The notes under the pieces are model-generated. The model worked only from the letters and a program-made list of their open reading frames with translations. It was not told where the DNA came from and did not search any database. The position numbers were made by a program, and so were the translations under genes. DNA of 64,000 bases from Oscillatoria sp. FACHB-1407 (GTDB lineage: Bacteria; Cyanobacteriota; Cyanobacteriia; Elainellales; Elainellaceae), in contig NZ_JACJSA010000006.1 in NCBI RefSeq assembly GCF_014697545.1, positions 1 through 64,000 of the forward strand, in the 5' to 3' direction. Below are positions 1 through 64,000 of this stretch, piece by piece (positions within the stretch are counted from its first letter, which is position 1; every line of letters begins with the position of its first letter).

Positions 1-118
1 TCGGCGTGGCTCAGTCCATCGAGTGGGGGCAATTCCTTCATAGCAAAAGCTTACCATCTTCTGTCAAAGCTGGGCTCAGGTCAACCCAGTTGAGCAATTA
101 CCTTATCCTTTATCCTTC

Positions 119-1090
119 TTAACTGGCCAGATACTCACGAATGTCGGCTCTGCGCTTGCGGAGTTTGGTGAGGGCTTCTCGCTCGATTTGCCGGACACGT
201 TCTCGGCTGATATTGAGGCGATCGCCAATCTTTGCCAGAGTCAGTTGTTGCCCGTCTTCCAGACCAAACCGCAGCGATAACACTTCACGCTGTTGGGGAG
301 TCAGGTCGCCCATCAACTGCTCCAGGTCAGCCCGGAGTGCTGAGTTTGTAGCAAAGTCCTCTGGAGAAGGATTGGTATCTTCCAGCAATTCGCCCAGTTC
401 CGTATCCTGGTTGTCTCCAACTTTGAGGTCAAGGGACAGGGGAACCCGCGCCCGCTCCAGGTATTCCCGGACTTGCTTAGTGGTCAGTTCTAGCTCTTCC
501 GCCAATTCAGAGGCAGTGGCAGCCCGTCCTAATTTTTGAGCCAGTTGCCGCTGCGCCTTTTTAATTTTGTTCAGCTTCTCCGTGATGTGAATGGGCAGGC
601 GGATGGTTCGACCCTTCTCGGCGATCGCTCGCGTAATGGCTTGCCGAATCCACCAATAGGCATAGGTTGAAAACCGATACCCTTTAGTCGGGTCAAACTT
701 CTCAACCCCCCGCTGCATCCCAATCGTTCCTTCCTGGATCAAATCCAACAGGTCAACATTCCGCTTGATATATTTCTTAGCGACAGACACCACCAACCGC
801 AGGTTTGCCTCGACCATCTTGCGCTTGGCAAATTCTCCCTCATCAATTACCTGCTGCAGCTCTGCAACCGACAGGTTCGCCCGCTCTGCCCACTCCTGCA
901 ATTCAGGTTCTCGTCCCAACTGAAGGGTCATTGCCTCTTTGATGTCATACAGCGTGCCCACTCGTTGCACCTGCTTCCCGTAGAGAATCTCTTGCTCGTG
1001 AGTCAACAGTGGAACACGACCAATTTCTTTTAAGTAAGTCCGGACTAAATCGGTTGAGGTTTGAGCCGTTTTCATATCACTAAATATCAA
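119..1090 (-). CDS. Group 2 sigma-70 family RNA polymerase sigma factor
   Basis: A 323-residue sigma-70 factor that directs RNA polymerase to promoters. Visible in order: region 1.2 ([18 protein letters not shown], residues ~18-35), region 2 with the core-binding and -10 recognition segment ([12 protein letters not shown] to [10 protein letters not shown], ~97-152), region 3, and region 4 with the helix-turn-helix ([21 protein letters not shown], near the C-terminus). There is no long acidic region 1.1 insert, and the length fits the non-essential group 2 factors (SigB-E type) of cyanobacteria rather than the primary SigA. Which group 2 factor it is cannot be decided by eye. A second in-frame ATG at 1075 (MKTAQTS) is an equally good start. 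Divergent from the glucan phosphorylase gene across a 660-bp spacer. Group 2 factors usually serve stress, carbon or nitrogen responses (family knowledge). Confidence 0.95.
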
Positions 1091-1754
1091 GTAGCGGGGA
1101 TGAGATTAGAACAATTGTACTAGCGAAGCAGGGAATAAAAAATTGAGCGGAGCTTAAATCTACCCTAGGGAAAGTGAAATAGGGAAAAGATTCACAACTC
1201 AACGAAGTCGAGGCTTAGAAGTAATTTTGTTCCTGATAAGAGACGACATCTGAGCCATCGATAAACTCAGATGGTTATCATTGTTTCTGAGAGAGGCTTC
1301 TGAGAAGGTTTCTAAGGGAGCTTTAACGATGCGTACAACGTGGACTGAATGAGTAGACGGCTGATTGATAATGAGAATCTATTGCTAGACGTTTTATCAC
1401 GGAGATCAGGACTGAAGGTCGATTAGATCGGAAGGCTTAAGCAATTACATTAAAAACTGTAACTTTTATTAAAAATATTAACATACTCCCAATGGGATAG
1501 AAGCCTCTTCTTCATCGAGACTTTCCCTCAGAGTACCCAGAAATCTTTCCAGGTAATGCATCCTGTAAGACAAAATTAGAGAAAACCGAATTCTGAGAGA
1601 AGCGATCGCCTTACCAGGTTCATTAACTTTTTTTAATATTTTGCCCAAAGACTGAGGGGATCAGTCTGGAGACAGTGTTAAGAGCAGGGCATTTAGACAA
1701 AGTTGAGTAGACAATAAGCTCATACTATTGACTTCAATCTTGGTCTTTGACTGC
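1091..1754. other. Divergent intergenic region without a gene
   Basis: No convincing coding frame was found. The region is AT-rich around 1440-1490 and must hold the divergent promoters for the sigma factor and glgP. A hairpin with CATCTGAG/CTCAGATG arms lies at about 1247-1272; it may be a 5' leader structure or terminator, but nothing decides this. Confidence 0.5.
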
Positions 1755-4379
1755 ATGAAGCCTATCCGTACTTTTAATGTCTCTCCGTCTCTGCCTCAAC
1801 GTTTAGAGCCGCTACGGAAGTTAGCCTACAACATCTCCTGGGATTGGAACTTTGAAGCCACTGATCTATTTCGTCGCCTCGATCGAGATCTGTGGGAATC
1901 GAGCCGCTACAACCCAGTGTTGATGTTAGGCACAATCAGCCAGGAACGTTTGCGAGAAGCAGCCGAAGATGAAGGATTTTTGGCACAAATGGATCGTGCT
2001 GCCCGTCAACTCGATGACTATCTACAGGGGCGCACCTGGTTTCGTAAACAACGGGGCACATCTCAGAGCCGTCCAACGGGGTCACAACCTGTCACTGATT
2101 GCTATGCCTACTTTTCTGCTGAGTTTGGGTTGACCTCCTGTTTACCCATCTATTCCGGTGGTTTGGGCGTTCTAGCTGGAGATCACCTCAAATCTGCCAG
2201 CGATCTAGGGTTACCCCTGGTGGGTGTGGGCTTGCTCTATCAGGAGGGGTATTTCGCTCAGTACCTCAATGCCGACGGTTGGCAACAGGAGCGTTATCCC
2301 ATCAACGACTTCTACAACATGCCACTGCACCTAGAGCGCAACCCCGATGGCTCTGAACTGCGGATTTCAGTCGATTACCCTGGTCGAGTAGTTTATGCGC
2401 GGGTCTGGCGGGTGCAAGTAGGAACGGTTCCTCTCTATCTGCTAGATACCAATATTGAGCCCAACGCTCAGTACGACCAGGACATCACCGACCAACTCTA
2501 TGGCGGTGATATCGACCTGCGAATTCATCAGGAAATCATGCTGGGCATTGGCGGTGTGCGCATGTTGCACGCGCTGGGGTTACACCCTACTGCCTATCAC
2601 ATGAATGAGGGACACTCGGCATTTTTGGCACTGGAACGTATCCACATGATGATTCAGGATGGGTTAACGTTTGCCGAAGCTCGCCAGGTTGCTCAAGCAA
2701 GCCAACTATTTACGACTCATACCCCGGTGCCTGCGGGCATTGACCTGTTCCCCGCTGACAAGATCATGTACTATCTGGGCCACTATGCAAACACCTTTGG
2801 GCTGTCGCGGGAAGAGTTTTTGTCCCTCGGACGGGAAAACCCTGGTGATTTGGCGGCTCCCTTCAGTATGGCGATCCTGGCGATTAAGATGGCAAGTTTT
2901 GTCAATGGGGTCAGCAAACTGCATGGAGTGGTTTCTCGCTCGATGTTTAAGTCGCTATGGTCGGGGTTGCCAGTCAATGAAGTTCCAATTACCTCCATCA
3001 CCAACGGGGTTCATGCTCGCAGTTGTGTGGCGAAATCGACCCAGGAATTGTATGACCGTTACCTGGGACCCAGTTGGTATCGTGCTCCGGCGGATGAGCC
3101 CCTGTGGGAGCGGGTAAGCTCTATTCCTGATGAGGAATTGTGGCGAAATCACGAACGCAAGCGATCGGAATTGATTGTGTTTGTCCGGGAACGATTGCAG
3201 AAAAGCTTGCGGGAGCGGGGTGCATCGGTAGGCGAAATTGCCCAGGCACAGGAAGCATTAGACCCCTCTGTGTTAACCATTGGGTTTGCACGGCGGTTTG
3301 CTACTTATAAGCGGGCAACCCTGTTTTTGCGAGACATCGATCGGATTAAGCGGATCTTGCTGGACTTGCATCGCGATCGCATCAAAGGTGGGATGTTGAC
3401 CCCCAAAAAACGCATGGTGCAGTTTGTAATTGCTGGAAAAGCACATCCGAAAGACATACCCGGCAAGGAACTGATCCGCAACATTGTTCATTTCATCCGT
3501 GAGGAGGGGATGCAACACAGTATTGTCTTCATTCCTAACTACGACATCAATGTGGCGCGGTTGATGGTGGCAGGATGCGATGTCTGGCTTAACACCCCCC
3601 GTCGCCCCCGCGAGGCGTCGGGCACCAGTGGCATGAAAGCTGCGATGAATGGCTTGTTAAACTTCAGCGTGCTGGATGGCTGGTGGGATGAGGCTGATTA
3701 TGGCAAAACTGGGTGGGCGATCGGGCATGGCGAAGACTACGATGACCCCGAATATCAAGACAATGTTGAGGCAAATGCCCTCTATGATCTCTTAGAGCAG
3801 GAGATTATTCCTCTGTTTTACAATCGCGACGTGGAGGATTTGCCCCGGGGTTGGATCGCCAAAATGAAGGATGCCATCCGGCTCAACTGCCCTACGTTTA
3901 ATACTGCACGCATGGTGGGCGACTATGCAAAGCGGGCGTACTTCCCGGCAAGCGATCGCTACCGTGAAATGATTGCTGATCAGTACACTCCCGCTAAAGC
4001 TCTCGCCAACTGGAAATCCAATCTGTTCAACCACTGGTTTGATATCCGAATTGAGAGCGTTGATGTCTCTGAGCATCCTGATATTCAAGTCGAGCAGGAG
4101 ATCGCTGTCAAAGCTCGCATCAACCTGGGCAAACTCTCACCCAGTGATGTGCAGGTGGAACTGTTCAAAGGGACTGTGAATGCCAGTGGAGAAATCGCCG
4201 ATGGGTTGCCAGTAGTGATGGACTATCAAGGACAAGATCCACACAATGCGGATATTGGGATCTACACCGTCAATATTGTCTACACCAACAGTGGGTTGCA
4301 GGGTTTGTCCCTGCGGGTGTTGCCGCATCATGAAAATCTCAGCAGCACCTACGAGCCAGGTCTGGTGTTGTGGGCATAA
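1755..4379 (+). CDS. glgP: Alpha-glucan (glycogen/maltodextrin) phosphorylase
   Basis: Phosphorolytic release of glucose-1-phosphate from glycogen or maltodextrin; PLP enzyme of the GT35 family. The N-terminal ~110 residues look like DUF3417 (LRKLAYNISWDWNFEATDLF), which marks the shorter archaeal/bacterial alpha-glucan phosphorylase class. The PLP/active-site region reads EASGTSGMKAAMNG followed by LLNFSVLDGWWDE near residue 620. Length (874 residues) fits this class. I place the start at ATG 1755 (MKPIRTFNVS), where family similarity begins; the frame is open to ATG 1728, which would add nine residues. With the debranching enzyme at 27140 it provides the two main activities of glycogen mobilisation, although the genes are not linked. 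A weak GC hairpin at 4382-4412 follows the stop and may end transcription. Confidence 0.95.
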   Translation: MKPIRTFNVSPSLPQRLEPLRKLAYNISWDWNFEATDLFRRLDRDLWESSRYNPVLMLGTISQERLREAAEDEGFLAQMDRAARQLDDYLQGRTWFRKQRGTSQSRPTGSQPVTDCYAYFSAEFGLTSCLPIYSGGLGVLAGDHLKSASDLGLPLVGVGLLYQEGYFAQYLNADGWQQERYPINDFYNMPLHLERNPDGSELRISVDYPGRVVYARVWRVQVGTVPLYLLDTNIEPNAQYDQDITDQLYGGDIDLRIHQEIMLGIGGVRMLHALGLHPTAYHMNEGHSAFLALERIHMMIQDGLTFAEARQVAQASQLFTTHTPVPAGIDLFPADKIMYYLGHYANTFGLSREEFLSLGRENPGDLAAPFSMAILAIKMASFVNGVSKLHGVVSRSMFKSLWSGLPVNEVPITSITNGVHARSCVAKSTQELYDRYLGPSWYRAPADEPLWERVSSIPDEELWRNHERKRSELIVFVRERLQKSLRERGASVGEIAQAQEALDPSVLTIGFARRFATYKRATLFLRDIDRIKRILLDLHRDRIKGGMLTPKKRMVQFVIAGKAHPKDIPGKELIRNIVHFIREEGMQHSIVFIPNYDINVARLMVAGCDVWLNTPRRPREASGTSGMKAAMNGLLNFSVLDGWWDEADYGKTGWAIGHGEDYDDPEYQDNVEANALYDLLEQEIIPLFYNRDVEDLPRGWIAKMKDAIRLNCPTFNTARMVGDYAKRAYFPASDRYREMIADQYTPAKALANWKSNLFNHWFDIRIESVDVSEHPDIQVEQEIAVKARINLGKLSPSDVQVELFKGTVNASGEIADGLPVVMDYQGQDPHNADIGIYTVNIVYTNSGLQGLSLRVLPHHENLSSTYEPGLVLWA

Positions 4380-4598
4380 CGAGGCAGGGGGTAACTTAAA
4401 CTGCCCCCTCCCTTGAATAAAAAAGCTGAAAGGCTTAATCTTCCATTGGAAGCCTGTGTTCCTAATGTTGAGTAACCCAAGATCAACCGTTAAGACGGTT
4501 GGAATGAAGGAGCGTTGGGGGCGTTGCCTCTAACCGGGGGTTTCACAGAACATTACATCTTATATTGCTACCCAATTCTTAGTACCCAACTCAAAACC

Positions 4599-4988
4599 AT
4601 GAATTCTGACACGCTGATTCAACTGTTGCAAAAGGGGTTTCGTGTAACGCTAGGAGCAACCGCATCACTTCTGGAAATCCTGCAAGATCCCCAGCGTCGT
4701 GATGAAAACCTCGATCGCCTGAGAACAGATCTGGCAGAGTTGGCAGAAGAGTGGGCAGCTAAAGGCGAAATGACAGAGCAAGAAGCCCGCAATTTTGTCG
4801 AAACTATCCTGACTCAGCAGACAGGTCGCAGTCCATCGGAGTCTACGACTAGCACTACTAGCTCTACGGCAACTGTCACACCCCCGACCACAACCAGTCC
4901 TGAGGTGCAAACCGATGTCCAGGAGCTAACCGCTCAAATTGCTGCTATTCGAGCAGAGTTAGAGCGTTTGCGGCAACAAGATTCTTAG
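4599..4988 (+). CDS. Conserved cyanobacterial phasin-like protein
   Basis: A 129-residue protein with a helical first half (residues 1-75: TLIQLLQKGFRVTLGATA, then LEILQDPQRRDENLDRLRTDL and EEWAAKGEMTEQEARNFVETIL), a Ser/Thr/Pro-rich linker (~77-105), and a final coiled-coil-like helix (VQELTAQIAAIRAELERLRQQ). Helix-linker-helix architecture with a short leucine-rich coil resembles phasin-superfamily proteins, some of which bind polyhydroxyalkanoate granules or oligomerise. No granule genes are nearby, so that role is not supported here. Start: ATG 4599 is used because the upstream in-frame extension to 4515 is not protein-like. Stands alone between glgP and the dioxygenase. Confidence 0.7.
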   Translation: MNSDTLIQLLQKGFRVTLGATASLLEILQDPQRRDENLDRLRTDLAELAEEWAAKGEMTEQEARNFVETILTQQTGRSPSESTTSTTSSTATVTPPTTTSPEVQTDVQELTAQIAAIRAELERLRQQDS

Positions 4989-5206
4989 CCTACTTCAGGC
5001 GGTTGGCTTCGCTCTATTTCTGATGCGGTCTGTACCCATTCCTGCGGTTTCAGATCGATGGAACCGTGTGTCCGAAAACTCACCCTGTTGGCGATCGCCC
5101 CTTGATGTAGTTGTCGAGCCAACATAATTCAGTATTTGAAGTTGTATGGCGACGGCTTTATGCAAAAGATAAGCTGAGATATCCACAATGGCTAAACAGC
5201 TTTTCG

Positions 5207-6226
5207 ATGAGAGCTATGCAACCAATTCTGACCCAACCTTCTACCAACATTGTACAGACCATTGATTGCCGTGGGCTGGATGAAACCATCCTGCACTTGT
5301 TTCTGGCACCTGGTCCTAACCCCTACACTGATACCGAAGAGTTTTTGTTTGATTGTGAGATGCGGGCCGACGAGATGCCGCGTCCTGTGCGCCGAGCTCT
5401 GCTAGAGTTTCAAGTTCGCTCTAATACTGAAGGCATTTTACTGTTGCAGGGGTTACCCATCGACCCGGGGCTTTATTACGTCCATACACCGCTTGATGCT
5501 CAGCGATCAACCGAAAAAACGACCTACGTTAGTGAGCGGTGTTTGGCAATGATTGGTAGCCGTCTGGGGCATCTGGTGTCTTACATCCAGGAAAAGAACG
5601 GCGATCTATTTCAAAATCTCGCCCCGGTTAAAGGGAGTGAACAGATCCAATCCTCTAGCGGTTCCAAATCCCGCTTACAGTTTCATCGGGAAACCGTCTT
5701 TCACCCCTATCCCCCTGAGTTTTTGCTGTTATTTTGTCTCCGCCCCGATCACGATCGCATCGCTGAGACAACCTACGCCAGCATCTCCCATGCCCTACCG
5801 CTGTTGACCCCAGAACACCGTGATCTGCTGTTTCAACCGCTCTATCGCACGGGCATCGACTACTCATTTGGCAACCTTCAGCAGAAACAAGACTCTGGAA
5901 CCGTTTTGCCAGTGCTCTATGGCAATCGCCATGACCCCTTCTTGAACTACGACGAAGACTTGATGACTGCCCTGACTCCCGAAGCCGAGGCAGCCTTGGA
6001 AGCCTTAAAGGAAGCGATCGCCTCTGTTTATCGTGGAGTGAAATTGAATGTGGGTGACCTGCTGTGCATCGACAATCGCCGCACTGTTCATGGGCGATCG
6101 TCATTTACGCCTCGTTATGATGGCTTTGATCGGTGGTTGCAGCGATCGTTTGTAGTGCGCGACTTGGGGCTATCAGCAGTCGATCGCCAACCTGGAGAGC
6201 GCATTATTCGTACCACTTTTGCTTAA
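5207..6226 (+). CDS. Fe(II)/2-oxoglutarate dioxygenase, AsnO/VioC/clavaminate synthase-like
   Basis: Probable non-haem iron oxygenase of the TauD/clavaminate synthase fold that hydroxylates a free or carrier-bound amino acid. The iron triad is visible as HRE (HxE at about residues 160-162, in the context FHRETVFHPYPPEFLLLFCLR, the form typical of arginine/asparagine beta-hydroxylases VioC/AsnO) and a distal His at ~295 (RRTVHGRSSFTPR), with the 2-oxoglutarate Arg a few residues later. Length, 339 residues, fits. Start is uncertain: ATG 5207 or 5216 are both plausible; the open frame reaches 5111 but that part is not conserved-looking. No NRPS or siderophore genes flank it, so the substrate is unknown. 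Confidence 0.8.
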   Translation: MRAMQPILTQPSTNIVQTIDCRGLDETILHLFLAPGPNPYTDTEEFLFDCEMRADEMPRPVRRALLEFQVRSNTEGILLLQGLPIDPGLYYVHTPLDAQRSTEKTTYVSERCLAMIGSRLGHLVSYIQEKNGDLFQNLAPVKGSEQIQSSSGSKSRLQFHRETVFHPYPPEFLLLFCLRPDHDRIAETTYASISHALPLLTPEHRDLLFQPLYRTGIDYSFGNLQQKQDSGTVLPVLYGNRHDPFLNYDEDLMTALTPEAEAALEALKEAIASVYRGVKLNVGDLLCIDNRRTVHGRSSFTPRYDGFDRWLQRSFVVRDLGLSAVDRQPGERIIRTTFA

Positions 6227-6346
6227 ATTAGATGCGTCTTATTGAACCCCCGACTGTCGCCATTCCCTCTAACAAGGAGAACCACAGGGGATACTTGATT
6301 TAACGCATCCTCCCATTTGATTGGTCTTACCCGAATTGACGCTGAA

Positions 6347-7279
6347 CTAGCGTTTCTTAGCAAATAACCCAAAGAATCTGCTTGCTTTTGACTCCCCACG
6401 CTTGCCATTACTGCTATTACTGCCGTTGCTGCCGTTCGTAGATTGCTTCAAATCAATCTTGAGCTTTTGAGCATACTCCAGAGCAAGCGGATCTTTGGGA
6501 TTGAGTTTCAATGCCTGCTTAAAATGAACGGTTGCCATTCCGGGTAGATTTTGCATTAAGTAGGCCTTGGCTAGCAGTGCGTGAAATTCGCTGCGATCAG
6601 ATTGAATTCGCAACGCATCTCGTAACTCTTGCACGGCTAGCGACCAGTTTGATTTCTTCATATACTCCTGCGCCCGTTGGTAGTGCCGTTCCGCATAATT
6701 GACAGGCGGAGCAGTGACACCGTTATTGGACTGCCTCAGATCAAACTCAATGGGTCTGGCTTCCTCAACTGGAATGATGCCGCTCCGTTTTTCACGGATC
6801 AACGGCTCACCCATTTTGACTCGCAGATAAATTAGATTCAGCTCACCTAGCTCGTCCGTGATTTGCTCAAACCGCTCAAGTTGCTGATATTGCAACTCTG
6901 CCAGATGGCTGACTGCCTGCTCATAGATGATGTCAACCGACTGAAGAGGAGTCTTGAGGAGTTGACGAGCGACATCCCCTTTTGGCAGAGGTATCTCATC
7001 TCGACTCATGCGACGCACTCTAAAGCGCAACATCGCAATGACATCTTTTCTATCGTTTTCCTGCTTCAGTTTTTGATAGGCAGGGTTCACTAAACGAGCA
7101 AAGATTTGAGTTGCGACTTCTGAATCCGTTGTAAACCGATCGGGGTGAAGGAGTTTTGCAACTGAACGATAACGCTTGAGAACACGACTACCGTCAGCCG
7201 ACACAGACGCACCTAACACAGCATAGGGATCTTCAGTAAATTTCCTTAGCCAGTCGGGAGAGAATGTAATCTGTGACAT
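6347..7279 (-). CDS. J-domain and TPR protein
   Basis: A 310-residue co-chaperone-like protein. An N-terminal J domain (~15-75) contains the HPD signature (KLLHPDRF) needed to stimulate DnaK ATPase. The middle (~80-165) is helical and unassigned. TPR-like repeats follow (~195-275; YAERHYQRAQEYMKKSNWSLAVQELRDAL, then HALLAKAYLMQNLPGMATVHFKQALKLNP). The tail is a low-complexity NGSNGSNSSNG linker ending in a basic FFGLFAKKR. It lacks the Gly/Phe and zinc-finger regions of classic DnaJ, so it is a specialised J-protein. Monocistronic; a 1-kb AT-rich non-coding stretch lies upstream. Confidence 0.85.
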   Translation of the reverse strand: MSQITFSPDWLRKFTEDPYAVLGASVSADGSRVLKRYRSVAKLLHPDRFTTDSEVATQIFARLVNPAYQKLKQENDRKDVIAMLRFRVRRMSRDEIPLPKGDVARQLLKTPLQSVDIIYEQAVSHLAELQYQQLERFEQITDELGELNLIYLRVKMGEPLIREKRSGIIPVEEARPIEFDLRQSNNGVTAPPVNYAERHYQRAQEYMKKSNWSLAVQELRDALRIQSDRSEFHALLAKAYLMQNLPGMATVHFKQALKLNPKDPLALEYAQKLKIDLKQSTNGSNGSNSSNGKRGESKASRFFGLFAKKR

Positions 7280-8301
7280 CAGTAATTAATTTTATAAATT
7301 AATAGTCGTATTAATGTGGAGTATACAAAATCACTCTGGGTTGAACTCAATACCCCATAGTACGTATATTTGAGCGGCGCGAAGAATCGCCCTTGGCGAA
7401 TCAATCGCTTCATGCTGCTCCGTCTTTAATGTCCAACTTTATATTGTAACCGTTGGTTTATGAAGATTTGTGCCGAGTAAAACAGAGAGACGTAGAGATA
7501 CGGATAAGTTAATCAACGCTTAGTCTGGAGAGGTAGATTTAACGAATTTCAGAGAACTTGCGGTTTGATAAAAGCTCTATGAAAACCAGTGGCTACAAGG
7601 ACAGACATCTAAACCATAGAAATATCAATACATTTGGTAAGAGATTCTCTATGCTAATCACAATTTTAATGAATCACTTTTGCCTCAACGGTAGATAACC
7701 GTTTTGCTGTGTGAAGTTGAGATGTACGGCGTTGAATACCTCTTCAGAATCTATCCAGGAATCTAACGAGATTCCGGGTAAAACCTCCTCTAATCACCGT
7801 TAAGTTACATTTGCTACGTCGTAATTAATCGGGAGTGGCTAATACAGGAATTCAACATTACTGAATTACTACCTTTGTGTTATTTTACTGCGTTTAAGAA
7901 CACCTGGCATACGGATTTAAAAGCAAATAGAACTGTGGCGTTCCAGACTTCATCGTTACAAATCTTTGAGCGATTTCTATAGAAAGTTGCTTGTGATCGT
8001 TTCAGTTCGACTCAACCGCCCCAGGTCAAATCTGAATCGATATGATTAGAAGAAGAAAAATCTCCAATTGAGTTAGTCCTATAGCTATTCCGACTGAAAT
8101 ATAAACGGGGTGCAGGGGTAGAACCCTGAGTTGGGGTAAAACTCTACCCTCTCCTTGTTCTCAAACAATTTGTAAATACCCTAGATATTTCTCAATACTT
8201 ATCCTGGGTTTCAGGTTATGCATTGAGACAGTGTTCTTTATTGACTGGTCTTGTTATTCGGTTTCTCCTGTTATTCTTCAGATCTGCCCTTGCTCTACGT
8301 C
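7280..8301. other. Long AT-rich intergenic region
   Basis: About one kilobase without a convincing gene on either strand. It must contain the promoters of the J-domain gene (leftward) and the TM2 gene (rightward). One hairpin is visible near the right end: GGGTAGA (from ~8116) pairing with TCTACCC (to ~8152). No tRNA or recognisable structured RNA was found by eye. Confidence 0.5.
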
Positions 8302-8694
8302 ATGTTAGCCAAGCCTAAAACCAAAAAAGTCGCTGTTTTGTTGGCGTTCCTTAGTGTGATCACTCCGATCTCAGGGCTCCACAAGTTCTACTTAAAACAA
8401 CCAGTTTGGGGTATTTTCTATCTATTACTGGGGTTTACTCCAATTCCTAAAATTGCGAGCATTATTGAGGGGATTTGGTATCTGACCCAAGACCAGCAGG
8501 AGTTTGACACCAACTTCAATGCAGGTCAGGTCTTGCAACCTGCTTCAACCCCAGCAACAGCAGCCGTTGACCCAGTTCAGGTGAGTGCGATCGCTGATGC
8601 CCTCCGTCAACTTGACACGCTGCGCCAAGATGGGTTGATTTCAGAATATGAGTTTGAGCAAAAACGCCGTCAACTCTTAGATCGCATTGGTTAA
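8302..8694 (+). CDS. TM2 domain protein with C-terminal SHOCT motif
   Basis: A small membrane protein of 130 residues. Residues ~6-70 form a TM2 domain: two hydrophobic helices joined by a short turn (KKVAVLLAFLSVITPISGLHKFYLKQ, then GIFYLLLGFTPIPKIASIIEGIWYL). A flexible Pro/Ala linker follows, then a short oligomerisation-type SHOCT motif (IADALRQLDTLRQDGLISEYEFEQKRRQLL). The role of such proteins in bacteria is not established. Start ATG 8302 puts the first helix at the N-terminus; the upstream frame to 8251 is not conserved-looking. It is followed after 13 bp by the helix-hairpin-helix gene and probably forms an operon with it. Confidence 0.8.
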   Translation: MLAKPKTKKVAVLLAFLSVITPISGLHKFYLKQPVWGIFYLLLGFTPIPKIASIIEGIWYLTQDQQEFDTNFNAGQVLQPASTPATAAVDPVQVSAIADALRQLDTLRQDGLISEYEFEQKRRQLLDRIG

Positions 8695-8707
8695 TCGAGG
8701 AAGTGTT

Positions 8708-9262
8708 ATGTTGTCGTGGCTGACATCGCTAACCCGTTTAGGTTCTGAAGCTAAAGCTCAGTTCAATCCCTTGCGATCGCGTCTACTCAATGACCCGTAC
8801 TACCGTTTTCAATCCCTCGAAGAGGTTCAGGTAGCGTCTGAGTTAGGAGTTCAAATTGATGTCAATCGCGCCGATATAGATGATTGGTTGCGTCTACCCG
8901 GAGTCTCTATCCACCAAGCTCGCACCTTGGTCGCATTAACTCAAACTGGGGTGCTATTTCACTGCTTAGACGATGTAGCTGCTGCGCTCAATCTACCAGT
9001 CCATCGTCTGAAGCCGTTTGAACCCGTTCTGGCATTTCGATATTACGACGCTGAGAGTATTGAAACGATTCAGCGCACAAACCCCAACACCGCCTCCGTT
9101 GAGGCGTTAGTGCGAGTACCTGCGATCGACTTATTTCTCGCTAGAGCGATCGTCCAACATCGGCAAACCTACGGGGCTTATCGCAACCTGGCGGATCTAC
9201 AACAGCGACTGTCACTAACAACCCAACTGACAACCGATCTGGTGCATTATCTGTACTTTTAG
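8708..9262 (+). CDS. Helix-hairpin-helix (ComEA-like) DNA-binding domain protein
   Basis: A 184-residue protein with two helix-hairpin-helix units: VQIDVNRADIDDWLRLPGVSIHQARTLV (~50-80) and NPNTASVEALVRVPAIDLFLARAIVQHR (~125-155), the second followed by YRNLADLQQRLSL as in ComEA. This module binds DNA non-specifically. No signal peptide or membrane anchor is seen, so a direct role in DNA uptake is only a possibility. ATG 8708 is chosen because a clear ribosome binding site (GAGGAAG, 8697-8703) precedes it. Co-directional with the TM2 gene 13 bp upstream. Confidence 0.8.
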   Translation: MLSWLTSLTRLGSEAKAQFNPLRSRLLNDPYYRFQSLEEVQVASELGVQIDVNRADIDDWLRLPGVSIHQARTLVALTQTGVLFHCLDDVAAALNLPVHRLKPFEPVLAFRYYDAESIETIQRTNPNTASVEALVRVPAIDLFLARAIVQHRQTYGAYRNLADLQQRLSLTTQLTTDLVHYLYF

Positions 9263-9371
9263 AGTCAGAAGCAAAAATCATTGTTGCGATCGATTAGCAT
9301 GAACCCCTCACCTCTACGGGGTTAACTGCACTGCACCTGATTTTGATAGCCAATCAATCTGTAGCGATACC

Positions 9372-9455
9372 CGCTTGGGTGATGTACAGGATGTGGCTTT
9401 GCCCGCGGCTAGGGGTTCTATCCCTTCACCCGTCCTAACCAACTTCTCAGTTGCT
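9372..9455 (+). repeat. Partial copy of hairpin repeat family D3
   Basis: The right half of the family seen complete at 29186 and 38499: a CCTAACCAAC-like stretch followed by TCAGTTGCT at 9447-9455. The left arm (AGCAACTG) is absent or degenerate. Lies downstream of both the HhH gene and lepB, which converge here. Confidence 0.55.
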
Positions 9456-9491
9456 CTGTCAGCTCAAAACGTTGCTATCAAGCATCCGTCT

Positions 9492-10103
9492 TCATCCTTT
9501 GCCGATCTGGCGGTGAATCACACCGATGCGGTCAGGTTCCCAAAAGCGAAATACAGCCCGTCCAATAATGTTTTCTTGCGGTAAAAAGCCCCAAACATGG
9601 GAGTCGTTGCTGTTGTTGCGGTTATCTCCCATGACAAAGAATTGATGATCCGGAATCTGGATGGGAGGCAATTCATAATCGGGGGGTGCTGCAATGTAAT
9701 CTTCCTGCAATGGCTCCCCGTTGATATATACCGTGCCATTGTGAATTTGCAGAATTTGCCCCGGTTCACCAATGATGCGCTTGATAAACACCTGATCTTT
9801 GCGAAAACCCAGGGTTCGCAAGGCATCAGGAGGGTCAAAGACGATAATTTCACCTGCCTTTGGTGGGCGTAAATGGTAGGACAGCTTCTCTACAACCAGG
9901 CGATCGCCTACAAGTAGTGTGGGTTCCATGGAGTTTGAAGGAATGTAGCGCGGCTCCGCCACAAAGAGACGAATCATGAGAGCCAATACCAGGGCGATCG
10001 CCAAAATTTGCCCGTTTTCTCGCAGGCGCGTCCAAAACGAGGGAGACGTTGATGAGAGAGATTCGGAGGATGGAGGGGTTGATTTGGGTTGTTCAGCAGC
10101 CAT
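9492..10103 (-). CDS. lepB: Signal peptidase I
   Basis: Membrane serine protease that removes signal peptides from exported proteins. Single N-terminal transmembrane helix (~31-50, ILAIALVLALMIRLFVAE), then box B with the nucleophile Ser (SNSMEPTL, ~57-64), the catalytic Lys region (FIKRIIGEPG, ~104-113), and box E (GDNRNNSNDS, ~159-168). Length 203 residues is normal for a cyanobacterial type I enzyme. The start ATG is the last of several ATGs carried by a 16-bp tandem repeat (see the repeat at 10088), which makes initiation here unusual. Confidence 0.95.
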   Translation of the reverse strand: MAAEQPKSTPPSSESLSSTSPSFWTRLRENGQILAIALVLALMIRLFVAEPRYIPSNSMEPTLLVGDRLVVEKLSYHLRPPKAGEIIVFDPPDALRTLGFRKDQVFIKRIIGEPGQILQIHNGTVYINGEPLQEDYIAAPPDYELPPIQIPDHQFFVMGDNRNNSNDSHVWGFLPQENIIGRAVFRFWEPDRIGVIHRQIGKG

Positions 10104-10151
10104 GTTGTTCAGCAGCCATGTTGTTTAGCAGCCATGTTGTTTAGCAGCCAG
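10088..10151. repeat. 16-bp tandem repeat spanning the lepB start codon
   Basis: Four consecutive 16-bp units of the type GTTGTTCAGCAGCCAT. Three carry CAT at the same position, so the complementary (coding) strand has ATGs ending at 10101, 10117 and 10133, spaced 16 bp and therefore in different frames. The two upstream ATGs each read M-A-A-(E/K)-Q-H-G-C-stop, an 8-residue frame ending just inside lepB. Confidence 0.9.
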
Positions 10152-10393
10152 ATTTTCCAAGGCAGCCTAGAGCCGCATTGGAAAAGTTGCTATTCCCTAT
10201 CTTCCCATGCACGATGAAATTCATCAGAAAACCCCCATGGGACTCGCCAGGTTAACCTAAGCTCTTAACCCAAGTTGACGTTAACTGACTTGACGTATTG
10301 CTACAGCAATTCATCAAACTACTGTAAGCTGGATAGGCGATTAGGGTTGTCTGCATCAGAGAACCTGGATAACCCAACAGTAAGGACACGTTT

Positions 10394-10588
10394 ATGAGTG
10401 ACGCTTGGTACATCGTCAAGCAAAATGACGGACAGTGCAAAATCGTAACTGCGATCGCCATCAAAGAGTTAACCAAAGAAGCTGGAGCATCCGGTGAACC
10501 GGAACGGTGGGGACCCTTTGCCTCAGAGCAAGAAGCGATCGCCCGTCGAGTCGGTCTGATTCGCGCTGGAAAGTGCCAACCTGCTTAG
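10394..10588 (+). CDS. Small conserved cyanobacterial protein
   Basis: A 64-residue soluble protein, MSDAWYIVKQNDGQCKIV..., with a conserved-looking end EPERWGPFASEQEAIARRVGLIRAGKC. Aromatic and glycine content in WGPFAS resembles small beta-alpha-beta proteins of the DUF1816 kind (compare 57643), but the two are not clearly homologous. A Shine-Dalgarno-like AAGGA lies 8-12 bases upstream (GTAAGGACACGTTT). Function unknown; monocistronic. Confidence 0.7.
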   Translation: MSDAWYIVKQNDGQCKIVTAIAIKELTKEAGASGEPERWGPFASEQEAIARRVGLIRAGKCQPA

Positions 10589-10856
10589 GAAGCATCTCTG
10601 ACAACTGTTTCAGAAATGCTATATATTATTGCTGTTTAACTCAAACTGCTACACTTTCTTCGAGCTCTATCAGCACCCATTGCTCCTTTCGTTTGGTTTG
10701 GGGCAAAACCCTTAGTTTCTATAGAGGCTCCTGTCTCCCCCCATTCCAATTTCTACGACTGTTGCTATAACTAAGCTAAATAGCATCCGGGCATGGTTGG
10801 CTAGGCTCACCCATCTAATACATAATTTTTTATCTGCAAGATTGAGGTTTCAGTCG

Positions 10857-11219
10857 ATGCGTCAAATTAATTTCGTCATCATCTTCGTCATCTGCCTTGC
10901 ACTCGTGCTGTTTGGCATTGAAAACACCGAACCTGTCGTTATCCGCATTCTCAAAGATGTCCAGGTGCAAGCCCCGCTGTCTGTAGAGCTATTGCTAGCA
11001 ACGGGTATAGGAGCAGCTTTTGCCTGGGTGTTTAGTGTTTGGACTCAAGTGCAGCGAGTTTTGGAGTCGGGCAAACAAATTCAACAGCGTGACGTTCGTA
11101 TCGAAGAATTAGAACGCGATATTCAGCGATATAAAGTACAACTAGAAGAACAGCAGCATCTCTTACCCGCTTCTAAACAAGTCACTGATGCGGAAGATGT
11201 CGAAGTTTACGCTAAATAA
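10857..11219 (+). CDS. LapA-like (DUF1049) membrane protein
   Basis: A 120-residue inner membrane protein. Two transmembrane helices (~3-22, INFVIIFVICLALVLFGIEN; ~43-62, LSVELLLATGIGAAFAWVFS) flank the typical NTEPVVIRILKDVQV loop of the LapA/DUF1049 family, followed by a cytoplasmic coiled coil (~65-110, VQRVLESGKQIQQRDVRIEELERDIQRYKVQLEEQ). In enterobacteria LapA acts in lipopolysaccharide assembly and its regulation; the cyanobacterial role is not known. ATG 10857 begins directly before the first helix; the in-frame ATG at 10797 adds 20 unlikely residues. Followed closely by a tiny membrane peptide gene and scpA. Confidence 0.8.
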   Translation: MRQINFVIIFVICLALVLFGIENTEPVVIRILKDVQVQAPLSVELLLATGIGAAFAWVFSVWTQVQRVLESGKQIQQRDVRIEELERDIQRYKVQLEEQQHLLPASKQVTDAEDVEVYAK

Positions 11220-11238
11220 CTTAATGGAGCGTTGACCG

Positions 11239-11340
11239 TTGACCGATCCTCTCAACCCCTTGAGCTTGGTGATTCCCCTGGCATTACTGGGTTTGATTGT
11301 GTTGGCTGCTGTCTACTTTGTTCGCGTTAGCCTTCGATAG
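11239..11340 (+). CDS. Putative 33-residue single-pass membrane peptide, TTG start
   Basis: A short frame in the gap between the LapA-like gene and scpA. It starts at TTG 11239 with a GGAG motif (11226-11229) nine bases upstream; an in-frame TGA at 11233 rules out a longer form. The peptide is (M)TDPLNPLSLVIPLALLGL followed by IVLAAVYFVRVSLR: a short polar start, one hydrophobic helix, then basic residues, as in small thylakoid or photosystem subunits. I do not recognise it as any named Psb, Psa, Pet or Ndh subunit. It ends 9 bp before scpA and is probably co-transcribed. Confidence 0.5.
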   Translation: MTDPLNPLSLVIPLALLGLIVLAAVYFVRVSLR

Positions 11341-11349
11341 GATTGCCCT

Positions 11350-12195
11350 ATGGCTCTTTCTCTGGCACAAAATGCGATCGCTCTGTTGATTGACCTGGCA
11401 GAACGGGGCGAAATCGACCCCTGGGATGTCAAAGTGATTGAAGTCATCGATCGCTTTTTGAGCCAACTCAACCCCCTGCATAATGTTGAAGCAGGTCGTG
11501 CCCCCTATGAAGCTGACCTATCTGAATCAGGACAGGCATTTTTGTATGCTTCCGTGCTGGTTCTGCTTAAGGCAGATAGTCTGGCACGCTCCGATCGAGA
11601 GCCAGAGGAAGAGTTAGAACCAGAGGAACTTCTGACCCCTGAAGGCACAGCCCCGCTGCCGCTACGACTGGAGCAAACAATTCGGCGGCGTGCTACGGCA
11701 CGTCCTCCACAAAATCGTCGAGTCACGCTCAAAGAGTTGATCGCTCAGTTAGAGATTATGGCGGCAACTGTCGCTGACCATAAACCTCGAATCCGCGCTC
11801 GTCGCCCTCGACCTCAATCTCGCACTCAGGCGGTTCGGGCGATCGCCCAACTCGCTCACCAGGAAAATCTTTCAGAAATTGCAGCAGCACTAGAGCAGTT
11901 TCTGCATGACCACTGGCAAGAAGTCAGTGAGGGTGAGGAGTGGCTCGACTTTGATGTGTTATTGGAGTTGTGGATTAACTCGGATGCTCAACGGGCGATC
12001 GCTACTGACCCCTCCGCCCATCACTCTGAACAGAGCGATCGCGTTGGTGTCTTTTGGGCACTCCTGTTTTTGTCAGCTCAAACCAAAGTCGAGCTATCTC
12101 AAGAAGAGTTCTACCAAGATCTAAGAGTTCGTAGTCTTTCGCATCTATCATCCGCAGAACTCGCTTCTCTATCAACAGCCATTTTGAATGACTGA
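11350..12195 (+). CDS. scpA: Segregation and condensation protein A
   Basis: Kleisin subunit that joins SMC and ScpB in the bacterial condensin for chromosome compaction and segregation. The N-terminal kleisin signature is clear (LIDLAERGEIDPWDVKVIEVIDRFLSQL, ~14-41), followed by the YASVLVLLKADSLA helix (~65-78), an acidic linker (EPEEELEPEELLTPEG) and a basic middle segment (RRRATARPPQNRRVTLKELIAQLEIMA). The C-terminal winged-helix region ends with SQEEFYQDLRVRSL. Length of 281 residues is typical. scpB is not in the window, which is usual for cyanobacteria with scattered condensin genes. Confidence 0.93.
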   Translation: MALSLAQNAIALLIDLAERGEIDPWDVKVIEVIDRFLSQLNPLHNVEAGRAPYEADLSESGQAFLYASVLVLLKADSLARSDREPEEELEPEELLTPEGTAPLPLRLEQTIRRRATARPPQNRRVTLKELIAQLEIMAATVADHKPRIRARRPRPQSRTQAVRAIAQLAHQENLSEIAAALEQFLHDHWQEVSEGEEWLDFDVLLELWINSDAQRAIATDPSAHHSEQSDRVGVFWALLFLSAQTKVELSQEEFYQDLRVRSLSHLSSAELASLSTAILND

Positions 12196-12527
12196 TAGTG
12201 ATCTTTTCTACAGACTGGACAGCACACTCTGATGTACTGCTAAACTGAACGCTGGCAGACTCAACCTAAAGAACACTTTTACAAAAATTCAAGTTAGATA
12301 TAGTTTCTGCAAAATTCTTGCTCTACTCCTGGCAATTCTCAAAGATTGTGAAAGACTGGAACAGATTATGCTCTTAAAGCAGTTGCTTCATTGGGTTGTG
12401 TTGAATCAAATTCAAGTTTTATAGCAGAAAGGTTCTAACGAAATTCGCTATAGTCCAGTAGATGAAGCCATCGCACGTTCCACTTATTTGTTGAAGTCAT
12501 TAGAATTAGTTAGCTCAGGTAATGTAG
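12196..12527. other. Intergenic region upstream of the nucleotidyltransferase
   Basis: About 330 bases, AT-rich, with no open frame or structured RNA that I can support. Presumably holds the promoter of the downstream sugar-nucleotide transferase. Confidence 0.5.
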
Positions 12528-13715
12528 ATGTCCAAAAAGTCGATGAAGGCGATGATCCTCGCAGCAGGTAAGGGCACCCGCGTCCGTCCCATTACCTACA
12601 CCACCCCGAAACCCATGATTCCAATCCTGCAAAAGCCAGTTATGGAATTTTTGTTGGAACTTTTGCGGAGCCATGGTTTCGATCAAATCATGGTGAATGT
12701 TAGTCACCTGGCTAATGAGATCGAAAACTACTTTCGCGATGGACAACGATTTGGAGTCCAAATTGCTTACTCATTTGAAGGTCGCATCAAAGAAGATGGT
12801 GAGTTAGTGGGTGAAGCGGTCGGTTCTGCTGGTGGGATGCGCCGTATTCAAGACTTCTCTCCTTTTTTTGACGATACCTTCGTCGTGTTGTGTGGAGACG
12901 CGCTGATTGACCTGGATTTGACAGCAGCCGTTGAGTGGCACCGTTCTAAAGGGTCGATCGCCACTATCATTATGAAAACCGTGCCCCATGAAGAAGTGTC
13001 CAGCTATGGGGTCGTGGTTACCGACGATGAAGGACGAGTCAAAGCATTTCAAGAGAAACCCAGTGTCGAAGAGGCACTGAGTAACAACATCAACACCGGG
13101 ATTTACATTTTTGAACCTGAAGTCCTCGATTACATCCCGTCGGGCGAAGAATTTGATATTGGTAGCCAACTCTTCCCCAAATTGGTTGAGATTGGTGCTC
13201 CCTTTTATGGGCTACCGATGGATTTTGAGTGGGTTGACATTGGTAAGGTGCCCGACTATTGGCGAGCGATTCGCGGTGTCTTAATGCGCGAAATCAAGAA
13301 TGTCGAAATCCCCGGACACGAAGTATTTCCCGGCATCTACACGGGACTGAACGTTGCTGTTAACTGGGATAAGGTAGACATCCAGGGACCGGTTTATATC
13401 GGTGGCATGACCCGCATTGAAGATGGAGCCAAAATTATTGGACCTACGATGATTGGTCCCAGTTGTCACATCTGCGGTGGAGCAACCGTCGATAACAGCG
13501 TTATCTTCGAATATTCCCGCCTGGGAGCCGGTGTGCGCTTGGTCGATAAGCTCGTGTATGGTCGCTACTGCGTTGACAAAACGGGTGAGTCGATTGACGT
13601 CGAAAAAGCCTCTCTTGATTGGCTCATTACCGATGCCCGTAAGCCTCTACCTGTGCAACCTCGGACTGAGCAGGAACTCATCTCTAAGGCGTTGGATAAC
13701 AACAAAGCGTTTTGA
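12528..13715 (+). CDS. Sugar-phosphate nucleotidyltransferase with left-handed beta-helix
   Basis: Activates a sugar-1-phosphate to an NDP-sugar for glycan synthesis. The Rossmann-like nucleotidyltransferase domain starts with the signature MILAAGKGTRVRPITYTTPKPMIPI (~8-32) and has the metal-binding CGDALIDLD (~124-132) and EKPSVEEAL/NTGIYIFEP motifs. The C-terminal third (~255-345) carries hexapeptide-like repeats (GPVYIGGMTRIEDGAKIIGPTMIGPSCHICGGATVDNSVI). Close relatives are annotated as mannose-1-phosphate guanylyltransferase or glucose-1-phosphate transferases; the base and sugar cannot be read from sequence. A second ATG at 12543 (MKAMILAAGKG) is an alternative start. Family context fits the sugar-nucleotide genes at 17884-20306. 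Confidence 0.85.
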   Translation: MSKKSMKAMILAAGKGTRVRPITYTTPKPMIPILQKPVMEFLLELLRSHGFDQIMVNVSHLANEIENYFRDGQRFGVQIAYSFEGRIKEDGELVGEAVGSAGGMRRIQDFSPFFDDTFVVLCGDALIDLDLTAAVEWHRSKGSIATIIMKTVPHEEVSSYGVVVTDDEGRVKAFQEKPSVEEALSNNINTGIYIFEPEVLDYIPSGEEFDIGSQLFPKLVEIGAPFYGLPMDFEWVDIGKVPDYWRAIRGVLMREIKNVEIPGHEVFPGIYTGLNVAVNWDKVDIQGPVYIGGMTRIEDGAKIIGPTMIGPSCHICGGATVDNSVIFEYSRLGAGVRLVDKLVYGRYCVDKTGESIDVEKASLDWLITDARKPLPVQPRTEQELISKALDNNKAF

Positions 13716-13838
13716 TGTGAGGGCAATAGAGGAGTAGGGGAGTAGAGGGGCGAACTATGAAGGAGTAAAGGTGAATAGGGTTCAGGGCGAAGTCTGCGGT
13801 TTGAACCACCCAAATCCTGATCCTGAACTCGGCTTTGT

Positions 13839-14303
13839 TTATCCTTTTTCCCCTTTGCTCATCTCCAAAATCTGTTGAGCGATCGCCTCTGATATTGGCA
13901 TCACCGAAAGGCGGTTACCCTGGCGAACAACCCATAAATCGTCGGGCAAAAATTTGTCCCTCAATGTTTCCAGGGTGATCATTGCAGGAAATTGCTGCAC
14001 AAATTCCACCACGACAGTTTGCCACCGAGGTTTGTCTGGCGTTGCCTTAGGGTCATAGTACTTGCTGCTGGCGTCAAACTGCGTTGGATCATCGATTCCG
14101 GGTTTTGCGACTCGCATCAACCCAACAATTCCGGGTGGGCTGGTGTTGGAGTGATAAAAGAAGGCAAGATCGCCCGGTTGCATCGATCGCAAATAATTGC
14201 GTGCCTGGTAATTGCGGACTCCATCCCAGATGGTTTGGCGATCGCGTTCCAGGTCATTAATGCCATACACATCTGGCTCTGATTTCATCAACCAATAATT
14301 CAT
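13839..14303 (-). CDS. EVE domain protein
   Basis: A 154-residue single-domain EVE (PUA-like) protein. MNYWLMKSEPDVYGINDLERD, VRNYQARNYLRSMQPGDLAFFYHSN and GIVGLMRVAKPG are the family hallmarks shared with human THYN1. EVE domains are thought to read modified bases in DNA or RNA (family knowledge); the partner here is unknown. The stop overlaps nothing, and 8 bp separate its start from the end of the CNNM/CorC gene, so both may be in one leftward transcript. Confidence 0.9.
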   Translation of the reverse strand: MNYWLMKSEPDVYGINDLERDRQTIWDGVRNYQARNYLRSMQPGDLAFFYHSNTSPPGIVGLMRVAKPGIDDPTQFDASSKYYDPKATPDKPRWQTVVVEFVQQFPAMITLETLRDKFLPDDLWVVRQGNRLSVMPISEAIAQQILEMSKGEKG

Positions 14304-14311
14304 CGTGTCGT

Positions 14312-15766
14312 TTATTCCTCGCCTTTGTAACCGTTTTCGGAGGGATTTTGAGAAGCGATCGCCGCTTGATTGGGGTCATTATTATTCTCCATTGGCGGCT
14401 GTAATCGTTCAATCCGAATTTGATGAAGTCGCGGCCCTTCGGCGGAGGTAACCGTCAACTCTAGATCGGCATAGCGGAAATATTCTCCAGCGGTTGGAAT
14501 TTTTTGAAATTGATGAATGATAAATCCTCCCAGCGTTTGATATTGCTCAGTCAGGGGCAGATCCAGCTTGAGTAATTCATTCACTTCTTCCAGATCCATC
14601 TGGGCTTGCACCAAAAATGTGCGATCGTCTAAAAGTTGAATTGGGGGTTCCTCATCCTCCGGGTCATGCACTTCCCCAATAATTTGAGCCGCTAAGTCCT
14701 TAATGGTGACTAACCCGGCGGTGCCACCAAACTCATCCACTACCACCACCATCGCTTGTGCGGCTCGTTGCATCAGGCGTAGCAACTCTTTGAGCGGCAC
14801 CGACTCTGGCACAAACTGAGCCGGACGCACCCACGGTTGAATCGGGCTATCTAACGCCAAAACTCCCTCGACAAGAGGAGCTGCTAACTCTTTGAAATAG
14901 ATGATGCCGACGATGTCGTCTAAGGACTCCCCAATCACGGGGTAACGGGAATGACCCGTTTGAGCAACTTCGTGTAATAGAGCTTGAAAGGTAGCATCCT
15001 GATCGATCGCCACCACACTGATGCGGGGAACCATGACCTCTTGAGCGGAAACCTCAGTGAATTCAAAGACATTACTGAGCAATTCCCTCTCTCCTGCCTC
15101 TAGCCCCGGAGACTCAGTCGAGGTGCGAATAATCAGTTCCAGTTCCTCCGGAGTAACGCGGTTATACCACCCTTGCCCACTGTACTGAATACCAACCAGT
15201 CGCAACAGCAGCCAGGTGGATTGGTTCAAAATCCAGATAAAGGGGTTAAAGAAGCGGGCGATCGCCTGACTGGGTGGGGCTAGAAACCGAGCCAGTTGTT
15301 CCGGATAGAGCAACGCCACCGACTTGGGGCAAAGCTCACCTAAGACGATTTGTAGGTAGGCAATTAACAGAAACGCAATTGGCAGGGCAATGGTATGGGA
15401 AATCAGAGGGCGATCGCCCCTTGCCAGTGGAATGGCAGCTAACCCGGCATTGAGCAATGTTGCCATGGTGTTTTCTCCAATCCAGCCCAGTGCCAAACTG
15501 GAGAGCGTGATGCCGAGTTGGGTTGTAGAAAGCAGTCGATCGAGTCCCCGTTGCAGGTCTTGCACGGTTTGTGCCTGTACATCCCCGGCTGAGGCAAGCT
15601 GATTAATGCGCGATCGCCGCACCGACACGATTGAGAACTCAGCAGTGACAAAAAAGGCGTTGATGGCAATCAACAGAAATACGGCTAATAGCCGCGAGAG
15701 GATTTCTGAGCCACTCAACGACGAAACCGTATTAGTTGCCAACACAAGTAGGGCAGCAGGAGTCAT
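14312..15766 (-). CDS. CNNM/CorC-HlyC family membrane transporter-like protein
   Basis: A 484-residue protein of the CNNM/CorC family, linked to Mg2+ or other divalent cation efflux. The DUF21 membrane domain (~20-205) has four hydrophobic helices and the conserved FFVTAEFSIVSVRRSRI start and LGELCPKSVALLYPE motif. A CBS pair follows (~220-345; VMVPRISVVAIDQDATFQALL, then LLRLMQRAAQAMVVVVDEFGGTAGLVTIKDL), then the CorC/HlyC C-terminal domain (~365-455). The final 30 residues are polar and variable. The old name hemolysin is not informative. Upstream of the EVE gene in the same orientation. Confidence 0.92.
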   Translation of the reverse strand: MTPAALLVLATNTVSSLSGSEILSRLLAVFLLIAINAFFVTAEFSIVSVRRSRINQLASAGDVQAQTVQDLQRGLDRLLSTTQLGITLSSLALGWIGENTMATLLNAGLAAIPLARGDRPLISHTIALPIAFLLIAYLQIVLGELCPKSVALLYPEQLARFLAPPSQAIARFFNPFIWILNQSTWLLLRLVGIQYSGQGWYNRVTPEELELIIRTSTESPGLEAGERELLSNVFEFTEVSAQEVMVPRISVVAIDQDATFQALLHEVAQTGHSRYPVIGESLDDIVGIIYFKELAAPLVEGVLALDSPIQPWVRPAQFVPESVPLKELLRLMQRAAQAMVVVVDEFGGTAGLVTIKDLAAQIIGEVHDPEDEEPPIQLLDDRTFLVQAQMDLEEVNELLKLDLPLTEQYQTLGGFIIHQFQKIPTAGEYFRYADLELTVTSAEGPRLHQIRIERLQPPMENNNDPNQAAIASQNPSENGYKGEE

Positions 15767-15840
15767 CCGATCATAGAAAAGACCTAGCAGGAGTATGGTA
15801 CGTCATCCCCGCTAGAGAAATCACCGTACAACTAGAGAGA

Positions 15841-16566
15841 TCACCGTACGACTGGAATATCGGATAGTTTGAGCCGCAACTGCTGATCGGGGTAGTCGGT
15901 CAGGGCGATCGACAGGTCATTCACCCCTTCTAGCAACACCATCGGAATCGTCACCGTTCCTGAAAAGGACTCACTGCTAGGTTGCAACTCGCTGGGCAAC
16001 CCTTCAGTATTGGCACTAAACGATCGCCCCTGGCTGTCGGTGATATTCATAAAACTATAGAGAAACTGCACCGGGCGATCGCCCCCGTTTTGCAGACTCA
16101 CATCCAAGACAAGAACGCCGTTGACCTGACGCACCGATCGAACTTCAAACGTAACTCCCTGATCTTGAGCAGCGATCGGCAGCCCTGCGACTGGCGCATT
16201 AGCGTCTGAGTTCACAGCGACTACTGGGCTTGCTGACGGAGTTGCTGGGTTTTGGGCATCAGTTGTTTGAGCACTGGTAGTCGGGCTAGCGGTTGGGGTG
16301 GTGGGAGTCGCAACCAGCGTATCGGTATCTGTCGCTCGACCCTCCATTCGCGCTTTGACGTCTGCCAGAATTGCCGCTTCGCTCAAAATCGACACCTCTT
16401 CATGACGGGGTGCGCCTTCACCCAATGCTGTTGAAGGTCGAACATCGGGTTGAGTAATGCCTTTGAGTGCCTCTCGCCCCAAAGCATATCCCCAGGCACC
16501 GCTGACAACTCCAGCAGCAACCATCAAAGATAATAGAATCAGCGTCAGTGCAACAGTTGGATTCAC
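15841..16566 (-). CDS. Single-pass exported protein of unknown function (DUF4352-like)
   Basis: A 241-residue protein with an N-terminal hydrophobic segment (~5-30, uncleaved anchor or signal), a Thr/Pro/Ala-rich linker (~80-125, PTTPTASPTTSAQTTDAQNP) and a C-terminal beta-sandwich-like domain (~130-240) with GVTFEVRSVRQVNGVLVLDVSLQNGGDRPVQ, reminiscent of DUF4352/telokin-like extracellular modules. No catalytic residues are visible. Likely periplasmic or cell-envelope. The tRNA-Met gene lies 80 bp upstream on the opposite strand. Confidence 0.7.
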   Translation of the reverse strand: MNPTVALTLILLSLMVAAGVVSGAWGYALGREALKGITQPDVRPSTALGEGAPRHEEVSILSEAAILADVKARMEGRATDTDTLVATPTTPTASPTTSAQTTDAQNPATPSASPVVAVNSDANAPVAGLPIAAQDQGVTFEVRSVRQVNGVLVLDVSLQNGGDRPVQFLYSFMNITDSQGRSFSANTEGLPSELQPSSESFSGTVTIPMVLLEGVNDLSIALTDYPDQQLRLKLSDIPVVR

Positions 16567-16648
16567 GTTAACAACTTCACATTACAACTTTCAGTAAACC
16601 GAATATTTTAGGATATCGTCAGTTCAAGCTACAATAAAAGCCAAAATC

Positions 16649-16721
16649 CCAGGGTTGGCCGAGCGGTTTAGGCAGCGAACTCATAATTCGCCTCAGGCAG
16701 GTTCGACCCCTGCACCCTGGA
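16649..16721 (+). tRNA. trnM: tRNA-Met (anticodon CAT)
   Basis: A full cloverleaf of 73 nt can be folded by eye: acceptor CCAGGGT/ACCCTGG with discriminator A, D arm GCC/GGC, anticodon stem GCGAA/TTCGC with loop CTCATAA, five-base variable loop, and T arm GCAGG/CCTGC with loop TTCGACC. CCA is not encoded. The C1-G72 pair and lack of three consecutive G-C pairs in the anticodon stem argue against initiator tRNA. A CAT anticodon also occurs in the lysidine-modified tRNA-Ile, so elongator Met is the likely but not certain identity. Confidence 0.9.
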
Positions 16722-16847
16722 TTGCGATCGCCCATCATTTCTGCTCTCATCAATCTCCGCTATATGGAGAGCTGCCCGCAATTTTGCGAATATCCTAGCT
16801 CATTTAAGCGTCTAAAATCAGGATTGGCTAGACCCTGACATTAAGAT

Positions 16848-17465
16848 ATGACTCAAACTCCCGTTTCACCCCAATCCATTGACGTCAGCAAGGTTGACTT
16901 GGCGACTTTGCAGCACTATCTGCTCGATCTGTTTTGCCAAGTGGCTTACAAAGAGGGAGATTTTGTTCTGTCCTCCGGGCAACGCAGTTCCTACTACATC
17001 AATGGAAAACAGGTGACACTCCATGCTCAAGGTGGGTTAGCCGTGGGTCGGTTGTTGCTGTCGATGGTGCCGGCTGAAGCGGTGGCGATCGCCGGACTGA
17101 CCCTGGGAGCTGACCCGATTGTCACTGCCGTCAGTGTCGTTGGAGCCTATGAAGGTCGGCTACTCACTCCGTTAATTGTACGAAAAGAAGCAAAAGGGCA
17201 CGGCACCCAGGCTTACATCGAGGGACCTACCCTGACCCCCGCTAGCTCTGTCGTTGTGTTAGAAGATGTCGTCACAACTGGACAGTCAGCTCTCAAAGCG
17301 GTCGATCGCCTGCGTCACGCTGGATACACTGTCAACCACATCATTTCTCTGGTCGATCGCCTCCAGGGCGGTGCAGAGCTTTATCAACAACAAGGACTCC
17401 ACTTTCAAACCCTCTTCTCCATTCAAGACATCCAAACCCACTGGCGAACAATAAATCCAGAGTGA
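16848..17465 (+). CDS. pyrE: Orotate phosphoribosyltransferase
   Basis: Converts orotate and PRPP to OMP in de novo pyrimidine synthesis; cytoplasmic. Signature elements of the 205-residue protein: GDFVLSSGQRSSYYINGKQ (~38-56), the catalytic loop KEAKGHGTQAYIEGP, and the PRPP-binding motif VVVLEDVVTTGQSALKAVDRL (~136-156). Length normal. Monocistronic; a perfect GC palindrome 44 bp after the stop (17509-17536) may act as terminator. Confidence 0.95.
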   Translation: MTQTPVSPQSIDVSKVDLATLQHYLLDLFCQVAYKEGDFVLSSGQRSSYYINGKQVTLHAQGGLAVGRLLLSMVPAEAVAIAGLTLGADPIVTAVSVVGAYEGRLLTPLIVRKEAKGHGTQAYIEGPTLTPASSVVVLEDVVTTGQSALKAVDRLRHAGYTVNHIISLVDRLQGGAELYQQQGLHFQTLFSIQDIQTHWRTINPE

Positions 17466-17883
17466 AGGGGAAACGCATGAGCGTTGCTGAATCTAATGTA
17501 TGAATTTCGTAGGGGCGTTTCGCGAAACGCCCCTACAGCCGTGGTGCGTTTTCAAGAACCACACCTGCATTCATCCTCTTGCCTCCTTCATCCCCCCACT
17601 CCTTCAGCCTTACTCCTCAACTCATCCATCTTCAACGAGCATTAATAGAGCCTTGAAGTTTTAGTAAACTGCCCGATTGATTGCCTCGTTCATTAAGAAA
17701 CTCTGTTAGCTTGCTATAAAGTTAAGTAGAAATACGACTTAGGTAAAAGTACGGCAGGCTAGACATAATCTTATCGCTAGGTTAGCTTTGAAGCCTTAGG
17801 TGTCATCCTACCAAACAAGGTTAGAGAACGATTCCGGGTACACTGGGCATTGCTGTTTGCTATTGACCTCTAAATACGAAACT
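17466..17883. other. Intergenic region with palindromic repeat, upstream of the UXS gene
   Basis: About 420 bases. The first part holds the GC palindrome described separately (17509-17536); the rest is AT-rich and presumably carries the promoter of the uxs-ugd pair. The in-frame extension of the UXS frame back to 17800 is not protein-like. Confidence 0.5.
17509..17536. repeat. Perfect 28-bp palindrome, dispersed repeat family P1
   Basis: GTAGGGGCGT, then TTCGCGAA, then the exact reverse complement ACGCCCCTAC. Related copies lie at 22723-22750 and 29358-29385. Sequence similarity to the 22723 copy continues about 25 bp to the right (CAGC-GTGGT-GTTTT-AAGAA), so the palindrome is one end of a longer element. 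Confidence 0.85.
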
Positions 17884-18846
17884 ATGCGAATTTTAGTTAC
17901 AGGCGGCGCAGGTTTTATCGGCTCCCATCTGATTGACCGATTAATGCAAGAAGGACATGAAGTTATTTGCTTAGATAACTTCTATACAGGTCACAAGCGG
18001 AATCTACTGAAATGGCTGGATCATCCTTACTTTGAATTAATCCGTCACGATATTACTGAGCCTATTCGGTTAGAAGCGGATCAAATTTATCACCTGGCTT
18101 GTCCAGCCTCCCCCGTCCACTATCAGTACAACCCCGTCAAGACAATCAAGACGAATGTGATGGGTACACTCAATATGCTGGGGTTGGCAAAGCGAGTTAA
18201 AGCAAGATTCTTACTTGCTTCCACCTCAGAAGTGTATGGTGATCCAGAAGTTCATCCACAAACCGAAGACTACCGGGGAAATGTTAATCCGATTGGAATT
18301 CGGAGCTGTTACGACGAGGGCAAGCGAGTCGCTGAGACACTGGCATTCGATTACCACCGCCAAAACGATGTTGAAATTCGAGTGGCTCGAATCTTCAACA
18401 CCTACGGTCCCAGAATGTTAGAGAATGACGGTCGCGTAGTGAGCAATTTAGTCGTGCAAGCTCTGCGCGATCAGCCACTAACGGTATACGGTGATGGTTC
18501 TCAAACTCGCAGCTTCTGCTACGTTTCAGACTTAGTGGACGGGCTAATGCGCTTGATGAATGGTGAGCACACAGGTCCGGTGAATCTGGGAAATCCAGAT
18601 GAATACACTATTCTAGAGCTGGCAAAGGCAGTTCAACAAATGGTGAATCCAGAGGTAGAGATTAAATTTGAACCTCTCCCTCAGGACGACCCTCGTCGCC
18701 GTAAGCCTGATATCACCAGAGCGCGTACCTGGTTGAATTGGCAACCAACTGTGCCCTTAAAAGATGGGCTACAAATGACGATAGATGATTTCAGCGCGCG
18801 CATGGGCGATCGCGCTACTGTAGCCCAGCACACTTTGCCCCTCTAG
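17884..18846 (+). CDS. UDP-glucuronate decarboxylase (UDP-xylose synthase)
   Basis: Extended SDR enzyme that oxidatively decarboxylates UDP-glucuronate to UDP-xylose. The NAD site is [10 protein letters not shown] (~7-16); the substrate-specific run [16 protein letters not shown] (~73-88) and [20 protein letters not shown] are diagnostic for UXS. The catalytic YxxxK reads YDEGKRVAE, with Thr/Ser in STSEVYGDP upstream and [10 protein letters not shown] after. 320 residues, normal. ATG 17884 starts immediately before the Rossmann beta-strand. The UDP-glucose dehydrogenase 80 bp downstream makes its substrate, so the two form a pathway pair for xylose-containing surface glycans. Confidence 0.92.
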
Positions 18847-18926
18847 CAATTCTTGGGCTGCTCCCTTTTCCCAGTCAATTTCTACTGTCTTAATTACCTG
18901 CTCTATCACGAGGAGTTTCTTAAACT

Positions 18927-20306
18927 ATGCGTGTTTGTGTCATCGGTACTGGTTATGTTGGTCTCGTGACTGGCGTCTGCTTGGCTCACATTGGACATCA
19001 TGTGATTTGTGTTGACAACAACGAAGAGAAAGTCAAGTTGATGCAATCTGGTCAATCCCCCATCTTCGAGCCAGGATTGTCAGAGTTAATGCAATCTTCG
19101 ATTCAGGCTGGACGCATTGAGTTCACAACCGATTTGGCGGCTGGTGTTGGTCATGGTGAAATCCTATTTATTGCAGTAGGTACGCCTCCACTGCCCACTG
19201 GAGAAAGTGATACCCGCTATGTAGAGGCGGTTGCACGGGGAATTGGTCAACACCTCAACGGTGGTTATAAAGTCATTGTCAACAAATCAACTGTACCCAT
19301 TGGTTCCGGTGACTGGGTTCGCATGATTGCGTTAGATGGTGTGGCTGAGCGGCAAAAGGCACTGGTTCCCGCAGGCAGCAGCGAAGCAGTAGAAATCGAA
19401 GCAGACTTTGATGTCGTCAGCAACCCTGAGTTCTTGCGCGAAGGCTCTGCGGTTTATGACACCTTCAACCCTGACCGGATTGTATTGGGCAGCAATAGCC
19501 AGCGGGCGATCGCTCTGATGAAGGAGTTATATGCTCCCATTGTGGCGCGTGAGTATGCTGAAGATCAGACATTGCCCACGGTTCCTGTTGTGGTGACTGA
19601 CCTCAGCTCCGCAGAAATGGTCAAGTATGCCGCAAATGCTTTCCTGGCAACCAAGATTAGCTTCATCAACGAAGTCGCAAACATTTGCGATCGCGTCGGT
19701 GCCGATGTCACTCAAGTAGCTAAGGGCATTGGTCTAGACTCCCGGATTGGTGGCAAATTCTTGCAAGCTGGGATTGGCTGGGGTGGTTCTTGCTTCCCCA
19801 AAGACGTGTCTGCTCTGATTCACACGGCTGATGACTATGGTTACGAAGCACAGTTGTTGAAAGCAGCCGTCAGCGTCAACCAGCGTCAACGCTTGATCGC
19901 CATCGAGAAACTGCAACAAGTCCTCAAGATTCTCAAGGGTAAAACGGTTGGTTTATTGGGCTTGACCTTCAAACCCGACACCGATGACATGCGTGACGCT
20001 CCCGCTCTGGACTTGATCGAGCACTTGAGCCGTTTGGGTACAAAGGTTAAAGCATTTGACCCACTGGTTTCCCAAACCGGATTGCGTCATGGTCTGTCGA
20101 ACGTGATTGTGGAAACTGACCCAGAGCGTCTGGCAGACGGTTGCGATGCATTGGTGCTCGTGACCGACTGGAAACAGTTCCGCACGTTGGATTATGCCAA
20201 GATGTCGAAGCTGATGAGCAACCCCGTGATCATCGACGGTCGTAACTTCCTTGACCAGGAAGCTATGGAGCGAGCAGGCTTCCGCTACGTCGGCGTCGGT
20301 CGCTAA
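18927..20306 (+). CDS. ugd: UDP-glucose 6-dehydrogenase
   Basis: Oxidises UDP-glucose twice to UDP-glucuronate with NAD+. N-terminal Rossmann motif GTGYVGLVTG (~7-16), the VNKSTVPIGSG segment, and the catalytic Cys in GIGWGGSCFPKDVSAL (~285-300). The UDP-binding C-terminal domain includes LGLTFKPDTDDMRDAPALD. 459 residues fits the bacterial Ugd/TuaD family. Starts with a GAGG Shine-Dalgarno (18910-18913) and is followed by a strong terminator at 20339. Downstream partner of the UXS gene. Confidence 0.96.
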   Translation: MRVCVIGTGYVGLVTGVCLAHIGHHVICVDNNEEKVKLMQSGQSPIFEPGLSELMQSSIQAGRIEFTTDLAAGVGHGEILFIAVGTPPLPTGESDTRYVEAVARGIGQHLNGGYKVIVNKSTVPIGSGDWVRMIALDGVAERQKALVPAGSSEAVEIEADFDVVSNPEFLREGSAVYDTFNPDRIVLGSNSQRAIALMKELYAPIVAREYAEDQTLPTVPVVVTDLSSAEMVKYAANAFLATKISFINEVANICDRVGADVTQVAKGIGLDSRIGGKFLQAGIGWGGSCFPKDVSALIHTADDYGYEAQLLKAAVSVNQRQRLIAIEKLQQVLKILKGKTVGLLGLTFKPDTDDMRDAPALDLIEHLSRLGTKVKAFDPLVSQTGLRHGLSNVIVETDPERLADGCDALVLVTDWKQFRTLDYAKMSKLMSNPVIIDGRNFLDQEAMERAGFRYVGVGR

Positions 20307-20338
20307 TTCCCAACTCTCTCAATGTAAGGTCTAACTCC

Positions 20339-20367
20339 AGGGGCACAGCTATGCCGTGCCCCTTTTT
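20339..20367 (+). terminator. Rho-independent terminator after ugd
   Basis: Stem AGGGGCAC/GTGCCCCT with a nine-base loop and a run of five T. Ends the uxs-ugd transcript. Confidence 0.85.
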
Positions 20368-20410
20368 AATATGGTGTTATGGAGATGGGTTATCACGTCG
20401 GGTGCAAATT

Positions 20411-21121
20411 ATGAAAATTCACCAACGCCATGAGTGGAACTTAACGGCTGAGGAGGCGATCGCCCTGCAACATCGCCTTCAATCTGAAGTGATTACTACC
20501 GATCAATTGGAAGTTGTTCAACATGTGGCAGGAGTAGACGTTGGTTTTGAAGAAGACGGCACAGTCACACGAGCCGCAGTGACCGTTCTGACCTTTCCTC
20601 GGTTGCAACTTAAGGAACAAGTGCTCGCCCGTCGTCCCACCTCCTTTCCGTACATTCCGGGGTTACTGTCCTTTCGGGAAGTTCCTGCTGTATTAGAGGC
20701 ATTGGAGCAGTTGCAGATCATCCCTGACCTGCTGTTGTGCGATGGACAGGGAACCGCTCATCCGCGTCGTCTGGGCATCGCCTGTCATCTGGGATTGTTG
20801 ACAAATATCCCCAGTGTTGGAGTAGGCAAATCACTTTTAGTTGGAACTCATGCAGACGTGCCCGACGAAAAAGGCGCATGGGTGCCATTGCAGCATAAAG
20901 GTGAAACGATTGGTGCTGTCGTTCGCACTCGGGTTGGAACCAAACCTCTCTACATTTCGCCAGGACATCGCATCAGTTTAAAAACAGCGATCGCTTACGT
21001 GATGCAATGCACCACCAAATATCGCCTCCCAGAAACCACTCGATTTGCCCATAAGCTGGCATCGGAGATGAAGGATCAGCCTGTCCAGTTGGGTCAGCAA
21101 CAGTTGAGCCTGGGCTTGTAG
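20411..21121 (+). CDS. nfi: Endonuclease V (deoxyinosine 3'-endonuclease)
   Basis: DNA repair nuclease that cuts near deoxyinosine. Family motifs are plain: VAGVDVGFEEDGTVTRAAVTVL (first catalytic Asp), YIPGLLSFREVP, LLCDGQGTAHPRRLGIACHLGLL (second Asp and the PYIP/DGxG-type region) and GVGKSLLVG. 236 residues from ATG 20411 (MKIHQRHEWNLT); the frame is open to 20351 but that overlaps the ugd terminator. It lies just after the terminator and needs its own promoter. Confidence 0.94.
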   Translation: MKIHQRHEWNLTAEEAIALQHRLQSEVITTDQLEVVQHVAGVDVGFEEDGTVTRAAVTVLTFPRLQLKEQVLARRPTSFPYIPGLLSFREVPAVLEALEQLQIIPDLLLCDGQGTAHPRRLGIACHLGLLTNIPSVGVGKSLLVGTHADVPDEKGAWVPLQHKGETIGAVVRTRVGTKPLYISPGHRISLKTAIAYVMQCTTKYRLPETTRFAHKLASEMKDQPVQLGQQQLSLGL

Positions 21122-21153
21122 GGTTAGAGCATAAGAGAGTAAGGGAGTAGGAG

Positions 21154-21173
21154 AGACGCGATTAATCGCGTCT
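21154..21173. repeat. 20-bp palindrome, dispersed family P2
   Basis: AGACGCGATTAATCGCGTCT is its own reverse complement. A partial repeat (GATCGCGTCT) follows at about 21184-21193, and a related palindrome lies at 22830-22847. Confidence 0.8.
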
Positions 21174-21199
21174 TTACGATATTGATCGCGTCTTTACGA

Positions 21200-21260
21200 A
21201 TCACCCCATCACGCCATCACCCCATCACGCCATCGCCCCATCACGCCATCGCCCCATCAC
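21200..21260. repeat. 16-bp tandem repeat running into the DUF429 gene
   Basis: About 3.5 units of CGCCATC(A/G)CCCCATCA. The rightmost copies form the end of the DUF429 reading frame on the other strand and contain its stop codon. Confidence 0.85.
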
Positions 21261-21996
21261 CTCTTGGTGCTGGCACAATGATGTAGCCCTCGGTGCGATC
21301 GCCCAAAACCCAATTGCGCTCAACTCCCCAAAACCACCAATGGGCAGCAACATAAGCACAGATCAGGCTGTCAAGCTGGTCTTCAACGGCTTTCATCGCA
21401 GTCCCGCGCGTGGGTATTTCGGGTAACAGCGGCACTCCATCACTCTGACGAAGTGGAAGGGCGGGAGTTAAAACAGGCAAGGTTTCGAGAAGATATTGAC
21501 GGAGTCGGTTCAATTCGACCGATCGCTCAGCAACAGTACCTTTCTTATATTTCAGAATGCGATCGAGCTGAAACAGATGCACCATTGCCGGATGGGGAAA
21601 CACTTCGATTTGATAGCGTCCGGGCTGTTGGGGGTGTATCTCTGGAGCGTGCAGGAACCCTCGCTGTTCCAGGCTGAGTCCGAAGGCGATCGTACGTTGA
21701 GCAAAGGGAAGCCCCTGATTGGCAGGATAGCACCCTGCATGATAACGACCGAAGTATTTGTGAGCAAGGCGATCAGGTAATCGCATTCCCGTTGCATTGG
21801 GAATCAGGGTAGGAGCATCAACTGCAATCACGGCAGGCTGTTGATCTGGAACCCATTGATCAACCCACGTCAAAACTTCCTCAAGCGTACCGAGTCGCTG
21901 CAAGTCAAGTAACTGCAACGTTTCATTCTGCAAACTCAGGCAACACACTCCACTGGGTTGTGATGTCCAACCCAAATCAACACCTAAGAATTTCAT
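21241..21996 (-). CDS. DUF429 (predicted RNase H-like) protein
   Basis: A 251-residue protein of the DUF429 family, which has an RNase H-like fold. It starts with the strand-forming MKFLGVDLGWTSQPSGVCCL, has AVIAVDAPTLIPN (~55-68) and the family-characteristic RLPDRLAHKYFGRYHAGCYPAN and IEVFPHPAMVHLF. Acidic residues in the first two motifs would be the metal ligands. Biological role unknown. The last residues (RGDGAMA) are encoded by a 16-bp tandem repeat, so the C-terminus has been altered by repeat insertion. Converges with endonuclease V. Confidence 0.85.
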   Translation of the reverse strand: MKFLGVDLGWTSQPSGVCCLSLQNETLQLLDLQRLGTLEEVLTWVDQWVPDQQPAVIAVDAPTLIPNATGMRLPDRLAHKYFGRYHAGCYPANQGLPFAQRTIAFGLSLEQRGFLHAPEIHPQQPGRYQIEVFPHPAMVHLFQLDRILKYKKGTVAERSVELNRLRQYLLETLPVLTPALPLRQSDGVPLLPEIPTRGTAMKAVEDQLDSLICAYVAAHWWFWGVERNWVLGDRTEGYIIVPAPRGDGAMA

Positions 21997-22180
21997 AAGG
22001 GTTGGGCGGTCAGTCTATGCGAAAAATTCGATCGACTCAGTGATATCTACAATAAGGCGATCGCCCGTTATCCGCACTTAATATTGTTGCAATTCAGGGA
22101 AAAGCGACCTCTACTATCTTGATTGACATCTTGGACTTCCATAACTGACGACGCCGAAAGCCCCCAATGGAGATAACCTC

Positions 22181-22456
22181 ATGTCAGCACATATTCTAGA
22201 CTGCCCCAAGTGCAGCAAACACGCCTTAGTCGAACGCCGAAACGATCTGTATCAATGCCTTGCGTGCGATTTCAAACGCGACTTCACTGAACCTAAAAAA
22301 GATGACAAACAATCCAGTGATTTCGTTTGGGTTCTGTTAATCGCATTTGTCATGGTTCTGGTGTTGCAGGGTTTACCCGTGCGTAGTGTATCTTCGCCCA
22401 ATCAACCCCTATCACCCACGATCGAGTCGATACCTAAGGTGAATGAACTGCCTTAA
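22181..22456 (+). CDS. Small zinc-ribbon protein with one membrane helix
   Basis: A 91-residue protein: an N-terminal zinc ribbon with two CxxC pairs (CPKC at ~9-12 and CLAC at ~27-30), a charged stretch (KRDFTEPKKDDKQ), one transmembrane helix (~49-66, FVWVLLIAFVMVLVLQGL), and a Ser/Pro tail outside. Function not recognised. GGAGATAACCTC upstream contains a GGAG suitably placed before ATG 22181. Followed by a repeat-rich gap. Confidence 0.7.
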   Translation: MSAHILDCPKCSKHALVERRNDLYQCLACDFKRDFTEPKKDDKQSSDFVWVLLIAFVMVLVLQGLPVRSVSSPNQPLSPTIESIPKVNELP

Positions 22457-22471
22457 ATCGAGTCGTTTCAT

Positions 22472-22514
22472 AACCGCGAATTCATTCGCCAGGCTCTTAA
22501 ACCGAACTGATGTT
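22472..22514 (-). repeat. Fragment of MITE-like element D1
   Basis: The reverse complement (from TCAGTTCGGTTTAAGAGCC through GGCGAATGAATTCGCGG) matches the first ~40 bp of the complete copies at 29835 and 62518; the rest is missing. Confidence 0.8.
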
Positions 22515-22515
22515 A

Positions 22516-22611
22516 TGGCCGTAGCCACACGCGATGGGGTGGAGGCGGGTCAGAAAGCTCCCCAGAATCAGGGTTTGAGCCATTGCCTTTGACTTAAGCT
22601 TTCTGACCAAA
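22516..22611 (+). repeat. Hairpin repeat family D2, copy A
   Basis: Contains a perfect 12-bp inverted repeat GGTCAGAAAGCT (22548-22559) and AGCTTTCTGACC (22597-22608) around a ~37-bp centre with GGTTTGAGCCATTGCCTTTG. Copies B and C are at 52841 and 56081. Confidence 0.85.
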
Positions 22612-22722
22612 GCAAATCCCCTGCTGTACGGGTTTGGCATTGCCAAACCCCTTCCAAAAAACTGCCTTCTCTTTAATCCATGCCCCTAAAGACTTAGGGA
22701 GATTTTCAGGAACAAAATACCT

Positions 22723-22750
22723 GTAAGGGCGTTTCGCGAAGCGTCCCTAC
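22723..22750. repeat. Palindromic repeat P1, imperfect copy
   Basis: GTAAGGGCGT-TTCGCGAA-GCGTCCCTAC; two mismatches from the perfect palindrome at 17509, with matching sequence continuing on the right. Confidence 0.8.
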
Positions 22751-22811
22751 AGCGGTGGTCAGTTTTTAAGAAGCCTATCTACATTCAGCAACGCCAACAG
22801 AAGGGATGCGA

Positions 22812-25115
22812 TTAATCTCCGATAGAAGGGACGCGATGCATCGCGTCTCTGAGGGGCAACGTAAACCAGAATGTCGTCCCCTGACCGGGGGTGCTGTTTA
22901 CGCCAATTTCGCCATGATGAGCGTTGATAATCTGACGACAAAGGTACAACCCTAAGCCCAGACCGGGCGATCGCCGATTGTGGGTGCCACGCGAGTAGAG
23001 GTCAAACAGGCGATCTTTCAAGTCGGGGCTGATGCCAATGCCGCTGTCTTCGATAGTGCAGCGCATATAATCCCCCTCAATCGTGGCGTTGAGGATAACA
23101 TTGACCCCTGGCGGATTGTACTTCAGCGCATTGGTGATCAGGTTCTCAAAGACTCGCCAAAGCTGAGTTGGATCAGCCTGAACAATCACTTCAGTTGTAG
23201 AGATCAGATTGGTCAGGGTGGCTCGGCTCTGGAGCACGAGTGGCTCGACATCGGCGACCACCGCTTGGGCAATGAGAGCTAATGCGATCGCCTGGGGTTG
23301 GTAGCGCATCTCAGCTTTAGCACTGACGTGTGCCTCCAGTAGAGAGTCGATCAGCCGCATCTGGCGATCGCCCCCCTGAATAATCCGTTCTAGAGCCGAT
23401 CGCGACATCAGGATTGGGTCGTTTGCCCTCTTGAGCAAACTTCCTAACACCATCGCTGTGCCGATGACTGGAGTTCGCAGGTCGTGGGTAACTGAGTGCA
23501 AAAATACCTGAAGTTGTCGCCGTGACTCAAACTCAGCCCGTTGCAACCGCTCATAGGTATAGACCCCCAGGTCGCAGATCAAACAGACCCAACCGACATA
23601 CCAGGTTGTGCCGATCGCATCGATATCGCGCATCATCGGGTCAGGACCAACCATCAATACCAGCAGCAAATAAGCGGCGATCGTCAGCAATTGCGCCAGG
23701 ACATGCAACTTCCACCGCACCGGAATCAAGGTCGCTACCATCAGAAAGATAACTGTCCAAATGAATGCCTCTGGGGAGCGCAAACCCATGAATGCAGTTC
23801 CCACCTGGACACCTACAGTGAAGGTTAGCACCAATCCTAAAAATGCCAGATCAGGTTGACTGCGTCCAAAACGACTGCGGTAAAATAATACCCACAGGAG
23901 TAAAAGGGTACCAATTACTCCATAGGGCATTAGATCCAACCATTTGTTGGGGTCAACGATCGCACTGTAAATAGCTGGAAGACCGAGTGTGCATAATGCC
24001 CCTAGCCCAACCCATCCCACAAGTTGCAAACGATTAATTAAGAAGTGGTATCGCCACAACCTGTAGTCTACCGATGACGAAAGGTCGTCTTCCGGAATGA
24101 CAAATTTGAATTGGGTAACTGGCTGAAGCAGAAATAGCTGACTGAGCCGTTTTAGAGGGGTTGCCCACAACCGTTGAGCGATGGAATTTAGCAGGGTTGC
24201 GATCGCCCGATATTGACTGGCTAACCAGGTGTTTTGCAATGTCGCTGATGCCACTGAAGTGTAGCTCTGTTTTGCAGTTCCTCTGGCTTGCTCTAACAAC
24301 AATTCGATTAAAGTCAGTTGGCGATTGCTGCTCTGATAAATCTCATCTAATGTGTCACGGGCGATCGCAATTTGCTCTCCCGTTTGCTCCAGGGATTGTT
24401 TCAATAACTCCAAATTCTTTAAGGTGGGCGATCGCAAGTCATGGGATATGGTTTGAATCAGGGTTTGTAACTCGCGTCGGGCTTCAAACTCCCCTCGTCG
24501 CAACCGCTCATAGAGATAGACGCCCAAGATGCAGCAAAACGAGATCCAGAAGATAAACATCCAGATCATCACTAGATCGATTGTTGAAATCGTAGGAAAC
24601 TGCCCAAACCCGATATTGAGAGCAGTGTATAGAGTCAGAGCACCGAGGTGTGAGATTAAATGCAATCGCCACCGAATTGGGATCGCCACTGCAAAGGTTA
24701 AAAAGACCAGCGACCAAATGCTGATATTTGGAATCGCATGTCCCAGGATGGAGATTCGCAGTTGACTGAACCAGATCACTGCCCAGGACAGTCCTAAAAA
24801 CAATGCATCTGGATGGGCACGACCGAGCCGAGTTTTTTGCAGGTATAAACAGAACGCAGCACTGCCTAATGTGACAACATCACCAATAAACCAAAACCAA
24901 CTGTCAAAATATTGCGGCACCAGCAACATCAACGCGATCGCGCTCAAGAAGAAGTAGAAAATGAGGCGGCTCGACAACTGCAAGCGATTAATCAAAAATT
25001 GTCGTTGCCACGCTTCGTATTCAGCGGATTCGGTTGAAGTGCTGATTTGTTTGAACCAGACTGATAGAGTTTGAGCCAGTGAAACACGGTGTTGGAGGTT
25101 GCCTGCAAGTTTCAT
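22812..25115 (-). CDS. Membrane histidine kinase with tandemly duplicated sensor-DHp modules
   Basis: A 767-residue sensor kinase with unusual architecture. Module 1: residues ~33-205, about six membrane helices beginning EYEAWQRQFLINRLQL and ending ILGVYLYERL, then a DHp/HisKA helix with H225 (ISHDLRSP). Module 2: residues ~350-525, the same order (DYRLWRYHFLINRLQL to DLGVYTYERL), then HisKA with H544 (VTHDLRTP). Only module 2 is followed by a HATPase domain (~640-755) with N-box NLITNALKYN, G1 DSGIG and G2 GLGLGLYL. Shared motifs such as LINRLQL, IP(I/V)RWRLH, YERLxRxEFExRRxLQ show that it arose by internal duplication. The last 12 residues (RDAMHRVPSIGD) are encoded by a palindromic repeat. 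No response regulator is adjacent, so the partner is unknown. Confidence 0.92.
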   Translation of the reverse strand: MKLAGNLQHRVSLAQTLSVWFKQISTSTESAEYEAWQRQFLINRLQLSSRLIFYFFLSAIALMLLVPQYFDSWFWFIGDVVTLGSAAFCLYLQKTRLGRAHPDALFLGLSWAVIWFSQLRISILGHAIPNISIWSLVFLTFAVAIPIRWRLHLISHLGALTLYTALNIGFGQFPTISTIDLVMIWMFIFWISFCCILGVYLYERLRRGEFEARRELQTLIQTISHDLRSPTLKNLELLKQSLEQTGEQIAIARDTLDEIYQSSNRQLTLIELLLEQARGTAKQSYTSVASATLQNTWLASQYRAIATLLNSIAQRLWATPLKRLSQLFLLQPVTQFKFVIPEDDLSSSVDYRLWRYHFLINRLQLVGWVGLGALCTLGLPAIYSAIVDPNKWLDLMPYGVIGTLLLLWVLFYRSRFGRSQPDLAFLGLVLTFTVGVQVGTAFMGLRSPEAFIWTVIFLMVATLIPVRWKLHVLAQLLTIAAYLLLVLMVGPDPMMRDIDAIGTTWYVGWVCLICDLGVYTYERLQRAEFESRRQLQVFLHSVTHDLRTPVIGTAMVLGSLLKRANDPILMSRSALERIIQGGDRQMRLIDSLLEAHVSAKAEMRYQPQAIALALIAQAVVADVEPLVLQSRATLTNLISTTEVIVQADPTQLWRVFENLITNALKYNPPGVNVILNATIEGDYMRCTIEDSGIGISPDLKDRLFDLYSRGTHNRRSPGLGLGLYLCRQIINAHHGEIGVNSTPGQGTTFWFTLPLRDAMHRVPSIGD
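22830..22847. repeat. Palindrome P2 inside the kinase 3' end
   Basis: GACGCGATGCATCGCGTC, a perfect 18-bp palindrome related to 21154-21173. It lies within the coding region of the histidine kinase and specifies part of its C-terminal tail. Confidence 0.8.
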
Positions 25116-25463
25116 GTGCTGCTGAGTCAGAGGCTAAAAGTCGTGACCCAGTTAACTATGAGGGAGTTTCCCCGCAACACCATCCTGCCGTTGGGTTAGC
25201 CAAGTGGTCAGAAATTGGGACGGAGGAGTGAATGGTTGATGGTGAATGGTTAGTGGTTAGTGGTTGATGGTCAAGAGTCAATGGTCAATGGTCAATAGTC
25301 AATGGTCAATGGTCAATGGTCAATAGTCAATAGTCAATAGTCAATGGTCAATGGTTAAGAGTCAATGGTCAATGGTCAATGGTCAAGAGTCAATGGTCAA
25401 GAGTCAATGGTCAATAGTCAATGGTCGTTGGGTTTCCACTCCCTACTCCCTACTTCCCACTCT
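25116..25463. other. Intergenic region, largely heptanucleotide array
   Basis: No gene. It separates the starts and ends of two leftward genes: the histidine kinase begins at 25115 and the redoxin gene ends at 25464. Most of it is the repeat array described at 25230-25427. Confidence 0.8.
25230..25427. repeat. Heptanucleotide repeat array (GGTCAAT-type)
   Basis: Nearly 200 bp of 7-bp units, mostly GGTCAAT with GAGTCAA, AGTCAAT, GGTTAGT and GGTTGAT variants. This is the type called short tandemly repeated repetitive (STRR) sequences in filamentous cyanobacteria. A second array lies at 62236-62371. Confidence 0.9.
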
Positions 25464-26072
25464 TTATTCCCCTTTCATCACCTGATCCAACACGCTCAGC
25501 AACCGCTCAATTGGGGCATTGGGTTCTAAAAAAGAGAACAAGTGGCGATCGCGAATACGGCTCTGTTGATCCAGCACAAATTGGGCGGGTAGGGGTGCCC
25601 CCAGAGCTTGCCCTACTTGATATAGACGAAACACTCGACAACTGGGGTCACTTAACAATGGCATTCGCAAGCCCAAATCCTGCATGACAATTTTGCTCTG
25701 TCTCTGATCGGTGCTGGTGATCATCAAAACCTCCGCACCCCGCTGCAAAAACTCGTCATACGCTTCGTTCAATGCTTTGATATGGGGATAACACAGCGGG
25801 CAGTATTGCTTTTCGGTGAAAATGCGCGTAAACGCTAGAACGACAGGACGGTTCCAGGCTTCGAGGTCAGGGTTGGTGTTGCCTGTGTAGTCTGACAATT
25901 TGACTTGTTGACTGGTGCTGACGTTGAGCAGTTGAAAGGCAGGGGCAGGGCTGCCAAGCTTAAACTTGTTAGTCGCCGGAATCGGCAAAAAGTTATTAAA
26001 AAACCGCTGATTAAACAGACCTCTAAAATCTGTAGACGTGAACAGATTTGTTACGGGCGTTGTCACAGTCAT
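25464..26072 (-). CDS. Redoxin/AhpC-TSA family thiol protein
   Basis: A thioredoxin-fold protein of 202 residues from the second Met (MTVTTPVTNL; the frame opens at 26084). The redoxin domain begins at FKLGSPAPAFQLLNV and carries a YCPLC active site (Cys ~91 and ~94), a CxxC in place of the single peroxidatic Cys of classic 2-Cys Prx, then GAEVLMITSTDQRQSK and FRLYQVGQALG. It may be a thiol peroxidase of the PRXQ/AhpC-like type or a disulfide reductase; the family alone does not decide. No signal peptide. Next to the 2-Cys peroxiredoxin gene but separated by that gene's terminator. Confidence 0.8.
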   Translation of the reverse strand: MTVTTPVTNLFTSTDFRGLFNQRFFNNFLPIPATNKFKLGSPAPAFQLLNVSTSQQVKLSDYTGNTNPDLEAWNRPVVLAFTRIFTEKQYCPLCYPHIKALNEAYDEFLQRGAEVLMITSTDQRQSKIVMQDLGLRMPLLSDPSCRVFRLYQVGQALGAPLPAQFVLDQQSRIRDRHLFSFLEPNAPIERLLSVLDQVMKGE

Positions 26073-26152
26073 GGCACACAGCAATTTGGGATTTTAGATT
26101 TGCGATTTTGGATGACCTTGGTGTCTCTATTCAAACTTAGAGCAAAACTAAG

Positions 26153-26196
26153 AAAAAACCTCAATGTCATGGAGGTATTAACCCATGACACTGAGG
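26153..26196 (-). terminator. Rho-independent terminator of the 2-Cys peroxiredoxin gene
   Basis: On the minus strand: 14-bp stem CCTCAGTGTCATGG / CCATGACATTGAGG (one G-T pair) with a ten-base loop, followed by six T and CTTAG. Confidence 0.9.
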
Positions 26197-26254
26197 CTTG
26201 ACGGAACATTTTAGACTGCGATCGCAGCCATTGAACTCAAACTAAGCAGGTTGC

Positions 26255-26860
26255 TTAAACTGCCGAGAAGTATTCTTTAGACTTCACAGGGTCAGGAGTC
26301 ATGGTTGCATCGCCAGGCTTCCAACCCGCCGGGCAGACTTCATCGGGGTGAGACTGCACATACTGGATCGCTTGCAGGGTGCGGAGGGTTTCATCAACGC
26401 TGCGACCAAATGCCAGGTTGTTGATAGTAGCGTGCTGAATCACACCATCTTTGTCGATGATGAACAAGCCACGCAGTGCAATCCCTGCATCGGGATCGAG
26501 CACGTTGTATGCAGAGCTAATCTCTTTCTTGATGTCAGCTACCAGAGGATAGGTCAGGTCGCCTACACCGCCAGACTTCCGATCCGTTTGAATCCAAGCG
26601 AGGTGAGAAAATTCGCTATCAACAGAAACGCCTAAAACTTCGGTGTTGATGGATTTGAACTCTTCGTAGCGATCGCTAAATGCGGTAATCTCAGTAGGGC
26701 AAACGAAGGTGAAATCCAAGGGATAGAAGAATAAAACGACGTATTTGCCGCGATAGTCAGATAACTTAATAGTCTTGAATTCTTGGTCGTATACGGCAGT
26801 GGCTGTAAAATCAGGTGCGGTTTGACCAACCCGAAGGCATCCTTCATTGTGGTGAGTCAT
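26255..26860 (-). CDS. 2-Cys peroxiredoxin
   Basis: Typical 2-Cys thiol peroxidase of 201 residues that reduces H2O2 and alkyl peroxides with thioredoxin as electron donor; cytoplasmic in cyanobacteria. Peroxidatic Cys54 in [10 protein letters not shown], resolving Cys176 in DEVCPAGW, and the conserved [30 protein letters not shown]. The C-terminal YF-type motif is present (KSKEYFSAV). A strong terminator follows at 26153-26196. Divergent from the debranching enzyme gene with a 280-bp AT-rich spacer. Confidence 0.96.
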
Positions 26861-27139
26861 GCAGTTACTCTCCTAATAACTAACTTGCGTCTGGGACTAC
26901 TTATCGATTCACGAGCTAAATGCAGGTGATGACACGCCACAGACAGTGCATCCCAGCACTGTAACCTGTAAGCGGCACCAGGCATTTACGAACTGTTACG
27001 AATATATCATAGTCATAACGATTTTGACTAAAGCGATCGCCCCACGATTTATCTCAAATTTATATTTCTAGAGACAGGCTTTAATTTACGTAGAGACAGG
27101 TTCGATAGAATACCTAATCTAGCCTGCAACAGAATCTTT

Positions 27140-29185
27140 ATGGACAGCATAGATACGCGCGAGTGGCTGCTTACAAATGGATTGGGGGGATTTGCCAGTG
27201 GTACAGTTTGTGATGCCCACACCCGCACCTATCACGGTTGGTTGATCGCAGCCTTAGAGCCTCCGGGGCAACGGACGCTCCTCCTGTCGCGCATTGATGC
27301 CACGTTGGAAGTGTCTGGGCAGAGTTTTGAACTGGGCACCAATATTTGGGTCAGCGGCACGATCGCCCCCCTCGGTTATAAACGCTTGCACTCCTTTCAA
27401 ACCAACCCTACGCCACATTGGGTTTGGAGCCACCCAGACTGGCAGTTTTCCCGTGAGATTTTGCTGCCCCATGGGTTGTCGTCCCTGACAGAAGACACAA
27501 CCCCCCACTGTTGTAATCGAGTCTTGATCCGCTATCGCTATGATGGGCAAGAAGCTGCCGTGTTAAAGCTCAGACCGCTCATTGGCGATCGCAACTTTCA
27601 CGCCCAACAACACGCCGACCCCGACCTCCAGTTTTCTCAAGTGATTGAGCCTCAGCGTATTCATCTGCAAGCGATGCGCCGTGACTGGATTGGCACATTG
27701 TGGCAGCTAGCATGGACTCAAGGGGAATATCACCCCGATGCCGTGTGGTATTGGAGTTACCGCTATCCCGAAGAAACCCAACGCGGATTGGGTGATCAAG
27801 AAGATTTATTCAGTCCGGGCTATCTCACAGTTCGGTTGCAACCTGGAGAGAGCGTCACGCTAGAAGGCAGAGTTGAGCCTCCCGCTGCGATCCACTACCC
27901 CCTGCCCGATCGCCACTCCTTTGATCATGCGCTGCAACTCGAACAGCAACGCCTGAGCGATCGCCTCACCCCGGCGTTAGAGCAATTTGCCCTCAAGCAC
28001 CCGCACAAACCAGAAAAAATGGCAATGTTGCGGCAACTGTTGCAAGCGGGTGATCAATTCATCACCTATCGAGCGTCGATCAACGGTCCGACGGTTATCG
28101 CTGGATATCACTGGTTTAACGATTGGGGACGAGACACGCTGATCGCTCTCCCCGGTTTAGCGTTAACGACCCAACAGTTTTCTCTGGCAAAGGGCTTGCT
28201 CGAAACCTTTGGCAAATACTGTCAGGATGGCTTAATTCCTAACACGTTTCCGGATGCGGGTTCTGACCCTGCTTACAATAGCCTGGATGCGGTTCTGTGG
28301 TGGATTGAAACCCTCGGCTTGTATCTCGAAGCCACTCAAGATTGGGACTTTTTGCAGGAACAATATCCTATCGTCCGCCGCATCTACAAATCCTTCATGG
28401 CAGGCACATCCTACCACATCCGCATTGATGCCTTTGATGGGCTAGTCACCTGGGAGTTTCCGGGCGTTGCTCTGACCTGGATGGATGCCCTGGTGGATGG
28501 GCAACCCGTTACCCCTCGTCAGGGAAAACCGATTGAGATTAATGCTCTCTGGTACTCTGCTCTATGTTGGGCACAGCAATGGGCAGAACGGTTGCAACAG
28601 ATGAGTCAGGATGAAGACGAGATTCTTAAATTAGGCAATCAGGCTCGCCGCTATGCTCAACAGGCGGAGCAAGTGAAAGCCTCGCTGCAAAAGTTTTGGA
28701 ATGCGGAGTACAGCTACTTTTACGATCGCATCGAACCCAACGATTGCCCCGATGGTTCCATTCGCCCAAATGCGGTTATTGCCCTGTCTCTATATCACTG
28801 CGGTTTCTCAACCCAACAAGCACAGCAGGGGTTGCAGATTGCCCGCGATCGCCTCCTTACCCCCTATGGGTTGCGATCGCTTGACCCCTTTCATCCCGCT
28901 TATATCGGTCGTTATGCAGGCAATTCACGGCACCGCGATCGCGCCTATCATCAGGGCACGGTTTGGAGTTGGTTGATTGGTCCCTTCATTCGCGCCTGGA
29001 AACGGTTTTACCCAGCAGACCCCCTTCCCTGGAGGAGCGATCGCCTGTTAGATCACCTGCAACATCAAGTTGGACTGGGAACCATTTCAGAGATTTTTGA
29101 TGGTGATTTCCCTCATACTGCTCAAGGGGCGATCGCCCAGGCGTGGTCTGTCGCTGAATTAATTCGCCACTGGAACGACATTTAG
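27140..29185 (+). CDS. Glycogen debranching enzyme (amylo-alpha-1,6-glucosidase family)
   Basis: A 681-residue enzyme that hydrolyses alpha-1,6 branches of glycogen. N-terminal beta-rich domain starts REWLLTNGLGGFASGTVCDAHTRTYHGWLIAAL (the GDE_N pattern), and the C-terminal (alpha/alpha)6 catalytic domain contains YHWFNDWGRDTLIALPGLAL (~330-350), DGLIPNTFPDAGSDPAYNSLDAVLWWIE, VTWEFPGVALTWMDA and the late YHQGTVWSWLIGPF and GTISEIFDGDFPH. This is the glucoamylase-like (GDE) type, not the GH13 GlgX. Works with glycogen phosphorylase (1755). One base after its TAG begins a D3 hairpin repeat (29186-29265), which may serve as its terminator. Confidence 0.93.
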   Translation: MDSIDTREWLLTNGLGGFASGTVCDAHTRTYHGWLIAALEPPGQRTLLLSRIDATLEVSGQSFELGTNIWVSGTIAPLGYKRLHSFQTNPTPHWVWSHPDWQFSREILLPHGLSSLTEDTTPHCCNRVLIRYRYDGQEAAVLKLRPLIGDRNFHAQQHADPDLQFSQVIEPQRIHLQAMRRDWIGTLWQLAWTQGEYHPDAVWYWSYRYPEETQRGLGDQEDLFSPGYLTVRLQPGESVTLEGRVEPPAAIHYPLPDRHSFDHALQLEQQRLSDRLTPALEQFALKHPHKPEKMAMLRQLLQAGDQFITYRASINGPTVIAGYHWFNDWGRDTLIALPGLALTTQQFSLAKGLLETFGKYCQDGLIPNTFPDAGSDPAYNSLDAVLWWIETLGLYLEATQDWDFLQEQYPIVRRIYKSFMAGTSYHIRIDAFDGLVTWEFPGVALTWMDALVDGQPVTPRQGKPIEINALWYSALCWAQQWAERLQQMSQDEDEILKLGNQARRYAQQAEQVKASLQKFWNAEYSYFYDRIEPNDCPDGSIRPNAVIALSLYHCGFSTQQAQQGLQIARDRLLTPYGLRSLDPFHPAYIGRYAGNSRHRDRAYHQGTVWSWLIGPFIRAWKRFYPADPLPWRSDRLLDHLQHQVGLGTISEIFDGDFPHTAQGAIAQAWSVAELIRHWNDI

Positions 29186-29265
29186 AGCAACTGTCGAGAC
29201 CGTTAATACAAGGGAATGTAGGGATTCCACCCCTGCACTCTGCCCTAACCAACCTTTCAGTTGCT
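29186..29265 (+). repeat. Hairpin repeat family D3, complete copy
   Basis: 80 bp bounded by AGCAACTG (29186-29193) and CAGTTGCT (29258-29265), perfect 8-bp inverted ends. Starts directly after the debranching enzyme stop codon. Other copies: 38499-38598 and a partial one at ~9372. Confidence 0.8.
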
Positions 29266-29357
29266 ACAGAAGGTGGTCAGAAAAATGTTTGCCAGGTTTA
29301 ACAGGGTTGCCTGGTTTGATGTGGTTCCGTGGGCTTAGGCTACCTATCGATGTATCC

Positions 29358-29385
29358 GTAGGGGCGGTTCACGAACCGCCCTAAC
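29358..29385. repeat. Palindromic repeat P1, divergent copy
   Basis: GTAGGGGCGGTTC-AC-GAACCGCCC with TAAC; same layout as 17509 with a different core. Confidence 0.7.
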
Positions 29386-29460
29386 CCATTTGTTGGTTTG
29401 CTTTCGAGAGCTGATAAGAAATACTTAGCTAGCACCAAACACTTTTTTATGCAAGTTTAC

Positions 29461-29509
29461 TTGATGTTTCGTAACATTTTGTTTACATTAGTTTACATAA
29501 GGTTACACC
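29461..29509 (+). promoter_or_regulatory. psb34 promoter with triple HLR1-like (RpaB) direct repeats
   Basis: TTTACATT (29482-29489), TTTACATA (29492-29499) and GTTACACC (29502-29509) recur every 10 bp. The first two exactly fit the HLR1 consensus, (G/T)TTACA(T/A)(T/A) repeated after 2 bp, the site of the response regulator RpaB; the third is degenerate. A possible promoter, TTGATG (29461-29466), 17 bp, TACATT (29484-29489), overlaps them, an arrangement expected for RpaB repression in low light (inference). Confidence 0.7.
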
Positions 29510-29526
29510 ACTAAGGATGAACTGCT

Positions 29527-29697
29527 ATGTACACCACTATTAATGAACAAGGTCAATTGAATAACTACGCTTCTGAACCTGCTCTTTATTACGCTGAATA
29601 TCCTTCGCCCATGCAGCAACAACGCTATGCTCTCCTGGGTGCAGCTGCCACTCTGTTTGTCAGCACCCTTGTTCTCGTTGCGCTTGCCGTTAGCTAA
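29527..29697 (+). CDS. psb34: Photosystem II assembly factor Psb34 (Ssl1498 family)
   Basis: A 56-residue thylakoid protein of the Ssl1498 light-harvesting-like family, now named Psb34, which in Synechocystis binds CP47-containing PSII assembly intermediates in competition with high-light-inducible proteins. Visible: N-terminal MYTTINEQGQLNNYA with the E-x-G-x-LNN(Y/F)A pattern, the AEYPSPMQQQRYALLG segment, and one C-terminal helix (AAATLFVSTLVLVALAVS). AAGGA at 29513-29517 is the ribosome binding site. An HLR1-like operator lies just upstream and a hairpin terminator at 29736. The short frame is easily missed because of its size. Confidence 0.88.
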   Translation: MYTTINEQGQLNNYASEPALYYAEYPSPMQQQRYALLGAAATLFVSTLVLVALAVS

Positions 29698-29735
29698 TCG
29701 TGCTGTAGTTAAATAGTCATCTCCGCACCAGCAAG

Positions 29736-29769
29736 CAATCCCCAGGTGAATCGTCAACCCTGGGGATTG
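29736..29769 (+). terminator. Hairpin terminator after psb34
   Basis: 11-bp perfect stem CAATCCCCAGG / CCTGGGGATTG with a 12-base loop; the following T tract (TTGTAT) is weak. Confidence 0.75.
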
Positions 29770-29834
29770 TTGTATAGGGAACAGACCATGCAGAAGAGAG
29801 AATCGGTTTGCTCTGCCCGTCTTGCATCTCGGTA

Positions 29835-29995
29835 ACGTCAGTTCGGTTGAAGAGCCCGGCGAATGAATTCGCGGCTACTAGAGCGAAGTCCGCCGACGCG
29901 AACTCCGGAAAATGCAGGATTTGACGAACCGACGCGATCGATTTTGCTCCGATAGCGGCGGTTTTAACCGCCGAAATCTTATCCTGAATTCACGT
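29835..29995 (+). mobile_element. MITE-like element D1, copy 1, with 6-bp target duplication
   Basis: 161 bp non-coding element with ends ACGTCAGTTC and GAATTCACGT (imperfect inverted repeats). It is flanked by the perfect direct repeat TCGGTA (29829-29834 and 29996-30001). Internal hairpins include GCGAAT/ATTCGC and GGCGGTT/AACCGCC. About 85-90% identical by eye to copy 2 at 62518. Confidence 0.85.
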
Positions 29996-30094
29996 TCGGT
30001 AAGACGTTGTGCGATCGCTATCAGCCCCTCATGAACTCCCTTTCATCTCTTATTCTTCATCCTTATTTCTTTCTTCTTTTTTCCCTCTTCCCTC
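29996..30094. other. Spacer between D1 copy 1 and the oxidoreductase gene
   Basis: About 100 bases with T/C-rich stretches (TCTTTTTTCCCTC) near the right end, which on the minus strand are A/G-rich; no gene. Confidence 0.4.
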
Positions 30095-31186
30095 TTACTT
30101 CTCCGGCACCTCAACCCAACGACCTGTCTCGTTGGATTGATGGGTCAAGTCCATCAGTAATTGCGAATAAACGCCTTCCTGTAAGGAAGGGGCAAGAGAT
30201 TCTCCCCGGTCGATCGCCTCAATCCACCGATCGACCACTCGAATAAATGGAGCCAGCCGCCCATCTGGATAAGTTTTAGGAAATTCCAGTCGGGCTGGAA
30301 TCTCGACTTCGACGAGGGGTTGTCCCACAGGTGCTGCCCAGAGCTTAAATCCATGAACGTAGTCACTCTGGTTGTCGCTGCCTAAAACTAACGTGCCGCG
30401 ATCGCCATACACCTCAACCCAGTGCCCCCGTCCCTGAAACGCCACCGAACTCAACGACAGGTTGCAGGGCGTTCCATCCATCAACTCCAGCACGAGATTA
30501 CAGGTGTCATCGGAATCGACGGACTTTGCTTCCCCAGTTATTGGATCAACACGAGTGGCGATCGCCGTACTCAACCGCCCCCACAGTCGCCGCACCGGAC
30601 CAAACAACCAGGACACGTAGTCAAAGGCGTGAGACCCGATCGCCCCTAACGCACCACCGCCCTGGTCTTTACGGGCATACCAATTCCATGGTTTGCTGGC
30701 ATCCGCTCGGCTCGACACCAGCCAATCAATGTTGATTAATCGGGGTTGACCCACAAACCCCTCTGCCAGTAGTTCTGCTAATCGTTGCCACGCGGGCACA
30801 AAGCGAAACTCAAAATCAAGAGCAGTGACGACTCCCTGAGCGATCGCCAGATCCTGTAGAGCTTGTGCTTCTGTCACTGATAGGGCAGTGGGTTTTTCCA
30901 ACAGCAAATGCTTTCCTGCATTCAACACGGTCTGCCCCATCTCGTAGTGTAAAAACGGGGGAGTTGAGATACTAACAGCCTGGACTTCGGGTAGGGCGAA
31001 GATTTGATCAAGGCTGGAGCAGGCATGGGGAATGCTGTGGGCAGAAGCGATCGCCTGGGCCTTTTGCAGATCGCGATGATAAACCGCAACGACTTGAGTG
31101 CGGTGGTGGGCTTGCAATCCGGGAATGTGAATTTTTTGACCAAATCCAGTTCCAACGACAGCAACACCAATCGTAGATTGAGCCAT
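30095..31186 (-). CDS. Gfo/Idh/MocA family NAD(P)-dependent oxidoreductase
   Basis: A 363-residue dehydrogenase or sugar/amino-sugar oxidoreductase from ATG 31186 (MAQSTIGVAVVGTGFGQ; the frame opens at 31207). N-terminal Rossmann fold with GTGFGQKIHIPGL, the AVSISTPPFLHYEMGQTVLNAGKHLLLEKPTAL segment with the catalytic EKP motif (~91-95), and the C-terminal GFO-IDH-MocA domain with GALGAIGSHAFDYVSWLFGPV. Such enzymes act on sugars, inositol, or sugar nucleotides; the substrate cannot be assigned and there are no tell-tale neighbours. Confidence 0.88.
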   Translation of the reverse strand: MAQSTIGVAVVGTGFGQKIHIPGLQAHHRTQVVAVYHRDLQKAQAIASAHSIPHACSSLDQIFALPEVQAVSISTPPFLHYEMGQTVLNAGKHLLLEKPTALSVTEAQALQDLAIAQGVVTALDFEFRFVPAWQRLAELLAEGFVGQPRLINIDWLVSSRADASKPWNWYARKDQGGGALGAIGSHAFDYVSWLFGPVRRLWGRLSTAIATRVDPITGEAKSVDSDDTCNLVLELMDGTPCNLSLSSVAFQGRGHWVEVYGDRGTLVLGSDNQSDYVHGFKLWAAPVGQPLVEVEIPARLEFPKTYPDGRLAPFIRVVDRWIEAIDRGESLAPSLQEGVYSQLLMDLTHQSNETGRWVEVPEK

Positions 31187-31451
31187 GATCCTCTTGCCGT
31201 AAACCATTGAGCAGCATCATGACCTATTCTCCCTGGATTGGTCACACTTCACAATGGTTAAACAATGGCTGAAGGGCCTCTCGCCCATTGCTCCAGTGCC
31301 AAATCAATCAGTGGTTGAGCCTGTATAAAAAATCACAAATCGTTAACCGGATGTCACTCTATTGTTTTGTGTTGTTTAGTTCCGGGAATCCCTTGCAAGA
31401 ACCCGTATTTCGTTGATGAAGCCTGATTGCAGAACGACCCATTCAACCTCT

Positions 31452-31787
31452 ATGAGTAGGTACAAATTGAAAACATACAGCTTGAGTTTGGCAAAGAGTT
31501 TTGCAGTGCTGGTGGCAGTCGTGGGTGCAGTCGCATCAGCTATCGGAATCGGCTTTATGACTTGTATGGATGTGGAAGAACGGGTTCCCAACCCCTTCAG
31601 TATGTGGGAAGCCGATTATTGCTCTGGCGCACTGGGGGTGTTTCTAGTCATCACCACTGCCGAGTTGTTGTATTTGGGTGTGTTAACAGAATTTCATATC
31701 ATCCCACGATTGGTTGGATTTGTTTCCATTGGTATGATGGGGGCGATCGCGGGTGCATACCTCATTGGAATCGTAGCGGTCGGATAG
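31452..31787 (+). CDS. Small membrane protein of unknown function
   Basis: About 111 residues from ATG 31452 (an in-frame ATG at 31416 is possible). Three hydrophobic helices: ~13-33 (FAVLVAVVGAVASAIGIGF), ~55-75 (GALGVFLVITTAELLYLGVL) and ~85-108 (LVGFVSIGMMGAIAGAYLIGIVAV). Between helix 1 and 2 lie two cysteines (MTCMDVEERVPNPFSMWEADYC). Not recognised as a named family. Same orientation as another small membrane protein 105 bp downstream. Confidence 0.55.
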   Translation: MSRYKLKTYSLSLAKSFAVLVAVVGAVASAIGIGFMTCMDVEERVPNPFSMWEADYCSGALGVFLVITTAELLYLGVLTEFHIIPRLVGFVSIGMMGAIAGAYLIGIVAVG

Positions 31788-31892
31788 CTCTTTTCCCGCT
31801 TTGTTTCTTCAGATGCGATACACCGCGCCTCTCCCCTTCTCTTCTTTTTCCCTACTTATCCTTCATCCTCCATCGCTTATCCTTTCTTTTTT

Positions 31893-32216
31893 ATGAATAG
31901 TTTCCAGCACGATCTCCGTTACCTGGTGCAAGGAATGGTTGTCACTCTGGTGGTTTGTGGGACGATCGCCACCTTCGCCGGAGCATCGTACCTTGTCCTG
32001 CTACTCCTGATTGCCAATCGAGGTAGCCTATTTGAGGCATTAAAAATCCCAGGACTAGAACTGTGGCTAATCCTGGGAACGATGATTCAAATTCCAGTTT
32101 GGATTGCCCTCACCCGGATTCGCTTTGTGGCTCGTTCCTTGGGGTGGGCGATCGCGGGAATGATGACGTTGATTCTGGTGTTCTCTTTCATCAGCAGTTT
32201 TCTTTTGCCAGGGTGA
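31893..32216 (+). CDS. Small membrane protein of unknown function
   Basis: A 107-residue protein with an amphipathic start (MNSFQHDLRYLVQGMV), then three hydrophobic segments (~14-42, ~53-68, ~84-104; VVTLVVCGTIATFAGASYLVLLLLIA; LWLILGTMIQIPVWIAL; LGWAIAGMMTLILVFSFISSFLL). It is not homologous by eye to the preceding gene. Family not recognised. Converges with the holin-like gene. Confidence 0.55.
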   Translation: MNSFQHDLRYLVQGMVVTLVVCGTIATFAGASYLVLLLLIANRGSLFEALKIPGLELWLILGTMIQIPVWIALTRIRFVARSLGWAIAGMMTLILVFSFISSFLLPG

Positions 32217-32261
32217 TCAAAACCCAATACTTGAGAAAACAAACCGATACAACGTGGAAAT

Positions 32262-32645
32262 CTAAGAAGCAAACGAGGCAAACCCTGGGAGAATGCCACC
32301 CAGTATTCTGAAAATCAGGGCATTAATAATTCCCAGGAGAAATCCCCCTAACAGTGCGCTCCAAATGCCCCAGCGCAGGCGGAAACCCTGTACCAACCAG
32401 GCAGCCAAGCCAAAAATAAAGCCGTTGATGACGATCGCAAATAATCCCAGGGTCAGGAAGGTAATCGGTGCGCCCAAAAACCTCAAGATGGGACCCAAAA
32501 TCGCGTTTAAAATTCCAAATACAGCTGAAGAAACCAGGGCTTTGTTAAAGCTATCAATGTCAATTCCTAACGGCAGTTTGGAAATGATAAATAGGCTGAC
32601 AGCTGTGACAAGCCAGACAACTACTAGTCCGATTAACCAATTCAT
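32262..32645 (-). CDS. Phage-holin-like four-helix membrane protein (PF04020-type)
   Basis: A 127-residue integral membrane protein with about four helices. The pattern IISKLPLGIDIDSFNKALVSSAVFGILNAILGPILRFLGAPITFLTLGLFAIVINGFIFGLAAWLVQGFRL is typical of the mycobacterial-type 4TM holin superfamily that is widespread in cyanobacteria. Despite the name no phage genes are nearby, and most such chromosomal proteins have unknown function. Length is normal. Confidence 0.85.
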   Translation of the reverse strand: MNWLIGLVVVWLVTAVSLFIISKLPLGIDIDSFNKALVSSAVFGILNAILGPILRFLGAPITFLTLGLFAIVINGFIFGLAAWLVQGFRLRWGIWSALLGGFLLGIINALIFRILGGILPGFASFAS

Positions 32646-32787
32646 AAATTAGAAGCTCCCCACCATGAAACATTAATTTGTCATAGCTGGTTAAAAACCG
32701 CCCTTATTTTCTCTGATTCCAGACGGTTTAATCAAGTTAGCTAGACATCACTTAATGTCAGGTGTCTGTTGCAAAGCTGACAGTTTA

Positions 32788-33396
32788 CTAAGGGGTAGTT
32801 GGTTGAAGTGGATTGCTGGAACCAGAATTGGGTGAGGGTTCCAGAGGAAATAAAGGCTGACTCGGATCATAACTGGGATTGAATGGATCACTGCCTCCAG
32901 GAATGCCGTAAGGGGCATAGGGATTTGCAGGATCTAACCCTGGCGTTGTAGGAATCTCTAATTCAGAACCTTCTGGTTGGGCAGCATCGTTGCCGTTCGG
33001 CAAGGTAGCCAGCGCGACGCGATCGCCCCCTACCGAGCGCAATAAGTCCAACACCTGCACTACATCGTTGTAGCTTGACAACCGTGAGGCGTATAACACC
33101 ATCAACCCTTGAGGGTTAGCGGTTTGATAATCCACTAAGGCTTGATACAGTTGCTCTCGTGTAACGGGTTGCTGATCAATATAGGTTTGTCCCACCGGAT
33201 CAACACTGACAATCATCATGTCGCGCATCTGCGTTGCCCCAGTTGTTGCTTGTGGCAAATCGACGTTAATGGCAGTCTGCCGAGTCACAGCCATCGCCGC
33301 CAAGATGAAGAAGGTCAAAATACAGAAAATGACGTCAATCAGCGGCAATAACTCGATGCGAACGTCCGATTCGGGGTTGTCTAAGTTGATTTTCAT
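32788..33396 (-). CDS. exbD: ExbD/TolR-type biopolymer transport protein
   Basis: A 202-residue stator subunit that uses the proton gradient, with ExbB, to energise TonB- or Tol-like outer membrane processes. One N-terminal membrane helix with the conserved Asp (LLPLIDVIFCILTFFILAAM, ~17-36; D22) and a periplasmic domain (~48-135). The last ~60 residues are a Pro/Ser/Gly/Asn-rich tail (NPYAPYGIPGGSDPFNPSYDPSQP) beyond the normal ExbD length. Lies 72 bp downstream of exbB, same strand. Confidence 0.9.
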   Translation of the reverse strand: MKINLDNPESDVRIELLPLIDVIFCILTFFILAAMAVTRQTAINVDLPQATTGATQMRDMMIVSVDPVGQTYIDQQPVTREQLYQALVDYQTANPQGLMVLYASRLSSYNDVVQVLDLLRSVGGDRVALATLPNGNDAAQPEGSELEIPTTPGLDPANPYAPYGIPGGSDPFNPSYDPSQPLFPLEPSPNSGSSNPLQPTTP

Positions 33397-33468
33397 AACC
33401 GTAGAAGAGAGTGGAGGTAACGGACGGCATCTCGCCCATCCAGATCATGCGTTAGTGGAAGTAACGGT

Positions 33469-34167
33469 TCAAGAAGTCACGAAGTCGCCACCAGCAGGTT
33501 TTTGTTCTGAAACAGTAGGATTTGTGGTATCCATTTTTCCTTTATGGATTGACCAGTCTTTACGGTAGAGCAGTTCCAATTCGTTGCCAGACTTACGAAA
33601 CAGTTTAGCCTGCCCATGCACTAGCCCCTGAAACACGCGGTAAAAGGCCAGACTGGTCAGTGCCACAATCAAGCCAAACGCTGTACTGACCAGGGCTTCT
33701 GAAATACCTTGCGTTACTCCTGTGGCGGAACCCGTGATGATATCACCCAACCGAATATCTCCGAGCGATCGGATTAAACCCAACACCGTGCCCAGCAGAC
33801 CGAGTAGGGGAGCAATGGCGATCGCCGATTCTAAAATCTTGTTACCTCGTTGCATCGCTGCCAACTCTTCATCAGCAGCAGCTTCTAATGCAAGCTGAAA
33901 CACCTCTGGTTCAGGGTTTTTCATCTCCAACGCAGAATTGAGGAACCGCCCAATGGGTTGATTGTTCGATTTTTGAGCGATATCAGCCGCCGCAGACCAA
34001 TCTCGTCGGGCTGCCTCGATAATGCGACCTGCAATCTCGCGCTCATGGGTCAAGATTTTTGACCAAAACCAAATCCGCTCGATCGCAACACCCAATGACA
34101 AAATTGAGAGCAACAATAGGGGCAAAGCCACAATGCCTGCATCAGCAAATAATTCAGGTATATTCAC
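33469..34167 (-). CDS. exbB: ExbB/TolQ/MotA-type proton channel protein
   Basis: A 232-residue inner-membrane proton-channel subunit. Three helices: ~10-30 (VALPLLLLSILSLGVAIERIW), ~115-140 and ~155-175. Conserved LLGLLGTVLGLIRSL and GISEALVSTAFGLIVAL are the ExbB/TolQ signatures. The pair with ExbD 72 bp downstream indicates an operon. No TonB gene is present in the window. Confidence 0.93.
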   Translation of the reverse strand: MNIPELFADAGIVALPLLLLSILSLGVAIERIWFWSKILTHEREIAGRIIEAARRDWSAAADIAQKSNNQPIGRFLNSALEMKNPEPEVFQLALEAAADEELAAMQRGNKILESAIAIAPLLGLLGTVLGLIRSLGDIRLGDIITGSATGVTQGISEALVSTAFGLIVALTSLAFYRVFQGLVHGQAKLFRKSGNELELLYRKDWSIHKGKMDTTNPTVSEQKPAGGDFVTS

Positions 34168-34386
34168 AATCTTGTCCTACCTCCTTAACGACTGTGTCTT
34201 CAGGCGAACCCAAGACAACATCAGGTCAATTCTAAAGACTTAACGGTCACACAATACCAAAAATTAGATTTCGGATGCTTTACTCCATGTTCAGGATAGT
34301 ATTCTCCAGGTATAAACAGACGGATATCTGCACCGGAAGTTCTGGGGGGAATTTGTAAGAATAAAGGGGTGATTGGAGGACACCCC

Positions 34387-34701
34387 ATGAAAGTTTCTGT
34401 TCAAGCCCTGTACGACTGGTATCGCCAAACTATCCGCAATCCTAAATATCGCTGGTGGATCATTCTAGCAACAGCTGCTTATCTGATTTCACCCATTGAT
34501 ATTGCTCCAGACTTTTTACCCATTATTGGGCAGATTGACGACGTAGTGCTGATTACGCTGCTGGTATCTGAGATCTCACAGTTATTGATCGATCGCGTCA
34601 AAACCAGCAAATCCCAATCTGTATCTCCTGCTGAATCGGTTGGTCATCCCTCGACCAGTGGTACTGAGCCTGTAGATGTCAACGCTGTTTCAGTTGAATA
34701 A
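34387..34701 (+). CDS. YkvA/DUF1232 membrane protein
   Basis: A 104-residue protein with the DUF1232 core NPKYRWWIILATAAYLISPIDIAPDFLPIIGQIDDVVLITLL (~17-57); the SPxDIxPDxxPxxGxxDD motif is diagnostic. Function unknown. ATG 34387 follows a strong GGAGGA (34375-34380) in the spacing expected for initiation, so the short upstream extension is rejected. Divergent from exbB and convergent with dnaB. Confidence 0.88.
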   Translation: MKVSVQALYDWYRQTIRNPKYRWWIILATAAYLISPIDIAPDFLPIIGQIDDVVLITLLVSEISQLLIDRVKTSKSQSVSPAESVGHPSTSGTEPVDVNAVSVE

Positions 34702-34795
34702 GCTCGGTTGAGCCTAGGAAGACAATGCGATCGCGGATTGAAGCTCTCAGAGATGACTAGAGTTGCGAGTGAAAGGATGCGATCGCTCCCACCCA

Positions 34796-36151
34796 TTAGC
34801 TGCGCTGCGGCGAGGCGAGGTTCCGGAATAACGTAAACTGCGGTTCAAACAGCATCTTCACTGTCCCAACAGGACCATTCCGGTGCTTGGTAATAATGAT
34901 TTCCGCAATGCCCCGATCCGGTGTATCCGGATTATAGTAATCATCCCGGTACAACATAATAATGACGTCAGCGTCCTGCTCGATACTTCCTGATTCCCGC
35001 AGATCAGACATCATAGGACGCTTGTTTGTACGCGACTCTACACCCCGACTCAACTGAGACAACGCAATCACAGGTACATTTAACTCACGCGCCAATCCCT
35101 TCAAGGCACGAGTAATACGCGATAACTCCTGAACCCGGTTTTCGCTGCCACCATTCTCCATTAGCTGTAAGTAGTCAATTAGAATCAGTCCCAACGCACC
35201 ACCCTGCTCGGCCTGAAGGCGACGGGCTTTCGAGCGCATTTCATTGACGGAAATATTAGGTGTATCGTCGATAAAGACTGGCAGTTGCGACAAGATACTA
35301 ATCGCATGTCCCAGGGGCTCCCACTCATTCTGGTTGATCCGCCCGGAACGTAGTCGCCCACTCTCAATTTTGACTTCGCTTGACAACAGACGATAGACCA
35401 GTTGCTCCTTTGACATCTCCAAGCTAAAGACGGCTACAGGCAATTTGTGAAAAGCAGCGATATTGCGAGCGATGTTGAGCACAAAACTGGTTTTTCCCAT
35501 GGATGGACGACCTGCTGCGATGATGAGGTCAGATCGTTGAAACCCTTGTGTCATCGCATCCAGATCATAGAACCCGCAGGAAATCCCCGGCAGCACCATC
35601 CCCAGGGAACGGCTTTCAATATCTGAGAAGGTTGAAGTCAGAATATCAGCGGTTGCCACCAGGCTTTGCTGAGGACGAACCTGAGTAATGCTAAAAATCT
35701 TTTGCTCTGATTGGTCTAAAACCTTTTCGAGAGGAGAGTTCGTTTCATACCCCAGTTGCACCACCTCATTGCCCACCTGGATCAACTTGCGGCGCAGAAA
35801 CTTATCCATCACCAGTTGAGCATATTGGTCGATGTTGACCGCACTAACCGTGCGATCGACCAATTGAGCCAGGCGACTCTGTCCTCCAATCTTGTCCAAC
35901 GCCCCATTGTCGTACAGACGACTGGTAATGCTCATCAGGTCAGTGGGTCTACCCTGGGCATGAAGAGCCAGAGCTGTTCGATAAATCTCTTGGTGAGCAC
36001 TGATGTAAAATGCTTCAGGGCGCAGCAACTCTGCGACTCGACCAATTGCCTCTGGATCTAGCAAAATCCCCCCCAAAATAGCCTCTTCAGCGTCAACGTT
36101 CTGAGGTGGGAGGCGATCGCTATAGACTTGAAAATTGAGTTCTTGAACCAT
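34796..36151 (-). CDS. dnaB: Replicative DNA helicase DnaB
   Basis: Hexameric helicase that unwinds DNA at the replication fork. The N-terminal domain (~10-115, PPQNVDAEEAILGGILLDPEAI) and RecA-type motor are complete: Walker A GRPSMGKTSF (~214-223), Walker B LILIDYLQLM (~323-332), and H4 RGVESRTNKRPMMSDLRESGSIEQDADVI. Length 451 is that of an uninterrupted DnaB; no intein is present, although cyanobacterial dnaB often carries one. rplI lies 524 bp upstream in the same direction, a gene order conserved in cyanobacteria. Confidence 0.97.
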   Translation of the reverse strand: MVQELNFQVYSDRLPPQNVDAEEAILGGILLDPEAIGRVAELLRPEAFYISAHQEIYRTALALHAQGRPTDLMSITSRLYDNGALDKIGGQSRLAQLVDRTVSAVNIDQYAQLVMDKFLRRKLIQVGNEVVQLGYETNSPLEKVLDQSEQKIFSITQVRPQQSLVATADILTSTFSDIESRSLGMVLPGISCGFYDLDAMTQGFQRSDLIIAAGRPSMGKTSFVLNIARNIAAFHKLPVAVFSLEMSKEQLVYRLLSSEVKIESGRLRSGRINQNEWEPLGHAISILSQLPVFIDDTPNISVNEMRSKARRLQAEQGGALGLILIDYLQLMENGGSENRVQELSRITRALKGLARELNVPVIALSQLSRGVESRTNKRPMMSDLRESGSIEQDADVIIMLYRDDYYNPDTPDRGIAEIIITKHRNGPVGTVKMLFEPQFTLFRNLASPQRS

Positions 36152-36431
36152 GGCAGGTAGGTCTGAGCAGGATAAACGCAGTCAAAGCAGCATCTTTTGA
36201 AACTCTAAGATACCAAGATATAGCGGTATGCACCAGAAGAGATGCCTTACTACTCTACTGGTAGTGCTACAGGATTTCGATCAGCAGCTATACAAAACTC
36301 AATAATTGAGTGGCAGGCGATCGGTTGCTCAATCTTCAACCCTCACATCTTATGTTGCGCTACCAGAATGAGGACGGGGTGTAGGTAGTGAAACGTTACA
36401 GCAAGATCATCAATCCCACAGGACTTCGGGT

Positions 36432-36469
36432 TTGACATGAATCTTGAGAAAATAGTATACATGTACTAT
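36432..36469 (+). promoter_or_regulatory. Orphan sigma-70-type promoter with LexA-like inverted repeat
   Basis: TTGACA-N18-TATACA on the plus strand. The inverted repeat ATAGTA-TACATG-TACTAT covers the -10 box and fits the cyanobacterial LexA consensus RGTACNNNDGTWCB at all but one position (AGTATACATGTACT). Confidence 0.45.
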
Positions 36470-36576
36470 GTTAACGGATCTCAGCGAGATTTATTGCTCT
36501 TTAGCAAATCTTTGTCTGGTGCAGTTAAGACAGTCATGAGAAGGGGGCGTCCGGTCATCTAAATCTGCCTGATGCG

Positions 36577-36614
36577 AAAAAAGGCGAAAGACAAATTTAA
36601 TCGCCTTTCGCCTT
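36577..36614 (-). terminator. Rho-independent terminator of rplI
   Basis: Minus strand: nine-bp stem AGGCGAAAG / CTTTCGCCT with a 14-base loop, followed by TTTTTTC. On the plus strand the same hairpin could stop a rightward transcript, but its T tract is interrupted. Confidence 0.85.
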
Positions 36615-36675
36615 CATATCTTTATTCAAAGTTGATCCCCAGAATAGGATAAAACCCCAAATCGAGGGCGATCGC

Positions 36676-37137
36676 CTATTTCAATGCTACTACTTGAACA
36701 TCAACAGTCGCAGTCACTTCGGGGTGCAGCTTGATATCAACCTTGTAGGAGCCAAGCTTGTGGATGTCGGGGACAGTGACGCCGCGTCGATCAATCTCAT
36801 GTCCAGTTACATTGGCAATGATCTCTACAACTTCGCGGTCGGTCACCGTACCAAAAATGGCATCATTTTCACCAACCTGCTTAGAAATGCTGAAGCGACC
36901 CGCTTTTTCCAATGCCGCTTTAACGGTTTCAGCCTCACGCTTTTGCTCCAGCAACCGTTGCCGTTCTTCTTCCCGCCGCCGCTCTACTTGCTTCAAGATG
37001 CCAGGTGTGGTGTGGACGGCTAATCCTTGAGGAAGGAGATAATTGCGGGCATAACCAGGAGCTACCTCGACCAAATCTCCTGCTCTGCCAAGCTTACTAA
37101 TGTCTTTACTCAGAACCAATTGAACACGTTTTGCCAT
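36676..37137 (-). CDS. rplI: 50S ribosomal protein L9
   Basis: Two-domain L9 of the large ribosomal subunit. N-terminal globule [40 protein letters not shown], a long connecting helix (~42-75, [33 protein letters not shown]), and the C-terminal domain ([24 protein letters not shown]). 153 residues is normal. ATG 37137 is preferred to 37149 because L9 begins MAKR. Terminator follows at 36577. Confidence 0.96.
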
Positions 37138-37307
37138 GAGCTGACTCAATAACCCAATAAATAGCTAGTACTGATCCCCGTGCGATTCCCCAAACGGGAA
37201 CCCTGGTCAGCAGAATAATGCCAGACACATAATAATAGCGAATGGAAGAGGACGAACGCAACCCAAAATCGATTTTAAGGCAGTTTTTAATGCAGACTCA
37301 AAGACGG

Positions 37308-38081
37308 CTAAAACTGATCCTTCTTTCCGCGCAACCGAGCAAATGTCTGTACCGGATCGGCACTCTTCATCGCAGTTTGTAAGGTGGGCTGATCCCACCG
37401 AAGGAAGGGATTTGTTTTCTTTTCAACCCCCAGCAACGAGGGAACCGTCGGCTCACCGTGCGATCGCCGTTCTTTCACTTCAGCAAATCGCACATTCAAG
37501 TCGGGGTTGTCTGGGTCAACCGTCAACGCAAATTCCAAATTCTTTAAGGTATATTCATGGGCACACCAAACTCTGGTTTGGTCAGGCAATGTCCGCAATT
37601 TGTTCAACGATGTCACCATTTGCTGGGGGGTGCCCTCAAACAATCGTCCGCATCCCCCAGCAAATAATGTGTCTCCACAAAATAACTCGCCCATCCCATC
37701 AACAGTTTCAGGTGGAAAGTAGTAGGCGATGTGTGCTCTGGTATGACCGGGAACAAAGAAAATCTCGGCAGTGCAATCGCCAAATGCGACATGATCACCC
37801 TCCTTTAATAAAACTGTTTGTCCCGGGATTCGTCCCCAGTCTTCTGCGCCTCCGTACACCACTGCCTCAGGAAATTCTCGGATTAATTGGGTGTTTCCCC
37901 CGACATGGTCACCGTGGTGATGGGTATTAAAAATTGCAGTTAAGCGAGAGTCAGTTTTCTTTAGCCATTGCAAAACAGGTTGAGCCTCAGCCGGATCAAC
38001 GACTGCTACTGTGCGATCGCCCCGATTCTGCAACACATAAATGTAATTGTCCGATAAAGCCGGAAGTTGATGAATATCCAT
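37308..38081 (-). CDS. gloB: Hydroxyacylglutathione hydrolase (glyoxalase II)
   Basis: Metallo-beta-lactamase-fold enzyme that hydrolyses S-lactoylglutathione in methylglyoxal detoxification. The [11 protein letters not shown] metal motif (~54-64) and the second set HTRAHIAYY (~110), [16 protein letters not shown] and CAHEYTL identify GloB. 257 residues, the family length. I use ATG 38081 ([15 protein letters not shown]) rather than the frame start at 38123. Divergent from the small protein at 38240. Confidence 0.94.
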
Positions 38082-38239
38082 AGGGCGTAGACATTGGTAT
38101 AGACAAGTACTTAAGTTAATCAACTCTTTATTATCGTCTTATCTAAGCTTTGCCTAAATCACCAGAGGGAGACAACACAATAGTATTAATAACCAGGCTC
38201 AGTGGGCTGGGTTGTCTATATGAATCAGGATGTAAACCT

Positions 38240-38446
38240 ATGGTATGGACTGTTTCGGGCAGATCAAGCTTAAATGTTGCGACTTTAGTTGACCAAATCA
38301 TTGCAAATGGCGCGATGAATCGTGAAGAACACTTACAACTAACCTCTGCCATTCTTGCTGATCACAAGATCACAGAAGAAGAGCGGCGTCAAATCAACCG
38401 AGTTTTTGATTACATCCAGAATGGACGGTTGAGATTAGTAGATTAA
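38240..38446 (+). CDS. Small conserved cyanobacterial protein
   Basis: A 68-residue protein (MVWTVSGRSSLNVATLVDQI followed by a helical LTSAILADHKITEEERRQINRVFDYIQNGRLRLVD). It is all soluble and highly charged. I recognise it as a cyanobacteria-restricted family of unknown function. AGGA 8-10 bases before ATG 38240 supports this start; the upstream frame to 38150 is rejected. It may bind a regulator or be a chaperone-like factor, but there is no evidence here. Confidence 0.7.
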   Translation: MVWTVSGRSSLNVATLVDQIIANGAMNREEHLQLTSAILADHKITEEERRQINRVFDYIQNGRLRLVD

Positions 38447-39239
38447 ATGTACTGATATCTTGATGCTGATTTAGTTTGCATGATCCAACCTGGTGTGTAG
38501 CAACTGTCAAGACAGGTGAAACAGGGGGGGTGGTGGCTTCGTCTCCAGATAAGAGTACTCAACCTCTGCACCCCGTCCAAATCAACCCTTCAGTTGCTAT
38601 AAAAGTCCATTGCAGGATTGCTAATCTGAACTGCAATTTGCCCACCAGGCTACACAACATTCAGGCTACACAATATTGATTAAGAATTGGCTTCAAACCC
38701 GTTTATTCCAATCCTTAGATAAGCTAGTGCAGCCTAACCTAAGGCAGTTTAAGTTGCCAGCAAGTGGGTTATGTCCCCGTTGGCAACCTTATTTGCAGTT
38801 AAGCTGAGCAGCATCTAGGAACACAGTCATACCTATGTCCAGTCAAGAGCGACTTTCACCTTTTACCAGCATCATGCGGCAGCTTAAACAGAATGTGGGG
38901 CGTACTTCTCCGGGGGTACGCTTTTACAACAGGTTGATCATAGCTTCACCGCATTAAGGGTAAGGGCTGCATAGTATGCAAGCATGGCGAAGCGGGGGTT
39001 ATGAAGTTATTCTGGATGTCAACAGGAAAATTAGAGCTATTTTCTGATTTAGATTAGACTAAGCAGGAAGATGGTGCCCATACGCAAAACACGTTGTATT
39101 GAAGCTTGTAGTATTTCTAGGCTAAAAATTCTGATTCCAACCTTAAGTCAATGGTCTGCTCAGACTAATTTAGATTTCTATGCTGCGGTGTACCTGAAAC
39201 TAGCCTCGACTCTAAAAGGTTCTTGTTGGGAAAGATTGC
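38447..39239. other. Long intergenic region before the ABC exporter
   Basis: About 790 bases. Contains a D3 repeat (38499-38598), a hairpin GTTGCCA/TGGCAAC (~38753-38786), a second hairpin GCGTAC/GTACGC followed by TTTT near 38909-38934, and a doubtful 40-codon frame (38835-38957). The promoter of the ABC gene should lie near the right end. Confidence 0.5.
38499..38598 (+). repeat. Hairpin repeat family D3, second complete copy
   Basis: 100 bp bounded by AGCAACTG (38499-38506) and CAGTTGCT (38591-38598), internal sequence with CTCTGCACCCCGTCCAAATCA similar to the copy at 29186. Confidence 0.8.
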
Positions 39240-41315
39240 ATGTCTGATAACCGATTGTTGCTCAAATTTGCTAAGCCCTACCCTGGTCACATCTTCTTAA
39301 CCATTGTGCTGGGGTTTTCAGGAGCATTGTTTAACGGTGTCAGCACCACCTTGATTGCTCCGATTATCTTGAATCTTTCTGGTCAAGATTTTCAGCTAGA
39401 TGGCTTTCCACCCATTATCAAAGGGCTGCTCGCACCGTTTAATAATATGTCTGAGCAGCTTCGCCCTTTAGCCATGGTGGGAGCCATTCTTCTAGCGATT
39501 CTCCTAAAAAACGTGACAGGGTATTTGAGCACACTCTCCTCTAGCTCCCTAAAACGGGCGTTGGCTCGTGATTTACGGGAAGCCGGACTACGGCTTTTAC
39601 TCAGGGTTGATTTAGATTACTACTCCAGAATGCAAGTGGGGGATTTGATTCATCGGTTAGGTACAGAGGTGAATCGTACGGCTGCATCCATCGGCTTGAT
39701 GATTCGGATGCTAATGACATCAATCACAATTCTGGTTTTTGTAGGGATCCTGATCGCCATTTCCTGGCAACTGACTATCGCATCAACAGTCTTACTCTCT
39801 ATTGTTGCCTTATTTAATCAGTCCATTATTGCTCGGGCTAAACAATTTGGAAAAGCTCTTTCCGAATCTTCTAGAGAATATTCAGTCAGTGTCCTGGAAG
39901 TTTTAAGTGGAATTCGTCTGGTTAAAGCGACGGGGAATGAGGACAAGGAATACAAACATGTTCAAGCTTTGATTCGGGAGCGAGAAAAGCTTGAGTTTCA
40001 ATCTCAGATGAATGCTGAAATTATTACTCCTCTGAACGAATTAACAGGCACTTGTATCATCATCTTTATTCTGCTTTTTAGTCGTGCTATTTTCAGCAGC
40101 CAAATTGAAGCAATGTCAACCATCTTGTTGACTTACCTGCTGGTTTTATTCCGATTGCTTCCTTTTGTTTCACAACTGAATAATGCCCGTAGCACTTTTG
40201 CGAATGCTTCTGCCAGTGTGGCAATGGTGAATGACTTCTTGAACGTTCACAATAAGCCATTTATGGAGAATGGCTCTCTTGAATTTACTCATCTCAAGAA
40301 AGAAATTTGCCTGAATGACCTCCAGTTCTCCTATCCAGGGCACCCAGACCTCGTTCTAAAAGGGATTAGTCTCACCATACCTCGTGGTACGACTCTGGCA
40401 CTCGTCGGATCGTCGGGAGCCGGGAAGTCAACCCTGGCTGATCTCCTTCCTCGCTTCTATGATCCAACGTCTGGCTCAATCACGATCGACGATATTGATC
40501 TGCGAGATTTTGATGTCCGTAGCTTAAGACGGTCGATGGGAATTGTCAGTCAGGATACGTTTTTGTTTAACGACACGATCCGCAACAACATCGCTTACGC
40601 TCGACCTGATGCCACTGAAGATGAAATTATTGATGCTGCCAAGTTGGCGAACGCTTACGAGTTTATTGTGCGCTTGCCAGATGGATTAAATACGGTAATC
40701 GGCGATCGCGGGGTGATGTTATCAGGAGGTCAACGTCAACGATTGGCGATCGCTCGCGCATTGCTGCAAGATCCTGAGATTCTGATCTTAGATGAAGCAA
40801 CGAGTGCTCTAGATACGGTTTCGGAGCGATTAGTTCAACAAGCGATCGAGCACTTAAGTCTCAACCGGACTACTGTTGTGATTGCTCATCGTTTGTCAAC
40901 AGTGCAAAAAGCAAACCAGATTGCAGTCTTAGATAAGGGGCTTGTGGTTGAAGTTGGAACGCATAGCGAGTTGCTGCAAAAGGATGGGCAATATGCCCGT
41001 CTGTACTCGATGCAATTCTCGGAAAGCACGAAGAAGGTGATTCAGACAACTCGCAATGAAACTTTAATGAAATTGTCGTATGAGATTCGGACTCGCCTCA
41101 ATTCGACTTTAGGGTCACTGCGATTGTTGGCAGATGGTATGACCGAAACCCCTGAAGAGCAAACCGAATTAACCGAGGAAGCTTACGTCTCGGCAGCCAG
41201 CTTGCTTAAGACGTTAGAAATGGTTGAAGGGGCGGCTAGAAACGGCTCTTTGGATGAAGACAGTATGGAAAATACGTCGAAGCTCCACGTCGAAAACGCA
41301 AATCAAACCGTCTAG
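39240..41315 (+). CDS. ABC exporter (MsbA/HepA-like) with a histidine-less HisKA-like tail
   Basis: A 691-residue half-transporter: N-terminal exporter membrane domain with six helices (~15-315), then an ATPase domain with Walker A GSSGAGKST (~390-398), Q-loop VSQDTF (~436-441), signature LSGGQRQ (~494-500), Walker B ILILDEATSALD and the H-loop AHRLST (549-554). The last ~96 residues are extra. They read RNETLMKLSYEIRTRLNSTLG (~605-625), SLRLLADGMTETPEEQ and YVSAASLLKTLEMVE, which strongly resembles the DHp/HisKA helix pair of cyanobacterial histidine kinases, but the phosphoacceptor His is Tyr614 (LSYEIRT rather than LSHEIRT). Probably exports a lipid-linked or polysaccharide substrate made by the glycosyltransferases downstream (inference). 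Confidence 0.9.
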   Translation: MSDNRLLLKFAKPYPGHIFLTIVLGFSGALFNGVSTTLIAPIILNLSGQDFQLDGFPPIIKGLLAPFNNMSEQLRPLAMVGAILLAILLKNVTGYLSTLSSSSLKRALARDLREAGLRLLLRVDLDYYSRMQVGDLIHRLGTEVNRTAASIGLMIRMLMTSITILVFVGILIAISWQLTIASTVLLSIVALFNQSIIARAKQFGKALSESSREYSVSVLEVLSGIRLVKATGNEDKEYKHVQALIREREKLEFQSQMNAEIITPLNELTGTCIIIFILLFSRAIFSSQIEAMSTILLTYLLVLFRLLPFVSQLNNARSTFANASASVAMVNDFLNVHNKPFMENGSLEFTHLKKEICLNDLQFSYPGHPDLVLKGISLTIPRGTTLALVGSSGAGKSTLADLLPRFYDPTSGSITIDDIDLRDFDVRSLRRSMGIVSQDTFLFNDTIRNNIAYARPDATEDEIIDAAKLANAYEFIVRLPDGLNTVIGDRGVMLSGGQRQRLAIARALLQDPEILILDEATSALDTVSERLVQQAIEHLSLNRTTVVIAHRLSTVQKANQIAVLDKGLVVEVGTHSELLQKDGQYARLYSMQFSESTKKVIQTTRNETLMKLSYEIRTRLNSTLGSLRLLADGMTETPEEQTELTEEAYVSAASLLKTLEMVEGAARNGSLDEDSMENTSKLHVENANQTV

Positions 41316-41961
41316 GTTGTGATTTCTAGGCTGTTTGGGCAAGCCGTTTTGGGTTAGACATATCCCCGTTGAGTAGGGATTTAGTACCGCTAAGCTGGTG
41401 TAGGGTTCTACGGCTTGCTCCATTCAAGTTGATGATGACGGGGTTTAGGGAAGAGTAAACTTGACGGCTATGTCCTAGCTACTGTCCTACCTGTCTCGGC
41501 AGTTGCCGTAGGCTGTGGCTTTACAAAAGTGTAAAACTTAAATGAAGGGTTAATCTGCTATTGAACATCCCAAAAATGGAGGAGTATGATTTGAGGTGGC
41601 AAAGGCTTGAGGAATGAGATTGGAGCTATAGCTAGCGTAGTTTTATGAACGATATGAACTTCTAAATAATTAGAACGTTGCAAATGGGTAATTTTACAAA
41701 GCGGCTTTTACAAAGTATTTACTAGAACTCTACTGATTTTCAATTGATTCCCAGGTAAATTATCTAGCGATCGCGATTGTGTATCTAATGCAAGCCTTAA
41801 ACAAGGATAGATAAAAATCAAGTGACTTTAGTACGAGCGAGTTATTAGTAAATCTGTAATTTTGTATTCTCTTTCTTTAGGTTAGCTGACCATCAATAAA
41901 ATTTTAGTTATAAGTCTTTAAGAGCGACTCTGACTGGAGATGTTGCTGAGCGAGATGCAGA
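41316..41961. other. Intergenic region between the ABC exporter and GT10 genes
   Basis: About 650 bases without a gene. First half is moderately GC-rich with short inverted stretches (GTAGGGTTCTAC at ~41400); the second half is AT-rich and must include the promoter of the glycosyltransferase group. Confidence 0.5.
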
Positions 41962-42960
41962 GTGAGTGCGAATAGTATGGATCAGAAAATCGTTGGCATG
42001 ATTAGCAGTTACAACGACTTGAATCCAAGCCCACGGGACTGGATGTGGCATCAAACCCCTCAACCTTTTGGAGTTTGGAAGGATATTCAAGTTGTGGCAA
42101 ATGCTCCAGAGCCAGACTTCATATTGATGTATAACTTCACCCAATTTCCTGGTCGAAAATCTCGCAACAAAAATTGGTTCTTGAATAGATTCAAAGGCAA
42201 AATGACTGCTGAGCAGGAAGAACAAAAATTTCAGGAGAGCCTGCGTAATGTTCCGAAAGAAAGAGTGATTTTTGCCTTACGAGAACCACCTTTTGTCGAG
42301 AAGGAAAAACGTAGAATTAAAGACTATCGGCTAGCAGAAAAGTATTGTGAATATGTTTCTGGGCCTGATGATTTTGCGCCCATTTCTGAACCCATGTCTG
42401 CTATCTGGTATCATCCCAACTCTTTTCGCGATTTGAACGAGATGGGAGCACCGGAGAAAGTTAGTCCTTGCAGTTGGATTACATCGGGAATCGACCGCAC
42501 CGCTAATCACCAGAATCGCTTGAGCTTCATCAAACTTTTACGAGAAAGCGGGCTAGAATTTGACCTGTATGGTCGGGGGCTACCAGATTGGGCAAAGGGT
42601 AACGGTCAATTGTTGAGTAAATGGAACGCGATGGCTCCGTATTACTACAACCTGGCGATCGAAAACTTTGCTGAGAATGATTGGTATGTGAGTGAGAAGC
42701 TGTGGGATTCCCTGCTGGCTTGGTGTCTACCTATCTATTACGGCGGTTCAGCAGCCGATCGCCTATTGCCACCGGGTAGTTTTCTCAGGTTACCCAGTAT
42801 GGATGAGAAGGGGTTAGCCTATATCAAAGAGGTAATTGCTACTCCGGATGCGTGGTATGCAGCGAAAGATGCGATCGCCGAAGCCCGACAGATTATTTTG
42901 CACGAGTTGAATTTGCTGAATTGGTTATCCAAAACAGTTAAACAACTCTCCAGTTCTTAG
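41962..42960 (+). CDS. Glycosyltransferase family 10 (alpha-1,3-fucosyltransferase-like)
   Basis: Transfers a sugar, probably fucose, from GDP-sugar to a glycan. The C-terminal GT10 signature is clear: YYYNLAIENFAENDWYVSEKLWDSLL (~229-254) followed by AWCLPIYYGGSAADRLLPPGSFLRL. The N-terminal half (residues 1-150) is typical of bacterial GT10 enzymes and includes FALREPP. 332 residues if it starts at GTG 41962; ATG 41977 (MDQKIVGMIS) is an alternative with five fewer residues. Leads a group with two related GT8-like genes. A role in decorating exported surface polysaccharide is likely but not shown. Confidence 0.85.
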   Translation: MSANSMDQKIVGMISSYNDLNPSPRDWMWHQTPQPFGVWKDIQVVANAPEPDFILMYNFTQFPGRKSRNKNWFLNRFKGKMTAEQEEQKFQESLRNVPKERVIFALREPPFVEKEKRRIKDYRLAEKYCEYVSGPDDFAPISEPMSAIWYHPNSFRDLNEMGAPEKVSPCSWITSGIDRTANHQNRLSFIKLLRESGLEFDLYGRGLPDWAKGNGQLLSKWNAMAPYYYNLAIENFAENDWYVSEKLWDSLLAWCLPIYYGGSAADRLLPPGSFLRLPSMDEKGLAYIKEVIATPDAWYAAKDAIAEARQIILHELNLLNWLSKTVKQLSSS

Positions 42961-43059
42961 TTCAAGCGTACCGTTAACCCAAACATTGGAAGGATTTTTA
43001 TGACACACAGTGTTTGCACGGTTGCTAACCATATCGCTTAACTTGTTGAGGATGTTTTT

Positions 43060-44070
43060 ATGGTAGACGGTATTTACACGCTGGCGAATGACTACGTTTA
43101 TGACCAACTTGTGGCTCTGCTGAACAGTATTGAAGCCAACGCACCTGGTACACCAGTTTGTGTTATTGCCTATGACGATAATTTGGATCGAGTCAAAGCG
43201 GAGGTTGAAAAGCGAAAGGATGTGACTTTGATGTCTGACCCAACAATATTCGGATGTTGGGAAGACTTTTCAAGGCAGGTTTGGAGGACTCATCCCTACG
43301 CCACCCAAAAATGGCAACGTAGAAAAGGGGTTGAGGTTTACCGCTTAAATTGCAACCATCGCTATGCTGCATTTGATCCGGGGGCACCCTTTGACCGTTT
43401 CATCTATTTGGACGCAGATACATTGGTGCTCGGCTCACCAAAAGTGATATTTGATGCGTTAGACAATAACGATTTTGTTGTCTACGACTATCAATACACA
43501 GACCCATCACACATTTTTAATTTACAATCACCCAAACTATTAGAAATCTTCAGTCAGGAGCAAATTAATACACAAATTTTTTGTTCAGGATGTTTTGCCT
43601 CAAAACGGGGAATGTTTCCTCAAGAACAGCGAGATTGGATTGTTTCTAAATTGGCAGAGAATGAAGCGGAAGTGCTTTATCTCAACGCTCCAAATCAATC
43701 TGTTTTGAATTACATGGTGATGCGATCGGGCATCCCTGTCTGTAATTTGATCTTTGAACTTCCTGAGGATCAGCGTACAGGAAACGCTGTTACCTCAAAG
43801 CGTTTTGTGATGCGAGATAATACGCTTTACGAGGACGGAGAACGTCGTCTGACCTACATTCACTACATTGGGCTTAGCTCAAAGGCTTTCAACGAATTGT
43901 GTCAGGGTGTCAATCACGGGTTTCCTTATCGGGAGACTTTTCTCTATTATCGATACCTGCATGAGCCCGAAAAACGTCCAGTTCTGAAAGGAAAACCCAA
44001 ACCATTTGGTGCACCTCCCAGTTTGATGACACGAGCATTGCGAAAAGTTGGACTAGTAAAAGCAAAGTGA
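43060..44070 (+). CDS. GT8-like putative glycosyltransferase (paralogue 1)
   Basis: A 336-residue protein with a GT-A fold similar to glycogenin/GT8 proteins. N-terminal MVDGIYTLANDYVYDQLVALLNSIEANAPG, then the DxD-type metal motif in FIYLDADTLVLGSP (~112-125). The region after DxD is similar in order to the next gene (VVYDYQYTDPSHIFN... versus CCDYQHNGGIENVF). Similar proteins in filamentous cyanobacteria are described as the Npun_R2821/Npun_R2823 family. The C-terminal ~30 residues are basic. Substrate unknown. Starts about 100 bp after the GT10 gene. Confidence 0.75.
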   Translation: MVDGIYTLANDYVYDQLVALLNSIEANAPGTPVCVIAYDDNLDRVKAEVEKRKDVTLMSDPTIFGCWEDFSRQVWRTHPYATQKWQRRKGVEVYRLNCNHRYAAFDPGAPFDRFIYLDADTLVLGSPKVIFDALDNNDFVVYDYQYTDPSHIFNLQSPKLLEIFSQEQINTQIFCSGCFASKRGMFPQEQRDWIVSKLAENEAEVLYLNAPNQSVLNYMVMRSGIPVCNLIFELPEDQRTGNAVTSKRFVMRDNTLYEDGERRLTYIHYIGLSSKAFNELCQGVNHGFPYRETFLYYRYLHEPEKRPVLKGKPKPFGAPPSLMTRALRKVGLVKAK

Positions 44071-44080
44071 GGGGTTGAGT

Positions 44081-44989
44081 GTGAGCCGTGGAATTTACAT
44101 TATTGCTAACGATCGCGTCATTGATCAGACTATTGCGTTGATTAAAAGCATTCGCTTTTATGATGCTGAAACCCCAATCATGATGATTCCCTATGATGAT
44201 AACTATGGGGCGATCGCTGACTTACTCACAACAACCTATGGTGTCCAAATCTACGAAGACTTGGAGTTTGTAAATCGTCTTTCAATCAAACTCAGCGACG
44301 TATTTGGTCAACGCTTTTTTGCCCGACCCAATCAATTTCGGAAGCAGGCGTGTTGGTTTGGTCCCTTTGATGAGTTCCTCTACATCGACACAGATATTGT
44401 TGTGTTTGAAAAGATAGCTGACAATCTCAACTATCTGTCTGAATACGATTTTATCTGTTGTGATTATCAACACAATGGAGGAATTGAGAATGTCTTTTCC
44501 CCTAAAGTAATAGAGTTAAATGTTTTTAGCGAACCAGAGCTAAAAGATGTCTTTAATTGTGGCTTTTGGGGTTCTAAGAAAGGAGTCATTACAGAAGACG
44601 ATCTGTATGCCACGTTTGAGGAATGTGCTCAGCATCCGGAGTATTTTGATTTCACTCAAAAGACATCCGATCAGCCCATCATTAACTACATGATCCTAAA
44701 GCGAGTGCCCAAACGCTTTAATATTGTTCGCCGACCCGGAGGGGGTCCAGGTAACTGGGGAGGAAGTACGCGATTTCAGCGAGATGGCTTCCGTCTGATC
44801 GATCCCAACGTTAATCAGCCATTGCAATATTTGCATTGGGCAGGGATTCGGATTGAACCGGGATGTCCCTATTGGGAAATTTGGGAACATTACCGCTACT
44901 TAAACGAGGAAAAACCCGCTTATTATCCTTCGGTAAAGCGGAAAAAGAGCTTGCGGCAACGCTTAGCGAGTCTGATCAAAGGGCGATAG
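44081..44989 (+). CDS. GT8-like putative glycosyltransferase (paralogue 2)
   Basis: A 302-residue paralogue of the preceding gene, with RGIYIIANDRVIDQTIALIKSIRFY at the start, a DxD motif in FLYIDTDIVVFEK (~107-119), FNCGFWGSKKGV, and a shared C-terminal QYLHWAGIRIEPGCPYWEIWEHYRYLNE (compare TYIHYIGLSSKAFN...YYRYLHE). GTG 44081 is selected because GGGG (44071-44074) is six bases upstream; TTG 44075 would leave almost no spacing. It begins ten bases after the previous stop, so translation is probably coupled. Basic C-terminus KRKKSLRQRLASLIKGR may attach it to membrane. Confidence 0.75.
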   Translation: MSRGIYIIANDRVIDQTIALIKSIRFYDAETPIMMIPYDDNYGAIADLLTTTYGVQIYEDLEFVNRLSIKLSDVFGQRFFARPNQFRKQACWFGPFDEFLYIDTDIVVFEKIADNLNYLSEYDFICCDYQHNGGIENVFSPKVIELNVFSEPELKDVFNCGFWGSKKGVITEDDLYATFEECAQHPEYFDFTQKTSDQPIINYMILKRVPKRFNIVRRPGGGPGNWGGSTRFQRDGFRLIDPNVNQPLQYLHWAGIRIEPGCPYWEIWEHYRYLNEEKPAYYPSVKRKKSLRQRLASLIKGR

Positions 44990-45076
44990 GTTAGATGGGG
45001 TTAGAGGTTGGGTGATGTTGAGGTGATTCCATAAGCGTTGCACTTCAACTGTGATCCCAACCTTGACACGATGAAG

Positions 45077-45640
45077 TTACGGAACGGGGTTGACGAGGGA
45101 TACGGGCGAAATATAGCCCAATGCTTCTAATTTCCCTAAAACCTTCTCAGTGCTCTCTTCCAGAGTTTCCTGATCGGTTCTGCATTCAACCTCAGGATTA
45201 AGTGGTGCTTCGTAGGGATCATCAATTCCGGTGAATTGCTTAAGTTCACCCGCACGAGCTTTTTTGTATAACCCTTTGACGTCGCGCTGTTCACAGACCT
45301 CTAAAGGAGCGTTGACGTAAACTTCGACGAAGTTGCCGATTTTGTCCCTGACCTGATCTCGAATGTCGCGGTAGGGGGAGATGGCTGAAACTAAGACAAT
45401 GACCCCGTTGCGCGTCAGTAGATGAGCGACAAAGCCGATGCGACGAATGTTTTCGTCTCGGTCTGCTTTGCTAAAGCCTAACCCTTTGGTGAGATTTTCT
45501 CGAACAATGTCACCATCCAGAACTTCGACCTTGAGATTTTGGGCGCGAAGTTCTTTTTCTACCGCCATTCTGAGAGTGGTTTTACCTGCACCGCTTAAAC
45601 CAGTAAACCAGACCGTTACGCCACGCTGCTCTGCACTCAT
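45077..45640 (-). CDS. cysC: Adenylylsulfate (APS) kinase
   Basis: Phosphorylates APS to PAPS for sulfate assimilation or sulfation. 187 residues with Walker [10 protein letters not shown] (14-22), the conserved [26 protein letters not shown] (~41-66), and [28 protein letters not shown]. Single-domain kinase with no sulfurylase. Convergent with the glycosyltransferase group; because PAPS is also the sulfate donor for sulfated polysaccharides, a connection with the surface-glycan locus is possible but not proven by position. Confidence 0.95.
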
Positions 45641-45748
45641 CGATGATCAAATCTGCTACTAACTTTTCAAAGGTCTAGTGTAACGGATTATGACTATCGA
45701 GTTATGCTTTTTCTATCTGGCAATCATTTGCACTGCAAATCATAAGAA

Positions 45749-46732
45749 TCACGAATGCAATGCAAGTTTGATTAATCCAGCCCGTTGTAGAAACGGATCA
45801 GGAAAAGAATTGCGTTCCTGAGTTTGAGTATTTTGAAACAGAATTGTAAACGCTCCAGCCCCTAACTTGTCTTGAGGAAACATGCGATAGCAGGGTAAAT
45901 CAGTTAAGTGAGATTGATAGGGAGAGAGATGAGCAATTGGGATTGGAGCAAAATGAGAAAAGTGCTTTAGAAACCATTCGCTGACTTGTTCATTTTCTTC
46001 AGGAGAATAGGCACAGGTCATGTAGGCTAAATAGCCGCGAGGGGCAACCAGTTGAGCGGAGTTTGCCAAGATTCGCTTTTGGCGATTGGCATTTTTTTTA
46101 ATGGTTACTGGATGAAAACATCCTGGGTTTTTTTCATTTTTTGCGAGCAAAGATTGACCCGTACACGGAGCATCGACAATGACAAGATCAGCAGATTGGG
46201 GAATTTCTTCTGCGAGTATTTTGGAATCTATATTGCTGATGATTTGTTGAGTTGGAGATTCCGACCAATCTGCATTCTGGCATCGCTTCAAGTTAGAGAG
46301 TAAAGCTCCGATGCGCTTACCAATAACCTCATTACTGATTAACCGTTGGGGTTGGAGTGCTCTCCAGGCAAACAGGCTTTTACCTCCAGGGGAGGCACAC
46401 ATATCGACAATGACTGGAGTGGGTTGAGCGATCGCCAACAGGACAGACGCCGCAAACACGGAGGAAAAATCGAGGCAGTAGTAGTAACCTGCCTGATGCA
46501 GAGGATGTTGCCCCGGTTTTGTGGCGATCGCCAATCGATCGACAAACTCAGGTTGCCAGGGAAGAGGAGGCTCCGTAGTGAAGGGGAAGTCGTCCGGTTT
46601 AGCTCGACACCACAAAATCGACGGATGAAACGGTTGGGGATGGGTCAACGCCTCGACAAATTGCGCTTGAGCGGTTGTGTCCGCAAATAATCGATGGCTC
46701 GATTTAATCAGTAGGTTAGAAGCAGGTTGCAT
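45749..46732 (-). CDS. RsmB/NOP family RNA m5C methyltransferase
   Basis: A 327-residue SAM-dependent cytosine-C5 methyltransferase for rRNA or tRNA. SAM motif IVDMCASPGGKSLFAW (~112-127) and the two catalytic cysteines: DAPCTGQSLL (~180) and YMTCAYSPEENE (~245), the Pro-Cys and Thr-Cys motifs of the NOP2/RsmB/RsmF family. The RNA-binding N-terminal domain of full RsmB is missing, so the substrate may be tRNA or rRNA. Nearby genes on the minus strand (mnmH, selD) suggest, but do not prove, a tRNA role. Confidence 0.85.
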   Translation of the reverse strand: MQPASNLLIKSSHRLFADTTAQAQFVEALTHPQPFHPSILWCRAKPDDFPFTTEPPLPWQPEFVDRLAIATKPGQHPLHQAGYYYCLDFSSVFAASVLLAIAQPTPVIVDMCASPGGKSLFAWRALQPQRLISNEVIGKRIGALLSNLKRCQNADWSESPTQQIISNIDSKILAEEIPQSADLVIVDAPCTGQSLLAKNEKNPGCFHPVTIKKNANRQKRILANSAQLVAPRGYLAYMTCAYSPEENEQVSEWFLKHFSHFAPIPIAHLSPYQSHLTDLPCYRMFPQDKLGAGAFTILFQNTQTQERNSFPDPFLQRAGLIKLALHS

Positions 46733-46780
46733 GTAGCGATTTTGGATTTTAGATGTCCGATTTTAGAGTGACCAGAAGAA

Positions 46781-47872
46781 TTAAGAGGACGCCATCTGGA
46801 CTTGGGATAATGGAGCAAATATCCGATGGGATTCTAGCGTTCCCTCAAGGTTGGGGACGAGTTGCCGAGCCTGTTGAATGAGTTGAGTGGCACTGACGGA
46901 CGGAGATAAACCGGACAGATTGAGGGGATAAATGGGAGTGCTGCGTTGCTGAAGATCGTAGGTATAGGTTTTGTCGTAGTACTCCAGGATGATGTCAAAC
47001 GCCTCCGTCAATTGCTGTTGACGCAACAACTCAATCGCCTGTTGAGTGCGTAAGCCACCCAGGCGTTTGCGAATGCGCTCAGTGGCCGCCACGAGTTCTT
47101 CAACATCGGCAGAACCGTAGACATCTACCAGTAAGGACAATCGTTCCTGGCGCGATCGCACCACTTCAATCACAGGTGCCCGATGCATTTGCTGAAACAG
47201 GCTTTCTGGAATGCGGCAAATGCCAATGCGTTTGCTCTCAGCCTCGATCCAGACAGGTCTTTGAGGATCAAAGGCTACCCATTGCGTGGCCACCGTGTTT
47301 TCAAATTGCTCGTTTGTGGGTTGGAGTGGCATTCCCAAACTGCCAAAGCTGCTGCCGCGATGATGGGCGATCGCCTCTAAGTCAAGTACCTGCTCTCCCA
47401 TATCAGCTAAGGCTGAGAGAATGGCTGTCTTGCCTGTGCCCGTCATGCCTCCCAAAATCAGGATCGGTCGAGGCACATAAGTTGTTTCGAGAACCCAACG
47501 CCGGAAGGCTTTGTAACCCCCAACCAGGGTTGAAACGTGAAAGCCTGCCATTTCCAGTACCCAGGCAACGGCTCCGCTTCGCATGCCACCGCGCCAGCAG
47601 TGCAGTCGTACAACACGATCGGGAGCAAGTTCTTTTGCACGCGCAATGAAATCAGCAAATTTGGGTCCGGCGATCGCAAACCCCAATTCCACTGCCTGAT
47701 CTCGCCCCTGATGTTTATAGCAGATGCCTACCTGTGCTCGTTCTTCATCGGTAAACAACGGAAAACTGACGGCTCCGGGAATGTGACCTTGAGTATATTC
47801 AGCCGGACTGCGGACATCGAGAATGATGCCGGGATTGGTGAGAAAATCAGTGACTTCCAGGGATTGAGGCAT
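46781..47872 (-). CDS. mnmH: tRNA 2-selenouridine synthase MnmH (SelU)
   Basis: Exchanges sulfur for selenium in the wobble 2-thiouridine of tRNA. Rhodanese domain (~1-130) with the catalytic Cys92 in LHCWRGGMRSG, then a P-loop ATPase-like domain with Walker A GGMTGTGKT (141-149) and LDLEAIAHHRGSSFGSLG. 363 residues, normal. The adjacent upstream gene (same strand, ~40 bp) encodes SelD, which makes its selenophosphate. SelA/SelB and a selenocysteine tRNA are not in the window, so the operon fits selenouridine use rather than selenoproteins. Confidence 0.95.
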   Translation of the reverse strand: MPQSLEVTDFLTNPGIILDVRSPAEYTQGHIPGAVSFPLFTDEERAQVGICYKHQGRDQAVELGFAIAGPKFADFIARAKELAPDRVVRLHCWRGGMRSGAVAWVLEMAGFHVSTLVGGYKAFRRWVLETTYVPRPILILGGMTGTGKTAILSALADMGEQVLDLEAIAHHRGSSFGSLGMPLQPTNEQFENTVATQWVAFDPQRPVWIEAESKRIGICRIPESLFQQMHRAPVIEVVRSRQERLSLLVDVYGSADVEELVAATERIRKRLGGLRTQQAIELLRQQQLTEAFDIILEYYDKTYTYDLQQRSTPIYPLNLSGLSPSVSATQLIQQARQLVPNLEGTLESHRIFAPLSQVQMASS

Positions 47873-47910
47873 TGCGTAGATACAAACGCGAGAAACAATG
47901 GATGGTTGGG

Positions 47911-50196
47911 CTATACCTTGATCCTAATGGGTGGGTGACTGTCTGAGGTAGAGAGGACGCGACCAATGATGCGACTGTGACTATACCCCTTGTCCTTTAG
48001 CGCAGCAAGACACGCGATCGCCTCGTCTGCTGGAACGCTTGCCAACAAGCCTCCGGAGGTCTGCGGATCAAACAGGATTGGATAGAGAGGAAAATTCTGG
48101 ATTTCGGTCAGATTAGCAAGCTCAGGAGAGGCGATCGCATTTTGAGCGTGCAGAGAACTGACGATCCCCTGGCGTAGCGTTTCGTGTGCTCCTGCCAAAA
48201 TGGGAATCGCTGCCCATTCCAACTCAACTGCCACATGGGATGCCCGAATCATTTCAACTAAATGCCCTAATAAACCAAATCCAGTGATGTCAGTACAAGC
48301 CGTCGCCCGATATTGCTGAAAGCATTGCGCTGCCGATTGGTTCGACAACAGCATAGAGTCAATGGCAGACTCAATCCAACGTCCTCTGGCCTTAAATTGC
48401 ATATCTGCCGCAAACAACGTTCCGGTGCCCAACGCCTTGGTCAGAATCAACACCTGCCCCGGTTGCATTCCCCCCTTTGTCAGCAGGCAATCGGGCTGGA
48501 TCAATCCGTTACAACTGAGTCCAAAGGCGAGACGGTCTCCTTCAGTTGTGTGTCCTCCAATCAGGACAGCTTGAGCCTGCTGAAGCACTTTGGTGGCACC
48601 CAATAACAGTTGATACAACGTCTCCTCTGTTTTAGCAGTCGTGGCGTAGGGTAAGGTGGCGATCGCCAGAGCACTCTGAGGAGTGGCACCCATGGCAAAC
48701 AAATCGCTGAGGCAATGGTTTGTGGCGATTTGTCCAAACACAAAGGGATCATCAACCAGAGCTGAAAAGTAATCGACCGTTTGCACCAGAAGTTGATCGA
48801 CCGGAACGCGAATGACTGCCGCATCATCCGGCGCATCTAACCCTACAACAATGTCATCCGGTTGAGTTTGGGGATAGTCCTGCTGAATCCGTTGCAGGGT
48901 TCGTTCTAACACCACACTGCCAACCTTGGAGCCACAGCCAGCGCAATGCATTTGGGGGATTTGAGCATCCGCGTGGGACTCTTGATGTCCTCTTGCTACG
49001 GCTGAAAAGGAGATTTTGGGAGCCCCCATCGGTTGGAGTTGGGTGAAGCGTTCCATGAAGCGGCGATCGATGTGGTCTTTCCACTGCCAGATCAGCGGAT
49101 GGGGTCCCAACCCAAACTGTCCACGGGTGGCGATCGCCGTACAGTCCCCCATGCCAATCAAGCTCAACCAGCGTCGTTGGGGCACGAATTTTTGCAACGG
49201 TTGCTTTAATAGGGCATGGCGTAGATTTTCAAACAGGGGCTTACCCTGGCGCACGGCAAAGACTCCTGCTTTGGGACGCGGATGACATACCATTGTGGCA
49301 ATATCCCCCGTCGCAAAGACTTGTGGATGGGAGGTGGATTGCAAATAGTCATTCACTTGAATGAATCCCTGTAGATCGGTTGCTAATCCTGACTCGCCTA
49401 TCCAGGCCGCAGCAGTGGCTTGAGTCACCCAAAACAGGCGATCGCACTTGACCACTAACCCCGATCGACACGCAACGCGATCGGCGTGTACCTCTGTCAC
49501 CTCTTCTGACAGATGAACTTGAATGCCCCGTTGTACCAATTGCGATCGCATCTGACGACGCACCCAGGCACTACTGCCTTCAAGCAAGTCTTGCCCCCGA
49601 TGGAACAAATGAACTTTGACAGCGGTATCAGGTGCATCAACACTTTGATAAAGCCGTTTTAGACGGGCATGAATGTTAAGTGCCAGTTCGACTCCGCCTG
49701 TACCTCCACCCACAATTCCCAGGCTGATGGCTGTGTGAGGCGATCGCTCAAGGTCTGCCACCAATTGATCCCAACTGTTGAGAAAGTGCGAGATGGGTTT
49801 CACGGGGATGGCATGTTCTTTCGCCCCCGGCACTTCGGTAACATTCGGGGTGCTGCCAATATCAAGCGATAACAGGTCAAAGGCGATCGGGGGATGGTGA
49901 GCACAGATGACCCGATTATTTTCGAGATCCAGGGCGATCGCTCGATCTGCAATGAGTCTTGTCTGGGCAAACTGAGCTAAAGGACGTAAATCAATGTGGC
50001 ACTGGTCAAAGTCATACACCCCGGCAACATATCCCGGTAACATGCCTGAATAGGGCGTGTGGTAAACATCGGTGATCAGGGTCAGCCTGACTCCGGGCAA
50101 AGGAGCCATGCCAAACAACTTGAGGGCGATCGCATGGCTGTGACCTCCTCCAACCAGCACTAAATCTTGAGTAATGGATTGATTAGACGATTGCAT
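47911..50196 (-). CDS. selD: Selenide, water dikinase fused to an NDH-like oxidoreductase
   Basis: A 761-residue two-domain fusion. Residues ~1-400 are a pyridine-nucleotide disulfide-type flavoprotein like NDH-2 (FAD motif GGGHSHA at ~16-22, NAD motif GIVGGGTGGVEL at ~160-171, QVFATGDIA at ~292-300). Residues ~415-755 are SelD, which makes selenophosphate from selenide and ATP: CAGCGSK (418-424), with Cys421 at the position of E. coli Cys17 and Lys424 at Lys20, then DDAAVI, DYFSALVDDPFVFG and GGHTTEGDRL. The second Cys of the usual GCGCK is Ser here, and there is no in-frame TGA for selenocysteine. Such fusions are known in cyanobacteria and some other bacteria. MnmH follows. Confidence 0.92.
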   Translation of the reverse strand: MQSSNQSITQDLVLVGGGHSHAIALKLFGMAPLPGVRLTLITDVYHTPYSGMLPGYVAGVYDFDQCHIDLRPLAQFAQTRLIADRAIALDLENNRVICAHHPPIAFDLLSLDIGSTPNVTEVPGAKEHAIPVKPISHFLNSWDQLVADLERSPHTAISLGIVGGGTGGVELALNIHARLKRLYQSVDAPDTAVKVHLFHRGQDLLEGSSAWVRRQMRSQLVQRGIQVHLSEEVTEVHADRVACRSGLVVKCDRLFWVTQATAAAWIGESGLATDLQGFIQVNDYLQSTSHPQVFATGDIATMVCHPRPKAGVFAVRQGKPLFENLRHALLKQPLQKFVPQRRWLSLIGMGDCTAIATRGQFGLGPHPLIWQWKDHIDRRFMERFTQLQPMGAPKISFSAVARGHQESHADAQIPQMHCAGCGSKVGSVVLERTLQRIQQDYPQTQPDDIVVGLDAPDDAAVIRVPVDQLLVQTVDYFSALVDDPFVFGQIATNHCLSDLFAMGATPQSALAIATLPYATTAKTEETLYQLLLGATKVLQQAQAVLIGGHTTEGDRLAFGLSCNGLIQPDCLLTKGGMQPGQVLILTKALGTGTLFAADMQFKARGRWIESAIDSMLLSNQSAAQCFQQYRATACTDITGFGLLGHLVEMIRASHVAVELEWAAIPILAGAHETLRQGIVSSLHAQNAIASPELANLTEIQNFPLYPILFDPQTSGGLLASVPADEAIACLAALKDKGYSHSRIIGRVLSTSDSHPPIRIKV

Positions 50197-50276
50197 TCTT
50201 TAATTCTCTAGAGTGGCTGTGTCAAAACCATCAAAAAATCGTTATAAATGGTGACTATTGAGAAAGGGTTGATCAT

Positions 50277-50819
50277 ATGGAAAAGTTAGGCACCCCCATT
50301 GGCAGTTACGCTCCTGATTTTGAGTTACCAGGGGTGGATGGGTCTGTGCATCATCTCGCCAATTACTTAAAGCGATTTCAGGCAGTGGGCGTAGTTTTTA
50401 TGTGTAATCACTGCCCCTACGTCAGACTCTATCTGGAACGGTTGAAGCAGATCCAGGATGAGTTTCAAAAACAGGGCTTGACCTTAATTGGAATTAACGC
50501 CAATGACGATACCCACTATCCCGATGATAGTTTCGAGAACATGAAACAGTTTGCTGCCGACAATCAGCTCAACTTCTCCTATCTAAGAGATGTGTCTCAG
50601 GATGTGGCTCGCAGCTTTGGAGCCGAGCGGACACCAGAAGTATTTCTGCTCGATCAGCAAGGGGTTGTGCGCTATGACGGCGCAATCGACGATAATGCTC
50701 AGGATGCCAATGCGGTAAAGATGTCTTATTTAAAGGATGCGATCGCTGAGCTACTAGCAGGTCACGCCATCACAGTTGCCTCGACTGAAGCGATTGGCTG
50801 CTCGGTCAAGTGGCGATGA
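50277..50819 (+). CDS. Thioredoxin-family peroxiredoxin-like protein
   Basis: A 180-residue thioredoxin-fold protein with the CxxC active site in MCNHCPYVR (Cys43 and Cys46), an AhpC/TlpA-like start (PDFELPGVDGSVHHLANYL) and FLLDQQGVVRYDGAIDDN. The CxxCP pattern is typical of the thioredoxin family protein group found beside oxidative stress genes; the precise substrate is unknown. No signal peptide, so cytoplasmic. Divergent from the selD fusion with 80 bp between, a region that may serve both. Confidence 0.82.
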   Translation: MEKLGTPIGSYAPDFELPGVDGSVHHLANYLKRFQAVGVVFMCNHCPYVRLYLERLKQIQDEFQKQGLTLIGINANDDTHYPDDSFENMKQFAADNQLNFSYLRDVSQDVARSFGAERTPEVFLLDQQGVVRYDGAIDDNAQDANAVKMSYLKDAIAELLAGHAITVASTEAIGCSVKWR

Positions 50820-50910
50820 AACGCAATTCCGTCCCGATTTGCGATCGTGGAAGCTGTTTCTACTGTTATGGTAGGTTTGAAACAACTTGAGTTCAGAAAA
50901 TTGTCACTAA

Positions 50911-51639
50911 ATGGGGATTACATATCGGCGGGTCTTATTGAAACTGAGCGGTGAAGCCCTCATGGGCGAGCTTAACTATGGCATTGATCCGGCAGTGGTT
51001 CATAGCATTGCTCAGGAAATTACGGATGTTGTAGCAGAAGGGATTCAAACGGCGATCGTAGTAGGTGGTGGTAATATCTTTCGGGGAATTAAAGGTGCAG
51101 CCGCCGGAATGGATCGGGCTACAGCAGATTATATCGGCATGATTGCAACGGTGATGAATGCGATGACCCTACAAGATGCGCTGGAGCAAAATGGGGTTCC
51201 CACACGAGTGCAAACGGCGATCGAAATGCAAGAAGTCGCTGAACCGTACATTCGTCGTCGCGCCATTCGTCATCTGGAGAAGGGGCGCGTTGTCATTTTT
51301 GGAGCAGGGTCGGGTAATCCTTTCTTTACAACCGACACAACGGCAGCCCTGCGAGCCGCTGAAATCAATGCCGAGGTTGTATTTAAGGCGACAAAAGTTG
51401 ATGGGATTTATGACTCTGATCCCAAGGTCAATCCCAATGCGCGTCGCTATCAAAGTCTCACCTATGGGCACGTTTTGAGTCACAACCTGCGCGTGATGGA
51501 TGGCACGGCGATCGCTCTGTGCAAAGATAACAACATCCCCATTATCGTGTTTGATCTCTCTGGCAAGGGAAATATCAAACGCGCTTTACTGGGAGAACCA
51601 ATAGGAACGATTGTGGGAGGCTCTTGTGAAGTTAGCTGA
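50911..51639 (+). CDS. pyrH: UMP kinase
   Basis: Phosphorylates UMP to UDP in pyrimidine nucleotide synthesis. 242 residues of amino-acid-kinase fold: [10 protein letters not shown] (~10-19), [13 protein letters not shown] (~51-63), [22 protein letters not shown] and [15 protein letters not shown]. Hexameric and allosterically regulated in bacteria. The stop codon overlaps the start of frr by 14 bp, so the two are translationally linked; this pyrH-frr order is common in bacteria. Confidence 0.97.
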
Positions 51640-52174
51640 TGTAGAAAGTCACATGCAAAAGGCGGTTGAATCTACCCAACGCGCTTTTAACACCATTCGG
51701 ACAGGTCGTGCCAATGCTGCCATTTTAGACAAGGTGATGGTGGAGTACTATGGCTCGCCGACCCCGCTTAAGTCACTTGCCGGGATCAGTACTCCCGATG
51801 CCAGTACCATCACGATCCAACCCTACGACCGTGGCTCACTCAATTTGATTGAGAAGGCCATTTCTATGTCAGATATTGGGTTAACCCCCAATAACGACGG
51901 CTCGATTATTCGGCTCAACATTCCACCGCTGACGAGCGATCGCCGCAAAGAGTTAGTCAAAGTAGCTGCCAAATACGCCGAAGAGGGCAAAGTCTCGGTT
52001 CGGAATATTCGTCGAGATGCTGTAGATACGATTCGCAAGCAAGAGAAAAATAGCGAGATTTCTGAAGATGAAGCTCGCACCATGCAGGACAATATTCAAA
52101 AATTGACTGATAAATACATCTCTAAAATCGATCAAATTTTGTCTGAAAAAGAAACAGACATCATGACGGTTTAA
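51626..52174 (+). CDS. frr: Ribosome recycling factor
   Basis: Releases mRNA and splits post-termination ribosomes with EF-G. 182 residues with the two-domain RRF sequence: [22 protein letters not shown] (~13-34), [15 protein letters not shown]-type core, and the helical [26 protein letters not shown]-like C-terminal half. GTG 51626 is selected: GGGAGG (51615-51620) lies five bases upstream and the family begins M-K-L-A-(D/E)-V-E-S. The first 14 bp overlap the end of pyrH. A terminator follows at 52240. Confidence 0.96.
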
Positions 52175-52239
52175 TAGCTGTTGGGATCAGGGTAAGTACC
52201 TTATCTCAGCCTCTAAATTGAATATTGACAATTGATAGC

Positions 52240-52301
52240 AACCTATCCGATCCATGCGAACATGACTTTGACAGGCATGGCTTTTTTTCGGATAGGTTTT
52301 T
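52240..52301 (+). terminator. Rho-independent terminator after frr
   Basis: Long stem AACCTATCCG / CGGATAGGTT enclosing an inner CCATGC/GCATGG hairpin; T run at the end and in the loop. Confidence 0.8.
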
Positions 52302-52344
52302 GTTACAATCCTACTTTTCGTAGGGGTAGTAAAACTGCTACTCC

Positions 52345-52521
52345 TTAAGCCACCTGCTGAGCCGTAAAGGCTTGAGCGCAACGAACGACATAGGCAATAT
52401 GTAGAGGATAGCCCTGCGAATAGATAGCATCCACACACTTCAGTGCAGCTTCTCGTGTTTTGTAGGAGCGCAAAACTCGCTCAGATCCATTCGCATATTG
52501 AATACATAGTTGCCAAACCAT
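52345..52521 (-). CDS. Small conserved hypothetical protein
   Basis: A 58-residue protein, MVWQLCIQYANGSERVLRSYKTREAALKCVDAIYSQGYPLHIAYVVRCAQAFTAQQVA. The pattern, a beta-strand, a charged loop, then a helix and a second strand, resembles other small cyanobacterial proteins of unknown role. GGAG nine bases before ATG 52521 supports this start; the frame extends to 52575 but that is less likely. Convergent with frr. Confidence 0.6.
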   Translation of the reverse strand: MVWQLCIQYANGSERVLRSYKTREAALKCVDAIYSQGYPLHIAYVVRCAQAFTAQQVA

Positions 52522-52575
52522 AAGTGACGCTCCAAATTGGATGAACAACCTTGAAGAACCGCTTCGCTTCATCAA

Positions 52576-53036
52576 TCCTTCACAATCATCCTAGGAACTT
52601 CACTTTAACTTTGTACTCCGTACAAATATCGAAATTCCTCCACTAAATAAACACAAGCTAGCTATTCTCAACCATTTCAAGGGATGTAGTAGTCCTAAAT
52701 CGATCGTGAATACTCTTTCATTCGTCATTCGTCATTTGTATATGACCAGCCACGATTGACCATTGACTAATGACGATTGACGAATGACCGTATCTCAGAC
52801 TTCTTTATGAATCAAATGGGATGGCTATAGCAGTTATAGTTATAGCTCCATTCGATGGAGCAGAGGCGAGTCGGAAAGCTCCTAGCATCAGGGTTGGAGC
52901 CATTCGCTTTGTCCTAAGCTTTCTGACCAAATCTATATTTTACGAATCTCTCCCCCAATGATTGAATTGAATAGGGAAACTGAGATTAAACATCACAATC
53001 TGGCTAAGACCTGGTGTACGGAGGATAAAACCACTA
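52576..53036. other. Intergenic region with short repeats
   Basis: About 460 bases without a gene. It includes irregular heptanucleotide-like stretches around 52720-52795 (ATTCGTCATT, GACGATTGAC) and the D2 hairpin element at 52841. The promoter for the reductase gene is probably in the last 100 bases. Confidence 0.6.
52841..52930 (+). repeat. Hairpin repeat family D2, copy B
   Basis: First hairpin GCTCCAT-TCG-ATGGAGC; second arms AGTCGGAAAGCT (52869-52880) and AGCTTTCTGACC (52917-52928). Same order as copies at 22516 and 56081. Confidence 0.85.
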
Positions 53037-54170
53037 ATGTACGACTGTATTATCGTAGGTGCTGGACCCGCAGGAGGCACAGCCGCCTATCACCTGGCAA
53101 AACGGGGACGCTCAGTCTTGATTCTAGAAAAGGCTTCTCTGCCTCGCTACAAACCCTGTGGAGGTGGCGTGTCTCCCCAGGTGGCACAGTGGTTTGATTT
53201 TGACTTCAGTCCTGCGATCTCTCTCAAAGTGAATGAAATTCGGTACACCTGGAAGATGGGTGACCCCGTAGAAGCAAAACTAAAAACTCCAGAACCGATC
53301 TGGATGGTAAGGCGGGATGTGTTTGATCATTTTTTAGTGCAACAGGCGCAGAAGCAAGGTGCAGAGTTGCGAGATAGCACCGAGGTTACTGGGATTGAGT
53401 TTCAGAGCAGTCATTGGCAAGTAAACACCGCTCACGGGTCTGTCACCGGACGCTATCTCATCGCGGCTGATGGTGCCAAAGGACCGATGGCAAAATGGTT
53501 GGGGTTTAAAGAGCGCAAACGCCGCTTAGGAGCAGCCCTCGAAGCCGAGGCTCCCGCTCATGTTGAAAATCCTGATGTTGCCCACTTTGAATTCGGCATG
53601 GTCAAAAACGGCTACATCTGGAATTTCCCAAAAGCAGATGGCTATTCCATTGGCATCGGTACCTTTATCGGCGGGCAAGGACAAGACTTTAAGAGCATTC
53701 TGAGCGAATATGGCACCCTATTCGGTGTTGATATCAAGACCTGTCAGCAATATGGACATCCCCTCTGCCTTTGGGATGGCAATCAGAAGTTACACACTCA
53801 AAATGCACTCCTGGCTGGAGAAGCTGCGTGTGTGGTTGATCCCTTTACCGCAGAAGGCATTCGTCCTTCCATTTTTAGTGGCATGAAAGCCGCAGAGGCG
53901 ATCGATGCTGCTCTGGGTGGCGATCAAAATGCTCTTGAAAAATATACTGAAACTATCAGTCATGAATGGGGATCGGATATGCTCTGGGCACAACGCATTG
54001 CCGGGGTCTTTTATCGTGCCCCTGGAATCGGGTATCGAGTCGGTATCAAGCGTCCCTCTGCTACCGAGCGCATTGGTCAAATTCTCTGTGGGGAAATGCG
54101 CTATGCGGATGTTGCCAATCGCGCCATCAAACGGCTCACAACAGGGCTACTTCCTGGTATGGGCAGCTAA
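53037..54170 (+). CDS. Geranylgeranyl reductase family FAD-dependent oxidoreductase
   Basis: A 377-residue flavoprotein of the geranylgeranyl/ChlP-related family: FAD motif IIVGAGPAGGTAAYHLAKRG (~5-24), the LEKASLPRYKPCGGGVSP segment (with the redox-conserved Cys), and the second GEAACVVDPFTAEGIRPSIFSGMKAAEAI motif (~260-290). It is not the ChlP ortholog by eye: the start and the CGGGVS sequence differ from the longer chlorophyll-pathway enzyme. Likely reduces an isoprenoid or a related lipid, but the substrate is unknown. Monocistronic. Confidence 0.82.
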   Translation: MYDCIIVGAGPAGGTAAYHLAKRGRSVLILEKASLPRYKPCGGGVSPQVAQWFDFDFSPAISLKVNEIRYTWKMGDPVEAKLKTPEPIWMVRRDVFDHFLVQQAQKQGAELRDSTEVTGIEFQSSHWQVNTAHGSVTGRYLIAADGAKGPMAKWLGFKERKRRLGAALEAEAPAHVENPDVAHFEFGMVKNGYIWNFPKADGYSIGIGTFIGGQGQDFKSILSEYGTLFGVDIKTCQQYGHPLCLWDGNQKLHTQNALLAGEAACVVDPFTAEGIRPSIFSGMKAAEAIDAALGGDQNALEKYTETISHEWGSDMLWAQRIAGVFYRAPGIGYRVGIKRPSATERIGQILCGEMRYADVANRAIKRLTTGLLPGMGS

Positions 54171-54287
54171 GTAAGGGATAGGCAATAGAGACATAGATGG
54201 CACCTCATTGAAAAGCAACCTGTAGCATACCCTAATAATTTCGGGATAAATGAAAATAGCTTTCATTTTCCGCTGAGCAGGTGCATC

Positions 54288-55019
54288 ATGACGTATAGCC
54301 TTCGAGTTGCCGATCTTCCTTTAACCGAGCGACCTCGTGAAAGGCTGATGAGTCAAGGCGCAAAAAGTTTAGCCACAGCTGAGCTACTCGCCATCCTATT
54401 AGGGACGGGTCAAGGACCCGGTAAACTCTCAGCGGTTGGTTTAGGACAGCACATCCTGAAACAACTTAGCCAACATCAACGTGATCCACTCAGCCTACTG
54501 CGCGAGATTACCCCTCAAGAGCTGACCCAAATTCCAGGAATTGGACCTGCCAAAGCGACGACCATCATTGCGGCGATCGAACTGGGTAAACGGGTCTTTA
54601 ATGCGCGTCCCTCCGAAAAAACGGTAGTGGATGATCCGTCGGTTGCAGTTGCAGCTCTTAGTGATGACCTCATGTGGCAGTCGCAAGAGCGATTTGCGGT
54701 GCTCCTGCTGGATATCAAACATCGGCTCTTGGGGACTCAGGTGATCACCATTGGCACGGCTACGGAAACCCTGGCACATCCTCGTGACATTTTTCGAGAG
54801 GTGATCCGCCAGGGGGCAGTCCGAGTAATTGTGGCTCATAATCATCCTTCCGGCAGTGTTGAACCCAGCCCTGAAGACATCGCCTTAACCAAACAACTGT
54901 TGTCAGGTGCCCAAATTCTGGGAATTCCTCTCCTCGATCACCTGATTCTTGGCAGTGGTAATTACGCCAGTCTGCGTCAAACGACACATCTTTGGACTGA
55001 TTTTCCTCAAGGTGATTGA
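54288..55019 (+). CDS. radC: RadC/MPN (JAB) domain DNA-repair-related protein
   Basis: A 243-residue protein with an N-terminal helix-hairpin-helix ([29 protein letters not shown], ~75-103) and the metalloprotease-like JAMM/MPN+ site with [26 protein letters not shown] (~180-205; HxHPSG and downstream Asp). RadC was first thought to be a repair factor; its real activity is unresolved. Followed by a palindromic hairpin (55071-55103) that likely terminates transcription. Confidence 0.92.
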
Positions 55020-55070
55020 ATAATTTAGAACCCGTTTAAGGGATCAAGCGTCATAATGAACCAAAAGAGC

Positions 55071-55103
55071 CAGGACAAAGATATTGCAGATATCACTGTC
55101 CTG
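55071..55103 (+). terminator. Hairpin after radC
   Basis: Stem CAGGACA / TGTCCTG with an inner GATAT/ATATC stem, then CTTTAT; a likely terminator but the T tract is short. Confidence 0.65.
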
Positions 55104-55165
55104 CTTTATACTGAAGCGTCGAATTAAGCACAACGTTGTAGTACTAAAGCAACGAGGAGGAGCCT

Positions 55166-55534
55166 ATCCCTGATACACTAACCCTGACCGTTAGCCTGAG
55201 AGGCACGCGCGAAGTTAGGGAAAATTATCAACTATTTCGTCTTGCCGGACTGTTGGACGCCTTCTCTGAGCCAACGTTTCGGAAGGTGCTCGACAAGTTT
55301 GTAGAGGAAGGTCCACCCAATTTCATCCTGGATCTTTCGCAGATTGATTTTGTGGACAGTTCTGGGCTGGGTGCCCTTGTGCAACTTGTGAAAAAAGCGC
55401 AAAGTGCCGGAGGAACCCTGCAAATTATCACGAATCCTCGTGTCACTCAGACTGTTAAGCTCGTTCGCCTGGAGCAGTTCTTATCACTGCAAACGTCAGT
55501 TGATGTTGCTATAGAGAATCTTAAGAAAAGCTGA
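55166..55534 (+). CDS. STAS-domain anti-anti-sigma-like protein, apparent ATC start
   Basis: A 122-residue STAS protein of the SpoIIAA type. The core [25 protein letters not shown] (~10-35), [26 protein letters not shown] (~52-77, with the Ser phosphosite in DSSG) and [16 protein letters not shown] are all in frame. The frame opens after TAA at 55145 and contains no ATG, GTG or TTG before TTG 55253, which would delete the first beta-strand. A strong ribosome binding site GAGGAGGAG (55154-55162) is four bases before ATC 55166, so ATC is the best start. Same strand and 50 bp upstream of Mini-RNase III. Confidence 0.8.
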
Positions 55535-55584
55535 TTCCCCATCTCTTTAACGCTCTACCTTTAACATCTGCTCAGATACAGCGG

Positions 55585-55956
55585 TTGCCACCAGCCGCTT
55601 TAGCTTATGTTGGGGATGCAGTTTACGAACTATATATTCGGACTTACTACCTGATGCCACCTAAGCGGTTGCAGGCTTATCATAAACAGGTAGTTGATCA
55701 AGTGCGGGCGGAGGGACAAGCGCGACATTTGCGATCGCTTGAACCCCATCTGACTGCGGTTGAGTTAGAAGTTATCAAACGAGGACGAAACGCCGCTACA
55801 AATCGACCCAAGCGGGTAGATCCAGATGTTTATCAACAAGCGACTGGATTAGAAGCTTTGATTGGGTATTTATACCTCACTGATCTCCATCGATTAATGC
55901 ATCTGCTGGGGCAACTAGAGTTTGATGTGCCTCCAGGTGATTCATTGGAGATTTGA
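55585..55956 (+). CDS. mrnC: Mini-ribonuclease III
   Basis: RNase III-like enzyme without a dsRNA-binding domain that matures 23S rRNA ends. [18 protein letters not shown] (~5-22), [33 protein letters not shown] and [13 protein letters not shown] carry the acidic catalytic residues (Asp in GDA, Glu in LEALIGYLY). Start at TTG 55585 gives 123 residues, with only four before LAYVGDA, which is shorter than most homologues; the frame is open back to 55525 but has no ATG, GTG or TTG. N-terminus therefore uncertain. Confidence 0.85.
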
Positions 55957-56080
55957 ATTCCGTAACGAATTGGGCAGCTAATAGCAAAAAGAAGACAGAA
56001 GACAGAGGTTAGAAGGTGAAGGCTGACTACACCAATGTCTTAACTGCACTAATGTCTGAGGTGGATGTCTTAAGTGTTAT

Positions 56081-56178
56081 AGCTTTGGTCAGAAAACTTA
56101 GGACAAAGGCAATGGGTCAAACCTGAATGCTGGGGGAGCTTTCCGACTCACCTCCGCCCCATCGAATGGGGCTACGGC
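56081..56178 (-). repeat. Hairpin repeat family D2, copy C
   Basis: Reverse orientation. GGTCAGAAAACT (56087-56098), AGCTTTCCGACT (56138-56149), then the GCCCCAT-CGA-ATGGGGC hairpin (ends near 56173). Lies between mrnC and rlmB. Confidence 0.85.
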
Positions 56179-56259
56179 GATAAAACTGCCTGATCTTTGT
56201 GGCGACAGCTTTAGTTTCGTTGATTTGGTTTTTGCAATATTTTTAGGGATTGATGACAT

Positions 56260-57492
56260 ATGGCTCCAAAGCATCGAAACTCCGGTTCTCAAAATCGTCC
56301 ACAGCGCAACGGTTCTTCCAAAGCGGCAGCTAAGCGGACAGGTAAGCGGATTATTACTCAACCGATTCGTTCTGAAGCTGAGGGTGACTCAGAGGGGGAT
56401 TACCCCAAGCGAGGACGCCCCCCCCGTTCTAAATATGGCAAGCGGGGTACAGATGCCCCTAGCAAACGAGGCGATCGCCCCAATTCGCGTGAGGAGCGGT
56501 CAGAATCGAAGCGATCGCCCCAAAGGAGTGACCGCTTCACGTCTCCCCGGTTAAAGGGGGATCGAGAAGCATCTAAATCTAAGCGGTTTCAAAGACCTGC
56601 GGAAGTCTCTCCAGTATCTAAATCAGCCACGTCTAAATCAGCCACGTCTAAAAAAGTCATTGCCAATCCTCCTGCTCCAGAAGTTCAGTCTATCGATCCC
56701 TCATTGACGGATGAAGCTGATACCGATCTGGTCTACGGTCGGCATCCGGTTTTGAGTGCCCTGGAAAGCCAACGCCCTCTCCATCGCATCTGGATTACTT
56801 CTCGGTTGCGGTATGATCCCCGTTTTCACACGCTGTTAGAGCAAGCGAAACTCAACGGGGCTGTGATTGATGAGGTTGAGCCACGACGACTCGATCAAAT
56901 GACACAAGGAGCGAACCATCAAGGCGTTGCGGCTCAGGTTTCGCCCTATGATTACCTGGAATTGAGTGAGTTGATTCAGCGGGCTAAAGCCGCCAGTGAT
57001 CAGCCTGTATTAATTGCAGTCGATGGTATTACCGATCCCCATAATTTGGGGGCAATTGTGCGTACGGCAGAGGCGATCGGCGCACAGGGACTCATCCTTC
57101 CACAACGTCGCACCGTGGGGATCACGTCAACTGTGCTCAAAGTAGCCGCCGGAGCTTTAGAAACTTTTCCAGTTGCAAGGGTTGTCAATTTAAGTCGCGC
57201 CCTGGAAGATCTAAAGAAAGCTGGATTCTGGATTTATGGGGCTGCTTCTACGGCTAGTCAGGCAGCTCATGCCGTTAAGTTTAACGGCTCGACTGCGTTG
57301 GTCATTGGCTCTGAAGGAGAAGGCTTAAGTTTGTTGACTCAACGCAATTGTGATGTTTTGATCTCAGTGCCACTACACGGCAACACTCCCAGTCTCAATG
57401 CATCCGTAGCTGCTGGCATGTTGTTATACGAAATTTATCGTCAGCGTTGGGTGAATATTGTTTCTTTAGATGCTTTGCAAAATAAGGGGTAA
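56260..57492 (+). CDS. rlmB: 23S rRNA 2'-O-methyltransferase RlmB-like (SpoU family) with basic N-terminal extension
   Basis: A 410-residue SPOUT methyltransferase (RlmB/TrmH type). The catalytic part (~150-405) has the L30e-like substrate-binding domain ([24 protein letters not shown]), then motif 1 [26 protein letters not shown], motif 2 [13 protein letters not shown] and motif 3 [22 protein letters not shown], the knotted SAM site. The first ~145 residues are low-complexity, rich in Arg/Lys/Ser/Pro, with the [13 protein letters not shown] repeat. This extension is common in cyanobacterial RlmB and may bind RNA. A D2 repeat lies just upstream. Confidence 0.9.
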
Positions 57493-57642
57493 CAGAGTAT
57501 AACAAAACTTGAAGCTTAATGAAGATTCTACTGATATCTAGACATACTTAGAAAACTCAGTTGGGTTTGGGATGAGAAGTCCTTGAGAGGGCTCTGGTTA
57601 GTTTTTGTGCATCTGTTGTATAGAGAATAACTTGCGGGGATT

Positions 57643-57924
57643 ATGAGCGAAATTTGGACAAGCGTTCTTAATACGGTTGGGCTGGCTTGGTGGGTTGAGG
57701 TGATTACAGAAACCCCTCGGTGCACCTATTACTTTGGTCCATTCTCAAGTGGTAAGGAAGCTGAAGAGGCTCAAGGTGGTTATATTGAAGACCTTGAGCA
57801 GGAAGGGGCGCAGGGGATCAAGGTTAATGTTAAGCGGTGTAAGCCCAGCAGTTTAACCATTGATGACGAAGTGTCTCAGATGAATAGTCGCAATGGGTCG
57901 CGGGCTTTAAGCAGCCAACTGTAG
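57643..57924 (+). CDS. DUF1816 protein
   Basis: A 93-residue protein with the cyanobacterial DUF1816 core AWWVEVITETPRCTYYFGPFSSGKEAEEAQGGYIEDLEQEGAQGIKVNVKRCKPSSLT (~16-73). The beta-beta-alpha-beta order resembles phycobilisome linker C-terminal (CpcD-like) modules, but no function is established. GGGGAT precedes ATG 57643. Independent gene between rlmB and a convergent hydrolase. Confidence 0.82.
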   Translation: MSEIWTSVLNTVGLAWWVEVITETPRCTYYFGPFSSGKEAEEAQGGYIEDLEQEGAQGIKVNVKRCKPSSLTIDDEVSQMNSRNGSRALSSQL

Positions 57925-57960
57925 AAATTGAATTAACCCTGTCAGTTGGTTTAGACAGGA

Positions 57961-58812
57961 TTATTGGAACAAATGACTGGGGCAAACTGCGTCGGGCTGA
58001 GTGGCAATCCATTGGTCTATATCTGCTAAAACCTGGGTTGGAATCTCCCAAGGAAACAGGTGGGCAACCTGTGGATAACACTTGAATTGACAGTTTCTGA
58101 GGTGCTGGGCTGTTTCTAGACTAGATTGAGCGGTGATGTGGCGATCGCACTCCCCTGCTAAAACCAACGCAGGAATTTGGATCGTCGCTAACGCCTCTAG
58201 TCGGTTATAGCCTGACCTCAGAGCCTGGTTAAGTGCCCGGTGAGCATAGGCAGATGTCTGGAGGTAGGCGGGCAGAGCCTCGTCAGCCAGATATCGATAG
58301 GCGACAGTAGTATGCTGTTGAATCAGATAGCGGTAGAGCGATCGCTTCCCAAAAGTGTCGATATTCCATTGCCAGGATGGGTAGACCCGATTGACCAGGG
58401 AGGCGATGCCTGTGTGCAGATTATCTTGCCAGGACATGGGGGGATGGCTGCCACGGGGTCGTGCGGCGGTGGCAACAAGAATCAATCCACTGACTCTTTC
58501 TGGCAACGTAAGTGCCAGTTCCATTGCCAGGATACCGCCGAGCGACCAACCCAGCACCAGGCAACGACGGATGTGGAGGCGATTGAGTAAGGCTTCCAGG
58601 TCCACCAAATGGGTTGCCATCTCAAACTCCTCTGAAACGCGGCTTTGCCCGTAGCCTCTGAGGTCAGGAGCAATAGTTTGAAAGCGATCGGACAGGTGTC
58701 TGGTAAAAACCGACATGCTGCTTCCGGAGCCTGGATGTCCGTGCAGGCAGAGGATAGGATACCCTGATCCCTGAATTTGAACTGCCAGTTGCAAGGCAGG
58801 ATGATGAGACAT
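57961..58812 (-). CDS. Alpha/beta fold hydrolase
   Basis: A 283-residue serine hydrolase from ATG 58812 (MSHHPALQLAVQIQGSG); the frame opens at 58860 with a hydrophobic run that is probably not translated. Oxyanion loop LCLHGHPGSGSSMSVF (~22-37), nucleophile elbow LGWSLGGILA with Ser (~93), acid in LAGECDRH (~225) and His in VAHLFPWE. The substrate is not predictable. It lies downstream of the class A beta-lactamase-like gene on the same strand, about 130 bp away. Confidence 0.85.
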   Translation of the reverse strand: MSHHPALQLAVQIQGSGYPILCLHGHPGSGSSMSVFTRHLSDRFQTIAPDLRGYGQSRVSEEFEMATHLVDLEALLNRLHIRRCLVLGWSLGGILAMELALTLPERVSGLILVATAARPRGSHPPMSWQDNLHTGIASLVNRVYPSWQWNIDTFGKRSLYRYLIQQHTTVAYRYLADEALPAYLQTSAYAHRALNQALRSGYNRLEALATIQIPALVLAGECDRHITAQSSLETAQHLRNCQFKCYPQVAHLFPWEIPTQVLADIDQWIATQPDAVCPSHLFQ

Positions 58813-58939
58813 GGAGGAAAAAGGAAGAAGAAAGAAAGAAAAAAGAAGGGGATGAAGCATGAGGGATAAGAGAATTCCCTGAAGCCTTTGATCCCGCTCT
58901 TCCTTCTATTCTCCCTCTTCCCTACTCTTTCTTCCTCTT

Positions 58940-60244
58940 CTACAAGTGCCCTTGCTGCTCAATGTGTTTGGCGATGTCGTTAATGCAACGGCGCAATGCC
59001 CGTTCGTTGGCGGTGTAGTTGAGGGCAACGGTTGCGACGTAATATTCACCATTAACGGTAAACGCCAGGGTAGTGCCCAACATTTTGGAGTTCTGCCCGG
59101 TTTTTTCGCCCATCCAAATTGCTCTGGTGCTTCGCAAGCCGTCGTAGCCCAACACAGTGTCATATTGGCTTGCCAGAATCTCGATCAAAACGTCATCTCC
59201 GGGATGCTCTTGAGCGTAGATTTGCCGCATCATCTCGGTCATCTCGTCCGTGTTGAAGCGATTGGGTCTTGACCCTGCATTGGCGGGAAAGGTGCTCTCC
59301 CCTACCAGTTTGTAATCCACAAACGTAACCGGAAAGCCGCGATCGCGCATGACCTGGTTAATGTAATCGCGTCCCAGATAGTCGATCAACTGGTTAGTTG
59401 CAATATTGCTGCTCTGGTTGATCATGCGTTCCAGCAGTTTGCGGAGCGTGTATTCAGACCCCACCCAGATATCAGAGGCATCCTCAGTGTAGTTGCCCCG
59501 ACTGACTGTGATCTTGGTGTCAAGGTTGATGTTGTCAGTAGCGACTTTTTCCATCAGGGCGATCGCCACGGGCATTTTAATCAAGCTAGCAGGACTCGCC
59601 GGCGTTTTGTTGCCTTGCCAGCGGCGACACTCCCCTGCCAGGTTACAGACGGTGATAAACACATCTTCGGGAGGTAGCTCTGTTCGTTCGGCGATCGCCT
59701 TGAGGAAGCCCGATCGCGATGTGTCGTAGTTGTAGGAAGCAGCGGATAAATTCTTTTCATACTCCTCTAGCCTGGTTGTTGCCTCAGTCGTCAAGAAAGT
59801 GTCCTGAGGGACTTGCTTAAGAGCATTGACGGCTTCTTGCCAGAGGGAATAAATATTTTTAATCGTTTCAGGAGAGTCATCCGATCGCGTTTCTAAATCA
59901 CTGGCTTCGTCTGCCAGTTGACGTGCCCGATCCCAATTTTTTTCAGCGGTTTCTTCAACTTGAATGCGAATCTCAACGGCTTGCAACTCTTGTAAGAGGG
60001 TCGTTGGAGCCGAGAAAATACCGATTCCTGTCAGAGTGGGGGTTGCTGCCGGAGACTCAAGCTCAGCCCGGAGGCGATCGCGGATCTGATACAGGTCTTC
60101 CAGGGATTGAATTTGAGGATCTTCGAGTTCTTCAGTGTAGGGTGTTTCTAAAACGGGCGCGATCGATCGCAGTGGAAAAGCAACCATCGCCCCTGCCAAC
60201 ATCAGGGTCATTATTGGAACCTTTACAAGCAACCACCGACGCAT
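58940..60244 (-). CDS. Class A beta-lactamase-fold serine hydrolase, membrane-anchored
   Basis: A 434-residue exported protein from ATG 60244 (MRRWLLVKVP). An N-terminal hydrophobic segment (~7-25) is followed by a helical coiled region (~45-170) and then a class A beta-lactamase/PBP-like domain (~195-430): SxxK in PASLIKMPVA, SxN in QSSNIATNQL and KTG in GEKTGQNSK. Such proteins in cyanobacteria are usually not resistance enzymes; a cell wall or peptidase role is more likely. The helical N-terminal region is not part of the usual beta-lactamase. Confidence 0.85.
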   Translation of the reverse strand: MRRWLLVKVPIMTLMLAGAMVAFPLRSIAPVLETPYTEELEDPQIQSLEDLYQIRDRLRAELESPAATPTLTGIGIFSAPTTLLQELQAVEIRIQVEETAEKNWDRARQLADEASDLETRSDDSPETIKNIYSLWQEAVNALKQVPQDTFLTTEATTRLEEYEKNLSAASYNYDTSRSGFLKAIAERTELPPEDVFITVCNLAGECRRWQGNKTPASPASLIKMPVAIALMEKVATDNINLDTKITVSRGNYTEDASDIWVGSEYTLRKLLERMINQSSNIATNQLIDYLGRDYINQVMRDRGFPVTFVDYKLVGESTFPANAGSRPNRFNTDEMTEMMRQIYAQEHPGDDVLIEILASQYDTVLGYDGLRSTRAIWMGEKTGQNSKMLGTTLAFTVNGEYYVATVALNYTANERALRRCINDIAKHIEQQGHL

Positions 60245-60283
60245 GTCTACCTCACACCACTGAAACACCACATTAGCCAACAA

Positions 60284-60674
60284 CCAGTGAAACCTTGAGC
60301 GATCGCCTCGTCTGTAGACCGGATGACCGAATTTGCTACAGGGATATAAAAGCTGATTTTAGAGGGTTAATGTCACTTATTTGAGTGAGCTTCAACACCG
60401 ATCTCGAATATTCGTAACAGCCTACCTCACCATGACGATAGTCGATAATCTGAATTCAGCTACATATAGTGTTTTCAAATATTAGGAACACCAAAGGTAG
60501 ACTAAATGAAAAATACCCGTTCTGTTACAGTTTTGTCTAGAATTCTTTAATGTTTCCCCTATTGATTTGGATCTTCTGAATGTTTGTTTTTGAGAGCGTC
60601 AATCACTCACGCTGTTATTCATACAGAAGATCGATCCGTTCGTTCAGGAAATTATTCCTTTAAGAGGTCAGCCC
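60284..60674. other. Divergent spacer upstream of gatA
   Basis: About 390 bases, AT-rich, no gene or hairpin of note. Contains the promoters of the beta-lactamase-like gene (left) and gatA (right). GAGG about 10 bases before ATG 60675 is the gatA ribosome binding site. Confidence 0.5.
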
Positions 60675-62132
60675 ATGCCATCGATTCGCGAGTTGCACGA
60701 TCAACTCACTCGCAAAGAACGCTCTGCCGTTGAAATCACTCAAGCCACCCTGGATCGTATTCAAGCGTTAGAACCAAAGCTGCGGAGCTTTTTGTACATT
60801 ACGGCTGAGCAGGCGTTAGAGCAGGCAAAACAGGTCGATGCCCAACTTGCCAACGGTGAAACGCTGGGACCGCTAACCGGAATTCCGGTCGCCGTGAAGG
60901 ACAATATGTGTACCCAGGGCATTCCCACGACCTGTGGTTCTAAGATTCTGCAAAACTTTGTGCCACCCTACGAATCGACGGTGACAGCCCGGTTGAGAGC
61001 AGCGGGTGCCATCATTGTCGGCAAAACGAATATGGATGAGTTTGCCATGGGCAGTTCGACTGAAAACTCTGCCTACCAACTCACCGCCAATCCCTGGGAT
61101 TTGGAGCGAGTGCCTGGAGGGTCTTCTGGGGGGTCAGCCGCCGCTGTTGCTGGAGGACAGGTACCGATCGCCCTGGGGTCGGATACAGGAGGCTCCATTC
61201 GCCAGCCCGCTGCTTTGTGTGGTGTCGTGGGGATGAAGCCCACCTATGGGTTAGTTTCTCGTTACGGTTTGGTTGCCTATGCTTCATCGCTGGATCAGAT
61301 TGGTCCCTTTGGGCGATCGGTGGAGGATGCGGCTCGATTACTGGGAGCGATCGCGGGTTATGACCCTAAAGACTCGACCAGCCTCAAAGTAGAAATTCCT
61401 GATTATGCGGCTGCGCTGACGGGAGCAGGGTCGATCAAAGGTTTACGGATTGGGGTGATTCAGGAAACCTTTGGCGAAGGACTTGATCCCGTGGTTGAAG
61501 CTGCCGTTAATAAAGCGGTTCAACAATTGCAGGAATTAGGGGCACAAACTCAAGTCATTTCCTGTCCACAATTCCGGTATGGGTTACCAACCTACTATGT
61601 CATCGCGCCCTCGGAAGCATCTGCCAATCTGGCTCGCTATGACGGGGTGAAATATGGTTTTCGGACAGACCATCCGGATAACCTGCTGAATATGTACACT
61701 CAAACCCGTGCTCAAGGGTTTGGGGCTGAGGTCAAACGCCGCATCATGATTGGCACTTATGCGTTGTCGGCGGGCTACTACGATGCCTATTATCTGAAGG
61801 CTCAAAAAGTGCGAACGCTGATCAAGCAAGACTTTGAACGCGCCTTTGAGCAAGTAGATATTTTAGTGTGTCCGACATCGCCCACTACAGCCTTTAAGGC
61901 GGGTGAGAAGACCGACGACCCCCTCAGCATGTACCTCTCTGACCTGATGACCATTCCGGTGAACCTGGCAGGGCTTCCTGCGTTGAGTTTGCCTTGTGGC
62001 TTTGATGATCAGGGGTTGCCGATTGGGTTGCAGATGATTGCCAATGTCCTACGGGAGGATTTGTTGTTTTCAGCAGCGTATGCTTACGAGCAAGCAACCC
62101 CCTGGCATGAGCAAACACCGCAGTTGGATTAG
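60675..62132 (+). CDS. gatA: Glutamyl-tRNA(Gln)/aspartyl-tRNA(Asn) amidotransferase subunit A
   Basis: Amidase subunit that releases ammonia from glutamine for transamidation of Glu-tRNA(Gln). 485 residues with the amidase signature: [24 protein letters not shown] (~69-92, catalytic Lys), [36 protein letters not shown] (~155-190, cis-Ser and nucleophile Ser) and the C-terminal [24 protein letters not shown]. GatB and GatC are not adjacent, as usual in cyanobacteria. Followed by a repeat-rich non-coding stretch. Confidence 0.97.
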
Positions 62133-62235
62133 TTAGGAAAGCGAATTAAATAAGTTCGATATTGGGTGAGCGCGGGTTTTGTCGTCAAATCCATTGCAGG
62201 TTTAGCAGATGGGTCTGCTAAACCCGCCTGTAAAG

Positions 62236-62371
62236 TGGTTGGTGGTTAATGGTCAATGGTCAATGGTTGGTGGTTGGTGGTTAATGGTCAATGGTCAATG
62301 GTTAATGGTTAATGGTTAATGGTTAATGGTCAATGCTCAATGGTTAGTGGTCAGTGGTTAATGGTCAATGG
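62236..62371. repeat. Heptanucleotide repeat array (GGTTAAT/GGTCAAT)
   Basis: About 135 bp of 7-bp units, GGTTAAT, GGTCAAT, GGTTGGT, in mixed order; related to the array at 25230. Confidence 0.9.
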
Positions 62372-62517
62372 GGTGGTGTTCCAAACCTGTTGATAACCTC
62401 TGTAAGACCCCCTGTAGTCCCCCTTGGTAAGGGGGACGGCGACAGCCAGGGGTTAGTGGCAACAGATCTGAAACACTACCGGTCAATGGTTTACGAATGA
62501 CTAATGACTGTTAACTA

Positions 62518-62679
62518 ACGTCAGTTCGGTTTAAGAGCCCGGCGAATGAATTCGCGGCTACTAGAGCGAAGTCCACCGACGCGGACTACCGAAAATCAAG
62601 GTTTGACGAACCGACGCAGGTCGGTTTTGCTCTGATAGCGGCGGTTTTAACCGCCGAAATCCTGATCCCGAATTCACGT
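62518..62679 (+). mobile_element. MITE-like element D1, copy 2, with 6-bp target duplication
   Basis: 162 bp, ends ACGTCAGTTC and GAATTCACGT, flanked by the direct repeat TAACTA (62512-62517 and 62680-62685). Same internal hairpins as copy 1, with the additional fully paired AGTCC-ACCGACGC-GGACT. Confidence 0.85.
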
Positions 62680-62715
62680 TAACTAATGCCTCATACCCCC
62701 TTCTATCTCATCCGT

Positions 62716-63600
62716 ATGAAAAGCTTATTTGCGTCGTTTCGCTGGTTGTCTCTGAGTGTAGTGGGGTTGCTGCTCGTTGCCTATGGCGGGATTTGTCTCT
62801 ATCTCTATTTTCGACAGACCCGCTTCATTTTCTTTCCATCCCCTTACATTGAGACGACTCCTGACGAGTTTGGCATGGCGTATGAGGATGTGTGGTTGTC
62901 TGTGGGCAATGGCAATCCCCCTGCCCAGCTACATAGCTGGTGGATTCCGGCGCAATCAACGTCACGAGGTGTTGTGTTATATCTGCATGGCAACGGTGCC
63001 AATATCGGTGCCAATGTCGCTCAGGCAGAGCGATTTCATCGGTTAGGGCTATCGGTGTTGTTGATCGACTATCGTGGCTATGGCAAGAGCACAGGCGGTT
63101 TTCCCTCGGAGGTGAAGGTCTATGAAGATGCAGCGATCGCCTGGAATTATCTGACGCAGGAACGGCAGATTCCGCCGCAACAGATTTTGCTGTACGGGCA
63201 TTCCCTGGGAGGGGCGATCGCCACTCAATTAGCCATTCAGCAGCCCGATGCAGCCGGGTTGATTGTGCAGTGTTCGTTCACCTCCATTCGGGAGATGACC
63301 AACCGTATGCCGCCTTATCGTCTGTTACCAATCGATCTCGTGTTGACTCAACGGTTTGACTCAATTCACAAAGTGCCCCGTTTACAAATGCCAGTGTTGT
63401 TTATTCATGGCATAGCAGATACGGAAGTCCCGGCGGATATGAGTCAGAGCTTGTTTGATGCGGCTCCTGAACCGAAACGACTCTGGCTAGTCCCTGGGGC
63501 AGGGCATAACAATGTGGGAGATACCGCAGGAGCAGAATACTTGCGAGTGGTGGAGCAATTCGTGCAGGAAACGATCCCTAATCCAGCAGTGATTGATTAA
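62716..63600 (+). CDS. Membrane-anchored alpha/beta hydrolase (BEM46/ABHD13-like)
   Basis: A 294-residue serine hydrolase. One N-terminal helix (~10-32, LSLSVVGLLLVAYGGICLYLYF) followed by FRQTRFIFFPSPYIETTPDEFGMAYEDVWL, then the oxyanion HGNGANIG (~93), the DYRGYGKSTGG loop, nucleophile GHSLGG (~164-169), acid D in IHGIADTEVP and His in GAGHNNV. The family includes ABHD13/BEM46 thioesterases and lipases; substrate unknown. ATG 62716 is used so that the helix is close to the start. The gene sits between inverted copies of the D1 element (62518 and 63601). Confidence 0.88.
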   Translation: MKSLFASFRWLSLSVVGLLLVAYGGICLYLYFRQTRFIFFPSPYIETTPDEFGMAYEDVWLSVGNGNPPAQLHSWWIPAQSTSRGVVLYLHGNGANIGANVAQAERFHRLGLSVLLIDYRGYGKSTGGFPSEVKVYEDAAIAWNYLTQERQIPPQQILLYGHSLGGAIATQLAIQQPDAAGLIVQCSFTSIREMTNRMPPYRLLPIDLVLTQRFDSIHKVPRLQMPVLFIHGIADTEVPADMSQSLFDAAPEPKRLWLVPGAGHNNVGDTAGAEYLRVVEQFVQETIPNPAVID

Positions 63601-63757
63601 TGTGAATTCGGGATCAGGATTTTGGCGGTTGAAACCGCTGCTGTCGGCACAAAACCGACCTGTATCAGTTCGTCTAACCCTTGATTTTTGATAGCCTGCG
63701 ACGGCAGATTTGGTTCCGGTCGCCGTGAATTCATTTGCCAGGGTCTTAAACTTGGTC
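63601..63757 (-). mobile_element. Degenerate D1 element, inverted copy 3
   Basis: The reverse complement can be aligned along nearly the whole element: ...GGCAAATGAATTCACGG..., CAGGTCGGTTTTG, AGCAGCGGTTTCAACCGCC, ATCCTGATCCCGAATTCACA. It is more diverged than copies 1 and 2 and lost the terminal GT. Begins directly after the hydrolase stop codon. Confidence 0.8.
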
Positions 63758-63762
63758 ATTTC

Positions 63763-64000
63763 CTAACCCTTCTGGCACCAAAACCGATACATAGCCGAGA
63801 AGGCAGTGGGATGAGTTGCCTCAAATTGGTCGAGCCAGGTCAGATTAGTTAGGGTGGGATCGTCCGGAAACTGAGCTTTGTATGCCTGAGTTAAATCGGG
63901 GGCGATCGGCTCTAGCCCAATCAAGTGTAAACCAAGGTGCTCTAGGATTTCGGCAATTTGTGGCAGGGTGTAGTTTTGCTCTTGCACATGAAAGATCAGA
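63763..64000 (-). CDS. C-terminal part of a class I SAM-dependent methyltransferase (partial)
   Basis: The frame runs off the right edge of the window. The visible ~78 residues (...LIFHVQEQNYTLPQIAEILEHLGLHLIGLEPIAP then WLDQFEATHPTAFSAMYRFWCQKG) match the end of a TPR-containing methyltransferase family in which a FHVQEH segment is followed by a helix and the final (M/Y)xFWCQK. The catalytic domain is outside the window. The GTG near 63987 is internal and not the real start. Confidence 0.75.
   Translation of the reverse strand, partial: LIFHVQEQNYTLPQIAEILEHLGLHLIGLEPIAPDLTQAYKAQFPDDPTLTNLTWLDQFEATHPTAFSAMYRFWCQKG

Follow-up and report, generated by a model that had tools for sequence, protein, structure and literature searches.

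The window, that is, the whole stretch of 64,000 nucleotides analysed here, holds two copies of a short repeated element, and the question raised by this locus is what such an element is, what moved it and where its interior came from. We believe that it is very probably a chimeric MITE, in which the two ends of an IS982-family insertion sequence surround a REPIN-like derivative of a Y1 transposon. We hold this because IS982 ends enclose an interior that is not derived from IS982 and whose halves are found in inverted orientation on either side of Y1 transposase genes. The window genome (G000) is an 8.1 Mb draft assembly of 66 contigs. The copies in the window, with their terminal inverted repeats (TIRs), their target-site duplications and the bit scores of R1, our covariance model of the core, are as follows.

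13792-13830, plus strand: fragment of the element's right end, a weak match (20 bits)
22471-22515, minus strand: fragment of the left end of the element, 91-93% identity over 45 bp
29829-29834, no strand: target-site duplication TCGGTA on the left of copy 1, read from the sequence
29835-29995, plus strand: copy 1 of the MITE, 161 bp, IS982-type ends around a four-hairpin core
29835-29851, plus strand: left TIR of copy 1, ACGTCAGTTCGGTTGAA; its counterpart is the right end of IS982 elements (GGGTTAA type)
29852-29976, plus strand: core of copy 1, very probably the REPIN-like paired ends of a Y1 transposon; the R1 match runs from 29852 to 29980 (123.5 bits)
29859-29872, plus strand: hairpin H1, GCGAAT-GA-ATTCGC
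29887-29904, plus strand: hairpin H2 (AGTCCG...CGRACT), within the three-way junction, with one mismatch in copy 1
29927-29943, plus strand: hairpin H3, consensus AACCGAC...GTCGGTT, degenerate in copy 1
29958-29971, plus strand: hairpin H4, GCGGTT-TT-AACCGC
29979-29995, minus strand: right TIR of copy 1, reading ACGTGAATTCAGGATAA on the minus strand; its counterpart is the IS982 left end, GGGATAAG type
29996-30001, no strand: target-site duplication TCGGTA on the right of copy 1, read from the sequence
62512-62517, no strand: target-site duplication TAACTA on the left of copy 2, read from the sequence
62518-62679, plus strand: copy 2 of the MITE, 162 bp, with its core at 62535-62663 (R1, 137.7 bits)
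62680-62685, no strand: target-site duplication TAACTA on the right of copy 2, read from the sequence
63599-63751, minus strand: third copy, old and degenerate, with its core at 63616-63745 (99.4 bits)

Read directly, the two copies of about 161 bp, their ends (ACGTCAGTTC...GAATTCACGT in both) and their flanking hexamers are exactly as the first-pass annotation had described them, and its view that the element is non-coding is borne out by the lack of any coding capacity. The copies are 91% identical across 166 aligned positions. Directly upstream of copy 2 lies a minisatellite-like tract of TGGTCAATGGT-type units (approximately 62236-62373), and similar tracts occur near other copies too.

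The first-pass annotation had argued, from different hexamers outside identical ends, that the two copies were inserted independently and that the element is mobile, and the rest of the genome supports this. A 24-nt pattern of the left end, allowed up to three mismatches, matched 121 times in the window genome and not once when reversed, and an 18-nt end pattern matched 380 times against 26 for its control. Searching the same genome with copy 1 gave at least 45 matches (40 scored of 325 candidates), 40 of them full-length or nearly so, whereas an exact-match scan for the left end in named genomes, from which the window genome's own records were possibly left out, returned none. Loci were drawn from 100 of the 121 left ends (72 of them newly extracted) and a profile was built from 65 distinct sequences; with copies scoring below 85 in nhmmer or having truncated ends excluded, 70 distinct full-length copies remained. 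An exact flanking repeat is present in 41 of these (6 bp in 21, 7 bp in 18 and 8 bp in two), a further 16 have a 6-7 bp repeat with one mismatch and 13 have neither, so that 29 of the 70 are without a perfect duplication. When the left flank of one copy was set against the right flank of another, at least 6 bp agreed in 122 of 4,830 pairs (2.5%). Disagreement between the flanking words in most other copies would have spoken against mobility, and it did not occur. What needs amending is the length of the duplication, which is 6 bp in both window copies but may also be 7 or 8 bp across the family. Most exact repeats have the form T-N4-5-A, with an initial T in 39 and a final A in all 41 (TAAATA, TAATTA, TAAATTA and TAACTTA, for example). 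Since the ACGT ends adjoin this flanking T and A, the boundary of the element is arguable: it may be placed at ACGT with repeats of 6-7 bp, or at AACGTT with repeats of 4-5 bp.

Uninterrupted homologous sites, which we sought among the G000 loci already extracted and which lie inside other dispersed repeats of that genome, hold the target word once. One comparison spans both flanks (L020 against L323, 80% over 159 columns), and in three others the similarity stops about 20 bp beyond the junction on one of the two sides (L020 against L083, 95% over 101 columns; L093 against L106, 91% over 107; L023 against L083, 88% over 103). At an identical word of one dispersed repeat, L020 and L025 are inserted in one orientation and L023 in the other; that target word was therefore hit at least twice. 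With most copies at 161-163 bp and TIRs of 17-18 bp, the family has the attributes of a MITE, being shorter than 300 bp, non-coding, bounded by TIRs and present in many copies, with target-site duplications and empty sites. Its amplification in G000 looks like an old burst, because median identity to the consensus is 93.9% and none of the 70 copies has a neighbour at 98% or above. About ten copies (L071, L050, L067, L070, L076, L078, L091, L108, L111 and L117) belong to a larger unit of 241-268 bp in which the core's junction loop holds an extra insert of some 100 bp; in L071 this insert is bounded by TACTAG on both sides. In four of the nine readable copies this unit has its own 6-bp T....A duplication and has therefore moved as a whole.

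A transposase with the same terminal repeat, which the first-pass annotation had proposed to look for, does exist, of the IS982 family and in other cyanobacteria, but none was found in the window genome. In another genus of the same family (G021), a related element 72-74% identical to ours has kept its size and ends, and the same genome carries one IS982-family element of 969 bp with ends AACGTGAGTACGGGATAA and AACGTCAGTACGGGTTAA and TAGCTA on both flanks. Its transposase, encoded at L150:1381-2259, is uninterrupted, 292 aa long, and scores 260.6 bits against NCBIfam NF033520 (cut-off 130). A search with this protein matched in 32 of 60 genomes and returned 20 loci, of which nine were inspected; at six (G021, G026, G035, G048, G015 and G019) both ends are present, 965-981 bp apart, and these ends are the ends of the MITE. 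The transposase frame is uninterrupted in the first four and broken in G015 and G019. By eye, two of the six have a perfect duplication, TAGCTA of 6 bp in G021 and AATACTA of 7 bp in G048, and the other four have none. Also by eye, contigs of G071 and G032 break inside a repeated element that has a matching end and the start of a similar ORF; the partial transposase of G071 contains two stop codons and reaches 65.4 bits, below the family cut-off. The ends of these IS982 elements are asymmetric, GGGATAAG on one side and GGGTTAAG (GGKTTAA type) on the other, and the MITE has one of each kind with the order swapped, the pattern to be expected if it descends from genuine IS982 ends. A second IS982-type subfamily in G000, with slightly different ends, also contains the core.

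In G000 itself, neither the family model nor the protein (E up to 0.001 and 0.01) matched an IS982 transposase. Since the assembly is a draft of 66 contigs, it is possible that a copy has been lost from it. As in an IS982-derived MITE, the TIR is shared with a transposase-encoding IS982 element and the duplications are alike in length and pattern; the other two attributes of such a MITE, a parental transposase in the same genome and an interior taken from the parental insertion sequence, were not found. Indeed, when the interior of the MITE consensus was compared with the six two-ended IS982 loci, the best blastn E-value was 0.93 and R1 had no match.

The interior is instead a folded module of 130 nt with four hairpins. 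From 24 diverse sequences, RNAalifold independently predicted hairpins H1 and H4 and, between them, a three-way junction that is closed by a stem and contains H2 and H3; in this alignment 10 of the 31 pairs have changed on both sides. In the structure as we defined it, 93.5% of cells pair against 88.2 +/- 0.5 in shuffles, the double-changed cells number 51 against 16.5 +/- 4.4, and the covariation score is 0.243 against 0.148 +/- 0.009; each of these values was reached by none of 500 shuffles. When the structure was slid along the alignment, 27-45% of cells paired. Two of the five measures are unremarkable: the count of double-changed pairs (10) was reached in 40 of the 500 shuffles, and that of pair types in 479. 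Of 242 genomes of the class, R1 found the core in 59, with strict filters and no more than 14 matches scored per genome. The first-pass annotation had concluded that the element is mobile and hence no conserved RNA; that opposition does not hold, as the interior is a conserved folded module with compensatory changes. Such changes can also arise in hairpin DNA by templated repair, without selection. The core module also grows as tandem arrays: in G196 (locus L162, C1:4144247-4145200) at least six copies stand in tandem at a spacing of about 165 bp.

The Y1 (IS200-like) transposase genes suggest where this module came from. R1 finds half-cores on both sides of such genes in G000 and in G055, the G000 gene (C8, L193/L337; about 1480-1896 in L193) having inverted half-modules at its borders; at the Y1 gene of G032 (L195) its matches on both sides are weaker and R2, our half-core model, finds nothing, and at that of G021 (L196) a core or unit lies on one side only. 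R2 was trained on cores from MITEs and on naked cores, Y1 loci being kept out of it, and was run on 30 loci that encode homologues of the Y1 protein of G055. All eight close homologues (187-318 bits; G055, G154, G143, G073, G159, G041, G118 and G000) have a plus-strand unit before the gene and a minus-strand unit after it, and all eight genomes are among the 59 in which the core was found. Among the 22 more distant homologues, at most one has units on both sides, and weakly. In at least six core-positive genomes (G012, G016, G037, G038, G043 and G044), no Y1 homologue was detected at E-values up to 1e-12.

In a scan of named genomes, in which 80 of 204 relatives were kept, a unit pair was sought within 200 bp of the gene, and the R2 counts were tallied from a hand-copied table, inverted units flank the gene on both sides at 46 of the 80 loci, and at 35 of the best 40, with Nostoc, Planktothrix, Fischerella and Lyngbya among the 46. 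A unit is present on one side at 13 loci and no qualifying unit at 21; the opposite arrangement occurs at 11 of the 80, mostly where there are several units. The transposases have the motifs that PMC6006769 gives for TnpA-Y1 subclass 1.2 (DH[IV]H, WQ and Y---Q--HH), to which they are assigned by motif. Next to units, Y---Q--HH is present in 41 of the 46 and DHVH in 40, but Y---Q--HH is also present at all 21 loci without a qualifying unit and therefore marks the subclass, not the units. Among more remote loci, double-hairpin ends were also seen on both sides of Y1 genes in MAGs of Chloroflexi (including Thermoflexales), Armatimonadetes and Gemmatimonadetes and in one MAG each of Omnitrophota and Myxococcales (L395, L397, L398, L402-L409, L424 and L426), so that this type of Y1 transposon is not confined to Cyanobacteria.

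The core resembles a REPIN in that two palindromic units are set in inverted orientation, copies are many and the units flank a Y1 gene. However, two Y1 proteins score 83.8 and 77.2 bits against the IS200 model NF033573 (cut-off 55) and only 28.9 and 31.5 bits against the RAYT model NF047646, below its cut-off of 80. Because they pass the former and fail the latter, we call the core REPIN-like by way of analogy and not of membership. YxxNP-type genes resembling RAYTs (L199, L200 and L203) were considered as a partner and rejected, as R2 has no match near them.

Could the fold itself be what is selected? In that case the interior would be a structured RNA or RNA regulator, of the ERIC or YPAL kind, mobilised by chance and maintained for its folded transcript. 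The conserved fold, the compensatory changes and the presence of G-U pairs would all suit such a role, as would the position of the copies mostly outside long ORFs, since an open frame of at least 120 codons is interrupted by just one of the 41 insertions that have exact flanking repeats. Given that no Rfam family reaches its threshold (no match in the window at the gathering threshold, a best score for the element of 15.2 bits against 35, and likewise nothing credible at a permissive E-value), that the core is nearly self-complementary and R1 scores it on both strands, which would be unexpected of an RNA gene read from one strand, and that the half-units are inverted at Y1 genes as DNA ends would be, we consider this explanation unlikely. 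Since the core is best read as paired Y1/IS200-like ends, its hairpins are most likely DNA transposition signals.

The surroundings of the core in other genomes bear on the same question. We hand-chose 109 core loci in 30 genomes among the listed R1 matches (30 as loci and 79 fetched). At 84 of the 109, listed shell ends do not stand on both sides, and in G071, 13 of 14 core loci match no listed shell end at all. The remaining 25 have matching inverted ends on both sides, of five kinds: IS982-type (seven loci, all in G021), GAGG[AT]TGTTT-type (11), CTG[AG]TTGACTGAC-type (three), CTTCCTGCA-type (two) and CAGCAATTCCAAATTCAA-type (two). Patterns B to E were written after the data had been viewed, so these counts are descriptive, and the reversed flanks, which gave 0 of 109, are their sole control. 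Some shelled cores recur as units (L251, L254 and L255; L256 and L257; L278 and L279), and in G000, by eye, a shell of the third kind encloses the core at L049, and at L109 the enclosing shell is degenerate and resembles the second. The idea that shells B and C are defined by the core was rejected, as 20 pairs of their TIRs (in G157, G126 and G196) hold other interiors: none contains a convincing core and one has a partial match of 21 bits. These pairs include separate MITE families, one of 176-177 bp with CTGATTGACTGACAAAA ends (L440-L447, G157), in which four of eight copies have a 9-bp duplication by eye, and others of 155-185 bp with GAGGWTGTTTKAAAAGT ends (L448-L459, G126 and G196), with matching TAA or TTA flanks in 12 of 12 by eye and several unrelated GC-rich hairpin interiors.

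An ordinary IS982 MITE, whose interior would be internal IS982 DNA that has drifted and whose palindromes would be incidental, might be supposed from the IS982-like ends and duplications and from the IS982-derived MITEs known in Cardinium (PMC9769881). The lack of a significant blastn or R1 match between the interior and the six IS982 loci, the occurrence of the core without IS982 ends in many genomes, with G071 as an example, and its place beside Y1 transposase genes make this very improbable. We can give hardly any credence to the proposal that a Y1 transposase moved the whole unit and that the direct repeats reflect target preference, for while the core is associated with Y1 genes and a single target type (T....A) would produce some chance agreement, Y1/IS200 insertion makes no target duplication, mismatched flanks agree at the low rate given above, the hexamer or heptamer is present once at the empty sites, and both the TIR and the duplication match those of IS982 elements.

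Based on these observations, we propose the following model for the chimeric MITE. The outer 17-18 bp TIRs would represent the two ends, left and right, of an insertion sequence of the IS982 family. A DDE transposase of the IS982 type, supplied in trans, would cut at ACGT...ACGT, and the excised unit would be pasted into AT-rich TNNNN(N)A sites, of which 6-7 bp would be duplicated. The interior would be a non-autonomous derivative of a Y1 element (IS200-like, transposing as a single strand) from which the transposase gene is absent, its two double-hairpin ends, H1 with H2 and H3 with H4, being joined back to back. Such a module may have been inserted between two IS982 ends on a single occasion that predates the split between the related G000 and G021 families, and the IS982 transposase would then have amplified the hybrid. 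In G000 this amplification has presumably either stopped or depends on a transposase that is missing from the assembly.

A bolder extension, which we offer tentatively and think somewhat doubtful, is that the Y1 core is a recurrent, portable cargo, was captured independently by at least three to five unrelated shells across Cyanobacteria (IS982-, GAGGATGTTTGAAAAGT- and CTGATTGACTGACAAAA-type, and others) and still responds to Y1 transposase, so that it would spread by both DDE and Y1 activities. If this were true, the half-modules would supply the cognate ends that the orphan Y1 subclass 1.2 has so far lacked.

The cyanobacterial MITE Nezha is reportedly short, TIR-bearing and multi-copy like the present element, and the small cyanobacterial repeats said to be covered by Elhai et al. 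in 2008 may include parts of the core. IS982-derived MITEs are already known: MITECca01 of Cardinium, about 240 bp long, is described as derived from a parental IS982 and as coexisting with intact copies of it (PMC9769881). Such elements and ours alike are short and non-coding, with IS982-type TIRs, a high copy number and a parent recognised by its ends. In contrast to MITECca01, the present element encloses a conserved hairpin core of foreign origin, and its assembly yielded no IS982 transposase.

GTAG families in cyanobacteria and REPINs in Nostoc punctiforme have likewise been reported (PMC3116915; PMC3733652), the latter source also citing Nezha. The RAYT-associated REPINs and BIMEs described there share with our core an inverted palindromic pair, a GTAG-like tag, many copies and units flanking a Y1 gene. 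In our data, tags counted by script in the right unit of the 109 loci are most commonly GTAG (37) and ATAG (9), the corresponding count for the left unit being unreliable. In contrast to those REPINs, the present core has two hairpins per end and a conserved spacer in the form of a three-way junction, its transposase passes the IS200 model and not the RAYT model, and the doublet sits inside an IS982 TIR shell. One or more of the published families GTAG-12, -15 and -16 may coincide in sequence with our core. A MITE made of IS982 ends around a Y1-derived doublet may be new, as we found no precedent for one in the open-licence literature.

TnpA-Y1 subclass 1.2 is listed as lacking REPs and, in general, terminal secondary structures (PMC6006769). 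The transposases described here agree with that subclass in their signature motifs, their cyanobacterial hosts and their low copy number in most of the genomes listed. They differ from it in the double-hairpin inverted ends that flank the gene at more than half of the named-genome loci, although roughly a quarter of those motif-bearing loci are without a unit. Thus, a tangible candidate is now available for the DNA ends of this published orphan subclass of single-strand transposases, and an origin can be assigned to a hairpin repeat that occurs in roughly one in four of the searched genomes. Finally, a MITE is usually accounted for as the shortened copy of a single parent transposon, whereas the present one, amplified to more than 100 copies, seems to be a hybrid of two systems that are unrelated in mechanism.
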